Source: Synergistota bacterium | GTDB lineage: Bacteria > Synergistota > GBS-1 | Length of the DNA stretch: 43,299 nucleotides | Direction: 5' to 3' | NCBI GenBank assembly: GCA_025060595.1 | Contig: JANXBX010000015.1 | Coordinates: 1 to 43,299, forward strand | Shown: positions 1-43,299 of the stretch, piece by piece | Position numbering within the stretch: the stretch's first letter is position 1 | How the letters are laid out: each line of letters opens with the position of its first letter | The notes under the pieces: generated by a model | The model's database searches: none | The model's input: only the letters and a program-made list of their open reading frames with translations | Told to the model about the DNA's origin: nothing | Translations under genes and position numbers: made by a program

Positions 1-51
1 CAATATGGGCCCTCGCCGATACATAGAAAGAGCTTTAAGGGAGTGTTATAA
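1..51 (+). CDS. rnhB: Ribonuclease HII, C-terminal end (partial)
   Basis: The window opens inside a gene; 16 codons and a TAA stop are visible. The peptide ends YGPSPIHRKSFKGVL, which matches the conserved C-terminal tail of RNase HII (YGP-x-P-x-HRKSF). The enzyme cleaves RNA in RNA:DNA hybrids and removes misincorporated ribonucleotides. The catalytic part lies upstream of the window. The next gene starts three bases after the stop. In Bacillus, rnhB also precedes the ylqG/ylqH pair, which agrees with the next two genes here. The identification rests on a short but characteristic motif and on this synteny. Confidence 0.8.
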   Translation, partial: QYGPSPIHRKSFKGVL

Positions 52-53
52 GC

Positions 54-1139
54 TTGAGCTATGTAAAGTTAAACGCATCAGGGGAAGTTTTAAGTAGACT
101 GGCTCCTCTTAAAGGGAAGGTTATAGAGGGTAAGGTTGTAGGAAAATCTGGTGATCTTCCCTTACTTGAGATTGAGGATCTTTTGTTTGCTGCTGAGAGC
201 AAGGTTCCTCTTAAGGTGGGAGCTAAAGTCTCTCTATGGGTTAAAGGTATTTTTGGAGATAAGCTTCATCTTCAGCTTCTTTCGGAAGAGGAATTGGATG
301 AGGGCTTTTTAAAGCTGGGATTAAAGGATACGCCTGAGTTTAAACTTGCTTATAGGATTTTGAAAGGTTTGGGAGTAAGCTTTGGGAGAAGGGAGGTAGA
401 GCTTTTAGGAGAGCTTATCTTGAAAAGTAAGGATTTCTCCTTCATTATCGAAGGATTAAGAGCTCTTCAAGCGAAGCTTGGGGTATCAGCCTCTCTTATT
501 AAACTTTTGCTTGTACTCGGTAGCCCGTTCTTTTTGAGAGAGATTCTATTAAAGCTTCTCTTTTATGGAGATAAGGACATAAGGAGATTTCTTGAGAGGA
601 TCATCCCCAGAGGGGAAAGCCTTTCAGCTGAGTCTATTAAGGGCTTTCTCTTAGAAAGCGGTATTCTGGAGGGCGATGAATTAATTGAGCTTCTTATTAG
701 TAAAGGTGGAGCGGATGGAGCGAAGCTTCTGGGATGGCTTCTTCTTCCGAGAGTTTTAAGCCTTCCGCCGAAAGAGGGGGATTGGTTTATATACCTTTGG
801 TTTCCAATCCTATGGGATAAAGGCGAGCTAGTTATTTCTTCTCTGAAAAAGTATAAAAGCAGAGAAGTGGATAAGAAAGAGGAAGGAGAAAGGTTTGAGC
901 TCTTCCTTGAACTTAAGAGCCTTGGGAGGATAAGAGTTTTATTTTATCTTTTGAAAGGAAAGCTTTGGTTAACTTTGGAAGCTGAGGAAGAAAGGGTCCT
1001 CGCCCTTATAAGGAGGAATCTTTCAGATTTGCTATCCTCGCTTGAAGGGCAAGGGTATGATGTGGGAGGTTTATCCTCGCGTTCGATGTTAGTTGAGAGG
1101 TCTTTTTTTGAGGGGGAGGGATTGGATATAAGAATATGA
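54..1139 (+). CDS. FliK-like hook-length control homologue (YlqG-type)
   Basis: A 361-residue protein with a TTG start 10 bases after an AAGGGAG ribosome binding site. Residues about 20-80 are beta-rich and OB-like. The middle is helical and leucine-rich. Residues about 280-345 (from RFELFLELKSLGRIRV to LEGQGYDV) have the pattern of the FliK C-terminal Flg_hook domain, which in FliK contacts the FlhB cytoplasmic tail and switches export from hook to filament substrates. The gene overlaps the following FlhB-tail gene by four bases (ATGA). Bacillus ylqG-ylqH has the same arrangement. A second, more typical FliK lies at 18248. The actual role of the YlqG family is not established; hook-length control or another partner of the FlhB-tail protein is inferred from domain and position. 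Confidence 0.7.
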   Translation: MSYVKLNASGEVLSRLAPLKGKVIEGKVVGKSGDLPLLEIEDLLFAAESKVPLKVGAKVSLWVKGIFGDKLHLQLLSEEELDEGFLKLGLKDTPEFKLAYRILKGLGVSFGRREVELLGELILKSKDFSFIIEGLRALQAKLGVSASLIKLLLVLGSPFFLREILLKLLFYGDKDIRRFLERIIPRGESLSAESIKGFLLESGILEGDELIELLISKGGADGAKLLGWLLLPRVLSLPPKEGDWFIYLWFPILWDKGELVISSLKKYKSREVDKKEEGERFELFLELKSLGRIRVLFYLLKGKLWLTLEAEEERVLALIRRNLSDLLSSLEGQGYDVGGLSSRSMLVERSFFEGEGLDIRI

Positions 1140-1393
1140 GTGAGGATTTGAAGAAGGCTGCTGCCTTGAAATATGATGAAGAGAAAGATAAAGCTCCTAA
1201 GGTGGTTGCTTCAGGAAGGGGTAAAATAGCTGAAAAAATAATTGAGATTGCTAAAGAATATGATATACCTATATATGAGGATCCTGATCTTGTTGAGCTT
1301 TTATTAAAGGTAGATATAGGGGAGGAGATACCGCCTGAGCTTTATAAGGCAGTTGCTGAGGTTTTGGCTTTTATATATAGACTAAGGGGGTAG
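1136..1393 (+). CDS. Free-standing FlhB C-terminal-domain protein (FhlP/YlqH type)
   Basis: An 85-residue soluble protein equivalent to the part of FlhB that follows the self-cleavage site. Its AAALKYDEEKDKAPKVVA matches the FlhB segment AVALRYDPEIMNAPIVVA. Its end, EIPPELYKAVAEVLAFIYRL, is nearly identical to the C-terminus of the full FlhB in this window (28553-29680). It has no membrane segments and no NPTH motif, because it begins just after where that motif would lie. Such stand-alone tails (YlqH in Bacillus) are known; at least some can partly replace the FlhB tail. The start codon overlaps the stop of the FliK-like gene, so the two are probably translationally coupled and may work as a specificity-switch pair. 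The family call is strong; the function is inferred. Confidence 0.85.
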   Translation: MSEDLKKAAALKYDEEKDKAPKVVASGRGKIAEKIIEIAKEYDIPIYEDPDLVELLLKVDIGEEIPPELYKAVAEVLAFIYRLRG

Positions 1394-1401
1394 CTTAAAG
1401 G

Positions 1402-2499
1402 GTGAGATGTCTACCGGTTACGAAACTCGAAGAAGGGATGGTTGTGGGTAAAACTATATATACTTCTGATGGAAGGCCTCTTTTAAGAAGAGGCATAGTG
1501 CTTGACAAAAAACATATAGATAGGCTTAAGAGCCTAGGTATACCTGTAATATACATTGAGGAGGAGCCTTTGAAAGGAATAGATGTAGAGGATGTTATAT
1601 TGGATAAAGTGAGGATGAACGCTGTTCAAGAGGCGCGCAGGCTAATGCTTAAGATAAGGAAGGAGCTTAAGTTTTACAATAAAAAGATTTCTGACTTGGA
1701 TCTAAGTGAGGATATAGAGGGAATTAAAGGTGTTGTAGACTCCCTTATGAGGGAGGTATTCAGGACAAAAGAGGCCCTTTATAGCTTTATAGATATAAGG
1801 GGTTTAGAGGATTTCCTTTATGGACATATGGTAAATGTCACCGTACTGGGCATGATGACAGGGTTATCTCTTGGTTATAAGCCTGATAGGCTTTTCCCGT
1901 TAGGCCTGGGGTTATTCCTTCACGATGTAGGTAAGGCCATTTTAGATGATGCCGTTTTAGCTGATCAGAAGCTGCTTGGGGATGAAAAAAATCCCCTTAT
2001 AATAAAGCATACTGTGGTGGGGTATGAGATCGTAAAGAGAATTCCGGGAGTATCTCTTCTTTCAGCTCATATTGCCTATCAACATCATGAAAGGCTAGAT
2101 GGGAAGGGATATCCAAGGGGACTTTATGGATCGGATATCCATGAGTTTGCTAAGATAGCAAGCGTTGTTAACACTTACGATATACTTGTTTCAGGATCTC
2201 CCTTCCAATCTAGGGTTAAGCCAAATGAGGCTATCGAGATAATAAGAAAAGGTGTGGGAACCCTATTTGATAGAGATGTTGTAGAAGCTTTTCTGAAGAA
2301 TGTAGCTATATATCCGGTTGGAAGCATGGTAAGACTCTCTACGGGTGAGATAGCTGTTGTTTCCCAAACTAAAAGGGGATTCCCTGATGCACCTATAGTT
2401 AGAGTGATAAAGGATTGGAGCGGTAACGACCTTGAGATACCCGTTGAGATAGACCTATCTATTCATGAGAACATAAAGGTTGAGGAGATGATAGAGTGA
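1402..2499 (+). CDS. HD-GYP domain protein, probable cyclic di-GMP phosphodiesterase
   Basis: A 365-residue cytoplasmic protein. The N-terminal ~60 residues (MRCLPVTKLEEGMVVGKTIY...) have the form of the small domain that often precedes HD-GYP. The HD-GYP domain follows with LHDVGK (H174-D175), a downstream His in IKHTVVGYEI, and HHERLDGKGYP at 228-238, which contains the GYP signature. The metal ligands and the GYP triad are present, so c-di-GMP hydrolysis to pGpG/GMP is expected. Residues after about 300 form an extra beta-rich C-terminal region. The GTG start follows AAAGGG closely. The gene sits just after the FlhB-tail gene and overlaps yraN. Two PilZ proteins downstream (33862-35120) are possible receivers of its signal. 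Confidence 0.85.
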   Translation: MRCLPVTKLEEGMVVGKTIYTSDGRPLLRRGIVLDKKHIDRLKSLGIPVIYIEEEPLKGIDVEDVILDKVRMNAVQEARRLMLKIRKELKFYNKKISDLDLSEDIEGIKGVVDSLMREVFRTKEALYSFIDIRGLEDFLYGHMVNVTVLGMMTGLSLGYKPDRLFPLGLGLFLHDVGKAILDDAVLADQKLLGDEKNPLIIKHTVVGYEIVKRIPGVSLLSAHIAYQHHERLDGKGYPRGLYGSDIHEFAKIASVVNTYDILVSGSPFQSRVKPNEAIEIIRKGVGTLFDRDVVEAFLKNVAIYPVGSMVRLSTGEIAVVSQTKRGFPDAPIVRVIKDWSGNDLEIPVEIDLSIHENIKVEEMIE

Positions 2500-2840
2500 A
2501 AGAGAAAGGTAAAAGGGCTGAAGAAGAAGCGATAGCTTACCTTAAGAGAAAGGGGTACAGCATTCTTGAGAGAAATTACTTTACCCGCTTTGGCGAGATA
2601 GATGTAGTTGCTAAAAAAGACGGTTTTATAGTTTTCATCGAGGTTAAAAGTAGTGAGGCTTGGGATGCGGAATATAATATTACTCTCCATAAGGCTAAAA
2701 AGCTTTATAAGGCTGCTATGGTTTACCTCTCAAGGAAAGGTTTTGTTGATCTTCCATTTAGGTTCGATCTCATTGCTATAAACGGTGGTAATCTCAATCA
2801 CTATGAGAATATCTTAGGGGAGGGCGGAGTCTTTGGTTAG
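2496..2840 (+). CDS. yraN: UPF0102/YraN-family nuclease-like protein
   Basis: A 114-residue protein with the family pattern: N-terminal GKRAEEEAIAYLKRKGY, then FGEIDVVAKKDGFIVFIEVK. The E-x-D ... E-x-K arrangement is the PD-(D/E)xK nuclease core. The biochemical role of most family members is uncertain; a DNA-processing role is often proposed because the gene lies near rnhB, comM and dprA, as here. The GTG start overlaps the HD-GYP stop, with GAGGAG eight bases upstream. The 3' end overlaps comM by eight bases. Confidence 0.85.
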   Translation: MKEKGKRAEEEAIAYLKRKGYSILERNYFTRFGEIDVVAKKDGFIVFIEVKSSEAWDAEYNITLHKAKKLYKAAMVYLSRKGFVDLPFRFDLIAINGGNLNHYENILGEGGVFG

Positions 2841-4362
2841 CTTCTGCTGGACCGTGGCCTTTAACGGTCTTGAAGCTATACCGGTCAAAGTTGAGGTAGA
2901 TGTTTCTAGAGGCTTGCCATCCTTTAATCTTGTAGGTTTGCCAGACACCGTCGTTAGAGAGTCGAAAGAACGAGTTAGGTCAGCCTTGAAAAACAGCGGT
3001 TTCTCCTTTCCGTCAAGCAGAGTTGTAGTTAATCTTGTTCCTGCTGATTTGAAGAAGGAAGGCAGTCATTTCGATCTTCCTATAGCCTTAGCTCTTCTTT
3101 CAGCCTTAGGTGAGTTACCCGAGCTTTCTGATTGGCTTGTTTTCGGGGAGCTCTCACTGAATGGGGAGCTTGAAAAGACAAGAGGAGCAATTTTAGCCGC
3201 CTCTTTAGCCAAGGAGAAGAACTTAAAGCTTCTTTTTCCCTTTAAAAACGCTTTTGAGGTCTCTCCAATAGCTTCTGGGCTTTCAGCTTATGGCGTTGAA
3301 AATCTATCGCAGGCCTTTGCATTTCTTAAGGGGGAGATGCTTCTTAAGGAGCTTGAGCCTACCGATTTCAAATCTTTACCAGTTGATTCTGAGTTTGATA
3401 TATCTGATGTTAAAGGACAGGTCTTCGCTAAAAGGGCTTTAGAGATAGCTGCCTCAGGCTGGCATAGCCTGATAATGATCGGGCCACCTGGTAGCGGAAA
3501 AACTATGCTTGCTAAGATATTGGTTTCTCTTCTTCCTCCAATGGTTGACGAAGAAATAGTAGAGGTTTCTAAGATATATAGTATAGCGGGATATCTTAAT
3601 AATGGTTTGATAGTGAGGAGGCCGTTTAGAGCCCCTCATCATACGATAAGTGAAGTAGGCCTATGTGGTGGAGGCGGAAGCCCACATCCAGGAGAGATAT
3701 CCTTAGCTCATAGAGGGGTTCTTTTTTTAGACGAGCTTCCTGAGTTTTCAAGAAGATCCTTGGAGGTTTTAAGACAACCTCTTGAAGAAGGAAAGGTTAG
3801 CTTATCTAGGGCAGGATATTCCTTATCCTTTCCGGCTTGCTTTCTTATGGTTGGTGCTATGAACCCATGTCCATGTGGTTTTTTAGGTGACACGGAAAGG
3901 GAATGTAAGTGTTCCTCTCTGGCGATTAAGAAATATTTCTCAAAGCTTTCTGGTCCCTTGATAGATAGGATAGATTTACATGTGGAGGTCCCAAGGCTAA
4001 AGCCAGATGAGCTTGTATTTGCTGGTTCCGATGAATCTGAGACAAATGAGAAGTTAAGAGGAAAGGTTGCTTTTGCTTGGGAAGCTCAGAGGGAAAGGTT
4101 TTCTTCTCCCTTGAGATTTAACTCCATGATGACCCCTGATGAGTTGAAAAGGTTTTGCCCCTTAGGTAAAGAGGAAAAAGCCTTTTTAAGGAAAGCTCTA
4201 AGCGATCTTGGTCTAACTGCAAGGGCTTACAATAAGGTTTTAAAGGTAGCAAGGACAATAGCTGACTTAAGCGGAAGCCCCGATATAAAGGTGGAGCATC
4301 TTGCTGAGGCTTTAACTTTTAGGCTATTAGATAGAAGGGAGACACCTTGGACGATCGATTAG
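2833..4362 (+). CDS. comM: ComM / YifB-family AAA+ ATPase (Mg-chelatase-like)
   Basis: A 509-residue protein. The N-terminal domain begins FNGLEAIPVKVEVDVSRGLP and continues GLPDTVVRESKERVRSALKNSG, as in ComM/YifB. The ATPase core has Walker A GPPGSGKT (217-224) and Walker B VLFLDE (296-301). A cysteine cluster follows in NPCPCGFLGD...CKC, and the C-terminal Mg-chelatase-like domain ends in FRLLDRR. ComM of naturally transformable bacteria is a helicase that promotes branch migration during integration of transforming DNA. The TTG start lies inside the yraN 3' end, and dprA, another transformation/recombination gene, overlaps its stop. The family assignment is secure; natural competence cannot be concluded from this window. 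Confidence 0.92.
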   Translation: MVSFCWTVAFNGLEAIPVKVEVDVSRGLPSFNLVGLPDTVVRESKERVRSALKNSGFSFPSSRVVVNLVPADLKKEGSHFDLPIALALLSALGELPELSDWLVFGELSLNGELEKTRGAILAASLAKEKNLKLLFPFKNAFEVSPIASGLSAYGVENLSQAFAFLKGEMLLKELEPTDFKSLPVDSEFDISDVKGQVFAKRALEIAASGWHSLIMIGPPGSGKTMLAKILVSLLPPMVDEEIVEVSKIYSIAGYLNNGLIVRRPFRAPHHTISEVGLCGGGGSPHPGEISLAHRGVLFLDELPEFSRRSLEVLRQPLEEGKVSLSRAGYSLSFPACFLMVGAMNPCPCGFLGDTERECKCSSLAIKKYFSKLSGPLIDRIDLHVEVPRLKPDELVFAGSDESETNEKLRGKVAFAWEAQRERFSSPLRFNSMMTPDELKRFCPLGKEEKAFLRKALSDLGLTARAYNKVLKVARTIADLSGSPDIKVEHLAEALTFRLLDRRETPWTID

Positions 4363-5423
4363 CTCTTTTAGGACTTAATTTGGTTGAAGGATTAGGACCA
4401 GTTAAAATCAGCTCTCTTATAGCCTTTTTTGGTTCACCTTTGGATGCCTGGAACGCTTCTTTAAAGGAAGTGCTTCAAGTTCCTGGAATAGGGGAGAAGA
4501 TAGCTCAAGCTCTTTTAAAAGTTAAGAAGGAGAAGCTTCTTGAGAGGGAGCTTGAGCTAATGGATAAGTGGGGCATAAGCTTTTTAACCCTTTTAGACGA
4601 GGGATATCCTGTTCTCCTTAAGGAGATAGAGAATCATCCTCCTGTTTTGTACATTAAGGGTAGCTTAAAAAATGACGTATTGACGCTTGCTGTGGTCGGA
4701 ACGAGAAAGCCTTCTCCTTACGGCAGGAAAGTTGCAAGGGAGTTTAGTAAGTTTCTTGCCTCTTCTGGAGTCTGTATAATCAGCGGTCTCGCTCGAGGGA
4801 TAGACTCTGAGGCTCATAAGGGAGCTTTAGAGGGAGGAGGTACAACTTATGCAGTTTTAGGCTCTGGTATCCTTAATCTATATCCGCCTGAGCTTAAGGG
4901 ATTGGCTGAAGAGATAGCTTCTAGGGGTGCGCTATTAAGTGAATATCCTCTTTTTACTCCTCCTCTTTCTGGAAACTTCCCTCGCAGGAATAGAATTATA
5001 AGCGGGATTTCAAAAGGGGTGTTGGTTGTTGAGGCTCCCTTAAAGAGCGGAGCGATGATAACTGTCTCTTACGCTTTAGATCAGGGTAGAGATGTATTTG
5101 CCGTTCCAGGTAGTATATACTCATCTAAGAGTGAAGGGCCTAATCTGCTCATTCAGCAAGGGGCTAAGCCTGCTTTAAAGCCTGAGGATATTCTGGAAGA
5201 ATACGGAGTAAAGATGAGCTTTGCTAAAAGAGATGGTAATATTTTAGATATTTCTGAGGAAGAGAGGAGAATTCTCGATAAATTGCCTGTTGGAGAGGTT
5301 TTCCCCATCGATAATTTATTTTATGATGATGCTAATTGCGGAAAATTTGCTATAATAACTATGCTTGAGTTAAAAGGATATTTAAAGAGAGTTGAAGGAA
5401 ACAAGGTTATTAGAGTTAAGTGA
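4347..5423 (+). CDS. dprA: DNA-processing protein DprA
   Basis: A 358-residue protein. Residues ~8-65 are a helix-hairpin-helix region (LVEGLGPVKISSLIAFFGS, VPGIGEKIAQALL). A Rossmann-like core contains GTRKPSPYGRKVA and SGLARGIDSEAHKGAL, the DprA signatures. A winged-helix C-terminus runs from SEEERRILDKL to the end. DprA binds single-stranded DNA and loads RecA during transformation. The TTG start follows AAGGGAG by five bases and overlaps comM by 16 bases. The stop overlaps the region just ahead of the Smg-like gene. Confidence 0.95.
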   Translation: MDDRLALLGLNLVEGLGPVKISSLIAFFGSPLDAWNASLKEVLQVPGIGEKIAQALLKVKKEKLLERELELMDKWGISFLTLLDEGYPVLLKEIENHPPVLYIKGSLKNDVLTLAVVGTRKPSPYGRKVAREFSKFLASSGVCIISGLARGIDSEAHKGALEGGGTTYAVLGSGILNLYPPELKGLAEEIASRGALLSEYPLFTPPLSGNFPRRNRIISGISKGVLVVEAPLKSGAMITVSYALDQGRDVFAVPGSIYSSKSEGPNLLIQQGAKPALKPEDILEEYGVKMSFAKRDGNILDISEEERRILDKLPVGEVFPIDNLFYDDANCGKFAIITMLELKGYLKRVEGNKVIRVK

Positions 5424-5431
5424 GGAGTTTA

Positions 5432-5731
5432 ATGGATTCTCTTAGGAGGGAGATAGATATGGAGGAAAAATTTATAAGAGTGCTTCATGCGAGAGAGAGG
5501 TTAAGGCTCACTCCTGCTGCCGAGGGGATAATATATAAGGCAGTTCAGCTAGGGTTGTTGGATGAAAAAGATAGAGAGGCGCTCTTGGAGCAGATAATGT
5601 TTCTTACACCTGGCAAGTTTGAGGAGATAGATATAGAGGAATTGAGATATATAATGGAGAACTTTATAGAAGATGAGGATATGCTTACCATTCTTTTTGA
5701 GGAGGAGGGGCAAAAGAAAACCTTAAATTGA
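5432..5731 (+). CDS. Smg/DUF494-family small protein
   Basis: A small acidic protein whose C-terminal half (LLDEKDREALLEQIMFLTPGKF, then IDIEELRYIMENFI) matches the C-terminal region of Smg/DUF494 proteins, which are encoded next to dprA in many genomes. The biochemical role is unknown. I chose the ATG at 5432, four bases after GAGGAG. A stronger AGGAGGGAG lies seven bases before a downstream ATG at 5459, which would give 90 residues. An upstream GTG at 5420 overlaps the dprA stop. The gene stands where topA is often found between dprA and trmFO. Family call moderate, start uncertain. Confidence 0.6.
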   Translation: MDSLRREIDMEEKFIRVLHARERLRLTPAAEGIIYKAVQLGLLDEKDREALLEQIMFLTPGKFEEIDIEELRYIMENFIEDEDMLTILFEEEGQKKTLN

Positions 5732-7023
5732 GAAAGGTTTGTGTTATCGGTGGCGGACTCGCCGGTAGTGAAGCTGCCTGGCAGCTTGCTAAAAGAGGAA
5801 TTAAGGTTACCTTATTCGAGATGAGACCCCACCTTATGACTCCAGCTCATCAAACGGGATATTTCGCTGAGCTTGTTTGCAGTAACTCCCTTGGTGCCGA
5901 AGGGCTTGATACTGCCTCCGGGCTATTGAAGGAGGAGCTTAGGTTACTCGGTTCGGTAATACTTGAGTGTGCATATGCTTCTAGGGTTCCAGCGGGCAAA
6001 GCCTTAGCTGTAGACAGGGAGAGGTTTTCCAAACTTGTAACCGAAAGGATAAGCTCAAACTCTCTGATAGAAGTGGTACGAGAGGAGGTTAAAGAGGTTC
6101 CGGATGACGGTGAAGTGATAGTTGCCACTGGTCCGCTGACCTCTCCTTCCCTATCTGAGAAGCTAAGAGAGCTTTTAGGTTCGGAATATCTTTACTTTTA
6201 CGATGCTGTTTCTCCTATAGTTACTTATGAATCTCTTAATATGGAGAGGATCTTTAAGGGGTCTAGATATGGAGTGGGAGAAGACTATCTTAACTGTCCT
6301 ATGACCAAGGAAGAATACGAGGCTTTCTGGGAGGCTTTGGTTAACGCGGAGAGGCATCCTCTTCATTCTTTCGAGGATCCTAAGTATTTCGAAGGGTGTT
6401 TGCCTATAGAGGTTATAGCCTCTAGAGGGAAGGAAACCCTTCTTTACGGTCCGCTTAAGCCCGTTGGTTTGATAGATCCGAAAAGCGGTAAGGAGCCGTA
6501 TGCTGTGGTTCAGCTCAGAAGGGAGAATATAGAGGGAACGCTTTATAATCTTGTGGGCTTTCAGACGAACCTTAAGTGGAGTGAGCAAAGAAGGGTTTTT
6601 AGAATGATCCCGGGCCTTGAAAATGCCGAGTTTGTCAGATATGGTGTCATGCATAGGAATATTTTCATAAACTCTCCGGTCCTTCTTGACCGTTCTTTAA
6701 GGCTCAAGAAAGATAGAAGAGTTCTTTTTGCTGGACAGATAGTCGGAGTTGAAGGGTATATGGAGTCTACGGCTATGGGGTTAGTCGCTGCCTTAAGTAT
6801 CATTTCCGATGGGAATATTGAGTTTCCTGAAGAAACTATGATAGGTTCTCTTTTACGATACATAACTACAGCTGATCCTTGTAACTTTCAGCCCATGAAC
6901 GCTAACTTTGGGATACTTCCTTCGCTTGAATTTAAGGAGCGCGACAAAGTGAAGAGGAAAATAAAACTTTCTGATAGGGCTATAAATACCTTGACAAATT
7001 GGTGGAAATGCTTAAAATATTAG
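5728..7023 (+). CDS. trmFO: tRNA uracil-54 methyltransferase TrmFO (folate/FAD-dependent)
   Basis: A 431-residue flavoprotein that makes 5-methyluridine at position 54 in the tRNA T-loop, using methylenetetrahydrofolate and FADH2. The N-terminal dinucleotide-binding motif is VIGGGLAGSEAAWQLA. The family segment ELVCSNSLGAEGLDTASGLLKEEL carries Cys51. A second conserved cysteine, Cys224, lies in FEGCLPIEV; the equivalent pair is implicated in catalysis in Bacillus TrmFO. Length is typical. The TTG start overlaps the stop of the preceding gene (TTGA), which suggests coupled translation. The 3' end carries a promoter-like sequence that may drive xerC. Confidence 0.95.
   Translation: MRKVCVIGGGLAGSEAAWQLAKRGIKVTLFEMRPHLMTPAHQTGYFAELVCSNSLGAEGLDTASGLLKEELRLLGSVILECAYASRVPAGKALAVDRERFSKLVTERISSNSLIEVVREEVKEVPDDGEVIVATGPLTSPSLSEKLRELLGSEYLYFYDAVSPIVTYESLNMERIFKGSRYGVGEDYLNCPMTKEEYEAFWEALVNAERHPLHSFEDPKYFEGCLPIEVIASRGKETLLYGPLKPVGLIDPKSGKEPYAVVQLRRENIEGTLYNLVGFQTNLKWSEQRRVFRMIPGLENAEFVRYGVMHRNIFINSPVLLDRSLRLKKDRRVLFAGQIVGVEGYMESTAMGLVAALSIISDGNIEFPEETMIGSLLRYITTADPCNFQPMNANFGILPSLEFKERDKVKRKIKLSDRAINTLTNWWKCLKY
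6991..7018 (+). promoter_or_regulatory. Candidate sigma-A promoter ahead of xerC-hslVU-codY
   Basis: TTGACA at 6991-6996, a 16-base spacer, then TAAAAT at 7013-7018. The -35 is perfect and the -10 matches five of six consensus positions. It lies inside the end of trmFO. A start point seven bases after the -10 would fall near 7025, only about five bases before the xerC ATG at 7030, where no Shine-Dalgarno sequence is visible. An effectively leaderless xerC message is therefore possible. This is sequence resemblance only. Confidence 0.45.
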
Positions 7024-7029
7024 CTTAAA

Positions 7030-7875
7030 ATGGGGTTTGAAACAATTTTAGATGAATTTTTACGTGAGCTTGCCTTATTTAAAGGATTTTCGGAACATAC
7101 TCTCAAGGCTTATTCTTCTGATATATGTGAATTTTTATCTTTTTTGGAAGATAGGTCCTTGGAGCTTAATAGATATACTCTTTGGGAATATCGGGATTAC
7201 CTTTCCTCTCAAGGATATGAGAGAAGCAGTATAGCTCGAAAGCTTTCTTCGCTCAGATCCTTTTTAAGGTTTTTGAGGGAAAAAGGTTTTCTTAAGGAAT
7301 CGCTTGAAAGGGTTCTTAAAAATCCGAGGATGAATAGATCTCTTCCGAAGGCTCTCTCAGTGGAAGAGGTGGAAAAGTTGATATCTTCGGCTTTAGACTC
7401 AAGAGAAAGAGCTATAGTTGAGTTTATCTATGCTACTGGCGTGAGGGTGGGAGAGCTCGTTTCCCTGAATTGGAGCGATATAGATTGGATTAATGAGATA
7501 GTGAGAGTTGTAGGAAAGGGAGGTAAAGAAAGAATAGTCCCTATAGGTTCGAAAGCTCTTGAGGCTCTTAAGGCCTACGGTAAGGAAAGCGGGATGAGTG
7601 GGCCTTTGTTTAAAAACAAAAATGGCGATAGGCTTACAGCAAGAAGCGTTGAGAGGATAATAAGGGCTATGGCTCTTCGGGCGGGCTTAAAGGGGCATGT
7701 TACTCCTCACGTTTTAAGGCACTCTTTTGCTACTCATCTTCTTGAAGGAGGAGCTGATCTTAGGATGGTTCAAGAGATGTTAGGTCATTCGAGCCTTGCC
7801 ACAACGCAAATTTATACTAAGGTTACCTTAGAGAGAGTGAAGGAGGTGTATGAGCTTGCCCATCCGAGGAGTTAA
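7030..7875 (+). CDS. xerC: Tyrosine recombinase XerC
   Basis: A 281-residue tyrosine recombinase. The N-terminal SAM-like DNA-binding domain (residues ~5-90) contains [16 protein letters not shown]. The catalytic domain carries Arg139 ([12 protein letters not shown]), Lys163 in VGKGGKER, His227-x-x-Arg230 ([13 protein letters not shown]), His253 (LGH) and nucleophile Tyr262 (QIYTKV). XerC acts at dif sites to resolve chromosome dimers. Synteny with hslVU and codY matches the Bacillus codV-codW-codX-codY operon, where codV is this recombinase. A mobile-element integrase is unlikely given this housekeeping context. No ribosome binding site is seen before the ATG. Confidence 0.93.
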
Positions 7876-8395
7876 GTCTACCACGATCATTGCTTTAAGA
7901 CATAAGGGAGAGTCTGTAATGGGTGGGGATGGTCAGGTTACGATGGGAGAGATGATCTTAAAGGAAAGCGCTAAGAAGGTGAGACGCCTCTATGGAGGAA
8001 GGGTTCTTGCCGGTTTTGCAGGAGCCACAGCCGATGCCATGACTCTCCTTGAGAGGTTTGAGGGAAGGCTTGAGGAAAGTCAAGGTAATCTTTTGAAAGC
8101 TGCTGTTGAGATGGCTAAAGATTGGAGAACCGACAAGATCTTAAGAAGGCTTGAGGCTCTCTTGATAGTTATGGATAAGGAAAGAATACTTCTTATATCT
8201 GGTACGGGGGATATAGTTGAGCCTGATGACAATGTAATAGCTGTAGGTTCAGGTGGGGGTTATGCTCTTGCAGCGGCTAAGGCTTTAATTGCTCGCACTG
8301 ATCTTTCGGCGGAAGAAATAGTTAGGGAATCTCTTAAGATAGCATCGGCCTTATGTATATATACAAATAGTAACTTTATAATAGAAAAGCTTTAA
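7856..8395 (+). CDS. hslV: HslV / ClpQ peptidase subunit of the HslUV protease
   Basis: An N-terminal-nucleophile peptidase of about 179 residues, the proteolytic chamber of HslUV. The conserved start of the mature enzyme, [23 protein letters not shown], is clear. The TTG at 7856 is preferred because AGGAGG (7841-7846) lies nine bases upstream; the ATG at 7850 is only three bases from it. With the TTG start the likely catalytic threonine is residue 9, so an eight-residue leader would have to be removed. The gene overlaps the 3' end of xerC by about 20 bases and is followed at once by hslU. Confidence 0.93.
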
Positions 8396-8409
8396 GAGAG
8401 GTGATCTAT

Positions 8410-9762
8410 TTGTCTTTAGATAGCCTAACGCCTCGACAGATAGTTGAGGCCCTTAATAAATATATAATTGGTCAGGAGGAAGCCAAGAGGGCTGTAGCTA
8501 TAGCCTTAAGAAACAGGATGAGAAGGAAATCCCTTCCACCGGAGCTTAGGGAGGAAGTGGCTCCTAAGAATATCCTTATGATAGGGCCTACTGGGGTTGG
8601 TAAAACAGAGATAGCTCGTAGACTTGCTAATCTTGTGGGTGCTCCATTTGTTAAGGTAGAGGCTACTAAGTTCACAGAGGTTGGATATGTGGGTAGAGAT
8701 GTGGACTCTATAATAAGAGAGCTTGTTGAGGTTTCCGTTCAAATGGTTAAGTCGGAAAAGATGACTGAGGTTATGGAAGAGGCTCAGACTCATGCTGAGT
8801 TAAGAATTGTTGAGGCTTTGATGCCTGGGATGCGGTATTCTTACGCTGCTCAAGAGCCTGGAACCTATGAGCCTTCTGTTAGAGAAAGCACTCGCCAAAG
8901 GCTTCTTGAGATGCTCAGGAACGGTCAGCTTGAGGATAGAGTTATAGAGATAGATGTTGTTGATAGATCTTTGCCTAGGGTTGAGGTTTTCACCGCGATG
9001 GGAATAGAGGATCTTGGAATCAACTTTCAGGATCTTTTAGGGAACATATTTCCACCGAGGATGAAGAGGAGAAAACTGAAAGTTAAAGAGGCAAGGAAGG
9101 TTCTAGAGCAAGAGGAGGCTCAGAAGCTCATAGATATGGATGAGGTGGCTCAAGAGGCTATAAGGCGAGCTGAGGAGATGGGAATAGTCTTCATAGATGA
9201 GATAGACAAGATAGTAAGCAAGGGAAGCACCTATGGTCCTGATGTCTCAAGGGAAGGAGTCCAGAGGGATCTTTTACCTATAGTTGAAGGTTCTACGGTC
9301 ATAACAAAATACGGCCCTGTGAAAACGGATCACATTTTGTTTATCGCTGCTGGAGCGTTTCACACGGCTAAACCGTCGGATCTCATACCTGAGCTTCAGG
9401 GAAGGTTTCCCATAAGGGTCGAGCTTAAACCCCTTTATAGAGAAGATCTTGAAAGGATATTGGTGGAACCCAAGAACGCTCTTGTAAAGCAGTATAAGGC
9501 TCTTTTAGCTACAGAAGGAGTAGAGCTCGAGTTTACCCCAGAGGCTATAAGTAAGATAGCTGAGATAGCCTATAGAGTTAATGAGGAGATGGAAAATATA
9601 GGGGCGCGAAGACTTCACACGGTTATGGAAAGGCTCTTAGAGGACATATCTTTCGAGGCTCCTGAAAGAAGGGGCACGAAGGTTGTCATAGATGAGAAGT
9701 ATGTAGTTAATAAGCTCTCCTCTATAGTGGGGAGGAAAGATCTTAGTCAATACATCCTTTAA
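8410..9762 (+). CDS. hslU: HslU / ClpY ATPase subunit of the HslUV protease
   Basis: A 450-residue AAA+ unfoldase that feeds substrates into HslV. It starts [36 protein letters not shown], the classic HslU N-terminus. Walker A is GPTGVGKT (59-66). Walker [12 protein letters not shown], follows the intermediate domain (roughly 100-240). The C-terminal tail ends LSQYIL, the segment that inserts between HslV subunits to activate it. I chose the TTG at 8410, spaced five bases after GAGAGGTGA; a GTG at 8401 overlaps that ribosome binding site. Length is normal for the family. Confidence 0.95.
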
Positions 9763-9776
9763 GGAGGGTGAAAAAT

Positions 9777-10577
9777 ATGGCCAAAAGTCAGGATTTAGGG
9801 GTCTTAGAGGAACTGTTACGGAAGGAGCGCAAAATAAGCAGGTTAGTCGAGCGTCAGGCAGGACGCGAGGTAGATTTTAAAGCTATAGCTGGAGTCTTAA
9901 GCGAGGTGATAGAAGCAAACGTATACATTTCTGATAAGGATGGAAAGATTCTTGGGTATGCTCTTTTAAACAACTATGATTGTCCAGAAGTTTGGAAGGT
10001 TTTGAAGGAAGGGATGTATCCAGAAGAATATAATGAAAAGCTTTTAAGGATAGTTGAACCTATGGTAAATCAGACTCCTAGAAGTGGACGTTGTTCTTAC
10101 TTCTTTGATGTCGACTGTAAATATCCTAACAAGTTCGTTAGCTTCTTCCCTATAGTTGGTGGTAGTGAAAGGCTTGGGACGCTTGTTATCGCTCGCTTTG
10201 ATAATGGTTTGTCTTTGGCAGATCAGATATTGGCGGAATATGGAGCTACCATAGTGGGTATAGAGATCCTTAGAGCAAGAAATGAGGAAATGGAAAAGAT
10301 GGCTAGGGAGCAGATAACCGTTCAGCTTGCTTTAAGAACCCTCTCCTATTCTGAGCTCTCCGCAATGAGGAGGATATTTGAGAAGTTCAATAATAGTGAA
10401 GGTGTTGTAATAGCAAGCAAGATAGCCGGAGATATAGGTGTTACTCGTTCCGTGATAGTTAACGCTTTGAGGAAGCTCGAGAGCGCTGGTATAATAGAGA
10501 CAAGATCGCTTGGTATGAAAGGAACATATATAAGGGTTATTACGCCTCTCTTTTTGAAAGAACTTAAGGTAAAGTAG
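9777..10577 (+). CDS. codY: GTP- and branched-chain-amino-acid-sensing repressor CodY
   Basis: A 266-residue regulator. The N-terminal GAF domain (residues ~25-155) should bind isoleucine/valine. A linker leads to a C-terminal winged helix-turn-helix with the hallmark ASKIAGDIGVTRSVIVNALRKLESAGIIE and RSLGMKGTYIRV. In Bacillota, CodY represses nutrient-stress genes, including motility genes in some species, when amino acids and GTP are plentiful. The ATG at 9777 is chosen because AAGGAGG (9761-9767) is nine bases upstream; the GTG at 9768 touches the ribosome binding site. I did not find a clear CodY box (AATTTTCWGAAAATT) in the gaps. The gene sits directly before flgB, as in Bacillus. Confidence 0.95.
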   Translation: MAKSQDLGVLEELLRKERKISRLVERQAGREVDFKAIAGVLSEVIEANVYISDKDGKILGYALLNNYDCPEVWKVLKEGMYPEEYNEKLLRIVEPMVNQTPRSGRCSYFFDVDCKYPNKFVSFFPIVGGSERLGTLVIARFDNGLSLADQILAEYGATIVGIEILRARNEEMEKMAREQITVQLALRTLSYSELSAMRRIFEKFNNSEGVVIASKIAGDIGVTRSVIVNALRKLESAGIIETRSLGMKGTYIRVITPLFLKELKVK

Positions 10578-10581
10578 CTAA

Positions 10582-10628
10582 AGGTGCACCATCTCCATAG
10601 CGAAAAATAAGAGGGAGGTGGTGCACTT
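10582..10628 (+). promoter_or_regulatory. Hairpin masking the flgB ribosome binding site
   Basis: Bases 10584-10596 (GTGCACCATCTCC) pair with 10614-10626 (GGAGGTGGTGCAC): 13 consecutive pairs with one G-U, around a 17-base loop at 10597-10613. A82-T28 and G83-T27 extend it to 15 pairs and reach the TTG start at 10627. The 3' arm holds the flgB GGAGG. No long T run follows, so a simple terminator is less likely. It could control translation, attenuate transcription or act as a DNA palindrome between codY and the flagellar operon. Confidence 0.65.
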
Positions 10629-11037
10629 GTTCTTTGATAAGACTACAAGGGTCCTTGAGAAGACCCTTAGTGCTCTTTCCTTAAGGCAAGAGGTAATAGC
10701 TAATAATATCGCTAATGTAAATACCCCTGAATATAGGAGAAAGGAAGTAACCTTCGAGGAAGAGCTGAAGGAGGCCCTTTCTCAACAACCTAAAAAGCTA
10801 AGGGGATATGTTACTCATCCTAGGCATATTCCTATACCTCAGCCTCAGCTCACCTTAGAAAGCGTCAAGCCAGAGGTTTGGGAAAGGGATGATCTATTTT
10901 TTAGAAATGATAAAAATGGAGTAGATATAGATTTAGAGCTTGCCGAGCTTGCCAAAAATGCTATGAAACATGCAGCTTTAAGTAGAACTTTAACTCGTAA
11001 ATTTGCTATACTTGACATAGCTATAGGAAGGAGGTAG
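10627..11037 (+). CDS. flgB: Flagellar basal-body rod protein FlgB
   Basis: A 136-residue proximal rod protein. The N-terminus MFFDKTTRVLEKTLSALSLRQEVIANNIANVNTPEYRR carries the rod/hook-family ANNIANVNTP motif, and the C-terminus is the usual amphipathic helix. The TTG at 10627 is chosen because GGAGG (10614-10618) is eight bases upstream and the protein then begins like other FlgB proteins; the upstream GTGs overlap the ribosome binding site. The start is hidden in a strong hairpin (10582-10628). It is the first gene of the flagellar run and is followed by flgC. Confidence 0.95.
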   Translation: MFFDKTTRVLEKTLSALSLRQEVIANNIANVNTPEYRRKEVTFEEELKEALSQQPKKLRGYVTHPRHIPIPQPQLTLESVKPEVWERDDLFFRNDKNGVDIDLELAELAKNAMKHAALSRTLTRKFAILDIAIGRR

Positions 11038-11045
11038 TCTAGGAA

Positions 11046-11504
11046 GTGAGGATGTTCAAAACTATAGATATAAGCGCTTCTGCATTGACAGCTCATAGGC
11101 TTTGGCTTGATGTTATATCTGATAATCTAGCTAATGTAAATACCACAAGGACTCCTGAGGGTGGTCCCTACAAAAGAAAAATGGTTATCTTTGAATCTCG
11201 TGAGCGCTCCTTTCCACCGAAATTTAGTATTTCTCTTCCTCCGTCACCTAAAAGGATCTCGGATTTTAAAGGAGAAGGGGTAAGGGTTAAAGAAATAGTT
11301 GAGGATCGGACGCCTCCGCGTCTTGTATACGATCCTAATCACCCCGATGCTAATAAGGAGGGATATGTGGCTTATCCTAATGTAAATGTTGTTAGAGAAA
11401 TGGTAGATATGATAGCTGCAAGTAGGTCTTATGAGGCTAATCTTATGACCATAAATACTACAAGAAGCATGTTTATGAATGCCCTTGAGATAATTAGGGG
11501 GTGA
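11046..11504 (+). CDS. flgC: Flagellar basal-body rod protein FlgC
   Basis: A 152-residue proximal rod protein with MFKTIDISASALTAHRLWLDVISDNLANVNTT at the N-terminus and the C-terminal DMIAASRSYEANLMTINTTRSMFMNALEI, both diagnostic. The region between is short, as in FlgC. GTG 11046 is 11 bases after AAGGAGG (11028-11034); ATG 11052, five bases after AGGAAG, is an equally plausible start and would shorten the protein by two residues. It lies eight bases after flgB. Confidence 0.95.
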   Translation: MRMFKTIDISASALTAHRLWLDVISDNLANVNTTRTPEGGPYKRKMVIFESRERSFPPKFSISLPPSPKRISDFKGEGVRVKEIVEDRTPPRLVYDPNHPDANKEGYVAYPNVNVVREMVDMIAASRSYEANLMTINTTRSMFMNALEIIRG

Positions 11505-11510
11505 AATTAG

Positions 11511-11825
11511 TTGGTTGAAAAGATAATTTTTTCTCTTGATAGGCTTGGCCTTTCGAGCTTAAAAGGAAAAGGTGAGGAGAAAAAGATCGAAGATTCTCAA
11601 GGCAAGGATGGAAGCTTTTTGAAACTTCTTGAAAGTGGAATAAAGAAGGTAAATGAGCTTGAGAAGGAAGCTGATAGGCTGTCTCAAAAGGCGGCTACAG
11701 GGGAGTTAGAGGATATTCATGAGCTTACTATAGCAGTTAGAAAAGCGGAGCTTGCCGTTAGGCTTCTTACCGAGGTAAGGAATAGAATAATAGATGCCTA
11801 TGATAGGTTAACTAGGTTAACTTAA
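11511..11825 (+). CDS. fliE: Flagellar hook-basal body adaptor FliE
   Basis: A 104-residue protein that joins the MS ring to the rod. The C-terminal two thirds (FLKLLESGIKKVNELEKEADRLSQKAATGELEDIHELTIAVRKAELAVRLL) fit FliE throughout, including the G-x-x-x-D-x-H segment that precedes the export-gate-contacting helix. The N-terminal ~30 residues are charged and variable. The TTG start follows the GGGGGTGA around the flgC stop. The last codons contain a perfect nine-base tandem repeat. Confidence 0.93.
   Translation: MVEKIIFSLDRLGLSSLKGKGEEKKIEDSQGKDGSFLKLLESGIKKVNELEKEADRLSQKAATGELEDIHELTIAVRKAELAVRLLTEVRNRIIDAYDRLTRLT
11805..11822 (+). repeat. Tandem AGGTTAACT repeat at the fliE end
   Basis: Two perfect adjacent copies of AGGTTAACT (11805-11813 and 11814-11822), each with a GTTAAC palindrome. 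They encode the repeated R-L-T of the FliE C-terminus and lie just before fliF, which has no clear ribosome binding site. Probably a small coding duplication. Confidence 0.5.
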
Positions 11826-11831
11826 ATTGCC

Positions 11832-13397
11832 ATGTTCGAAAGGATAAGAAGCTTTATTTATTCGTTTTCCTCTAAGTGGAATGCTTTGTCGAAACCCCAA
11901 AAGATCCTTATTTTGGGGGCGGGTGGGGCTTTATTAATTTCCTTTTTGCTTCTTATTTTTTGGGCAAGGGAACCCCAATATGTTCCGCTTTTTACTAACT
12001 TAGATCCTAAAGATGCTTCAGCTGTAATAGATCAGCTTGATAAGGCAAAGATTCCTCATAAGATAGCTGATGAAGGTAAAACTATACTTGTTCCGTTAGA
12101 TAAGGTCTATAACTTGAGGATTCAACTTGCCGCTATGGGTTTGCCTACTCAAGGGGTCGTGGGCTTTGAAATATTTGAAAAACCTAAGTTTGGCTTAACC
12201 ACTTTTCAAGAACAGATAAACTATCTAAGAGCTCTTGAAGGGGAGCTTACTAGAACTATAATGAATCTTGAGCCTGTTGAGCTTGCCAAGGTTAACATAG
12301 TTCTTCCTCAGCCCCGGCTTTACGTTGAGGAGCAAAAGGCAACGACTGCCTCGGTGCTTGTTAAGCTTAAGCCCGGTGCTAAACTATCGGTTGAGCAGGT
12401 TAAGGCTATAGTTCATCTTGTTTCTCATAGCGTTGAGGGACTTTCCCCTGATGACGTAGTTGTAGTTGATACACAGGGGAATATTTTAACGGAGATGCTT
12501 CGTGAGGAATATGTTTTAAGAGAGCCGGGAAAGATATCAACCTTGCAGAAGGAGATAGAAGCTCTTTACGAGAGAGAGTTAGAGGGAAAGCTTAAAGCTA
12601 TGTTAGAGAAGGTTTTTGGTCCTGGTAGAGCTGTGGCTAGGGTGAAGGTTGAAATAGATTTGAGTAAGAAGGAAGTTAAAAAGGAGACCTTTAAGCCTGT
12701 TGTCGGTAGCTCTGGTATAGTTAGAAGTGAGCAGAGCATAGAAGAGCAGTATAAGGGGACGATTGCGCCTCCTGCTGGTGTTCCGGGAACTCAGACGAAC
12801 ATACCTGGGTATCAGGTCCCTGAGAGGAAGGGAGAAGAGGTAGCTTACAATAAGGCTGAAACTATAAGAAACTATGAGATAAGCAAGGAGGAGGAAAAGG
12901 AGGTAGTTGCACCGGGTAAAATAAAGAGAATGACTGTGTCAGTTGTAGTGGATGCGAAGCTTGATCCTAATCAGCTTCAAGATCTTAAAAATGCGGTTGC
13001 CGCTGCCGTTGGGTATAACCCTAATAGGGGTGACGAAATAGTTGTTCAAAGTATAGAGTTTAATGTGGCCTATCTTAAGGAGCTTGAGGCGGAGTTAAGG
13101 GCGAAAGAAAGATTTCGCTTAATGTTAACCTTAGGTGTAGCAGGAGCCTTAGCTGGCTCTCTCATTGGATACATCCTCTGGAGAAGGTGGAGGAGAAAGA
13201 AGCTTGAAGAGGAAGCAAGGAAGGCTGCTGAAGCTGTTCCGGAGGAAAAAAGGCCTAAGCTTGAGGAAATGCTAGCTCATCCGGAGCTCTTCTTAGAGGA
13301 GGAGAGGGTTATAGAGATAGAGGATTTAAGGGCTTTTGCAGCGAGACACCCTGAGGAGGTGGCCAAAGTAATAAAATCTTGGATTTATGAGGAGTGA
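11832..13397 (+). CDS. fliF: Flagellar MS-ring protein FliF
   Basis: A 521-residue membrane protein that forms the MS ring. The first membrane segment is at about 25-46 (ILILGAGGALLISFLLLIFW), followed by YscJ/FliF ring-building domains in the periplasm (YVPLFTNLDPKDASAVIDQL, LPTQGVVGFEIF, EGELTRTIMNL). The second membrane segment is near 434-453. The cytoplasmic tail ends HPEEVAKVIKSWIYEE, the conserved FliG-binding helix. The ATG start lacks an obvious Shine-Dalgarno sequence, so translation may be coupled to fliE, which stops six bases upstream. A similar tail sequence occurs in the small membrane protein at 39374. Confidence 0.96.
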   Translation: MFERIRSFIYSFSSKWNALSKPQKILILGAGGALLISFLLLIFWAREPQYVPLFTNLDPKDASAVIDQLDKAKIPHKIADEGKTILVPLDKVYNLRIQLAAMGLPTQGVVGFEIFEKPKFGLTTFQEQINYLRALEGELTRTIMNLEPVELAKVNIVLPQPRLYVEEQKATTASVLVKLKPGAKLSVEQVKAIVHLVSHSVEGLSPDDVVVVDTQGNILTEMLREEYVLREPGKISTLQKEIEALYERELEGKLKAMLEKVFGPGRAVARVKVEIDLSKKEVKKETFKPVVGSSGIVRSEQSIEEQYKGTIAPPAGVPGTQTNIPGYQVPERKGEEVAYNKAETIRNYEISKEEEKEVVAPGKIKRMTVSVVVDAKLDPNQLQDLKNAVAAAVGYNPNRGDEIVVQSIEFNVAYLKELEAELRAKERFRLMLTLGVAGALAGSLIGYILWRRWRRKKLEEEARKAAEAVPEEKRPKLEEMLAHPELFLEEERVIEIEDLRAFAARHPEEVAKVIKSWIYEE

Positions 13398-13412
13398 AGA
13401 GGGTGACCCTCT
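13398..13412 (+). promoter_or_regulatory. Small hairpin over the fliG ribosome binding site
   Basis: AGAGGG-TGA-CCCTCT is a perfect six-base inverted repeat with a three-base loop, lying directly after the fliF stop and directly before the fliG GTG. The left arm and loop form the AGAGGGTGA ribosome binding site. The stem is short and would be only moderately stable, particularly in a thermophile. Confidence 0.45.
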
Positions 13413-14429
13413 GTGGCTAAAAAGAGAAAAGAGGGTTTTAGTGGTAGAGAAAAAGCTGCTATATTGTTGGTTATACTAGGGCCTGAGATATCAGCCCAGA
13501 TATTTAAGCATCTTGAGGATGCAGAGGTTGAGCAACTCACTCTGGAGATAGCTAACCTTCCCACTATACCAACTGAAATTAAGAATGAGGTAATACACGA
13601 GTTTCAGCATCTTTTGGTTGCTCAAGAGTTTATGGCGAAAGGCGGAGTTAACTATGCCAAGGAGCTTTTGGAGAAGGCCTTTGGCCCAGAAAAGGCAAGG
13701 GAAATTTTAAGTAAGCTTACTGCTCAGCTTCAGGTTAGGCCCTTTGAGTTCGTGAGGAAAACCGATCCCTTGCAACTTCTTTCTGTTATTCAAGGGGAGC
13801 ATCCCCAAACGATATCCTTAATTTTAGCCTATCTTCCGCCAGAGCAGGCTGCCTCTGTTCTTTCCGGTCTTCCTCCAGATCTTCAGGTTGATGTGGCTCG
13901 TCGCTTAGCTACGATGGATAGAACTTCTCCTGATGTAATAAGGGAGGTTGAAAGGGTTTTGGAAAGAAAGCTCTCCACATTCGTTAGCCAGGACTTTACC
14001 ATGGTAGGTGGTATCGAAGCATTGGTTGAAATCCTTAATAGGTCTGATAGGGGAACGGAGAAAAACATTCTCGAGGCTCTTGAGGAGCAAGATCCTGAGC
14101 TTGCTGAGGAGGTTAAAAGAAGGTTATTTGTCTTCGAGGATGTTATCCATCTTGATGATAGGGCCTTACAGAGGGTTTTAAGGGAGATCGATATGAAGGA
14201 CCTGGCATTAGCTCTTAAAGGGGCGAGCGAAGAGGTTCGAGAGAAGTTCTTTAAAAATATGTCCAAGAGGGCTGCTCAAATGCTTAAAGAGGACATGGAG
14301 TATATGGGACCTGTCAGAGTTAGGGATGTGGAGGATGCTCAACAGCGCATAGTTAATGTGATAAGGCAGCTTGAAGAGGCTGGAGAGATAGTTATAGCAA
14401 GAGGTGGGGAGGAAGAGCTAATTGTTTAA
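13413..14429 (+). CDS. fliG: Flagellar motor switch protein FliG
   Basis: A 338-residue C-ring protein that binds FliF, FliM and the stator. Residues ~10-100 are the FliF-binding domain (GREKAAILLVILGPEISAQIFKHL). The middle domain (~115-190) has EHPQTISLILAYLPPEQAASVL, with the EHPQT motif for FliM. The C-terminal domain carries the charged torque helix (FEDVIHLDDRALQRVLREIDMKDLALALKGAS). Length is typical. The GTG start is preceded by a small hairpin, and the 3' end overlaps fliH by eight bases. Confidence 0.97.
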   Translation: MAKKRKEGFSGREKAAILLVILGPEISAQIFKHLEDAEVEQLTLEIANLPTIPTEIKNEVIHEFQHLLVAQEFMAKGGVNYAKELLEKAFGPEKAREILSKLTAQLQVRPFEFVRKTDPLQLLSVIQGEHPQTISLILAYLPPEQAASVLSGLPPDLQVDVARRLATMDRTSPDVIREVERVLERKLSTFVSQDFTMVGGIEALVEILNRSDRGTEKNILEALEEQDPELAEEVKRRLFVFEDVIHLDDRALQRVLREIDMKDLALALKGASEEVREKFFKNMSKRAAQMLKEDMEYMGPVRVRDVEDAQQRIVNVIRQLEEAGEIVIARGGEEELIV

Positions 14430-15309
14430 GGGTAGCTTATTAAAATACGTTAAGCTTTTGGATACCCCCTTTCTGGTAAAAGTAGAGGAAAGCGATGGAA
14501 GTGTAAACGAAGAGGGAAAGATTCCCCTGAATAAGGAAGAGGAAGTAGCTTCAAATGTGGAAGAAAACCTTTTGTTGGAGAAAGAAAAGCTTCAAGATGA
14601 GATAAGGCTTCTTGAGGAAAAGGTTAAAAAGCTCTCGGTGGAAGCCCAAACCTTAGTTGACAGGGCTAAAAAAGAGGCCGATGAGATTAAGAAAAGGGCT
14701 GATGAAGAGGGAAAGCGCTTATCTCAAAAGCTTTTAGAAGAGGCTAGAAAGGAATCTGAAGCTCTTAAAGAGGAAGCTTATAAGAAGGGCTATAAAGAGG
14801 GTTACGATAAGGGGTTTACTCAGGGCTATGCTGAAGGGATGAAGGCTGGAAAAACCGAGTACGATGGTCTTTTGTCCCTCTTAAGGGGTATCATAGATGA
14901 GATAGGGAAGTCTAAGGAAAAGATACTTGAGGGGATGGAGCCGGAGATCATAGGGATAGTGAAAGTGGTCTTAAGGAAAATACTTTTAAGAGAGGTTATG
15001 TTCGATGAAGAGCTTGTTCTAAGGGTTGTAAAGGCTGCTATTAAAAGGCTTGAGGAAAGATCCAAGATAGTGATCAGAATCAGTCCTGAGGACCTTCCGA
15101 AGGTGGTTGAGAAGAGAGAGGAGCTTTTCAGATCCATAGAGGGGTTGAGGGAACTTGATATAGTTGAGGATTCTAGAGTTGGAAGAGGCGGTTGTATGGT
15201 TGAGGGCCCATTTGGTGTGGTGGATGCTAGGATAGAGAGACAGATGGAGGAAGTGGAAAGGTTTATAGATAAAATTCTTAAGGAGGGCAGGGGCGGGGAA
15301 GTTGCTTAG
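14422..15309 (+). CDS. fliH: Flagellar export apparatus protein FliH
   Basis: A 295-residue regulator of the FliI ATPase. The N-terminal ~45 residues are variable, followed by a long charged coiled coil (~45-120). An uninterrupted GxxxG ladder runs from Gly123 to Gly143 (G123, 127, 131, 135, 139, 143), the hallmark of FliH. The C-terminal domain (~165-290) binds FliI in the family. The TTG start lies inside fliG, and the end overlaps fliI. The gene is between fliG and fliI as usual. Confidence 0.93.
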
Positions 15310-16615
15310 TCGATATATACAAAGGCTTGAGGAATTTGAACCTATGAAGGTTAATGGCAGGGTGGTTAGGGTTATAGGTCTCGTGGCGGAGTCGAGAGGG
15401 CCTGAGGCCTCTATTGGGGAGTTATGCGAAATACGACTAAAAAACGGTAAGACCGTTAAGGCTGAGGTGGTTGGCTTTAGAGATGATAAGGTTCTCCTTA
15501 TGCCTCTAGAAGGTATAGAAAATATATCTCCTGGCTGTGAGGTTATAGCAAGGGGAGAAACCCTTAAGGTGAGAGTGGGGGAAGGCCTTTTAGGAAGGGT
15601 TCTTAACGCTTTTGGTGAGCCAATTGACGGAAAAGGGCCAATAGGCTGGGAGTGTGAATACCCTTTAAGAAGAAAACCGCCTTCTCCCTTAAGTAGAAGT
15701 AGAATAAGAGAGCCTATATCGGTTGGGATTAGAGTTATAGATGGGCTTTTAACCTGTGGGAAGGGTCAAAGAATGGGTATATTTGCGGGAAGCGGTATAG
15801 GTAAAAGCGTTCTTCTTGGGATGATAGCTAGGAATACCTCTGCATCTGTGAGTGTAATAGGTCTGGTTGGTGAGCGCGGTAGAGAAGTAAGGGAGTTTAT
15901 AGAAAGGGATCTGGGAGAGGAAGGCTTAAGGAGATCTGTGGTGGTTGTTGCTACCTCAGATGAACCGGCCTTGATAAGGCTTAAAGCTGCTTTTACAGCT
16001 ACAGCTATAGCTGAGTATTTTAGGGACAAGGGCCTTGATGTGATACTGATGATGGACTCTGTGACTCGTTTTGCTATGGCACAAAGGGAGATAGGACTGA
16101 CGGTAGGGGAACCGCCTGCTACGAGGGGGTATACTCCTTCTGTTTTTTCGCTTTTACCATCTCTGCTTGAGAGGGCCGGTAACTCTGATAAGGGTTCGAT
16201 AACCGCTTTTTACACCATCCTTGTCGAAGGAGATGATATGAACGAGCCTATAGCGGATACGGTAAGAAGCATACTCGATGGTCATATAGTTCTATCTCGC
16301 AAGCTCGCCTCTAAAAACCATTATCCCGCTATAGATGTCTTAAGAAGTATAAGTAGGCTTATGATAGAGGTAGTGCCTGAGGATCATTATAGAGCGGCAA
16401 CTAGGTTAAGGGAGCTTATGGCCGCTTATGAAGAGGCTCAGGACTTGGTCAATATAGGGGCTTATGTCCGAGGAAGCAATAAGGTTGTTGACGAAGCTTT
16501 AGATAAGTTTGATGAAATTAAAAGGTTTTTAACTCAGGGCATTAATGAAAAGTCTACATATAAGGAAGCCCAAGAGTGGTTGATAAAGAGTTTCGGAGGT
16601 TTAAATGGCATTTAA
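15302..16615 (+). CDS. fliI: Flagellar export ATPase FliI
   Basis: A 437-residue F1-type ATPase of the flagellar type III export apparatus. The N-terminal beta-barrel domain is followed by the nucleotide-binding core with Walker A AGSGIGKS (162-169), [15 protein letters not shown], Walker [13 protein letters not shown] and the [25 protein letters not shown] segment found in FliI/YscN. The C-terminal helical domain ends near [14 protein letters not shown]. It has the T3SS-specific pattern rather than that of F1-beta. It overlaps both fliH and fliJ, consistent with equal expression of the ATPase complex. Confidence 0.97.
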
Positions 16616-17057
16616 TTTTAGGTTTGAGAAGGTATTGGAACTTAAAAGGAAGAAAGAGGATTCCTTAAAAAACGAGATCGCTATCCTTAATTTAAGAAAG
16701 TTGGAGCTTCTTGAGGAAAAAGAAAAGCTCTCCTGGGAGCTTGACTCTCTAAAGGTTGAGTTTCTTGAAAGACAGGCGAAAGGCTTAGTGGGTGAGGAGA
16801 TAAGGCTCTATCTTCAATTTATGAATTCCTTGTCTTTCTTAATAGCTAAAAAGGATATGGAGATAGCCGATCTTGAGGAGAGGATAAAGAGAAAGCGCGA
16901 GGAACTTATAGAAGCATCTAAGGAGAGAAAGAAGTTTGAGAGGCTTAGGGAAAAGGCCTTTGAGATCTATCTTGAGGAAGAGTCTTATAAGGAAAGGGTA
17001 TTTCTTGACGAGATCGGACAGAACCTTTTCTTGAGGAGGGAAAGGATTGACTCTTGA
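16605..17057 (+). CDS. fliJ: Flagellar export chaperone FliJ
   Basis: A 150-residue, almost entirely helical, highly charged protein predicted to form an antiparallel coiled coil. The N-terminus [24 protein letters not shown] is typical of FliJ, which inserts into the FliI hexamer and contacts FlhA. Sequence conservation in FliJ is low, so the call rests on length, coiled-coil composition and position after fliI, whose end it overlaps by 11 bases. Confidence 0.88.
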
Positions 17058-17643
17058 TGGATTAAAGAAGGTAATTAAAAGAATAGAAGAGATAAGGAGT
17101 AACTTTAGTGAGCTTTCTCGCTTTCATCAAAAGGTGAAGAAGGCGGAAAAAGCCCCCTCTTTTCGAGAGGTTTATTTTAAAGAGATGGAAAAGGTAGAGG
17201 ATTTCGATAAAGGCAGAATCGAAAGGAAAGAGGAAGTTCCCCTCAAAATGAGCTCCTCAATTGAGCGTATAGTTAATAGGGCTTCTGGGATATATGATAT
17301 CGATCCAGATCTTGTAATGGCGGTGATAAGCGTTGAATCTAACTTTAATCCGAGGCTTGTTTCTCCTAAAGGAGCGATGGGTTTGATGCAATTGATGCCT
17401 GATACTGCAAGAGAGATGGGCGTTTCAGATCCTTTTGACGTGGAAGAGAACATAATGGGCGGAGTAAAGTATCTACGTTACCTATCCGAAAAATATAATG
17501 GGGACCTTGAATTAACCTTAGCTGCTTATAATGCTGGACCGGCCGCTGTGGATAAATATGGTGGTATTCCTCCTTATAAGGAAACTCAGGATTATGTGAA
17601 GAAAGTGCTTTCTATCTATAAAGGGATAAAGCTCAAAAAATGA
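17047..17643 (+). CDS. Lytic transglycosylase (SLT domain) without a signal peptide
   Basis: A 198-residue protein. The N-terminal ~70 residues are charged and helical. The SLT domain spans ~75-190 with catalytic Glu97 in AVISVESNFNPRLVSPKGAMGLMQLMPDTA, and AAYNAGPAAVDKYGGIPPY near the end. It should cut peptidoglycan glycan strands. There is no hydrophobic leader, yet peptidoglycan lies outside the membrane. Its place between fliJ and the ylxF/motE-like gene, with overlaps at both ends, suggests export through the flagellar apparatus and a role in rod passage through the wall, similar to the muramidase part of some FlgJ proteins. Enzyme class firm; export route inferred. Confidence 0.9.
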   Translation: MTLDGLKKVIKRIEEIRSNFSELSRFHQKVKKAEKAPSFREVYFKEMEKVEDFDKGRIERKEEVPLKMSSSIERIVNRASGIYDIDPDLVMAVISVESNFNPRLVSPKGAMGLMQLMPDTAREMGVSDPFDVEENIMGGVKYLRYLSEKYNGDLELTLAAYNAGPAAVDKYGGIPPYKETQDYVKKVLSIYKGIKLKK

Positions 17644-18251
17644 GACGCTTTGTGTTTCTCTTTTTCATCCTTCTTTTTGCTTTAATGGGAACCTTAATAG
17701 GGCTTCACTTTGCGAGGGTTGTTGATGTTAAAAGGCTTTATTTAAGTAGCGTTTACCCTTATGCTAAGAAAATACCTTATGTGGGTCAATATGTGGAGAG
17801 GATTACTTCGGATTTAAGGGTGCGCTTTACTCCTCTTGAAAGAAGGAGAATGGAACTGGAGCTTTGGGCCAGGAGATTAAAAGAGCTTGAGGAAAGATTA
17901 AAGCGGGAGCTTTCTCGAAAGGAGGCTGAGCTTGAAGCTGAAAAGAAGAAATTAGAGGAGGAGAGAGCTAAGCTTGAGGAGGAAAGGAAGAGAGTAGCTG
18001 AGCTTACAGCGAGGCTATCTCGAGAGCTTTCGGCTAAAGAGCTATCTGAGGAGGATATTAAAAGGTTGGCCTCCTACTATGCTGTGATGAGGCCGGCTGA
18101 AGCGGCAGCCATAATAAACAGCCTTGATGAGGACCTTGCAGTGATAATATTGAAAAATCTTGATCAGGAGAGGGCAGCAAGAATTTTAGCTTCCTTAGAT
18201 CCCAACAAAGCGGCTAGGCTTATGTCCAAAATGGGGAGGGAAAAAAGGTGA
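17640..18251 (+). CDS. YlxF/MotE-like membrane coiled-coil protein
   Basis: A 203-residue protein with an N-terminal membrane anchor (FVFLFFILLFALMGTLIGLHF, ~4-24), a long charged coiled coil (~70-140) and a C-terminal MgtE_N/FliG-like repeat (YYAVMRPAEAAAIINSLDEDLAVIILKNLDQERAARILASLDPNKAARLMSKMG). This layout is that of YlxF in Bacillus, found between fliJ and fliK, and of MotE in Campylobacterota, which assists stator assembly. The exact function here is inferred from that family. It starts four bases before the SLT gene ends and overlaps fliK. Confidence 0.8.
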   Translation: MRRFVFLFFILLFALMGTLIGLHFARVVDVKRLYLSSVYPYAKKIPYVGQYVERITSDLRVRFTPLERRRMELELWARRLKELEERLKRELSRKEAELEAEKKKLEEERAKLEEERKRVAELTARLSRELSAKELSEEDIKRLASYYAVMRPAEAAAIINSLDEDLAVIILKNLDQERAARILASLDPNKAARLMSKMGREKR

Positions 18252-19798
18252 AGAATGGAGTTTCTCTCTTTAAGCTTCTTCTAAGGATGGGAGAAAGCTC
18301 TAGGACCAGGGATGGCTGCCGTAAAGAGATAAGGGATAGTAACTTTAAGAGGGAAAGTTTCCTTAAGGAGCTGGAAAGGGCTAAGCTCAAGAGCCCTATC
18401 GAGGGTGAGATCGCCTTAAGTAGCTCGGAGTGCATCGAACTTTTAATGCAAGCTGATGGGTTAAAATTTAAGCCCTTGAAGGTTAATGGACCTTTAAACG
18501 AGCTTCAGATTATCGATTCGGAGAGAAAGCAAGCATCAGAATTTGATGTTATAAATGATACTAAAGTTTCCGAAAGAAGTATAAGACTTGAAGATGCGAA
18601 GCTTAGCCTTTTATTTAAAGGTAAGTTTGAGCTCCCTAAAACATATGAAGATTTAATGACAGCTCCTGAAAGTGAAAGCGAGCACTATGTAAATGGGGAA
18701 AACGGAAAGCAAGAGCTGAAAGAGGAGAACTTAGGCATCGAGCTCCTCTTTAAGAACAAGCCTGAGCTTAAGCTCTTTGAAGAAAGCCGGGAAAGGCAAA
18801 ATTTTAGTAATGAAACGGTAAAGGTTGGCCGTTTCTTAGAAAAAGAAATTAATACTTCTAAGGAAGCTCTTTTCTTAAAAGAGAAAGAGGTTTTCGAAAA
18901 CGAAAATTTCCTTTTCTCGAAAGGTGAGGAACTCGTTAAGGGATTGAAAAATACCAAACCCTCTCCTGATCTAAAGCAACAGGTAAAGCTTCAGGAAGGC
19001 AGCTATGACCCTTCTCTTAATAAAAATGATTTAAGGGAGAGACCCAGGGTTGCTGTAAATTATGCTTCTAGTACCTTTGAAATTGAGAAAAAGGAATCTC
19101 CCTTAAGTGTTGAAGACGGTAAGAACGCATCTAGAATTAAGGAGGTTTCCATGGCGAAGCTTGAGGAAGCGCATTTTAGCTTTAGGGATGGCTTTTCCAA
19201 AGAAGGGTCTGAGCTAAAGGTAATAAAAGGTGAAAACTCGAGCTTTTCATCTGATGGCTTCGAGAAAAGTGACGTAAAGGTTTTAGGTAGCTTCCATACT
19301 GATCTGAGTGGAAATGGTCATGAGGGTTTTAGCGGTGAGCTTTTTGAGGGAGACTTGGCTTCTGAGAGGGAGAATCCCTTAAGCCTTAAGGGCGAGCTCG
19401 AGAGCACCTTTACCGATTTTCTAAAGAAGTTTGAGGTTAATCTTAAAGAGGGAAAGAAAGAGGCTCTTATTGAGCTTCATCCTCCTGAGCTGGGTAAAGT
19501 TAGGTTTAGCGTGGAGGTTCAGGATGATAGGATAAGCGCTCGCTTTTGGCTTCCATCGCCTGAAATTAAAACTCTTTTTGAGAGTAACGTTCAACAGCTT
19601 CAGGCACTCTTTAGGGAGCAGGGGTATACCTTTGAGGTGTTTTTCTTCTCTGGGGAATCGGGAAGTGAGGGTAAGGGGAAAAAGAGGGAAGTCAGTCAAT
19701 CTCATGGGACCCTTTTGGGAATAGAGGAGGATAAGGAAGAACTGGGCTTTTCTTCTCAGGTCCTTGCCAGGGAAGGCCTTCTTAACATTTTGGCTTAA
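18248..19798 (+). CDS. fliK: Flagellar hook-length control protein FliK
   Basis: A 516-residue protein. The first ~370 residues are low-complexity and rich in Ser, Glu, Lys and Phe, as expected for the extended ruler part of FliK. The C-terminal Flg_hook domain (~385-475) includes EALIELHPPELGKVRFSVEVQDDRISARFWLPSPEIKTLFESNVQQLQALFREQGY, the segment that contacts the FlhB tail to switch export specificity. The GTG start lies inside the preceding gene and flgD follows. A second FliK-like protein is encoded at 54-1139. Confidence 0.9.
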   Translation: MKNGVSLFKLLLRMGESSRTRDGCRKEIRDSNFKRESFLKELERAKLKSPIEGEIALSSSECIELLMQADGLKFKPLKVNGPLNELQIIDSERKQASEFDVINDTKVSERSIRLEDAKLSLLFKGKFELPKTYEDLMTAPESESEHYVNGENGKQELKEENLGIELLFKNKPELKLFEESRERQNFSNETVKVGRFLEKEINTSKEALFLKEKEVFENENFLFSKGEELVKGLKNTKPSPDLKQQVKLQEGSYDPSLNKNDLRERPRVAVNYASSTFEIEKKESPLSVEDGKNASRIKEVSMAKLEEAHFSFRDGFSKEGSELKVIKGENSSFSSDGFEKSDVKVLGSFHTDLSGNGHEGFSGELFEGDLASERENPLSLKGELESTFTDFLKKFEVNLKEGKKEALIELHPPELGKVRFSVEVQDDRISARFWLPSPEIKTLFESNVQQLQALFREQGYTFEVFFFSGESGSEGKGKKREVSQSHGTLLGIEEDKEELGFSSQVLAREGLLNILA

Positions 19799-19814
19799 AG
19801 GGGGTGATTTCAGA

Positions 19815-20240
19815 ATGGTTTGGAGCGCAAATGGTATTGGAACAACCTATCTTTATTCAAGCACAAGTGGTAATTTGAAGTCAAGTAACTCAGAACTTGA
19901 TAAAAACGCCTTTTTAAAGCTTCTTATAACTCAGCTTCGCTATCAGGATCCTTTATCTCCTATGGATGATAAGGAATTTGTTGCTCAGATGGCCCAGTTT
20001 AGTACCCTTGAGCAGGTTACTAATATGTCTAAGGATCTTGAAACCTTCCTTGTAAACTTTTCTTACTCATTGTTCGTTAATCTTATAGGTAAGACAGTTA
20101 AGTTTACTGATTCTGAAACAGGTGAGAAGGTTCAAGGTAAGGTTACTGGTATTAAACCTAAAAGCGGTGGTATAGTACTGGTTATAAACAATGGTAAATA
20201 CGAAATACCTATAAATAGCATAGAAGAGATCTTATCTTAA
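19815..20240 (+). CDS. flgD: Flagellar hook assembly protein FlgD (short form)
   Basis: A 141-residue hook-capping scaffold. The conserved FlgD core is complete: LDKNAFLKLLITQLRYQDPLSPMDDKEFVAQMAQFSTLEQVTNM. A short beta-rich C-terminus (GKTVKFTDSETGEKVQGKVTGIKPKSGG) replaces the larger C-terminal domains of proteobacterial FlgD; Bacillus FlgD is similarly short. The ATG at 19815 is chosen because AAAGGGGGTGA ends about eight bases upstream; an in-frame ATG at 19764 inside fliK lacks such a site. Confidence 0.94.
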   Translation: MVWSANGIGTTYLYSSTSGNLKSSNSELDKNAFLKLLITQLRYQDPLSPMDDKEFVAQMAQFSTLEQVTNMSKDLETFLVNFSYSLFVNLIGKTVKFTDSETGEKVQGKVTGIKPKSGGIVLVINNGKYEIPINSIEEILS

Positions 20241-20275
20241 GCTGATCACAGGGATGGTAAACTTGGGCGAAGGAG

Positions 20276-20298
20276 CGCCTCTTTAAGAAAGGGAGGCG
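20276..20298 (+). promoter_or_regulatory. Hairpin over the flgE ribosome binding site
   Basis: CGCCTCTTT (20276-20284) pairs with AAGGGAGGCG-type sequence at 20290-20298 in nine consecutive pairs, two of them G-U, around an AAGAA loop. The right arm is the GGGAGG ribosome binding site of flgE, eight or nine bases before its ATG. Four Ts follow the stem, so a weak intrinsic terminator or attenuator between flgD and flgE is an alternative reading. Confidence 0.5.
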
Positions 20299-20306
20299 TT
20301 TTCCAT

Positions 20307-21611
20307 ATGTTAAGAAGTTTATATTCTGGGATATCTGGTCTGAAAAATCATTTAATTGATCTTGATGTTATAGGTAATAATATATCAAATGTAAATACTA
20401 TAGGTTTTAAGAGAAGCAGGGTAACCTTTAAGGATGTTTTGTATCAAACTTTAAGAAGCCCTATGGCTCCAACAGGTAATATCGGAGGGATAAATCCGAT
20501 GGAGCTGGGTATGGGGATGCAGCTTGGAGCGATAGACACGGTATTTACGCAAGGGACGCCACAGATGACCGGGGTTAACACTGACCTTATGATTCAGGGG
20601 GATGGCTTTTTCGTTATTAGCGATGGGGTAGGATACTATTATACGAGAGCGGGAGCCTTTAACATGGATTCAAATGGCACCTTTGTCGATCCTTCAACCG
20701 GGTTTGTGCTTCAAGGGTGGGTAGCAAGCATATCGGCTGATGGAACTACTACCGTAAATACAACAGCTTTAGTTCCTATTAGAGTGGAGGTGGGCTCTAA
20801 ACTTCCCGGTAAGGAGACTACGATGATAGATCTCGCTTGTAATCTTAATGCTTCTGCTTCTATAGGGACTTCTTATAGCACGTGGACTCAGGTTTACGAT
20901 TCTTTGGGTAATACGCATGACCTTAAGATTTCCGTAGTTAAGACTGGTGAGAATCAATGGTCTGTAGGATGGGTTTTAACTTATAAGACACCAGCAGGAA
21001 GCATAGGTGTAGCTGCATCAGGGCAACTTGCAAGTTTGACCTTCGGTAGCAACGGTCTTCTTGATGCTACGAATGATGTTACTGGCATTATAACTATCCC
21101 GCAGAACGCTTTAACATCCTCCATATTTAGTGGAGCATCTCTCCCACAGAATATAACGGTTTATTTTGCTCGTAAGGGTAACGCTATAGGAGGAGTTACT
21201 CAGTTTGCTTCAGATTTTACTATGTCGGCTAAGTATGTCGATGGTTATCCTATGGGAGTACTTAAGAGCTTTACTGTTGATCAATCAGGGCTGGTTAGCG
21301 GTATTTACAGTAACGGTCGAACGCAACCTCTGTATAAGCTTGCTATAGCGGTTTTTAACAACCCATCAGGTTTAAATAAGGTTGGCAACACTCTGTTTAC
21401 TGAGAGCTATAACTCTGGTAAGGCTCAGTTTAAATTTGCCGGTGAGGGTGGCGCTGGAAGCATCCTGCAAGGCTATCTTGAGATGTCTAATGTGGATCTC
21501 GCAGAGGAATTCGTTAATATGATTGTCGCTCAAAGGGGATTTCAAGCGAATACTAGGGTAATAACCACTGCAGATGAGAACCTGAGGGATCTGGTCAACC
21601 TCAAGAGGTAA
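20307..21611 (+). CDS. flgE: Flagellar hook protein FlgE
   Basis: A 434-residue hook subunit. The N-terminus MLRSLYSGISGLKNHLIDLDVIGNNISNVNTIGFKRSRVTF holds the conserved rod/hook motif. The middle (GDGFFVISDGVGYYYTRAGAFNMDSNGTFVDPSTGFVLQGW) is typical of FlgE/FlgG. The C-terminus ends SNVDLAEEFVNMIVAQRGFQANTRVITTADENLRDLVNLKR. The large central domain (~170-330) favours FlgE over FlgG. It is separated from flgD by 66 bases, one of the wider gaps, which contains a hairpin. flbD follows. Confidence 0.94.
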   Translation: MLRSLYSGISGLKNHLIDLDVIGNNISNVNTIGFKRSRVTFKDVLYQTLRSPMAPTGNIGGINPMELGMGMQLGAIDTVFTQGTPQMTGVNTDLMIQGDGFFVISDGVGYYYTRAGAFNMDSNGTFVDPSTGFVLQGWVASISADGTTTVNTTALVPIRVEVGSKLPGKETTMIDLACNLNASASIGTSYSTWTQVYDSLGNTHDLKISVVKTGENQWSVGWVLTYKTPAGSIGVAASGQLASLTFGSNGLLDATNDVTGIITIPQNALTSSIFSGASLPQNITVYFARKGNAIGGVTQFASDFTMSAKYVDGYPMGVLKSFTVDQSGLVSGIYSNGRTQPLYKLAIAVFNNPSGLNKVGNTLFTESYNSGKAQFKFAGEGGAGSILQGYLEMSNVDLAEEFVNMIVAQRGFQANTRVITTADENLRDLVNLKR

Positions 21612-21632
21612 AAGGGGAGGTAGATTTAGGGA

Positions 21633-21827
21633 TTGGTAAAGTTAACTAGACTTAACGGGAAAGAGTTTGTAATAAACGCTGATCTTATAGAGACGATAGA
21701 AGCTACGCCAGATACTGTTATCACTTTAGTAAATGAGCATAAATATATAGTTAAGGAGCCAGTAGATGAGGTAATAAGGAAAGTGATAGAGTATAAGCGA
21801 TCCTTGGGTAGACTTTTTGTGGTATAA
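21633..21827 (+). CDS. flbD: FlbD-family small flagellar protein
   Basis: A 64-residue protein of the short FlbD/SwrD family of Bacillota and spirochaetes, unrelated to the Caulobacter regulator of that name. It begins MVKLTRLNGKEFVINADLIETIEATPDTVITLVNEHKYIVKEPVDEVI, the family consensus throughout. In Bacillus subtilis SwrD raises motor power, probably through stator function, which fits its place directly before motA. The TTG start follows GGGGAGG and TTAGGG. The last codons overlap a possible promoter for motA. Confidence 0.9.
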   Translation: MVKLTRLNGKEFVINADLIETIEATPDTVITLVNEHKYIVKEPVDEVIRKVIEYKRSLGRLFVV

Positions 21828-21828
21828 T
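21820..21828 (+). promoter_or_regulatory. Candidate extended -10 promoter ahead of motA
   Basis: TGGTATAAT at 21820-21828 is a perfect extended -10 element overlapping the flbD stop. No good -35 lies 16-18 bases upstream, which extended -10 promoters can tolerate. A start point near 21835 would give a roughly 30-base leader before motA at 21865. It could allow stator genes to be expressed separately from the long operon. Confidence 0.4.
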
Positions 21829-21864
21829 GAAAAAAATAGATTTTTATCAGAATGGTGATATTAT

Positions 21865-22659
21865 ATGGATTTAGCGACTGCAGCAGGTATATTTATGGCA
21901 TGGGCTTTAGTTATAGGAGCGATAATATTGGGAGGAGATGTGGGTGCGTTTATAGACGTCCCTTCTTTCTTGATTACCTTTGGTGGGAGCTTATCTGTTA
22001 CTGTGGCAAGTAGTCCGCTTTCTAGAATAAGGCTTATACCGCAGCTTTTAAGGAACGCCTTTTTTAGTAAGGCTCAGAATATGATAGATATTTTAAACCT
22101 TATGATAAGGTTTGCGGAAAGGGCAAGAAGGGAAGGGTTGCTTGCCTTGGAGGATGAGGCTTCTGCTTTAGAGGATCCCTTTATAAAGAAAGGAATTCAA
22201 CTTGTGGTTGACGGAACCGATCCTGAGCTTGTTAAAAATATACTTGATGCGGAGATATCCTTCCTTGAAGAGAGACATAAGTCTAACAGATCTATGTTTG
22301 AAGTGTGGGGTGAAATGGCTCCTGCTTTTGGGATGCTTGGTACGTTAATAGGACTTATTCAGATGTTAGGTCACCTTGATGATCCTAATGCCTTAGGTCC
22401 TGGTATGGCTGTCGCTCTTATAACTACTTTCTATGGTTCCATAATTGCTAATGCTTTTGCTCTTCCTATAGCTAAAAAGCTTGCTGTGAGGACAGAAGAA
22501 GAGGTTCTTCTTCGTGAGATGGTGGTTGAGGGAGTTTTGGCAATTCAGGCTGGTGAGAACCCGAGGATAGTGGAAGAGAAGCTTAAGGTTTACTTGCCTC
22601 CTGCAATGAGATTAATATATGAAGGCTCTAAGAAGAAGGCTGAAGAGGAGGCCGCCTAG
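21865..22659 (+). CDS. motA: Flagellar motor stator protein MotA
   Basis: A 264-residue inner-membrane stator subunit with four membrane segments, at about 5-25, 32-50, 147-167 and 181-200. The conserved blocks are GAFIDVPSFLITFGGSLSVTV, EMAPAFGMLGTLIGLIQML and ALITTFYGSIIANAFALPIAKKL, which hold the channel-lining prolines. The cytoplasmic loop between segments 2 and 3 carries charged residues that would contact FliG. With MotB it forms an ion channel that powers rotation. H+ versus Na+ use cannot be settled by eye. Confidence 0.96.
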   Translation: MDLATAAGIFMAWALVIGAIILGGDVGAFIDVPSFLITFGGSLSVTVASSPLSRIRLIPQLLRNAFFSKAQNMIDILNLMIRFAERARREGLLALEDEASALEDPFIKKGIQLVVDGTDPELVKNILDAEISFLEERHKSNRSMFEVWGEMAPAFGMLGTLIGLIQMLGHLDDPNALGPGMAVALITTFYGSIIANAFALPIAKKLAVRTEEEVLLREMVVEGVLAIQAGENPRIVEEKLKVYLPPAMRLIYEGSKKKAEEEAA

Positions 22660-22666
22660 TAATTAA

Positions 22667-23398
22667 ATGGCAAAGGAAAGAAGGAAGAAGGAGGAGGGCG
22701 CTAAGGCGCCTGGATGGCTTACAACATATGGTGATATGGTTACCCTTCTTCTAACCTTTTTCGTCTTTTTGTTTTCCTTTTCAACCATAGATGTTATGCA
22801 GTTTCAGAAAATGATATTTTCTTTTAAGGGAGCGTTAGGGGTTCTCACAGGTGGGAAGACCTTTGATGTAGAAAGGATAATAGGGATGGGCTTTACAGGG
22901 ATGGATGCGGGTATGTTAAGGCAGCAAACGCCATATTTGAAGGAAGTGATGAAACAGGTTGAACGATTGGTTGAAAGGGAGAATTTAGGAGGAGAATTAA
23001 AGTTAAGATTTACAAGGGAAGGTCTTGTAATAACTTTAACTGAAAGTATACTTTTTGATCCGGGAAGCGCGACCTTAAAACCCAATGCTGTTCCCGTTTT
23101 GCTTGAGCTTTCTAAGATACTATCAAATATCTCAAACGATCTTAGAGTTGAAGGGCATACGGATAATACGCCTATTAAAACTCCTATCTATCCTTCGAAC
23201 TGGGAGCTTTCTGCTGCTAGGGCTGCCTCTGTTGGAAGATTTATAATAGATAGAGGAGGAATAGATCCTCGTAGGGTTTCTATAGCTGGGTATGGACAAT
23301 ATAAACCGATAGTACCTAATGATACTCCTGAGCACAAAGCCCTTAATAGAAGGGTAGATATAGTAATTTTATCGACGAAAACCCTTGTTCCTTTTTAG
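22667..23398 (+). CDS. motB: Flagellar motor stator protein MotB
   Basis: A 243-residue stator subunit. A basic cytoplasmic N-terminus is followed by one membrane segment (TTYGDMVTLLLTFFVFLFSF, ~19-38) with the ion-carrying Asp23. The periplasmic OmpA-like peptidoglycan-binding domain (~110-235) shows LRVEGHTDNTPI, NWELSAARAASVGRFII and GYGQYKPIVPNDTPEHKALNRRVDI. It lies seven bases after motA, and together they form the stator unit. Confidence 0.96.
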   Translation: MAKERRKKEEGAKAPGWLTTYGDMVTLLLTFFVFLFSFSTIDVMQFQKMIFSFKGALGVLTGGKTFDVERIIGMGFTGMDAGMLRQQTPYLKEVMKQVERLVERENLGGELKLRFTREGLVITLTESILFDPGSATLKPNAVPVLLELSKILSNISNDLRVEGHTDNTPIKTPIYPSNWELSAARAASVGRFIIDRGGIDPRRVSIAGYGQYKPIVPNDTPEHKALNRRVDIVILSTKTLVPF

Positions 23399-23412
23399 AG
23401 GGGGTATGAGTT

Positions 23413-23877
23413 TTGAAGTTTAACTTGAAATTGCCGATAGATATAAAAACGATTGTGATAGTATTTCTTGCAGTTATTATATCAGCTGGGGTTTCCTTTT
23501 TTGTCGCTCAAAGGCTTATAATGAGCAAGTTAAATGCCGGAAGGGAAACTCGAGTTGTGGAAAGCGGTCCTATAATGGATCTGGGGGAGTTTACCATTAA
23601 TCTTGCTGACAAGGATGAGGTCCGCTATGCTAGGTTTAAGATCTCCTTGGAAGTTAATAGCTCTAAGGCGGTTGCGGAGCTATCTAAGAGCGACTGGAAT
23701 GTTAGGCTTAGAGATACTATAATAATAACGGTTAGGGATAAGAAAGCATCTGATCTATCTACATCAGCCGGTTTACTTTCCTTAGCGTCAGAGATAAGGA
23801 CTAACTTAAACAAGATCGTACCGCCTGATAAGGCTAAGATACTGAGGGTTTACTTTACCGAGTTTGTGGTTCAGTAA
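23413..23877 (+). CDS. fliL: Flagellar basal body-associated protein FliL
   Basis: A 154-residue single-pass protein with a membrane segment at ~13-33 (TIVIVFLAVIISAGVSFFVA) and an extracytoplasmic FliL domain (MDLGEFTINLADKDEVRYARFKISLEV ... LRDTIIITVRDKKASDLSTSAGLLSLASEIRTNLNKIV). FliL associates with stators and supports torque. The TTG start follows AGAGGGGGT, shortly after motB. It sits between stator and switch genes as in most clusters. Confidence 0.93.
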   Translation: MKFNLKLPIDIKTIVIVFLAVIISAGVSFFVAQRLIMSKLNAGRETRVVESGPIMDLGEFTINLADKDEVRYARFKISLEVNSSKAVAELSKSDWNVRLRDTIIITVRDKKASDLSTSAGLLSLASEIRTNLNKIVPPDKAKILRVYFTEFVVQ

Positions 23878-23889
23878 GGTGGTGGTTAG

Positions 23890-24876
23890 ATGCCTGATGT
23901 TTTATCACAGGATGAAATAGATGCGCTTCTTGAGGCATTAAGTTCAGGAAGCATAGATATCGAATCTATTAAAAAAGAGGAAAAGAGAAAGATAAAGCTA
24001 TACGATTTTAGAAGACCTGATAAGTTTTCTAAGGATCAGATAAGAGGTCTTCAAATGATACATGAAAGCTTTGCTCGACTTTTAACTACTAACCTATCAG
24101 CTAGGGTAAGATCGGTTGTTCAGATGAGAGTGGTTTCCGTTGATCAGGTAACTTACGAGGAGTTCACAAGATCTCTCTTTAATCCTACAGTTTTAATTCT
24201 TTTTTCTCTTGAGCCGCTTGAGGGAACGTCAATACTTGAGATAAATCCTTCGCTTATATTCGCAGTTATAGATAGATTGCTTGGAGGTAAGGGAGAACCT
24301 TTAAAGAGACCGAGGGAGCTTACAGATATAGAAATAACTGTTGTTAAAAGGCTTATAGATGATTTTCTTTTCGCTCTCCAAGAGGCATGGGGACATGTGG
24401 TTGAGCTTAAGCTTAGGTTTGAAGGGCTTGAAAATAATCCTCAGTTTGTTCAGATAGCTCCTCCCAATGACATGACGGCAGTTGTAACTATAGATACGAA
24501 AATTGGCGACGTGGAAGGCATGATGAACATATGTTTTCCTTATTTCACGCTTGAGTCGATAGTTTCTAAACTGAGTGCTCAGTACTGGTTTTCTGCTATA
24601 AGAAAAGAGACCCCTCCTGAGATGGTTGAAAACCTTAAAAGAAGGTTGGAGAGGGTAAAGATTCCTATTAAAGTTGAGTTAGGTAGCTCTTCAATAACCG
24701 TTAAAGAGCTACTTGATTTGGAAATAGGAGATGTTATACTTTTGGATGAAAGGGTGGATTCCCTTGTAACCTTGAAGGTTGGAGAAAAGGAGAAGTTTAA
24801 GGGAAGGGTTGGAACGGTTGGGAAAAAGCTTGCTGTTAGAATAGAGGGCTTTGTTAAGGAAGAGGAGGAGTTTTAG
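23890..24876 (+). CDS. fliM: Flagellar motor switch protein FliM
   Basis: A 328-residue C-ring protein. The N-terminal LSQDEIDALLEAL (5-17) is the CheY-P binding peptide. The middle CheC-like domain (~45-225) includes RGLQMIHESFARLLTTNLSARVR and INPSLIFAVIDRLLGGKGEP. The C-terminal FliN-like domain (~245-325) contains LDLEIGDVILLDERVDSLVTLKVG. It interacts with FliG and FliY. The stop codon is immediately followed by the fliY ATG. Confidence 0.96.
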   Translation: MPDVLSQDEIDALLEALSSGSIDIESIKKEEKRKIKLYDFRRPDKFSKDQIRGLQMIHESFARLLTTNLSARVRSVVQMRVVSVDQVTYEEFTRSLFNPTVLILFSLEPLEGTSILEINPSLIFAVIDRLLGGKGEPLKRPRELTDIEITVVKRLIDDFLFALQEAWGHVVELKLRFEGLENNPQFVQIAPPNDMTAVVTIDTKIGDVEGMMNICFPYFTLESIVSKLSAQYWFSAIRKETPPEMVENLKRRLERVKIPIKVELGSSSITVKELLDLEIGDVILLDERVDSLVTLKVGEKEKFKGRVGTVGKKLAVRIEGFVKEEEEF

Positions 24877-25986
24877 ATGAATGAGGGTCTTCTTACTCAA
24901 GAGGAAATAGATGCCCTTTTGAGGGCTCAGGCAGGTAAGAAAAAGGAAGCGGGGGTCTCCGTTCTAAGCCCTGAAGAGATAGATGCTCTCAGGGAGATGG
25001 GTAATATCATCATGGGGTCTGCTTCTACCGTCTTATCTATGCTTGTCGGTAGACCTGTCGAAATCTCAGTTAAGGATATTAAAGGACTTAAGATTAGGGA
25101 TATATATGATCTTAAGAGGGGTAGTTATTTGCTTCTTAAGGTTAATTTTACTGAGGGTTTGATGGGAGAATCTGCAATTATATTAGGTGAGAAGGGAGCT
25201 TTGTATATAGCGGATTTTATGATGGGTGGGGATGGTTCAAGCTTGCCTGGCGAGATGAACGAGCTTTATCAGAGCGCTGTTAATGAGGCTTTAAGTCAGA
25301 TGATGGGATCTATGACAACCACGCTCTCTACTCTTTTAGGGGGTAAATATGTTATACTTCCTCCGACTTCAGAGAAGGTTAATTTCGATAGCAAACCCGC
25401 TCTCATATCTGGATTGAGTAATGATGATGCTGTAGTTTATGTGTCCTATAATTTTAAGGTTGGCGATATTGTTGAGGATGAGATGGTTCAGCTTTTCCCG
25501 GTTTCGATGGCTAAAGATATGGTTTCCAGGCTTCTTTCCGCTGCTGGTGAAAGTGTGGAAGAACCGGTTTCTCGTCCCCAGCCTCAGCCTGCTAAGGGAC
25601 GTGTGGAGGCTCAGAAGCCACCTTCTGTTATTCCTGAAGCACCTGCAAAACCGAAGGCTCCACCTGTAGAGGCCAAACCGGTTCAGTTTGCTCCGCTTCA
25701 GGCTCAGGCTCCTACAGCTGTCCCACCTAAGAATATAGATCTGATTCTTGATATTCCGCTTAAGGTTACTGTGGAGCTTGGTAAAACTGAGATGTATATA
25801 AGGGATATATTGAACTTGGGACCTGGATCTATAATAGAGCTTGACAAGTTAGCCGGTGAGCCGGTTGAAGTGCTTGTAAATGGTAAGCCCGTGGCTCGTG
25901 GAGAAGTTGTTGTGATAGATGAAAACTTTGGTGTTAGGATAACAGATATAATCTCTCCTAGAGAGAGGTTAGAAAAGCTAACATAG
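24877..25986 (+). CDS. fliY: Flagellar motor switch phosphatase FliY
   Basis: A 369-residue protein with the FliY layout. An N-terminal FliM-like peptide LLTQEEIDALLRAQ may bind CheY-P. The CheC-like domain (~30-215) is followed by a Pro/Ala/Gln-rich linker (~230-285) and a C-terminal FliN domain (~290-365, IPLKVTVELGKTEMYIRDILNLGPGSIIEL). The first phosphatase helix has the ExxN pair, Glu40 and Asn43 (DALREMGN). The second has Glu137 but Ser140 in place of Asn (NEALSQ), so one active site may be dead. It replaces FliN in the C ring and dephosphorylates CheY-P. Confidence 0.95.
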   Translation: MNEGLLTQEEIDALLRAQAGKKKEAGVSVLSPEEIDALREMGNIIMGSASTVLSMLVGRPVEISVKDIKGLKIRDIYDLKRGSYLLLKVNFTEGLMGESAIILGEKGALYIADFMMGGDGSSLPGEMNELYQSAVNEALSQMMGSMTTTLSTLLGGKYVILPPTSEKVNFDSKPALISGLSNDDAVVYVSYNFKVGDIVEDEMVQLFPVSMAKDMVSRLLSAAGESVEEPVSRPQPQPAKGRVEAQKPPSVIPEAPAKPKAPPVEAKPVQFAPLQAQAPTAVPPKNIDLILDIPLKVTVELGKTEMYIRDILNLGPGSIIELDKLAGEPVEVLVNGKPVARGEVVVIDENFGVRITDIISPRERLEKLT

Positions 25987-26024
25987 CTTGATTAGAATCC
26001 TTAGGAAGGGAGAGGATGAAGTGT

Positions 26025-26390
26025 ATGGGTGCTCGCGTTTTGATAGTGGATGATGCGGCTTTTATGAGGATGATGTTAAGGGATATATTAACTAAGAACG
26101 GTTATGAGGTTGCGGGTGAGGCAGAGAACGGAGTGCAGGCTGTTGAGAGATATAGGGAAATAAAACCTGATTTAGTTACAATGGATATAACCATGCCAGA
26201 GATGGATGGAATAACTGCGGTTAGGGAGATAAGAAAATTTGATCCTCATGCAAGGATAGTTATGGTTAGCGCTATGGGGCAACAGGCGATGGTTATAGAG
26301 GCTATTCAAGCAGGTGCTTTGGATTTCGTTGTTAAGCCCTTTCAACCTGACAGGGTTATAGAAGCGGTTAAGAAAGCGTTAAGTAGGTGA
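26025..26390 (+). CDS. cheY: Chemotaxis response regulator CheY
   Basis: A single receiver domain of about 121 residues. It has the acidic pair in VLIVDDAAFMRMMLRDIL, the phosphoacceptor Asp54 (LVTMDITMPEMDG), the conserved Ser in MVSAMG and the Lys in DFVVKPF. Phosphorylated by CheA, it should bind FliM/FliY and change rotation. The ATG at 26025 gives the usual MGARVLIVDD start and is nine bases after GAGG. An ATG at 26016 adds three residues and touches the ribosome binding site. No output domain follows, and fliM/fliY are adjacent. Confidence 0.95.
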   Translation: MGARVLIVDDAAFMRMMLRDILTKNGYEVAGEAENGVQAVERYREIKPDLVTMDITMPEMDGITAVREIRKFDPHARIVMVSAMGQQAMVIEAIQAGALDFVVKPFQPDRVIEAVKKALSR

Positions 26391-26782
26391 TGTTTTTTCA
26401 TTTTTCCTCAGTTGCTTTTGCGTTAGATGATGTTACCTCTCCTTTGAAGCTTCCCACATTTGGGGAGCTTGCAGTTAAGTCTTTAGTTGCTTTAGTGATT
26501 GTAGGTGGTTTAATTTTTTTGTTTGCTTGGTATATAAGGGGATATGTTTTAAAAAGCAGCGTGAGTGAGTTTATAAAGGTCGTTGATAGAGTTTACATAG
26601 ATAACCGGCGGTTTTTATGCTTAGTTAAGGTAAGTGATAAGTATTTTTTGCTTGGGGTGGGTGATGGAGGTATAAATTTGATAGCGGAGCTTGAAAAGGT
26701 TTCTTCCGTTGGAGGGGAGGAAGTTGTTCTTAAGTCTTCTTTTAGGAAACATCTTGAGAGGTTTTTGGGCAAGAAAGAGTAG
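26390..26782 (+). CDS. fliO: Flagellar biosynthetic protein FliO
   Basis: A 130-residue protein with a short hydrophobic N-terminus (MFFHFSSVAFA), a clear membrane helix at ~28-50 (SLVALVIVGGLIFLFAWYI) and a cytoplasmic FliO domain (VSEFIKVVDRVYIDNRRFLCLVKVSDKYFLLGVGDGGINLIAEL). FliO helps assemble FliP. Conservation is low, but length, layout and position between cheY and fliP agree. The ATG at 26390 overlaps the cheY stop (TGATG), and the end overlaps fliP. Confidence 0.88.
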   Translation: MFFHFSSVAFALDDVTSPLKLPTFGELAVKSLVALVIVGGLIFLFAWYIRGYVLKSSVSEFIKVVDRVYIDNRRFLCLVKVSDKYFLLGVGDGGINLIAELEKVSSVGGEEVVLKSSFRKHLERFLGKKE

Positions 26783-27536
26783 CTTTAAGGTACTTATCTT
26801 TTTTACCCTTTTCTTTTTTTTTCTCTTGGAGGTAGTAGTTTGGGCACAACCCCCTCCTGTTCCGGTGCCAAGGATAAATTTAGGATTTGAGCCCGCAAGA
26901 GGTCCTGAGGATGTAGCCTTAAGTTTGCAGATACTCTTTATTTTAACGGTTCTATCTCTTGCTCCAGCTATAATTCTTATGGTTACATCTTTTACCAGGA
27001 TAATTGTGGTGCTCTCCTTCATAAGGAATGCCCTCGCTACTCAGCAACTTCCCCCAACGCAGGTCCTCGTTGGGCTTGCTCTCTTTTTAACTTTATTTGT
27101 GATGATGCCTGTTTGGAGCGATATTAACGCTAATGCTCTTCAGCCCTATTTAAGGGGAGAAATCCCTGCTCAGCAGGCCCTAGAAAAAGCAGTTATCCCT
27201 CTCAGGGAGTTTATGTTCAGGCAAACTAGAGAGAAGGATATAGCCTTAATGGTTAGGCTTGCTAAGATGGAGAGACCCAAAAATAGAAATGAGGTCCCTA
27301 CGCACATTTTAATTCCTGCCTTTATGTTAAGTGAGCTTAAAACATCTTTTGAAATGGGGGTTTTAATATACGTTCCCTTCATCATAATTGATATGGTTGT
27401 AGCAAGCGTTTTAATGTCCATGGGTATGATAATGCTTCCACCTATGATGATATCGCTTCCCTTTAAGATACTTCTTTTTGTTCTTGTTGATGGCTGGGAC
27501 CTTGTGGTGGGTTCTCTTGTTGCAAGCTTTAAGTAA
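26754..27536 (+). CDS. fliP: Flagellar export gate protein FliP
   Basis: A core subunit of the export gate. A cleavable signal peptide is visible (KSSFKVLIFFTLFFFFLLEVVVWA, then QPPPVPVP), followed by FliP signatures LSLQILFILTVLSLAPAIILMVTSFTRIIVVLSFIRNALATQQLPPTQVL, IPAFMLSELKTSFEMG and MISLPFKILLFVLVDGWDLV. I chose TTG 26754, which gives a normal signal peptide. TTG 26724 follows a stronger GGAGGGG by six bases and would add ten residues. The gene begins inside fliO. Confidence 0.93.
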   Translation: MRGFWARKSSFKVLIFFTLFFFFLLEVVVWAQPPPVPVPRINLGFEPARGPEDVALSLQILFILTVLSLAPAIILMVTSFTRIIVVLSFIRNALATQQLPPTQVLVGLALFLTLFVMMPVWSDINANALQPYLRGEIPAQQALEKAVIPLREFMFRQTREKDIALMVRLAKMERPKNRNEVPTHILIPAFMLSELKTSFEMGVLIYVPFIIIDMVVASVLMSMGMIMLPPMMISLPFKILLFVLVDGWDLVVGSLVASFK

Positions 27537-27551
27537 GGGAGGGAGGCTAAA

Positions 27552-27821
27552 TTGACGGATGCCTTAGCTATAGAGATAGTTAGAAAAGCGTTATTTACCG
27601 CTTTACTTGTGTCTGCTCCAATGTTAGGAGTTGCTCTAATAATTGGGGTGATTGTTAGCGTTATTCAGACTGCTACTTCAATTCAAGAGCAAACCATTAC
27701 CTTTATTCCGAAGATAGTGGCTGTTCTCTTTAGCATAATATACTTTGGTCCATGGATGTTTCGTTTGATTATGGATTTCACGATAGCCCTTTGGAGCTCC
27801 TTTCCAGATATAATAAGGTGA
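27552..27821 (+). CDS. fliQ: Flagellar export gate protein FliQ
   Basis: An 89-residue protein with two hydrophobic helices (~17-40 and ~52-75) and the family sequence ALFTALLVSAPMLGVALIIGVIVSVIQTATSIQEQTITFIPKIVAV. Several FliQ copies wrap the FliP/FliR gate. The TTG start is preceded by AGGGAGGGAGG. fliR begins two bases after the stop. Confidence 0.95.
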   Translation: MTDALAIEIVRKALFTALLVSAPMLGVALIIGVIVSVIQTATSIQEQTITFIPKIVAVLFSIIYFGPWMFRLIMDFTIALWSSFPDIIR

Positions 27822-27822
27822 A

Positions 27823-28599
27823 ATGTTTATTGATAATCTTTTAAAAAGCTTTGATGCTTTTCTCCTTATCTTACTTAGGATAACAACATTTTTGATCTTT
27901 GCTCCCGTTTTTAATAGCAGGATATTTCCTATGATGGCGAGATTGGGATTAGCTTTTTTCCTTGCTTTGATTTACTTTTATTCGGTTGGGCTTTCTTTAA
28001 ATTTTCCATCTGTTTCTGCATGGGACTTTGTTTTTTATGCTTTAAGGGAGTTTTTAATCGGTCTTGTTATGGGCTTTTACGTTTCTCTTATATTTTCTGC
28101 CTTTCAGCTTGCTGGGACCATATACGGATATCAGATGGGCTTCGGCATTATCTCTATATTAGATCCTGAGGCTATGGAAAGCGTTAGCTTGACCGGTCAG
28201 CTTAAATATTTGTTAGCCATTCTCCTGTTTTTTGCCACCGATTGCCATCATGGTCTGCTTTTAGCTTTATTTAACAGCTTTAGGCTAATTCCCATAGGAG
28301 CGATGAGTTTTAAAGGAGCGCTGGTTAAGGAGCTCTTTTCTGTGTTAAGCGGGAGCTTTTTGATAGCTCTTCAGATAGCTTTACCTATTATGGCTATACT
28401 TCTAATAATAGATATAGGTTTAGGAATTATAGGTAGAACCATTCCTCAGCTTAATGTCTTTATAATAGGCTTTCCACTGAAGATAGCCATTGCCTTTTTA
28501 ACTTTAATGTTTATATTGCCAGGGTTGAAAGTGGTGATGGAGGGAATATTAAGTGGGCTTTCCCAGGGAGTTGAAAAGGTGCTATTTTATCTCAGGTAG
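27823..28599 (+). CDS. fliR: Flagellar export gate protein FliR
   Basis: A 258-residue polytopic protein with about six hydrophobic segments, the single-copy gate subunit in the FliP5-Q4-R1 complex. Family features include RITTFLIFAPVFNSRIFPMMARLGLAFFLAL, GFGIISILDPE and the C-terminal GRTIPQLNVFIIGFPLKIAIAFLTL. The 3' end carries GGAGGG (28539-28544), the ribosome binding site of flhB, which starts 47 bases before fliR ends. Confidence 0.95.
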   Translation: MFIDNLLKSFDAFLLILLRITTFLIFAPVFNSRIFPMMARLGLAFFLALIYFYSVGLSLNFPSVSAWDFVFYALREFLIGLVMGFYVSLIFSAFQLAGTIYGYQMGFGIISILDPEAMESVSLTGQLKYLLAILLFFATDCHHGLLLALFNSFRLIPIGAMSFKGALVKELFSVLSGSFLIALQIALPIMAILLIIDIGLGIIGRTIPQLNVFIIGFPLKIAIAFLTLMFILPGLKVVMEGILSGLSQGVEKVLFYLR

Positions 28600-29680
28600 A
28601 TTTGATCTCCAACTGTTCGCAGAGGAAAAGACCGAACCTGCTACTCCTCGAAGGAGAAGAAGAGTAAGAGAGGAAGGGCAGGTTGCTCGGAGTGCAGAGC
28701 TTAATGCTTTTGTCATAATAAGCGTTGGTCTGCTATCTCTTCTTTTGTTTGAGGAGCTCTTAAGGGAGGACATTTTTTCTATGACGCGTTATATATTCTC
28801 GAACCTTCACTTGACTAGGTTGAGCGGTATTAACTTAGATAATGCAATTAGGGGTCAATCTGAGATACTTAGGTTTTTCTTGAAGATAATCTCTCCCTTT
28901 TTCCTTTTTTCTTTGGTTGGGGCGATAGCTGTTAATATATTTCAGGTTGGGTTTCACCTAACCTTTAAGCCTCTTGCCTTTAACTTGAATAGGTTAAATC
29001 CCGTTGTGGGATTAGGTAGGATCTTCTCCTTGAGGTCTTTAGTGGAGCTGATTAAGGGGAGCGTAAAGGCTATTTTGGTTGGATATTTGCTTTATAGATT
29101 TATAAAAGCTGATTACCCAGCTTATTTAGACTCCTTACTTGTTCCGTTTCCTAACAATCTTATAATGATTAGCAAGCTTATATTTTTCACATTGCTTAAG
29201 GTGTTGCCTCTTCTTTTAATATTAGCAATAATAGATTATACTTATCAGAAGTGGGAGTTTGAAAGAAGCATTCGCATGAGTAAATACGAGATAAAAGAGG
29301 AGTATAAGCAGGTTGAAGGAGATCCGAGAGTAAGGGCTAAGATAAGGGAAAAACAGAGAGAGCTTGCGAGAAGAAGAATGATGCAAGAGGTTCCAAAGGC
29401 TCAGGTAGTTATAACAAACCCTGTTATGGTTGCCGTAGCCCTACGTTATGATCCAGAAATAATGAATGCTCCGATAGTTGTGGCTAAGGGGGAAAGGCTC
29501 ATAGCTGAAAGGATAAAGAGGATAGCTGAAGAGCATGGTATTCCCATCGTTGAGGATAAGGCTTTGGCCTGGACCCTCTATAAGACTGTTGATGTGGGAG
29601 ATGAAATTCCTCCAGAGCTATACAAGGCTGTTGCTGAAGTTCTTGCCTTTGTTTACAGGTTGGGGAAGGAGGTTGCTTAA
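28553..29680 (+). CDS. flhB: Flagellar export specificity switch FlhB with variant NPVM cleavage motif
   Basis: A 375-residue export-gate protein that, with FliK, switches export from hook to filament substrates. The N-terminus has DLQLFAEEKTEPATPRRRRRVREEGQVARS. Four membrane segments lie within ~50-255, followed by the cytoplasmic domain (YEIKEEYKQVEGDPRVRAKIRE). At the self-cleavage site the sequence is VVITNPVMVAVALRYD: Asn289-Pro290 are kept, but Thr-His-Tyr of NPTHY is Val291-Met292-Val293. The GTG at 28553 is eight bases after GGAGGG and gives about ten extra N-terminal residues compared with Bacillus FlhB. A separate homologue of its tail is encoded at 1136-1393. Confidence 0.95.
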   Translation: MGFPRELKRCYFISGRFDLQLFAEEKTEPATPRRRRRVREEGQVARSAELNAFVIISVGLLSLLLFEELLREDIFSMTRYIFSNLHLTRLSGINLDNAIRGQSEILRFFLKIISPFFLFSLVGAIAVNIFQVGFHLTFKPLAFNLNRLNPVVGLGRIFSLRSLVELIKGSVKAILVGYLLYRFIKADYPAYLDSLLVPFPNNLIMISKLIFFTLLKVLPLLLILAIIDYTYQKWEFERSIRMSKYEIKEEYKQVEGDPRVRAKIREKQRELARRRMMQEVPKAQVVITNPVMVAVALRYDPEIMNAPIVVAKGERLIAERIKRIAEEHGIPIVEDKALAWTLYKTVDVGDEIPPELYKAVAEVLAFVYRLGKEVA

Positions 29681-29686
29681 AGGTAT

Positions 29687-31753
29687 ATGGCTGAGGCGAG
29701 GGGGACTACAAGCTATCCTTGGTTAAAGCATAGCGACGTATTGGTAGCTATAGCTTTAGTTATGGCTGTAATATTGATGATAATTCCTGTTCCTACCACT
29801 TTGCTTGACTTCTTACTTGCCTTTAATATTACCTTCGCTATATTGATTCTCCTTGCAACCTTTTATATAAAGCGTCCTCTTGAGTTCTCTGTTTTTCCGT
29901 CGCTTTTGCTATTCACTACGCTTTTTAGATTAGGTTTAAACGTTTCTACGACTCGCTGGATTCTCCTTCAAGGCTATGCGGGAAGAATCATATTAGCCTT
30001 TGGCCAGTTTGTTGTTGGGGGTAACTATATAGTTGGTGCTGTTATATTTCTCATCCTTTTCATTATTCAATTCATCGTGATAACTCGTGGTGCAGAGAGG
30101 GTTGCGGAAGTTGCGGCACGCTTTACCTTGGATGCTATGCCAGGTAAACAGATGAGTATCGATGCGGACTTAAACGCAGGCTTGATAGATGAGAAGGAGG
30201 CACGAAGAAGAAGGGAGGAGATACAGAGGGAGGCCGACTTTTACGGTGCCATGGATGGAGCAAGCAAGTTTGTTAAGGGTGATGCTATAGCTGGTGTATT
30301 CATAACGTTGGTAAACATAATAGGAGGGCTTATAATAGGTGTTCTTCAGAGGGGGCTTCCCTTAGGTGAGGCCCTTCAAACTTATACTCTTTTAACCGTT
30401 GGTGATGGCCTTGTGGCTCAAATACCTGCTCTTGTTATATCTACTGCAACTGCTGTTATAGTAAGCAGAGCTGCTGCTGAGCATGATCTTGGGGTTGAGC
30501 TTTTAAGACAGATAACTTATCATCCTCGTCCTTTAATAATAGGAGCTTCAATATTAGCTCTTTTTGGAGCTATTCCTGGGCTTCCTACGCTTCCCTTTTG
30601 GGTCCTTGCGCTTATAGTTGGTAGCATGGCTTATGTAATGAGAAGGGCGGCTAGAATGGAAAAGATAAAAAAGATAGAAGAGGAGAAAAGAAAAGAGGAG
30701 GAAGAAGTGAGAAAACCAGAGAGCGTGCTTTCCCTTCTCCAGGTTGATCCTATGGAAATAGAGATCGGTTATTCTCTTATTCCTCTGGTTGATCCTAAGC
30801 AGGGTGGGGATCTATTAGATAGGATAACTATGATAAGAAGGCAAATAGCTCTTGAGCTTGGGCTTGTCGTTCCACCCATAAGGATAAGAGATAATATGCA
30901 GCTTAAGCCCAATGAGTATGTAATAAAAATAAGAGGGGTTGAGGTGGGAAGAGGGGAGCTTATAGTAGATTACTACTTAGCGATGAATCCTGGAACGGCT
31001 AAAGAGAGGATAGAAGGGATAGAGACGAAGGAACCAGCCTTTGGTTTGCCAGCTTTGTGGATATCTCCTGAGCAAAGGGAAAGAGCTGAATGGCTTGGCT
31101 ATACTGTGGTTGATCCACCTGCTGTTTTAGCCACTCATCTTACTGAGATAATTAAAAGACATGCCGCTGAGCTTTTAACTCGTCAGGAAGTACAAAACTT
31201 AATAGACCTTGTAAAGGGACAGCATCCAGCCCTAATAGAGGAGTTAAATAGAGCTATGAGCTTAGGAGATATTCAAAAGGTCTTACAAGGGCTTTTGAGA
31301 GAGAGGGTTCCCATTAGAGATCTTGTAACCATATTTGAAACTCTTGCTGATTATGGTAGACTTATAAAAGATATCGACTATTTGATAGAATATGTTAGAC
31401 AAGCTCTCTCGCGGCAAATATCTAAGATGTATCAGACTTCAGAGGGTTTTATTCCTGTAGTTACGCTTAGCCCAGAGCTTGAGGAGCAGATAAGAGGATC
31501 TATACAGAAGACGGAAACAGGCGTTAGTCTAACAATGGATCCGAGGAGAGTTAGGGGGATAGTGGAGAAAATAGCGGTCGAGGTGGAGAAACTTGCATCT
31601 TTAGGTTATCACCCTGTTTTAATATGTCACCCTTCGGTGAGACCGTATTTGAGAAAGATACTAGAAGGGGTGTTACCTCAGGTTGCGGTTATCTCTTATA
31701 ATGAGGTTGCTCCAGGGGTGGAGGTTAGATCTATGGGGATGGTGAGCTCCTAA
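29687..31753 (+). CDS. flhA: Flagellar export gate protein FlhA
   Basis: A 688-residue protein that forms the nonameric export gate ring. About eight membrane segments occupy residues 1-320. The cytoplasmic FHIPEP loop is intact (RGAERVAEVAARFTLDAMPGKQMSIDADLNAGLIDEKEARRRR, then EADFYGAMDGASKFVKGDAIAG). The soluble C-terminal domain (~345-688), which docks substrates and chaperones, is full length (PLVDPKQGGDLLDRI, ATHLTEIIKRHAAELLTRQEVQNLIDL). It is followed two bases later by flhF. Confidence 0.97.
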   Translation: MAEARGTTSYPWLKHSDVLVAIALVMAVILMIIPVPTTLLDFLLAFNITFAILILLATFYIKRPLEFSVFPSLLLFTTLFRLGLNVSTTRWILLQGYAGRIILAFGQFVVGGNYIVGAVIFLILFIIQFIVITRGAERVAEVAARFTLDAMPGKQMSIDADLNAGLIDEKEARRRREEIQREADFYGAMDGASKFVKGDAIAGVFITLVNIIGGLIIGVLQRGLPLGEALQTYTLLTVGDGLVAQIPALVISTATAVIVSRAAAEHDLGVELLRQITYHPRPLIIGASILALFGAIPGLPTLPFWVLALIVGSMAYVMRRAARMEKIKKIEEEKRKEEEEVRKPESVLSLLQVDPMEIEIGYSLIPLVDPKQGGDLLDRITMIRRQIALELGLVVPPIRIRDNMQLKPNEYVIKIRGVEVGRGELIVDYYLAMNPGTAKERIEGIETKEPAFGLPALWISPEQRERAEWLGYTVVDPPAVLATHLTEIIKRHAAELLTRQEVQNLIDLVKGQHPALIEELNRAMSLGDIQKVLQGLLRERVPIRDLVTIFETLADYGRLIKDIDYLIEYVRQALSRQISKMYQTSEGFIPVVTLSPELEEQIRGSIQKTETGVSLTMDPRRVRGIVEKIAVEVEKLASLGYHPVLICHPSVRPYLRKILEGVLPQVAVISYNEVAPGVEVRSMGMVSS

Positions 31754-31754
31754 T

Positions 31755-32966
31755 TTGAGGCTCGTTAAAAGGAAATCCTTTATAGCTGAAAGTGAGGCAG
31801 AAGCTATAAGGAAAGCTAAAGAGGAGCTTGGTAGTGATATAGTTATTCTTGAAACCAAGCGTTTTAAAAAGGGAGGATTTCTGGGTCTATTTGCAAAAAG
31901 GTATGTTGAGGTTATCGTTGGAGTCCCTGAGAAGGAGAAGAGGGAGAGCGATGCACGTTTTGAGATCCTAACTAAGCTTCTTTCGGAAAGGAAGGCCTCT
32001 TATACTCCCTCTTTAGCGGAGGAAAGGAAAAAGAGTCTTTCAGAGAGCGACAGGATAGAGGTATTAGAGAAGGATATAAGGGAGGTTAAAGAGCTTATAG
32101 GGGTATTTTTAGAAAGGTTAGGTCAAATTGACCTTTCGGTTAAAGAGGAGAAGAAGTTTGGAGAGGGTGGTAAATTATATAATTTCTTGTTAGAACAGGA
32201 GATAAAGGAGCGACACGCTGAAGAGATTTTAAGGGCATTTTTAGAAAAGGGCGCATCTTTCAAGGGGCTTTCATGGAGGGATCTTAGGAAAGAGCTTGCC
32301 AAAGTAGTAGCAGAGTCTATAAAAGTTTCTCCGGTAAAGCTTAAGGAAAATGGCACGCAGGTTGCAGCTTTTGTTGGGCCTACTGGTGTAGGGAAGACTA
32401 CAACTATAGCTAAGCTTGCAGCAATATTCGCTCTTTTTGAGGAAAGGAAGGTTGCCTTGGTTACTGCTGATACCTATAGGATAGCTGCGGTGGAACAGCT
32501 TAAGACTTATGCGAAGATAATAGGTATACCTATAGAGATAGTTTTTACACCTCAGGAGGTAAGAAGAGCAATAGAAAAGCATCTTGACGCAGAGCTCATA
32601 CTTATGGATACTGCTGGTAGAAGCCACTATGATAGCATGAAGATGTCTGAGCTAAAGTCCTATATAGAGGCAAGCTCGCCTGATGAGGTTCACTTGGTAT
32701 TAAGTCTTAATACGAAGTATAGAGATTTGGAGGAAATAGTTAGGAGGTTTAGCTGTGTTCCGCTTCACAAGATGGTTTTAACCAAGCTTGATGAGACATC
32801 TACCTTTGGTAACATTCTCAACTTGGTTAAGGATTTTTCCATTCCGATATCCTATGTTACTAACGGTCAAGATGTTCCAAAGGATATAGAGGTAGCTGAT
32901 CCAGTGAAACTTTCGGAAGTGATCTTAAGGTTAAGGGGTTGTAAGGGGGAGGTAATAGAGGATTGA
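31755..32966 (+). CDS. flhF: Flagellar SRP-type GTPase FlhF
   Basis: A 403-residue SRP GTPase that sets flagellar position. The N-terminus (SFIAESEAEAIRKAKEELGSDIVILETKRFKKGG) is typical of FlhF B-domains. The GTPase domain has GPTGVGKT (208-215), DTYRIAAVEQLKTYAKI, DTAGRSHYD and TKLDET. The TTG start directly follows the flhA stop, and the stop overlaps the flhG start, as is common for this functional pair. Confidence 0.95.
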   Translation: MRLVKRKSFIAESEAEAIRKAKEELGSDIVILETKRFKKGGFLGLFAKRYVEVIVGVPEKEKRESDARFEILTKLLSERKASYTPSLAEERKKSLSESDRIEVLEKDIREVKELIGVFLERLGQIDLSVKEEKKFGEGGKLYNFLLEQEIKERHAEEILRAFLEKGASFKGLSWRDLRKELAKVVAESIKVSPVKLKENGTQVAAFVGPTGVGKTTTIAKLAAIFALFEERKVALVTADTYRIAAVEQLKTYAKIIGIPIEIVFTPQEVRRAIEKHLDAELILMDTAGRSHYDSMKMSELKSYIEASSPDEVHLVLSLNTKYRDLEEIVRRFSCVPLHKMVLTKLDETSTFGNILNLVKDFSIPISYVTNGQDVPKDIEVADPVKLSEVILRLRGCKGEVIED

Positions 32967-33856
32967 TAAGGGATCAGGCTGAGGGGTTAAGAGAGCTTGT
33001 TAAAAGAAGCAGGGATTTTGGAGCTGTAGCTCGCCCTGCTCGGCTTGCTCGAATAATATCGGTTGCAAGTGGAAAGGGAGGAGTGGGTAAGACAAATCTT
33101 GTTGTTAATCTTGGCATAGCCTTGGCTAAAAGGGGAAGTAGGGTTCTTATTATAGATGCTGATCTTGGGTTAGCTAATGTAGATATAGTTCTTGGTCTGA
33201 CCTCTCGCTATAACCTTTATCATGTTATAAAAGGTGAGAAAAAGATACACGAGATAATAGTTGATGGTCCTGAGGGTATAAAGGTTATAGCAGGGGGAGC
33301 TGGTATTCAGGAGCTCGCTAACCTCTCAAGCTCTCAGAGAGTTCAATTTATAGCAAGCCTAAGCGAGCTTGATTCTTATGCGGATATAATCTTGATTGAT
33401 ACGAGCGCTGGGATATCTCAAAACGTTTTAGGTTTCGTTTTAGCCTCCGATGAAACTATAGTTATTACCACACCTGAGCCTACAGCTATAAGAGATGCAT
33501 ATGGGATAATTAAAGCTATCGCCTTAGGTAATAAGGATGCGAAGATAAGGCTACTTATTAACATGGCGTCAAGTATGGAAGAGGCGGAGGATGTTGCCTC
33601 AAGGATAGAAACTGTAGCGAGGCAGTTTCTCGATATAAGTGTGGATAAGCTAGGCTTTATTCTTAAAGATCCTGTAGTTTCGGAAGCTGTGATAAGGCAG
33701 AAGCCTTTTATAATAGTTTATCCTACATCTAAAGCTGCTCGTTGCGTCGGAAGCGTGGCCGATCGGTTATTAGGTTTTGAGGAGAAAGACCTGCATGAGC
33801 CTCGAGGTGTTAAGGGCTTCTTACTCAAGTTTGTATCCCTCTTTAGAGGGAGGTAA
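32963..33856 (+). CDS. flhG: Flagellar number regulator FlhG (MinD-like ATPase)
   Basis: A 297-residue MinD/ParA-family ATPase. The N-terminal DQAEGLRELV contains the DQAxxLR motif that stimulates the FlhF GTPase. The deviant Walker A motif is SGKGGVGKT (36-44), followed by LIIDADLGLANVDIVLGL and IIDTSAGIS-type switch sequences (ILIDTSAGIS). The C-terminal ~20 residues could provide the membrane-targeting helix. FlhG limits flagellar number and acts with FlhF. Its end carries the GAGGGAGG ribosome binding site of the next gene. Confidence 0.94.
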   Translation: MIRDQAEGLRELVKRSRDFGAVARPARLARIISVASGKGGVGKTNLVVNLGIALAKRGSRVLIIDADLGLANVDIVLGLTSRYNLYHVIKGEKKIHEIIVDGPEGIKVIAGGAGIQELANLSSSQRVQFIASLSELDSYADIILIDTSAGISQNVLGFVLASDETIVITTPEPTAIRDAYGIIKAIALGNKDAKIRLLINMASSMEEAEDVASRIETVARQFLDISVDKLGFILKDPVVSEAVIRQKPFIIVYPTSKAARCVGSVADRLLGFEEKDLHEPRGVKGFLLKFVSLFRGR

Positions 33857-33864
33857 TTTAGATT
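33846..33864 (+). promoter_or_regulatory. Ribosome binding site and AUU start codon of the PilZ gene
   Basis: GAGGGAGG (33846-33853) overlaps the flhG stop region and lies exactly eight bases before ATT at 33862. No ATG, GTG or TTG occurs in this frame between the in-frame stop at 33859 and the GTG at 33982, but the intervening 40 codons look like the N-terminus of the YcgR family. AUU is therefore the best start candidate. Confidence 0.65.
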
Positions 33865-34506
33865 TTTCCGCCGTCTCTTAAAGTTAGAGTTGGCTCTAAG
33901 GCTTATTTTGAGATAGAGGGAGGTTTATTTAAAGGAACCTTTCCTACTAGAATAGAGGATATAGATGAGAGAGATAAATTAGTGTTAGTAGCCTATCCCC
34001 TTTATAAGGGTGCTCTTGTACCCTTAAGGGGGGAAAGATATTATCTCTGGATTACGACTGCGCGGGGGATATATAAGTATCCGGTGGAGATAGTTGGGGT
34101 TAAGGAAGAGAAAGTTATTCTCTTAATTCTTAAGGTGGTTGGCTCTGGGGAGCATATTCAGCGTAGGAGATTTGTTAGGGTTGAGGTTAACATTCCGTTT
34201 ACCTATAGGCTTAAAGGTAGGACTGGTTCCTCTAAAAAGGGCTATACTAAGGACTTAAGCGCTGGCGGCTTAAGAGGGGTTTTTGAAGAACCCCTTCTTG
34301 TTGGACAGAGGATTCTCATTAGGTTAGATCTCGGAGATGGATTAGGCCCTATGGTTTTAGAGGGAAAAGTGGTTAGAGTTGATCTAAAGGATGATAGTAT
34401 AGAGCATGGAGTTGAGTTTTTAAACCTGGGTGAAAAGCTCGTTAGGAGGATAATGCGGTTTGTTTTTAAGAAAGAGAGAGAGTTAAGGGAGAAAGGACTT
34501 ATATGA
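33862..34506 (+). CDS. YcgR-like PilZ-domain protein 1 (probable AUU start)
   Basis: A protein of about 214 residues with a YcgR-type N-terminal beta domain and a C-terminal PilZ domain. The N-terminus (LKVRVGSKAYFEIEGG, then TRIEDIDERDKLVLVAYPLYKGALVPL) is needed for a complete YcgR_N fold, which is why I place the start at ATT 33862 rather than GTG 33982. PilZ signatures are RRRFVRVEV (RxxxR) and DLSAGG (D/NxSxxG), which bind c-di-GMP. YcgR proteins slow the flagellar motor when c-di-GMP is high. The gene sits directly after flhG and overlaps a second PilZ gene by four bases. Confidence 0.85.
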   Translation: MFPPSLKVRVGSKAYFEIEGGLFKGTFPTRIEDIDERDKLVLVAYPLYKGALVPLRGERYYLWITTARGIYKYPVEIVGVKEEKVILLILKVVGSGEHIQRRRFVRVEVNIPFTYRLKGRTGSSKKGYTKDLSAGGLRGVFEEPLLVGQRILIRLDLGDGLGPMVLEGKVVRVDLKDDSIEHGVEFLNLGEKLVRRIMRFVFKKERELREKGLI

Positions 34507-35120
34507 AAGAGGGCGTGCTTTATGAGGGTATGTCTGTGGAGCTGGAGCTTGGAAAGAATATATGTTTAAAAGGGAGGATTCTTAGACCGACCTTGGATGG
34601 CAATTTAGTTATAGTTTTCGATAGAGGAGCGGTTTTACCTCAGGTTAGGCCTGGGGAAAAGGTAAACATTATATGGAACGAAAAGGGAAAGCTATTTAAG
34701 GGTGAAGCTGAGATAAGGGGAAGGGGAGGCAAGATAATTCCCTTTTTGGAGGTATCCTCTCCCCATGCCTTCGTGCCTATCGAGAGAAGGAGACATAGAA
34801 GGGTTAAGGCTTTAATTCCTGTAGAGTATAGAAAGGTCAGTGGAGGGCTTTTTAAAAGTACTCATACCATAGATATAAGTGGGGGTGGTCTCAGGTTAAA
34901 GGTTGATGATGATATAGAGGTTGATGATGAACTTGAAGTTTTGATATACTTACCTGAAAGTGATGTTATTTCTGCCCTTGCTAGGGTTGTCAGGATAGAG
35001 GAAAGAGGAGACGAGAGAGAGGCTGGATTGGAATTTATGATTATAGATGAGCGCTTTAGGAGGAATATAATAAACTTTGTGTTTAAAACTGAGCTGAAAG
35101 AGAGGCAGAAGGTTGGATGA
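34503..35120 (+). CDS. YcgR-like PilZ-domain protein 2
   Basis: A 205-residue protein with the same layout as its neighbour. The N-terminal beta domain (~1-95) includes EGMSVELELGKNICLKGRIL and LPQVRPGEKVNIIWNEKGKLFKGEAEI. The C-terminal PilZ domain (~97-200) has ERRRHRRVKALIPVEYR and DISGGGLRLKV, so the c-di-GMP-binding RxxxR and DxSxxG motifs are present. The ATG overlaps the stop of PilZ protein 1. The two proteins are diverged and so not a recent duplication. Motor or export control by c-di-GMP is inferred from the family. Confidence 0.88.
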   Translation: MKEGVLYEGMSVELELGKNICLKGRILRPTLDGNLVIVFDRGAVLPQVRPGEKVNIIWNEKGKLFKGEAEIRGRGGKIIPFLEVSSPHAFVPIERRRHRRVKALIPVEYRKVSGGLFKSTHTIDISGGGLRLKVDDDIEVDDELEVLIYLPESDVISALARVVRIEERGDEREAGLEFMIIDERFRRNIINFVFKTELKERQKVG

Positions 35121-36172
35121 GTAAGATTCGCGTTTTGGTTGTAGATGACTCAGCTTTGATGAGGAAGGTTATTACGGATATGCTTCATGAAGATCCAGAG
35201 ATAGAAGTAGTAGGAACGGCAAGAGACGGTTACGATGCTATAAAAAAGGTTCATGAGCTTAAACCCGATGTGGTAACCCTTGATATAGAAATGCCTAAAC
35301 TTGATGGGCTTAATACTCTTGGCTACATAATGAGTGAGGCCCCTCTTCCCGTGATAATGTTAAGTAGCTATACACGTGAGGGTGCTGAATCTACGTTAAA
35401 AGCTCTTGAATATGGGGCTTTTGATTTTGTTCCTAAACCTTCAGGGCCTATATCTCTTGATATAAGAAGAGTTAAGGAAGAGCTCATAGCTAAGATAAAG
35501 GCTGCATATAGAGCTGATTTAAGCAGATTAAAGTTTCTTCTACCGAGGAGAGAAAGGAAGCTTGAAAAGATTGAAAAGGTCTCAGTGGCTAAAGTTAATG
35601 CTGTGATTGCTATAGCTTCTTCAACAGGTGGCCCTAGGGCTCTTCAGGAGGTTATTCCTAAGCTTCCTTCAGATATACGGGCTTCTATACTTATAGTTCA
35701 GCACATGCCTAAAGGGTTTACTAAATCTCTTGCTGATAGATTAGACTCTCTTTCTCAAGTAGATGTTAAAGAAGCGAGGGAAAATGATATACTAAAGGAG
35801 GGACTCGCTTTAGTGGCTCCAGGTGACTATCATATGGTGGTGAGGAAAGAAGCGGATGGTGTGGTGATAAAGCTAAATCAGGATCCTCCTCTTTGGGGGG
35901 TTCGACCGTCAGCTGATGTTACGATGCTTTCGGTGGCTGAGGTGTTTAAAAATAGGGTTATCGGAGTTGTTTTAACCGGTATGGGTAGAGATGGAGCTAA
36001 TGGGTTAAAGAAGATAAAAGAGTATGGTGGTGTGACGATAGCGGAAGACAAAACTACTTGCGTTGTCTTTGGGATGCCCAAAGTCGCTATAGAGGAGGGG
36101 GCCGTGGAGATAGTTGCCCCCGTGAATGAAATAGCAGATAGAATAATGGAAGCCTTACGAAGGCTAAGTTAG
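35117..36172 (+). CDS. cheB: Chemotaxis methylesterase/glutamine deamidase CheB
   Basis: A 351-residue protein. The receiver domain (1-120) has Asp10/Asp11 and phosphoacceptor Asp56 (VVTLDIEMPKLDG). After a linker, the methylesterase domain (~160-350) has the catalytic triad Ser169 (ASSTGGPRAL), His196 (VQHMPKGFT) and Asp292 (GMGRDGANG). It removes methyl groups from chemoreceptors for adaptation and may deamidate them. It overlaps the second PilZ gene by four bases. No cheR is seen in the window. Confidence 0.96.
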   Translation: MSKIRVLVVDDSALMRKVITDMLHEDPEIEVVGTARDGYDAIKKVHELKPDVVTLDIEMPKLDGLNTLGYIMSEAPLPVIMLSSYTREGAESTLKALEYGAFDFVPKPSGPISLDIRRVKEELIAKIKAAYRADLSRLKFLLPRRERKLEKIEKVSVAKVNAVIAIASSTGGPRALQEVIPKLPSDIRASILIVQHMPKGFTKSLADRLDSLSQVDVKEARENDILKEGLALVAPGDYHMVVRKEADGVVIKLNQDPPLWGVRPSADVTMLSVAEVFKNRVIGVVLTGMGRDGANGLKKIKEYGGVTIAEDKTTCVVFGMPKVAIEEGAVEIVAPVNEIADRIMEALRRLS

Positions 36173-36193
36173 AAAATAGGGGGTAGGTAAAAA

Positions 36194-38260
36194 ATGGGGA
36201 TGTCTCAGTATTTACAGGTATTTCTTGATGAGTCAGCGGAAAACCTTCAGAGGCTAAACGAGCTTATTTTGGAACTAGAAAAAGATCCGAGTAATACAGA
36301 CCTCTTGAATGAGGTCTTTAGGATAGCTCATACTCTAAAGGGAATGTCAGCTACTATGGGATTTGATACTCTCGCTGAGCTTACTCATGAGATGGAAAAC
36401 CTGTTAGACAAGCTTCGTAAAGGAGAGCTTACCTCTTCCTCTGACGTGGTTGATGTTTTGTTTGAATGTCTTGATGTTCTTGAAGCTATGATAGAGGAGA
36501 TAAGAAATACAGGAAGGTGTAGTATAGGGGCTTCCTCTACCATAACTAAGCTTAGGGTCCTTTCGGGAGAGAGAGAAAAAGCTCCTCCAGAGACTGTAAA
36601 GGCTGTTAAGGCTCCAAGCCTGGTTGATATTCCTATGGAGCTAAATGAGTATGATAAAGAGGTTATTAAGGAGGCTTTTCATAAGTCATTTAACGTATAT
36701 AAGATAAAGGTCACTTTGGATGAAGGTTGTTTGCTTAAGGCTGCACGTGCCTATATAGTTTTTCATGAGCTTGGGCGAATTGGCGAGATAATAAAGTCGC
36801 TTCCTCCCGTTGAAGACATTGAGGAAGAAAAATTTGAGAATGAATTCACCCTTCTTTATGTAAGTAAGGAAGGAGAGAACGTTATAAGATCAAAGATAGA
36901 GGCGGTCTCAGAGATTAAGAAGGTGGAAATCTCCAGGATTGAGCCCGAGAAGGCCGAGGTGGAGAAAAAGGTGGTTACACCTTCGGTTGAAATTAAGGAG
37001 GAAGAGGTAGAGAAGGTTATCAAGGGCTTGGAGGAGATTCATCCTGAGCCTGAGGCTGTGTCTGTGAGCCCTGTTGAAAGGGAGAAGCTGTTAAGGCAGA
37101 AGGTCAAAGGTATGAGAACCATAAGGGTCGATATTGATAGGCTTGATGATTTGATGAATCTCGTTGGAGAGCTGGTTATAAATAAGACTAGGCTTGTTCA
37201 AATAGGTTCCGTTTACAAGCTAACCGAGCTTGATGAGACGCTTGCTCAGATAGGGAGGATAACCAATGAGCTTCAGGCTGTGGTTATGAAGCTTAGAATG
37301 GTTCCTATAGAGCACGTATTTAATAGGTTTCCAAGGATGGTAAGGGATCTTGCTCGCGAGGAAGGGAAGGAAGTTGAGTTCATTATAGAGGGTAAGGAGA
37401 CAGAACTTGATAGAACTGTAATAGACGAGATAGGGGATCCTCTCGTTCATCTTCTTAGAAATGCCATCGATCATGGTATAGAGCCTCCTGCGGAAAGGGA
37501 AAGGTTGGGCAAGCCTCCCAAAGGTTTGCTCAGGCTTTCTGCTCGTCATGAAGGAAATTATGTAGTAATAGAGGTTCAGGATGATGGTAAGGGTATGGAT
37601 ATAGAGAAGATAAAGCGTAAGGCTATTGAAAAGGGAATAGCTACTCCTGAGGAGCTAGAAAGAATGTCTGAAAATGAGGTTTTGATGTTAACCACCCTTC
37701 CTGGTTTCAGTACCTCAGAGAGAATCACGGAGGTTTCGGGAAGAGGTGTCGGGCTAGATGTAGTTAAGTCCAAGGTGGAGGCTTTAAATGGAGTTCTTGA
37801 GATTCAGACTGAAAGAGGCAAAGGGACCAGGGTTATAGTTAAGCTTCCTCTTACGTTAGCTATAATCCAGGCCCTTTTAACGAAGGTTGGGGAGGAGATA
37901 TACGCTATACCTCTTGCTAACATAGATGAGACTTTAAGTATCACTCCTCAGGATATAAAGCTTGTAAGAAATCAGGAGGTTATATTGCTTAGGGGAAGTG
38001 TTCTTCCCTTAGTTAAGCTGCATGAGTTACTTGAGGTTCCTGTTGAAACCGGCAAAAATGGTGGGGAGTATGCTGTTGTGGTGACTCGCGTTGGAGAAAG
38101 GAGGGCAGGACTTGTTGTAGATAGTCTCATAGGTCAGCAGGAAATAGTTATAAAATCGCTTGGTAAGCTCTTAAAGGGAATAAAGGGTATAAGCGGAGCT
38201 ACTATCCTTGGTGATGGGAAGGTGGCTCTGATTCTTGATGTGGTGCCTTTGATAACCTAA
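36194..38260 (+). CDS. cheA: Chemotaxis histidine kinase CheA
   Basis: A 688-residue kinase. The P1 phosphotransfer domain has His46 in RIAHTLKGMSATMGF. A P2-like domain (~150-255) is followed by a Glu/Lys/Val-rich linker. P3 dimerization begins near RTIRVDIDRLDDLMNLVGELVINKTRL. The P4 ATPase has the N-box HLLRNAIDHGIE, and GKGM and GRGVGLDVVKSKVEALNG. A CheW-like P5 domain ends the protein (EIYAIPLANIDETL, LVVDSLIGQQEIVIKSLG). It phosphorylates CheY and CheB. All core motifs are intact. In Bacillus cheW follows; here cheC comes next. Confidence 0.97.
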   Translation: MGMSQYLQVFLDESAENLQRLNELILELEKDPSNTDLLNEVFRIAHTLKGMSATMGFDTLAELTHEMENLLDKLRKGELTSSSDVVDVLFECLDVLEAMIEEIRNTGRCSIGASSTITKLRVLSGEREKAPPETVKAVKAPSLVDIPMELNEYDKEVIKEAFHKSFNVYKIKVTLDEGCLLKAARAYIVFHELGRIGEIIKSLPPVEDIEEEKFENEFTLLYVSKEGENVIRSKIEAVSEIKKVEISRIEPEKAEVEKKVVTPSVEIKEEEVEKVIKGLEEIHPEPEAVSVSPVEREKLLRQKVKGMRTIRVDIDRLDDLMNLVGELVINKTRLVQIGSVYKLTELDETLAQIGRITNELQAVVMKLRMVPIEHVFNRFPRMVRDLAREEGKEVEFIIEGKETELDRTVIDEIGDPLVHLLRNAIDHGIEPPAERERLGKPPKGLLRLSARHEGNYVVIEVQDDGKGMDIEKIKRKAIEKGIATPEELERMSENEVLMLTTLPGFSTSERITEVSGRGVGLDVVKSKVEALNGVLEIQTERGKGTRVIVKLPLTLAIIQALLTKVGEEIYAIPLANIDETLSITPQDIKLVRNQEVILLRGSVLPLVKLHELLEVPVETGKNGGEYAVVVTRVGERRAGLVVDSLIGQQEIVIKSLGKLLKGIKGISGATILGDGKVALILDVVPLIT

Positions 38261-38282
38261 GTCTTTTAAGGAGGAATGAGCT

Positions 38283-38924
38283 ATGAGCGAGGGGGATTTG
38301 ATAAGCAGATTAACTGCTGCCCAGCTTGATGCTTTAAAGGAAGCTGGAAACATAGGAGCAGGTAATGCTGCCACCGCTTTGTATCAGATGATAGGCAAGA
38401 AGATCATGATGACAGTTCCTCGAGCTGCGGTTATTCCACTATCTCAGGTTCCTGATGTTTTAGGAGGGCCAGAGGTGCTTGTTGCTGGAGTTTTTTTAAG
38501 GGTTCTTGGAGATGTTCCTGGAAGCATCTTATTTGTAATGCCGAAAGATAGCGCTCTTTATTTAGTTGATATGCTTATGGGAAGACCTGAAAGCAGTACT
38601 CAAGTTTTAAGTGAGCTAGATCAATCGGCCTTGAAGGAGATAGGTAATATTTTGGCGAGCTCCTATCTTAACGCTTTAGCAACCTTTACTAGGCTTACCT
38701 TTTTACCAACCGTACCAGCGTTAGCCTTTGATATGGCTGGGGCCATATTGGATGTGATTTTGGCAGAGCTCGGACAGCTTGGAGATTATGCGCTTCTTAT
38801 TGAAACCCGCTTTCAGGCTGAATCCGCTCATGTGGAAGGGCATTTCTTTCTCATACCTGACCCTGGTTCCTTAAGCATTATACTTAGGGCACTTGGAGTT
38901 GATGATGATGGGGCAAGTAATTAG
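38283..38924 (+). CDS. cheC: CheY-P phosphatase CheC
   Basis: A 213-residue protein with both CheC active-site helices intact: LDALKEAGNIGAGNA (Glu20, Asn23) and QSALKEIGNILASS (Glu119, Asn122). CheC dephosphorylates CheY-P and is stimulated by CheD. The ATG is preceded by AAGGAGG. The 3' end overlaps cheD, as expected for the CheC-CheD pair. Compared with FliY in this window, both catalytic pairs are kept. Confidence 0.95.
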   Translation: MSEGDLISRLTAAQLDALKEAGNIGAGNAATALYQMIGKKIMMTVPRAAVIPLSQVPDVLGGPEVLVAGVFLRVLGDVPGSILFVMPKDSALYLVDMLMGRPESSTQVLSELDQSALKEIGNILASSYLNALATFTRLTFLPTVPALAFDMAGAILDVILAELGQLGDYALLIETRFQAESAHVEGHFFLIPDPGSLSIILRALGVDDDGASN

Positions 38925-39393
38925 GGTAGGAATAGCAGATTTTAATATTGCTAAAAGTCCAGATATCCTAGTAACCCTTGGTTTGGGTTCATGTGTGGGT
39001 GTGGCTTTATACGATAAAGTTGCTAAGATAGGCGGATTAGCGCACATTATGTTGCCTGATAGTAAACAAGCGAGGGAAGGACAAAATCCGGCTAAGTTCG
39101 CTGATTCCGCTATACCCTTGCTTATTGAGAAGATGGAGAGGGCTGGAGCCTCTAAAAGCAGGATAGTCGCAAAAATCGCGGGAGGAGCTCAGATGTTTTC
39201 CTTTTCAGATAAGAACCTTCAGCTTAGCATAGGGAAGAGAAATGTTGAGGCTGTTAAGGCGGTTCTTGCTCAGGAGAAGATCCCTCTGGTTTCGGAAGAT
39301 ACAGGTGGAGGCTATGGTAGGTCCGTAGAGCTTCATACCGACACAGGTAAGTTTATCATAAGGACGGTGGGACATGGAATTAAAGAGCTTTAG
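38905..39393 (+). CDS. cheD: Chemoreceptor glutamine deamidase CheD
   Basis: A protein of about 162 residues with the CheD catalytic pattern: Cys30 in LGLGSCVGVALYD, His47 in IGGLAHIMLPDS, and AKIAGGAQMFSF. It deamidates receptor glutamines and binds CheC. Three consecutive ATGs (38902, 38905, 38908) follow GGAG; I chose the middle one, six bases downstream. The gene overlaps cheC by about 20 bases and the next membrane-protein gene also by 20. Confidence 0.95.
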   Translation: MMGQVIRVGIADFNIAKSPDILVTLGLGSCVGVALYDKVAKIGGLAHIMLPDSKQAREGQNPAKFADSAIPLLIEKMERAGASKSRIVAKIAGGAQMFSFSDKNLQLSIGKRNVEAVKAVLAQEKIPLVSEDTGGGYGRSVELHTDTGKFIIRTVGHGIKEL

Positions 39394-39838
39394 GGAAATA
39401 ACCTTACCCTTATGGTTTAAGTTGCCTCTTTTTGTAGGCTTGGGAGGGGGTATAATAGTATTCCTTCTAAGCCTTTTTTCTCCCGTTTTCTTTCTTATGG
39501 CCTTATTAAGGGGTTTTTTTGCTTTCTTAATAATCTTTTTTGAAGTTTTGCTTTTACTACATATATTTTCTAAATATAGACTTAATTTTCTTCTCTTTGG
39601 GAAAGATGTGAAGGTAGATCTTAGGTCCTTTGCTAACATAAGTGACTTCATGTGGATATATAGGACGAGAAAAGAAGGGGAAGTTTCTTTGCCTTCAGTG
39701 GATGAAAGGTCTTCCCTTGAGAGGCTTGTTAGCGAACCAACTGAGTTCGGTAAGACAATTGAGGAGCTTGCTGAACTGGCGAAAAAGAAACCCGATGCCA
39801 TTGCTAAGGTTGTTAAGATTATGCTTGAAGAGGGGTAG
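39374..39838 (+). CDS. Small membrane protein with a FliF-like C-terminal tail
   Basis: A 154-residue protein I do not recognise as a named family. Two hydrophobic helices (~16-35 and ~37-63) are followed by a cytoplasmic, charged region. The C-terminus ends KPDAIAKVVKIMLEEG. The FliF of this window ends HPEEVAKVIKSWIYEE, its FliG-binding helix, and the two share the P-x-x-(I/V)-AKV-(V/I)-K core and the distance to the C-terminus. This suggests, but does not prove, binding to FliG. It lies between cheD and fliA and overlaps cheD by 20 bases. Bacillus has a membrane protein gene, swrB, next to sigD, but I see no clear sequence match. Confidence 0.75.
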   Translation: MELKSFREITLPLWFKLPLFVGLGGGIIVFLLSLFSPVFFLMALLRGFFAFLIIFFEVLLLLHIFSKYRLNFLLFGKDVKVDLRSFANISDFMWIYRTRKEGEVSLPSVDERSSLERLVSEPTEFGKTIEELAELAKKKPDAIAKVVKIMLEEG

Positions 39839-39849
39839 GGATTTAAATT

Positions 39850-40611
39850 ATGATAGGATTGGAAGAGGCTGAGGCGAGGCTTTGGAAGGAATACATTTCA
39901 ACCAGGGATCCTAAACTTAAGGAGGAGATCATCCGTCGTTATATCCCATTAGTTAAATATATAGCTTCGAGGATAGGGGTAACTTTACCGCGCGGCTTTG
40001 ATGAGGATGATTTGATAAGCGTGGGAATAATGGGGCTTCTCGAGGCCATAGACAGGTTTAATCCGGAGAGAAACGTTAAATTTGAAACTTTCGCTTCTCT
40101 TAGAATAAAAGGGGCTATAATAGATGAGCTTAGAAAGCTTGGATGGACGCCAAGGACCGTTCATGAGAAGCTGAAGAAGCTAGAAGAGGCGAGGCTTAAT
40201 CTCTTTAATAAGTTTGGAAGAGATCCCACTGATGAGGAAGTGATGAATTATTTAAATCTTTCTCAGAAGGAGTATGAGAAGCTTCTTGAAAATGCTAAAG
40301 TTTTAACTCTTTTCCCTTTAGATTCTCTGGTTGAGCTTGAGGATGAGGAGGTCTCGGTTAAGGAGGTTATAAGCGACCCTATGCAGGCTCCTTTAGGGCA
40401 GCTTCTTGAGGAGGAGGAACTGGTTGAGGAGCTTTCTAAAGCTATATCGTCGCTTCCGGATAAGGAAAGACTTGTTATAATTCTCTACTATTACGAGGGT
40501 CTTACCCTTAAAGAGATAGGGGAGGTTTTAGGAGTTTCTGAGGCACGAGTCTGTCAACTCCACTCTTCTGCTATATTGAAGCTTAGGACTCGCTTGCGAA
40601 GTTTGGGTTAA
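39850..40611 (+). CDS. fliA: Flagellar sigma factor FliA/SigD (sigma-28)
   Basis: A 253-residue sigma factor of the FliA type. Region 2 (~30-105) has YIPLVKYIASRIGVTLPRGFDEDDLISVGIMGLLEAIDRF and FETFASLRIKGAIIDELRKLGWTPR. Region 3 spans ~110-150. Region 4 carries the helix-turn-helix LTLKEIGEVLGVSEARVCQLHSSAILKLR. It directs RNA polymerase to late flagellar, motility and chemotaxis promoters. The position at the end of the flagellar/che run, after cheD, is the same as sigD in Bacillus. No anti-sigma factor FlgM is visible here. Confidence 0.96.
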   Translation: MIGLEEAEARLWKEYISTRDPKLKEEIIRRYIPLVKYIASRIGVTLPRGFDEDDLISVGIMGLLEAIDRFNPERNVKFETFASLRIKGAIIDELRKLGWTPRTVHEKLKKLEEARLNLFNKFGRDPTDEEVMNYLNLSQKEYEKLLENAKVLTLFPLDSLVELEDEEVSVKEVISDPMQAPLGQLLEEEELVEELSKAISSLPDKERLVIILYYYEGLTLKEIGEVLGVSEARVCQLHSSAILKLRTRLRSLG

Positions 40612-40642
40612 GCTTTTTGAATAATGAGCGGGGGGTGAGTTT

Positions 40643-42034
40643 ATGGCCTCTCTTCCTTTGGAGCTTAAGATAAGTGAAGATGGTATGGAAGCTTACCTTA
40701 AGCTTGAGGCTTTGCCTGATGGAAGGGTTCCTACCTTTGAGGAGATCATTTCTTTTTTAACTGAGTCTGGTGTTGTTTTTGGAGTGGATGAAGGCGCTAT
40801 AAGGGAAGCTCTTGAGAATAAGAAATTTGGAGAGAATATCTTGGTGGCTCGTGGTGAAAGGCCTGAAGATGGCATTGATGGATATATAGATTATAAGTTT
40901 AATAAAGATAGGGAGTTGAAGCCAGCTGTTCTTGAAGATGGAAGGGTTGATTATAAAAACCTGGAGAGCATAGAGAACGTTGTAAGGGGACAGCTTTTAG
41001 CGGTTAAGGTTCCACCCAAGCCTGAGAAGGATGGTAAGACCGTGACAGGAAAGATTGTTAAGGCATATAAACCTAAGGATCCTAAGATACCTGCGGGTAA
41101 GAACACTTACCCTTCTGAGGATGGGATGAAGCTCTTTGCTGCGTGTGATGGGCATGTTGTTTATGAAAACGGTAAGGTAGTAGTCTATCCTGTTTTTACT
41201 AGGCGTGGAGATGTAGACTATTCCATAGGTAATATAGAGTTTGTGGGAGACGTCATCATTATGGGTAGCGTTTTACCAGATTTTAAGGTGAAAGCGGGAG
41301 GGAATTTGGAAGTCCATAAGTTGGTTGAGGGAGGTTTCCTTGAGGCTGAAGGTAATATAGTTATAAAGGGAGGAGTTTTTGGGAGAGGTAAGTCCTTAAT
41401 TAAGACAAAGGGAGATATATTCCTGAAGTTTGCTGATCAGGCTACTCTTGAGGCTGGAGGTAGTGTAATAGCTGATGAATCGATAATAAATTGTAAGGTG
41501 GTAGCTGGGGGAAGCATTATAGCTAGGGGTCGTAAAGGTGTTATTGTTGGAGGAGAGGTCTATGCGGGGGACTTGGTTGATGTAACTCATTTAGGTTCTG
41601 ATCTTGGCGTGAGAACCTATGTTGAGGTTGGTATAGATCCAGCCTTGAAGGAAGAATATGCCCAAGTAAATAGTGAGCTTGCCGAGATTCAAAACAAGCT
41701 GAGGGATCTTACAAAGGGAGTAGAGCTATTGAAGAGTATGGAGGAAAAGCTTGGTTCCCTTCCCGAGGAGAAGAAGGATCTTTACTTAAAGATGACGCGA
41801 GCGCTCTTTCAGCTTAAGGGACAGGCGGAAAGGCTTAAGAAAAGGAAAGAAGAGCTCGAGGAAAAAATAGAAAAGGTCAAGAAAGAGGGGAAGGTTGTGG
41901 TTCGAGGTGTGGTTTATCCGGGGGTTAGGATAACTATAAGGGGAGTTAAATTTGCAGTTAAAGAGGCTTTGAAGGAGGTTGTATTTTACAGAGAGGGAAC
42001 CGAAATAAAGGTGGGGGCTTTAAGAGAACGGTGA
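40643..42034 (+). CDS. FapA-family protein (DUF342)
   Basis: A 463-residue protein. The N-terminal domain (~1-170) includes FGVDEGAIREAL, VARGERPEDGIDGYIDYKF and LLAVKVPPKPEKDGKTVTGKIV. A right-handed beta-helix-like region (~180-330) has repeats such as GNIEFVGDVIIMGSVLPDFKVKAGGNLEV, KGDIFLKF and GGSIIARG. A coiled coil (~335-420) and a short C-terminal beta segment follow. FapA proteins often sit beside fliA/sigD, but their role is poorly known; some affect polarity or motility. The ATG follows GGGGGGTGA. Confidence 0.88.
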   Translation: MASLPLELKISEDGMEAYLKLEALPDGRVPTFEEIISFLTESGVVFGVDEGAIREALENKKFGENILVARGERPEDGIDGYIDYKFNKDRELKPAVLEDGRVDYKNLESIENVVRGQLLAVKVPPKPEKDGKTVTGKIVKAYKPKDPKIPAGKNTYPSEDGMKLFAACDGHVVYENGKVVVYPVFTRRGDVDYSIGNIEFVGDVIIMGSVLPDFKVKAGGNLEVHKLVEGGFLEAEGNIVIKGGVFGRGKSLIKTKGDIFLKFADQATLEAGGSVIADESIINCKVVAGGSIIARGRKGVIVGGEVYAGDLVDVTHLGSDLGVRTYVEVGIDPALKEEYAQVNSELAEIQNKLRDLTKGVELLKSMEEKLGSLPEEKKDLYLKMTRALFQLKGQAERLKKRKEELEEKIEKVKKEGKVVVRGVVYPGVRITIRGVKFAVKEALKEVVFYREGTEIKVGALRER

Positions 42035-42045
42035 GGTGATAGGGA

Positions 42046-42357
42046 TTGGCGATCCGTCCCATAGACATGCAGGTACTTGTAGGAAAGCTATACGAGGTGG
42101 GAAGGGTTCAGCATCAGGAGGATCAGGCTTCCTTGGTCTCTCATCAGGCTTTCGCTTCAGAATTTAGAGAAAGGACGGAGAAAGAAAGGGTGCAAGTTCA
42201 AGCTACCTATAGGGGTGAGGGGCAGAAGGTTGAAGAGGAAAGAAGGGGAAGCGGGAGCGGTTATACTCCTTCACGGAGGAAGCGCCCCCAGAGTAACCTC
42301 TTTGTTTCTGGTGTTAAGGATCCTGTTAAGGGTAAGTTTATAGATATAACCTCTTAA
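42046..42357 (+). CDS. Conserved small flagellar-locus protein, function unknown
   Basis: A 103-residue hydrophilic protein without membrane segments. It begins MAIRPIDMQVLVGKLYEVGRVQH, continues with a Gln/Glu/Arg-rich helical stretch and ends in a basic, Ser/Gly-rich segment and GKFIDITS. Small proteins with a similar IxPIDMQVL start are, as I recall, encoded after fapA in some Bacillota; no function is known to me. TTG 42046 follows a GAGGTGATAGGG region. The position in the run suggests a motility-related role. Confidence 0.65.
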   Translation: MAIRPIDMQVLVGKLYEVGRVQHQEDQASLVSHQAFASEFRERTEKERVQVQATYRGEGQKVEEERRGSGSGYTPSRRKRPQSNLFVSGVKDPVKGKFIDITS

Positions 42358-42359
42358 AG

Positions 42360-42644
42360 ATGCTATTCCTTTTGTTTTTTCTCTTGGGCTTTATAAGTGC
42401 AGTATTTTTGTTTTTCTTAAGAGGGGAAAGGCTTATAAGAGAAGGAGCGTTATTTTTTTATAAAAATAAGAGCCTTTTCAAGCTTAAGGAGGAAATTGAA
42501 GAAGAACTCAAGGATTTATTAAGCGAAATAAAGATGGAAAGGGAAGCTCTTCAGAGCTTAAAATTAGAGGCGAGGTTTTTAGCGGATAAGCTCGAAGCTT
42601 TAATAATAAGAGGAAGCGCGCTTAAAGATAGGGATAGTCAATGA
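42360..42644 (+). CDS. Small single-pass membrane protein with coiled coil
   Basis: A 94-residue protein with a hydrophobic N-terminal helix (MLFLLFFLLGFISAVFLFFL, 1-20) and a charged helical remainder (~35-85) likely to form a coiled coil. I do not recognise a specific family, though the plan resembles the short membrane proteins found near sigD in Bacillota. It starts two bases after the preceding stop and overlaps the pseudopilin-like gene by four bases. Confidence 0.65.
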   Translation: MLFLLFFLLGFISAVFLFFLRGERLIREGALFFYKNKSLFKLKEEIEEELKDLLSEIKMEREALQSLKLEARFLADKLEALIIRGSALKDRDSQ

Positions 42645-43084
42645 AAAAGAGCTTTTTGACTCTCAAAATGGTTATAGCTCTTTTTCTATCATCCTTGATG
42701 GTAGGTATAATTTTCTTTTCCTTTTTAAAGATATTGAGGTTAGCCGATAAGCTTGCTTATTCCGCTTTAGTTCTATCTCAGGATATAAGAAGCTTACAGC
42801 TCTCATCGATTTTGAGCAGAGATTATAGCTATCTTTATATTGACTTTTATAGCTTAAGGAGGTATATATTGAGATATCCAGATTCAAAGGTTATCGAGAG
42901 ATCGCTTCCTCAGGGGGTTAAAATTTTCTCCTCAAGTTTTGGGGGAACGGGTTTTCTCTCCTTTTCTCCATCAGGCTCTCCTCTTAGCGGGGGGTATATA
43001 GGTTTAAGCGATGGTGAAAAGAGGCTTTATGTGGTAATTGCTGTTTTTACAGGTAGGGTAAGGGTTACTGAAAGCTTACCTTAA
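42641..43084 (+). CDS. Divergent minor-pseudopilin-like protein
   Basis: A 147-residue protein. The N-terminus MKKSFLTLKMVIALFLSSLMVGIIFFSFLKI has the short basic leader and long hydrophobic helix of type IV pilins/pseudopilins, but the processing motif G-FTLIE is degraded (SFLTLKM; no Glu5). The C-terminal half (FSPSGSPLSGGYIGLSDGEKRLYVVIAVFTGRVRV) resembles the end of GspH/ComGD-type minor pseudopilins, which finish with TGRvr. No other pilus genes are visible. It may be an unprocessed or repurposed pseudopilin. Family call tentative. Confidence 0.55.
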   Translation: MKKSFLTLKMVIALFLSSLMVGIIFFSFLKILRLADKLAYSALVLSQDIRSLQLSSILSRDYSYLYIDFYSLRRYILRYPDSKVIERSLPQGVKIFSSSFGGTGFLSFSPSGSPLSGGYIGLSDGEKRLYVVIAVFTGRVRVTESLP

Positions 43085-43111
43085 AATTTACTTTCGATGG
43101 GGGTGTTTAGC

Positions 43112-43299
43112 TTGAAGAGCTTAAGAGCTAAGCTTATTTTATGGGGTGTGGTGGTCTCGGTTTTGGGTGTAGGATTGAGTGCCTTCTTGTTATCGGGGAT
43201 ATCCCTTTATCGAATTGAGGAAGCTTACTATTCTGAGGCTCGTGCCATTGCTCATGGGCTTCTTGAGGTATTTAACGCTATTGGGACTACTAACCTTGG
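43112..43299 (+). CDS. Start of a membrane protein, possibly a sensor or chemoreceptor (partial)
   Basis: An open frame runs from TTG 43112 to the window edge (62 codons). GGGGGTG (43099-43105) is six bases upstream. The protein begins MKSLRAKLILWGVVVSVLGVGL, a basic leader with a membrane helix (~8-30), followed by LYRIEEAYYSEARAIAHGLLEVFNA, a helical extracytoplasmic start typical of methyl-accepting chemotaxis proteins or histidine kinases. Too little is present to decide between these. Confidence 0.6.
   Translation, partial: MKSLRAKLILWGVVVSVLGVGLSAFLLSGISLYRIEEAYYSEARAIAHGLLEVFNAIGTTNL

What the first reader, a model, noticed from the sequence alone, without database searches (positions are those of the whole stretch)
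29411..29437. FlhB lacks the NPTH self-cleavage motif: NPVM instead
Asn289-Pro290 are kept, but Thr-His-Tyr is replaced by Val291-Met292-Val293 in an otherwise well-conserved stretch (VVITN-PVMV-AVALRYD). In studied FlhB proteins, cleavage between Asn and Pro of NPTH is needed for normal substrate switching, and the residues after Pro influence it. Either cleavage still occurs with NPV, or this lineage switches export without it. The separate FlhB tail at 1136-1393 could supply the free C-terminal piece.
Basis: partly seen in the sequence, partly recalled or inferred. Interest (0 to 1): 0.7.

Follow-up and report, generated by a model that had tools for sequence, protein, structure and literature searches.

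The report
FlhB cleavage loop drifted to NPVM
The flagellar export switch protein FlhB of this bacterium keeps the Asn-Pro pair at its self-cutting site but has Val-Met where most such proteins have Thr-His, a change found in every relative seen from its bacterial family, so the protein is predicted still to cut itself and the change is likely a tolerated variant rather than the loss of the switch.

Summary
The window's only full FlhB (28553-29680 +) reads NPVM at 29417-29428. It is not a sequencing slip: the six protein clusters at 75% identity or more (the window's own included) and all four own-family genomes seen read NPVM, with near-saturated silent sites. 'Lacks the self-cleavage motif' overstates it: the Asn-Pro that is cut is kept, here and in 191 of 191 FlhB read from five phylum-level groups. 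Only the two following positions changed, and both vary naturally. His is missing in 26 of 47 Synergistota FlhB but in 7 of 144 from the other four groups. Published single Ala changes at these positions barely slow cleavage (HrcU T266A, H267A), and EscU T264A and H265A crystals hold the cut fragment. So NPVM is likely still cut, perhaps more slowly. The free FlhB tail (1136-1393) is real but belongs to a known, widespread family (TIGR00789) next to a second FliK-like gene. It occurs in 125 of 158 genomes whose FlhB keeps His and in 30 of 33 whose FlhB does not; no significant link. New variant of a known kind; modest interest.

The parts
28553..29680 (+). flhB, the only full-length FlhB of the genome
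   Evidence: PF01312 402.6 bits; TIGR00328 381.9 bits, cut-off 349.25; single full-length copy in G000
29417..29428 (+). NPVM (AAC CCT GTT ATG) in place of NPTH; the Asn-Pro pair is 29417-29422
   Evidence: alignment column; in the model Asn ends strand 1 (51-55) and Pro-Val-Met (56-58) lead to strand 2 (59-64)
29420..29677 (+). FlhB C-terminal cytoplasmic piece (FlhB_CC) that cleavage would release, Pro290 to Ala375
   Evidence: query residue 290 aligns with residue 1 of the cleaved chains 3b1s_B and 3bzx_B; pN 0.07-0.10 between G000 and the other three family genomes
1136..1393 (+). free-standing FlhB tail (TIGR00789 flhB_rel; FlhX/YlqH type, names recalled or from PMC9321776), 85 aa
   Evidence: TIGR00789 124.9 bits, cut-off 117.35
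54..1139 (+). second FliK-like protein (Flg_hook domain) directly before the tail gene, 4-base overlap
   Evidence: PF02120 36.8 bits; one of two PF02120 loci in the genome; in 10 of 10 relatives looked at an ORF of over 150 aa ends within 160 bases of the tail, its end FliK-like by eye only
18248..19798 (+). main FliK, hook-length/switch protein
   Evidence: PF02120 60.6 bits; the other of two PF02120 loci

Best explanation
This is a flagellar FlhB whose cleavage loop reads NPVM, changed at the two positions after the Asn-Pro pair, likely by tolerated drift, and it is predicted still to cut itself between Asn289 and Pro290. Shown here: Asn-Pro is present in every FlhB read; the change is fixed in the family genomes seen, in a gene under purifying selection; the His position is variable across Synergistota; the free tail does not significantly track the change. 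Inferred: the side chain of Asn attacks its own carbonyl, as in other FlhB/SctU proteins, with Val-Met merely carrying the turn. Cleavage may be slower than with NPTH. After cleavage the exposed Pro-Val-Met end, instead of Pro-Thr-His, would be what FliK meets, so the FliK contact is likely adjusted in this lineage. The tail (1136-1393) with its FliK-like neighbour is likely an independent accessory pair that binds the same site on FlhB or its partner.
For: Asn-Pro kept in 191 of 191 FlhB read from five groups and in 120 of 120 listed homologues. The Thr position differs in 35 of 144 FlhB outside this phylum (V, I, D, E, Q, S), and two solved FlhB, 8z5s and 6s3l, read NPEH. The His position varies within Synergistota: T, R, M, F or H, His missing in 26 of 47, at least 12 residue changes on a quickly built tree, including a His inside an Arg clade at 93% identity (G043 against G057). 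Published: Xanthomonas HrcU T266A and H267A only slightly affect cleavage while N264A abolishes it (PMC3040844, passages). PDB: EscU T264A (3bzv) and H265A (3bzx) carry a separate 83-residue chain that starts at the Pro, as native EscU (3bzl) does, whereas N262A (3bzp) is one 137-residue chain (lengths, titles). FlhB_CC is strongly conserved in the NPVM family (pS 0.66-0.78, pN 0.07-0.10). The model of the cytoplasmic domain is the FlhB fold with the motif in the expected loop.
Against: No NPVM protein has been assayed. The published mutants are single Ala changes in injectisome proteins; a double Val-Met change could be worse than either. HrcU T266A and H267A do leave more uncut protein. The modelling program cannot tell whether a bond is cut. 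The own tail resembles its own FlhB_CC more in the NPVM family (57-61%) than in most of the other 40 genomes compared, three of which reach 57-61%; this would also fit a closer working relation. All 4 His-less FlhB of the Bacillota group came from the 20 lowest-scoring of the 50 read, so His loss may also mark divergent or weakened FlhB.
Confidence: 0.76

Rival explanations
1. NPVM FlhB is cut poorly or not at all, and the free tail supplies the separable C-terminal piece in trans.
For: A tail gene is present. In Xanthomonas the separate piece HrcU265-357 works in trans (PMC3040844, passages). Tail clusters of the family are 81-93% identical to the window's, FlhB clusters 75-83%, though the two lists are not matched genome by genome. 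The tail alone does not model as a fold (mean pLDDT 51, no strands), as expected if it needs the FlhB strand.
Against: The tail is nearly as common beside a FlhB with His (125 of 158) as beside one without (30 of 33), and no association is significant. It lacks the Tyr of the LAxxLY helix of FlhB_CC and has a one-residue gap there; none of the 32 tails aligned shows that Tyr (by eye), though the tail of G164, fetched for another purpose, does. An uncut FlhB would keep its own C-terminal piece in the binding site. The tail model lacks a control (FlhB_CC alone was not modelled).
Confidence: 0.08
2. FlhB of this lineage switches substrates without any cleavage; the motif has decayed because cleavage is dispensable.
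For: His and Thr are both gone and the His position is loose across the phylum.
Against: If cleavage were dispensable, Asn and Pro should drift too; they are present in 47 of 47 Synergistota FlhB and 191 of 191 overall.
Confidence: 0.05
3. The Val-Met end is an adapted docking surface: after cleavage it meets a FliK (main or second) that has co-evolved, so the change is functional and not neutral.
For: The residues after the cut become exposed (PMC2615192, passages), and a model that PMC3542141 cites has that end touching FliK (passages). NPVM is kept in the family while silent sites are near saturation, and both FliK-like genes are in the same cluster.
Against: No co-variation between FliK and the motif was tested here; close relatives swap Arg and His at this place, which looks tolerant rather than tuned.
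Confidence: 0.1
4. Sequencing or assembly error in the window.
For: None.
Against: Six clusters and four genomes agree, with different silent codons.
Confidence: 0.01

Closest known systems
FlhB / SctU export switch family (PF01312, TIGR00328)
   Same: Full length, fold, position beside fliR, Asn-Pro bond in the loop between the first two strands of the cytoplasmic domain
   Different: Val-Met instead of Thr-His after Asn-Pro; the usual preceding Asp (ADVV) is Gln (AQVV) in this family
FlhB of other Synergistota (NPTT, NPTR, NPTM, NPTF, NPVF)
   Same: Asn-Pro kept and His lost; nearest on the tree is G005 with NPVF, weakly placed (support 52)
   Different: All but NPVF keep Thr; NPVM itself was seen only in the own family
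Free FlhB-like protein FlhX / YlqH (TIGR00789 flhB_rel)
   Same: The window's 1136-1393 gene is a member above the cut-off and sits beside a FliK-like gene; PMC9321776 mentions flhX-fliK together in Nitratiruptor (passages)
   Different: Nothing unusual seen; it is not specific to NPVM genomes
EscU T264A and H265A, HrcU T266A and H267A laboratory mutants
   Same: Changed at the same two positions; crystallised as separate chains (EscU) or reported cut (HrcU)
   Different: Single Ala changes in injectisome proteins, not a natural double change in a flagellar protein

Membership tests
FlhB (TIGR00328 / PF01312) | Whole-protein profile score above the curated cut-off | tested here: met
   TIGR00328 381.9 bits against 349.25; PF01312 402.6 against 24.4
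FlhB (TIGR00328 / PF01312) | Flagellar gene neighbourhood | tested here: met
   fliR directly before; domains of FliF, FliK, hook protein, CheA, CheB, PilZ, FapA and a sigma-70 factor in the window
FlhB (TIGR00328 / PF01312) | Asn-Pro bond in the loop after strand 1 of the cytoplasmic domain | tested here: met
FlhB (TIGR00328 / PF01312) | Full NPTH tetrapeptide | tested here: not met
   NPVM; but 67 of 191 FlhB read differ from NPTH at Thr, His or both (124 NPTH), so the full tetrapeptide does not define the family
FlhB (TIGR00328 / PF01312) | Self-cleavage between Asn and Pro | not testable with these tools
   needs protein
FlhX/YlqH free tail (TIGR00789) | Profile score above cut-off, short, starting after the cut position, no Asn-Pro | tested here: met
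   124.9 bits against 117.35; 85 aa, no Asn-Pro

The most novel reading that the evidence does not exclude
Synergistota are a lineage in which FlhB self-cleavage has been retuned: the NPVM FlhB is cut slowly or only at high temperature, and an exchangeable, separately made C-terminal piece (the tail, made with its own FliK-like partner) takes over the site, so the switch runs by exchange of pieces rather than by cutting.
Probability: 0.07. Interest if true: 0.75.

Novelty: new variant of a known kind. Interest (0 to 1): 0.33.

Why it matters
The motif is written NPTH and has been called strictly conserved (abstract of PMC2615192). In the FlhB read here only Asn-Pro is invariant, and in one phylum more than half have no His. 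That gives natural variants, including NPTH and NPTR FlhB that are 93% identical, to test what Thr and His do: speed of cutting, or the surface offered to FliK after cutting. It also speaks against a tempting link between the free tail and motif loss.

Tried and rejected
Tail as partner of motif loss: compared over 191 genomes with Fisher's test (p 0.14) and with independent pairs on a tree (8 supported pairs, too few differing in the tail to reach significance); no support, but no strong exclusion by the pair test either.

Sampling limits: motifs were read in all 47 Synergistota FlhB (61 genomes searched, 48 with a match) and all 45 of the Desulfobacterota group (79 searched, 46 with a match, one of them tail only), but in only 35 of 51 Thermotogota genomes with a match (30 best scoring and the 5 lowest full-length), 50 of 104 in the Bacillota group (30 best and the 20 lowest with the motif present) and 14 of 16 Atribacterota (two fragments lack the motif). 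Proteobacteria, Campylobacterota and other phyla were not sampled. Groups are named after the named locus used as centre (titles; placement recalled), not by the tool. 'No tail' rests on match counts in genomes of unknown or draft quality, so some absences may be gaps.

FliK-tail fusions: tails in long open frames (G025, G152, G158, G144, G164) looked like possible fusions; the upstream parts are low-complexity, GC-rich frames without FliK-like ends by eye, so the idea was dropped.

Recent copying between tail and FlhB: the two are 61% identical as proteins but their DNA alignment shows many differences along its length; no sign of a recent copy.

A first motif extraction by regular expression failed (not used) and was replaced by an HMM alignment; the regex counts are superseded.

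Literature: among the papers listed (25 of 46; 1; 0; 15 of 29; 1; 15 of 100, mostly the word 'synergistic'; 0; 2) none was seen to treat FlhB of Synergistota or a natural NPVM; listings were seen as titles and starts of abstracts. The library holds open-licence papers only. Work on FlhB T271/H272 and on FlhX in Helicobacter is recalled and was not looked up by identifier. Passages of PMC7064499 and PMC1084347 were seen and not used.

Full report
What is there. The window (bases 1-43299 of contig C15 of a 1.86 Mb, 34-contig, 99% complete genome) is largely a flagellar and chemotaxis cluster. FlhB is encoded at 28553-29680 (+), overlapping the end of fliR. Codons AAC CCT GTT ATG at 29417-29428 give Asn-Pro-Val-Met where the family usually has Asn-Pro-Thr-His. 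The protein passes the curated cut-offs for FlhB, and there is no second full FlhB in the genome.

Where it belongs. The nearest named relative in the genome collection is the MAG 'bacterium GBS-1' (75% identity); other high hits are labelled Synergistetes or Synergistaceae, and the phylum is called Synergistota here on that basis. The four own-family genomes returned (G000-G003) read NPVM, as do the six best protein clusters (75-100% identity, one of them the window's own), while none of the other 114 of 120 listed homologues does. Between G000 and the other three, pS is 0.74-0.80 and pN 0.11-0.16 for the whole protein, and pS 0.66-0.78 and pN 0.07-0.10 for the part after Asn. The change is old, fixed as far as seen, and in a gene under purifying selection.

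How unusual is it. I read the motif in 191 FlhB from five phylum-level groups (sampling limits in Tried and rejected). Asn-Pro was present in 191 of 191. NPVM occurred in 4, all in the own family. Thr was replaced in 41 of 191 (V, I, D, E, Q, S). His was replaced in 33 of 191: 26 of 47 in Synergistota (T 11, R 7, M 6 with the four NPVM, F 2), 3 of 45 in the Desulfobacterota group, 4 of 50 in the Bacillota group (all four among the 20 lowest-scoring), 0 of 35 in Thermotogota, 0 of 14 in Atribacterota. Of 80 named loci found by similarity, 78 keep His and the two that do not are GBS-1 (NPVM) and a Synergistaceae bacterium (NPTR). On a quickly built tree of the 47 Synergistota plus 9 outgroup rows, with the motif masked and 20 of 52 inner branches weak, the presence of His changes at least 5 times and the residue at least 12 times among Synergistota; one His (G043) lies inside an Arg clade. 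So the position is loose in this phylum, and NPVM is one state of it, with the neighbouring Thr position changed as well.

Will it still be cut. The bond and the attacking residue are kept. In Xanthomonas HrcU, changing Thr or His to Ala only slightly affects cleavage, changing Asn abolishes it and changing Pro nearly does (PMC3040844, passages). In the PDB, EscU T264A (3bzv) and H265A (3bzx) hold a separate 83-residue chain beginning at the Pro, as native EscU (3bzl) does, while N262A (3bzp) is a single 137-residue chain; P263A is 137 residues, with an 83-residue chain also present in 3c03 (lengths, titles). EscU P263A is partly cut in cells (PMC3189125, passages). FlhB of the hyperthermophile Aquifex was seen uncut in Salmonella cells at 37 degrees but fully cut when purified (PMC3708937, passages), a reminder that assays of a FlhB from a hot source need the right temperature; that this window's source is hot is only suggested by the relatives' name (recalled). 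The modelled cytoplasmic domain (mean pLDDT 84.9, block means mostly 93-96 from residue 41 to 130) has strand 1 at 51-55, ending on the Asn, and strand 2 at 59-64, with Pro-Val-Met between, and matches solved FlhB and SctU domains. None of this proves cutting by NPVM; it makes it the best bet.

What Thr and His may do instead. In Spa40 the residues after the cut swing out and become exposed (PMC2615192, passages), and a model has that end touching FliK (cited in PMC3542141, passages; the same passage reports that FliK binds cut and uncut FlhB alike). A 2026 study of Salmonella proposes that FliK ejects the cut C-terminal piece to flip the switch (PMC13344023, abstract and section 14). Loss of Thr-His would then alter what FliK meets more than whether the bond is cut. 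This is inference.

The free tail. 1136-1393 encodes 85 residues matching FlhB from just after the cut and is a member of TIGR00789. It overlaps by 4 bases a FliK-like gene (54-1139, PF02120), one of two PF02120 loci in the genome. In 10 of 10 relatives inspected an ORF of over 150 aa ends close before the tail; its end looks FliK-like by eye and was not scanned. flhX-fliK are named together for Nitratiruptor (PMC9321776, passages). The tail is present in 45 of 47 Synergistota with FlhB, 34 of 35 Thermotogota read, 32 of 45 in the Desulfobacterota group, 43 of 50 in the Bacillota group and 1 of 14 Atribacterota. Among FlhB without His 30 of 33 have it, among those with His 125 of 158 (Fisher p 0.14, not corrected for kinship); independent pairs show no trend but have little power. 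The two Synergistota genomes with FlhB and no tail read NPTH, and three His-less FlhB elsewhere have no tail found. The tail lacks the Tyr of the LAxxLY helix that FlhB keeps (also absent by eye from the 32 tails, though present in the tail of G164), a residue whose change suppresses loss of FliK or YscP (PMC2615192, passages). In trans function of such a piece is known for HrcU265-357, so a role at the same site is possible, but not as a replacement specific to NPVM. Alone it does not model as a fold, consistent with needing a strand from FlhB or another partner; there is no control. In the NPVM family the tail is 57-61% identical to its own FlhB_CC, among the highest values of the 44 genomes compared (three of the other 40 reach 57-61%); I have no explanation that I would defend.

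Verdict. A real, lineage-fixed variant at two non-attacking positions of the FlhB cleavage loop, best read as tolerated drift within a phylum that has loosened the His position. The broader point, frequent absence of His in Synergistota with Asn-Pro always present, was not seen in the papers listed by my searches, which cover open-licence papers only and were seen as capped listings.

Noticed in passing
window 54-10577: The second FliK-like gene and the free FlhB tail form an overlapping pair, followed by HD, UPF0102, ComM-type, DprA, TrmFO-type, recombinase, HslV-type, HslU-type and CodY genes: the gene string known from Bacillota around ylqG-ylqH (recalled).
   Followed up: partly
L010 (G043) against L025 (G057) and L013 (G029): FlhB with NPTH nested in a clade of NPTR; pairwise identities 90-93%, codon CAC against CGC or CGG: an apparent natural reversal.
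   Followed up: partly
L310-L322 and L181: Thirteen of 14 Atribacterota FlhB read have no free tail in the genome, and 9 of 14 read NPVH or NPIH.
   Followed up: no
window 1136-1393: Tail clusters nearest the window's are 81-93% identical to it against 75-83% for FlhB clusters (lists not matched by genome), and the tail is 61% identical to its own FlhB_CC with a shared IPPELYKAVAEVLAF stretch.
   Followed up: partly
L174 (G015:C14): A Synergistota genome with only a shortened tail match (76-aa frame) and no FlhB found, perhaps a remnant of a lost flagellar system.
   Followed up: no
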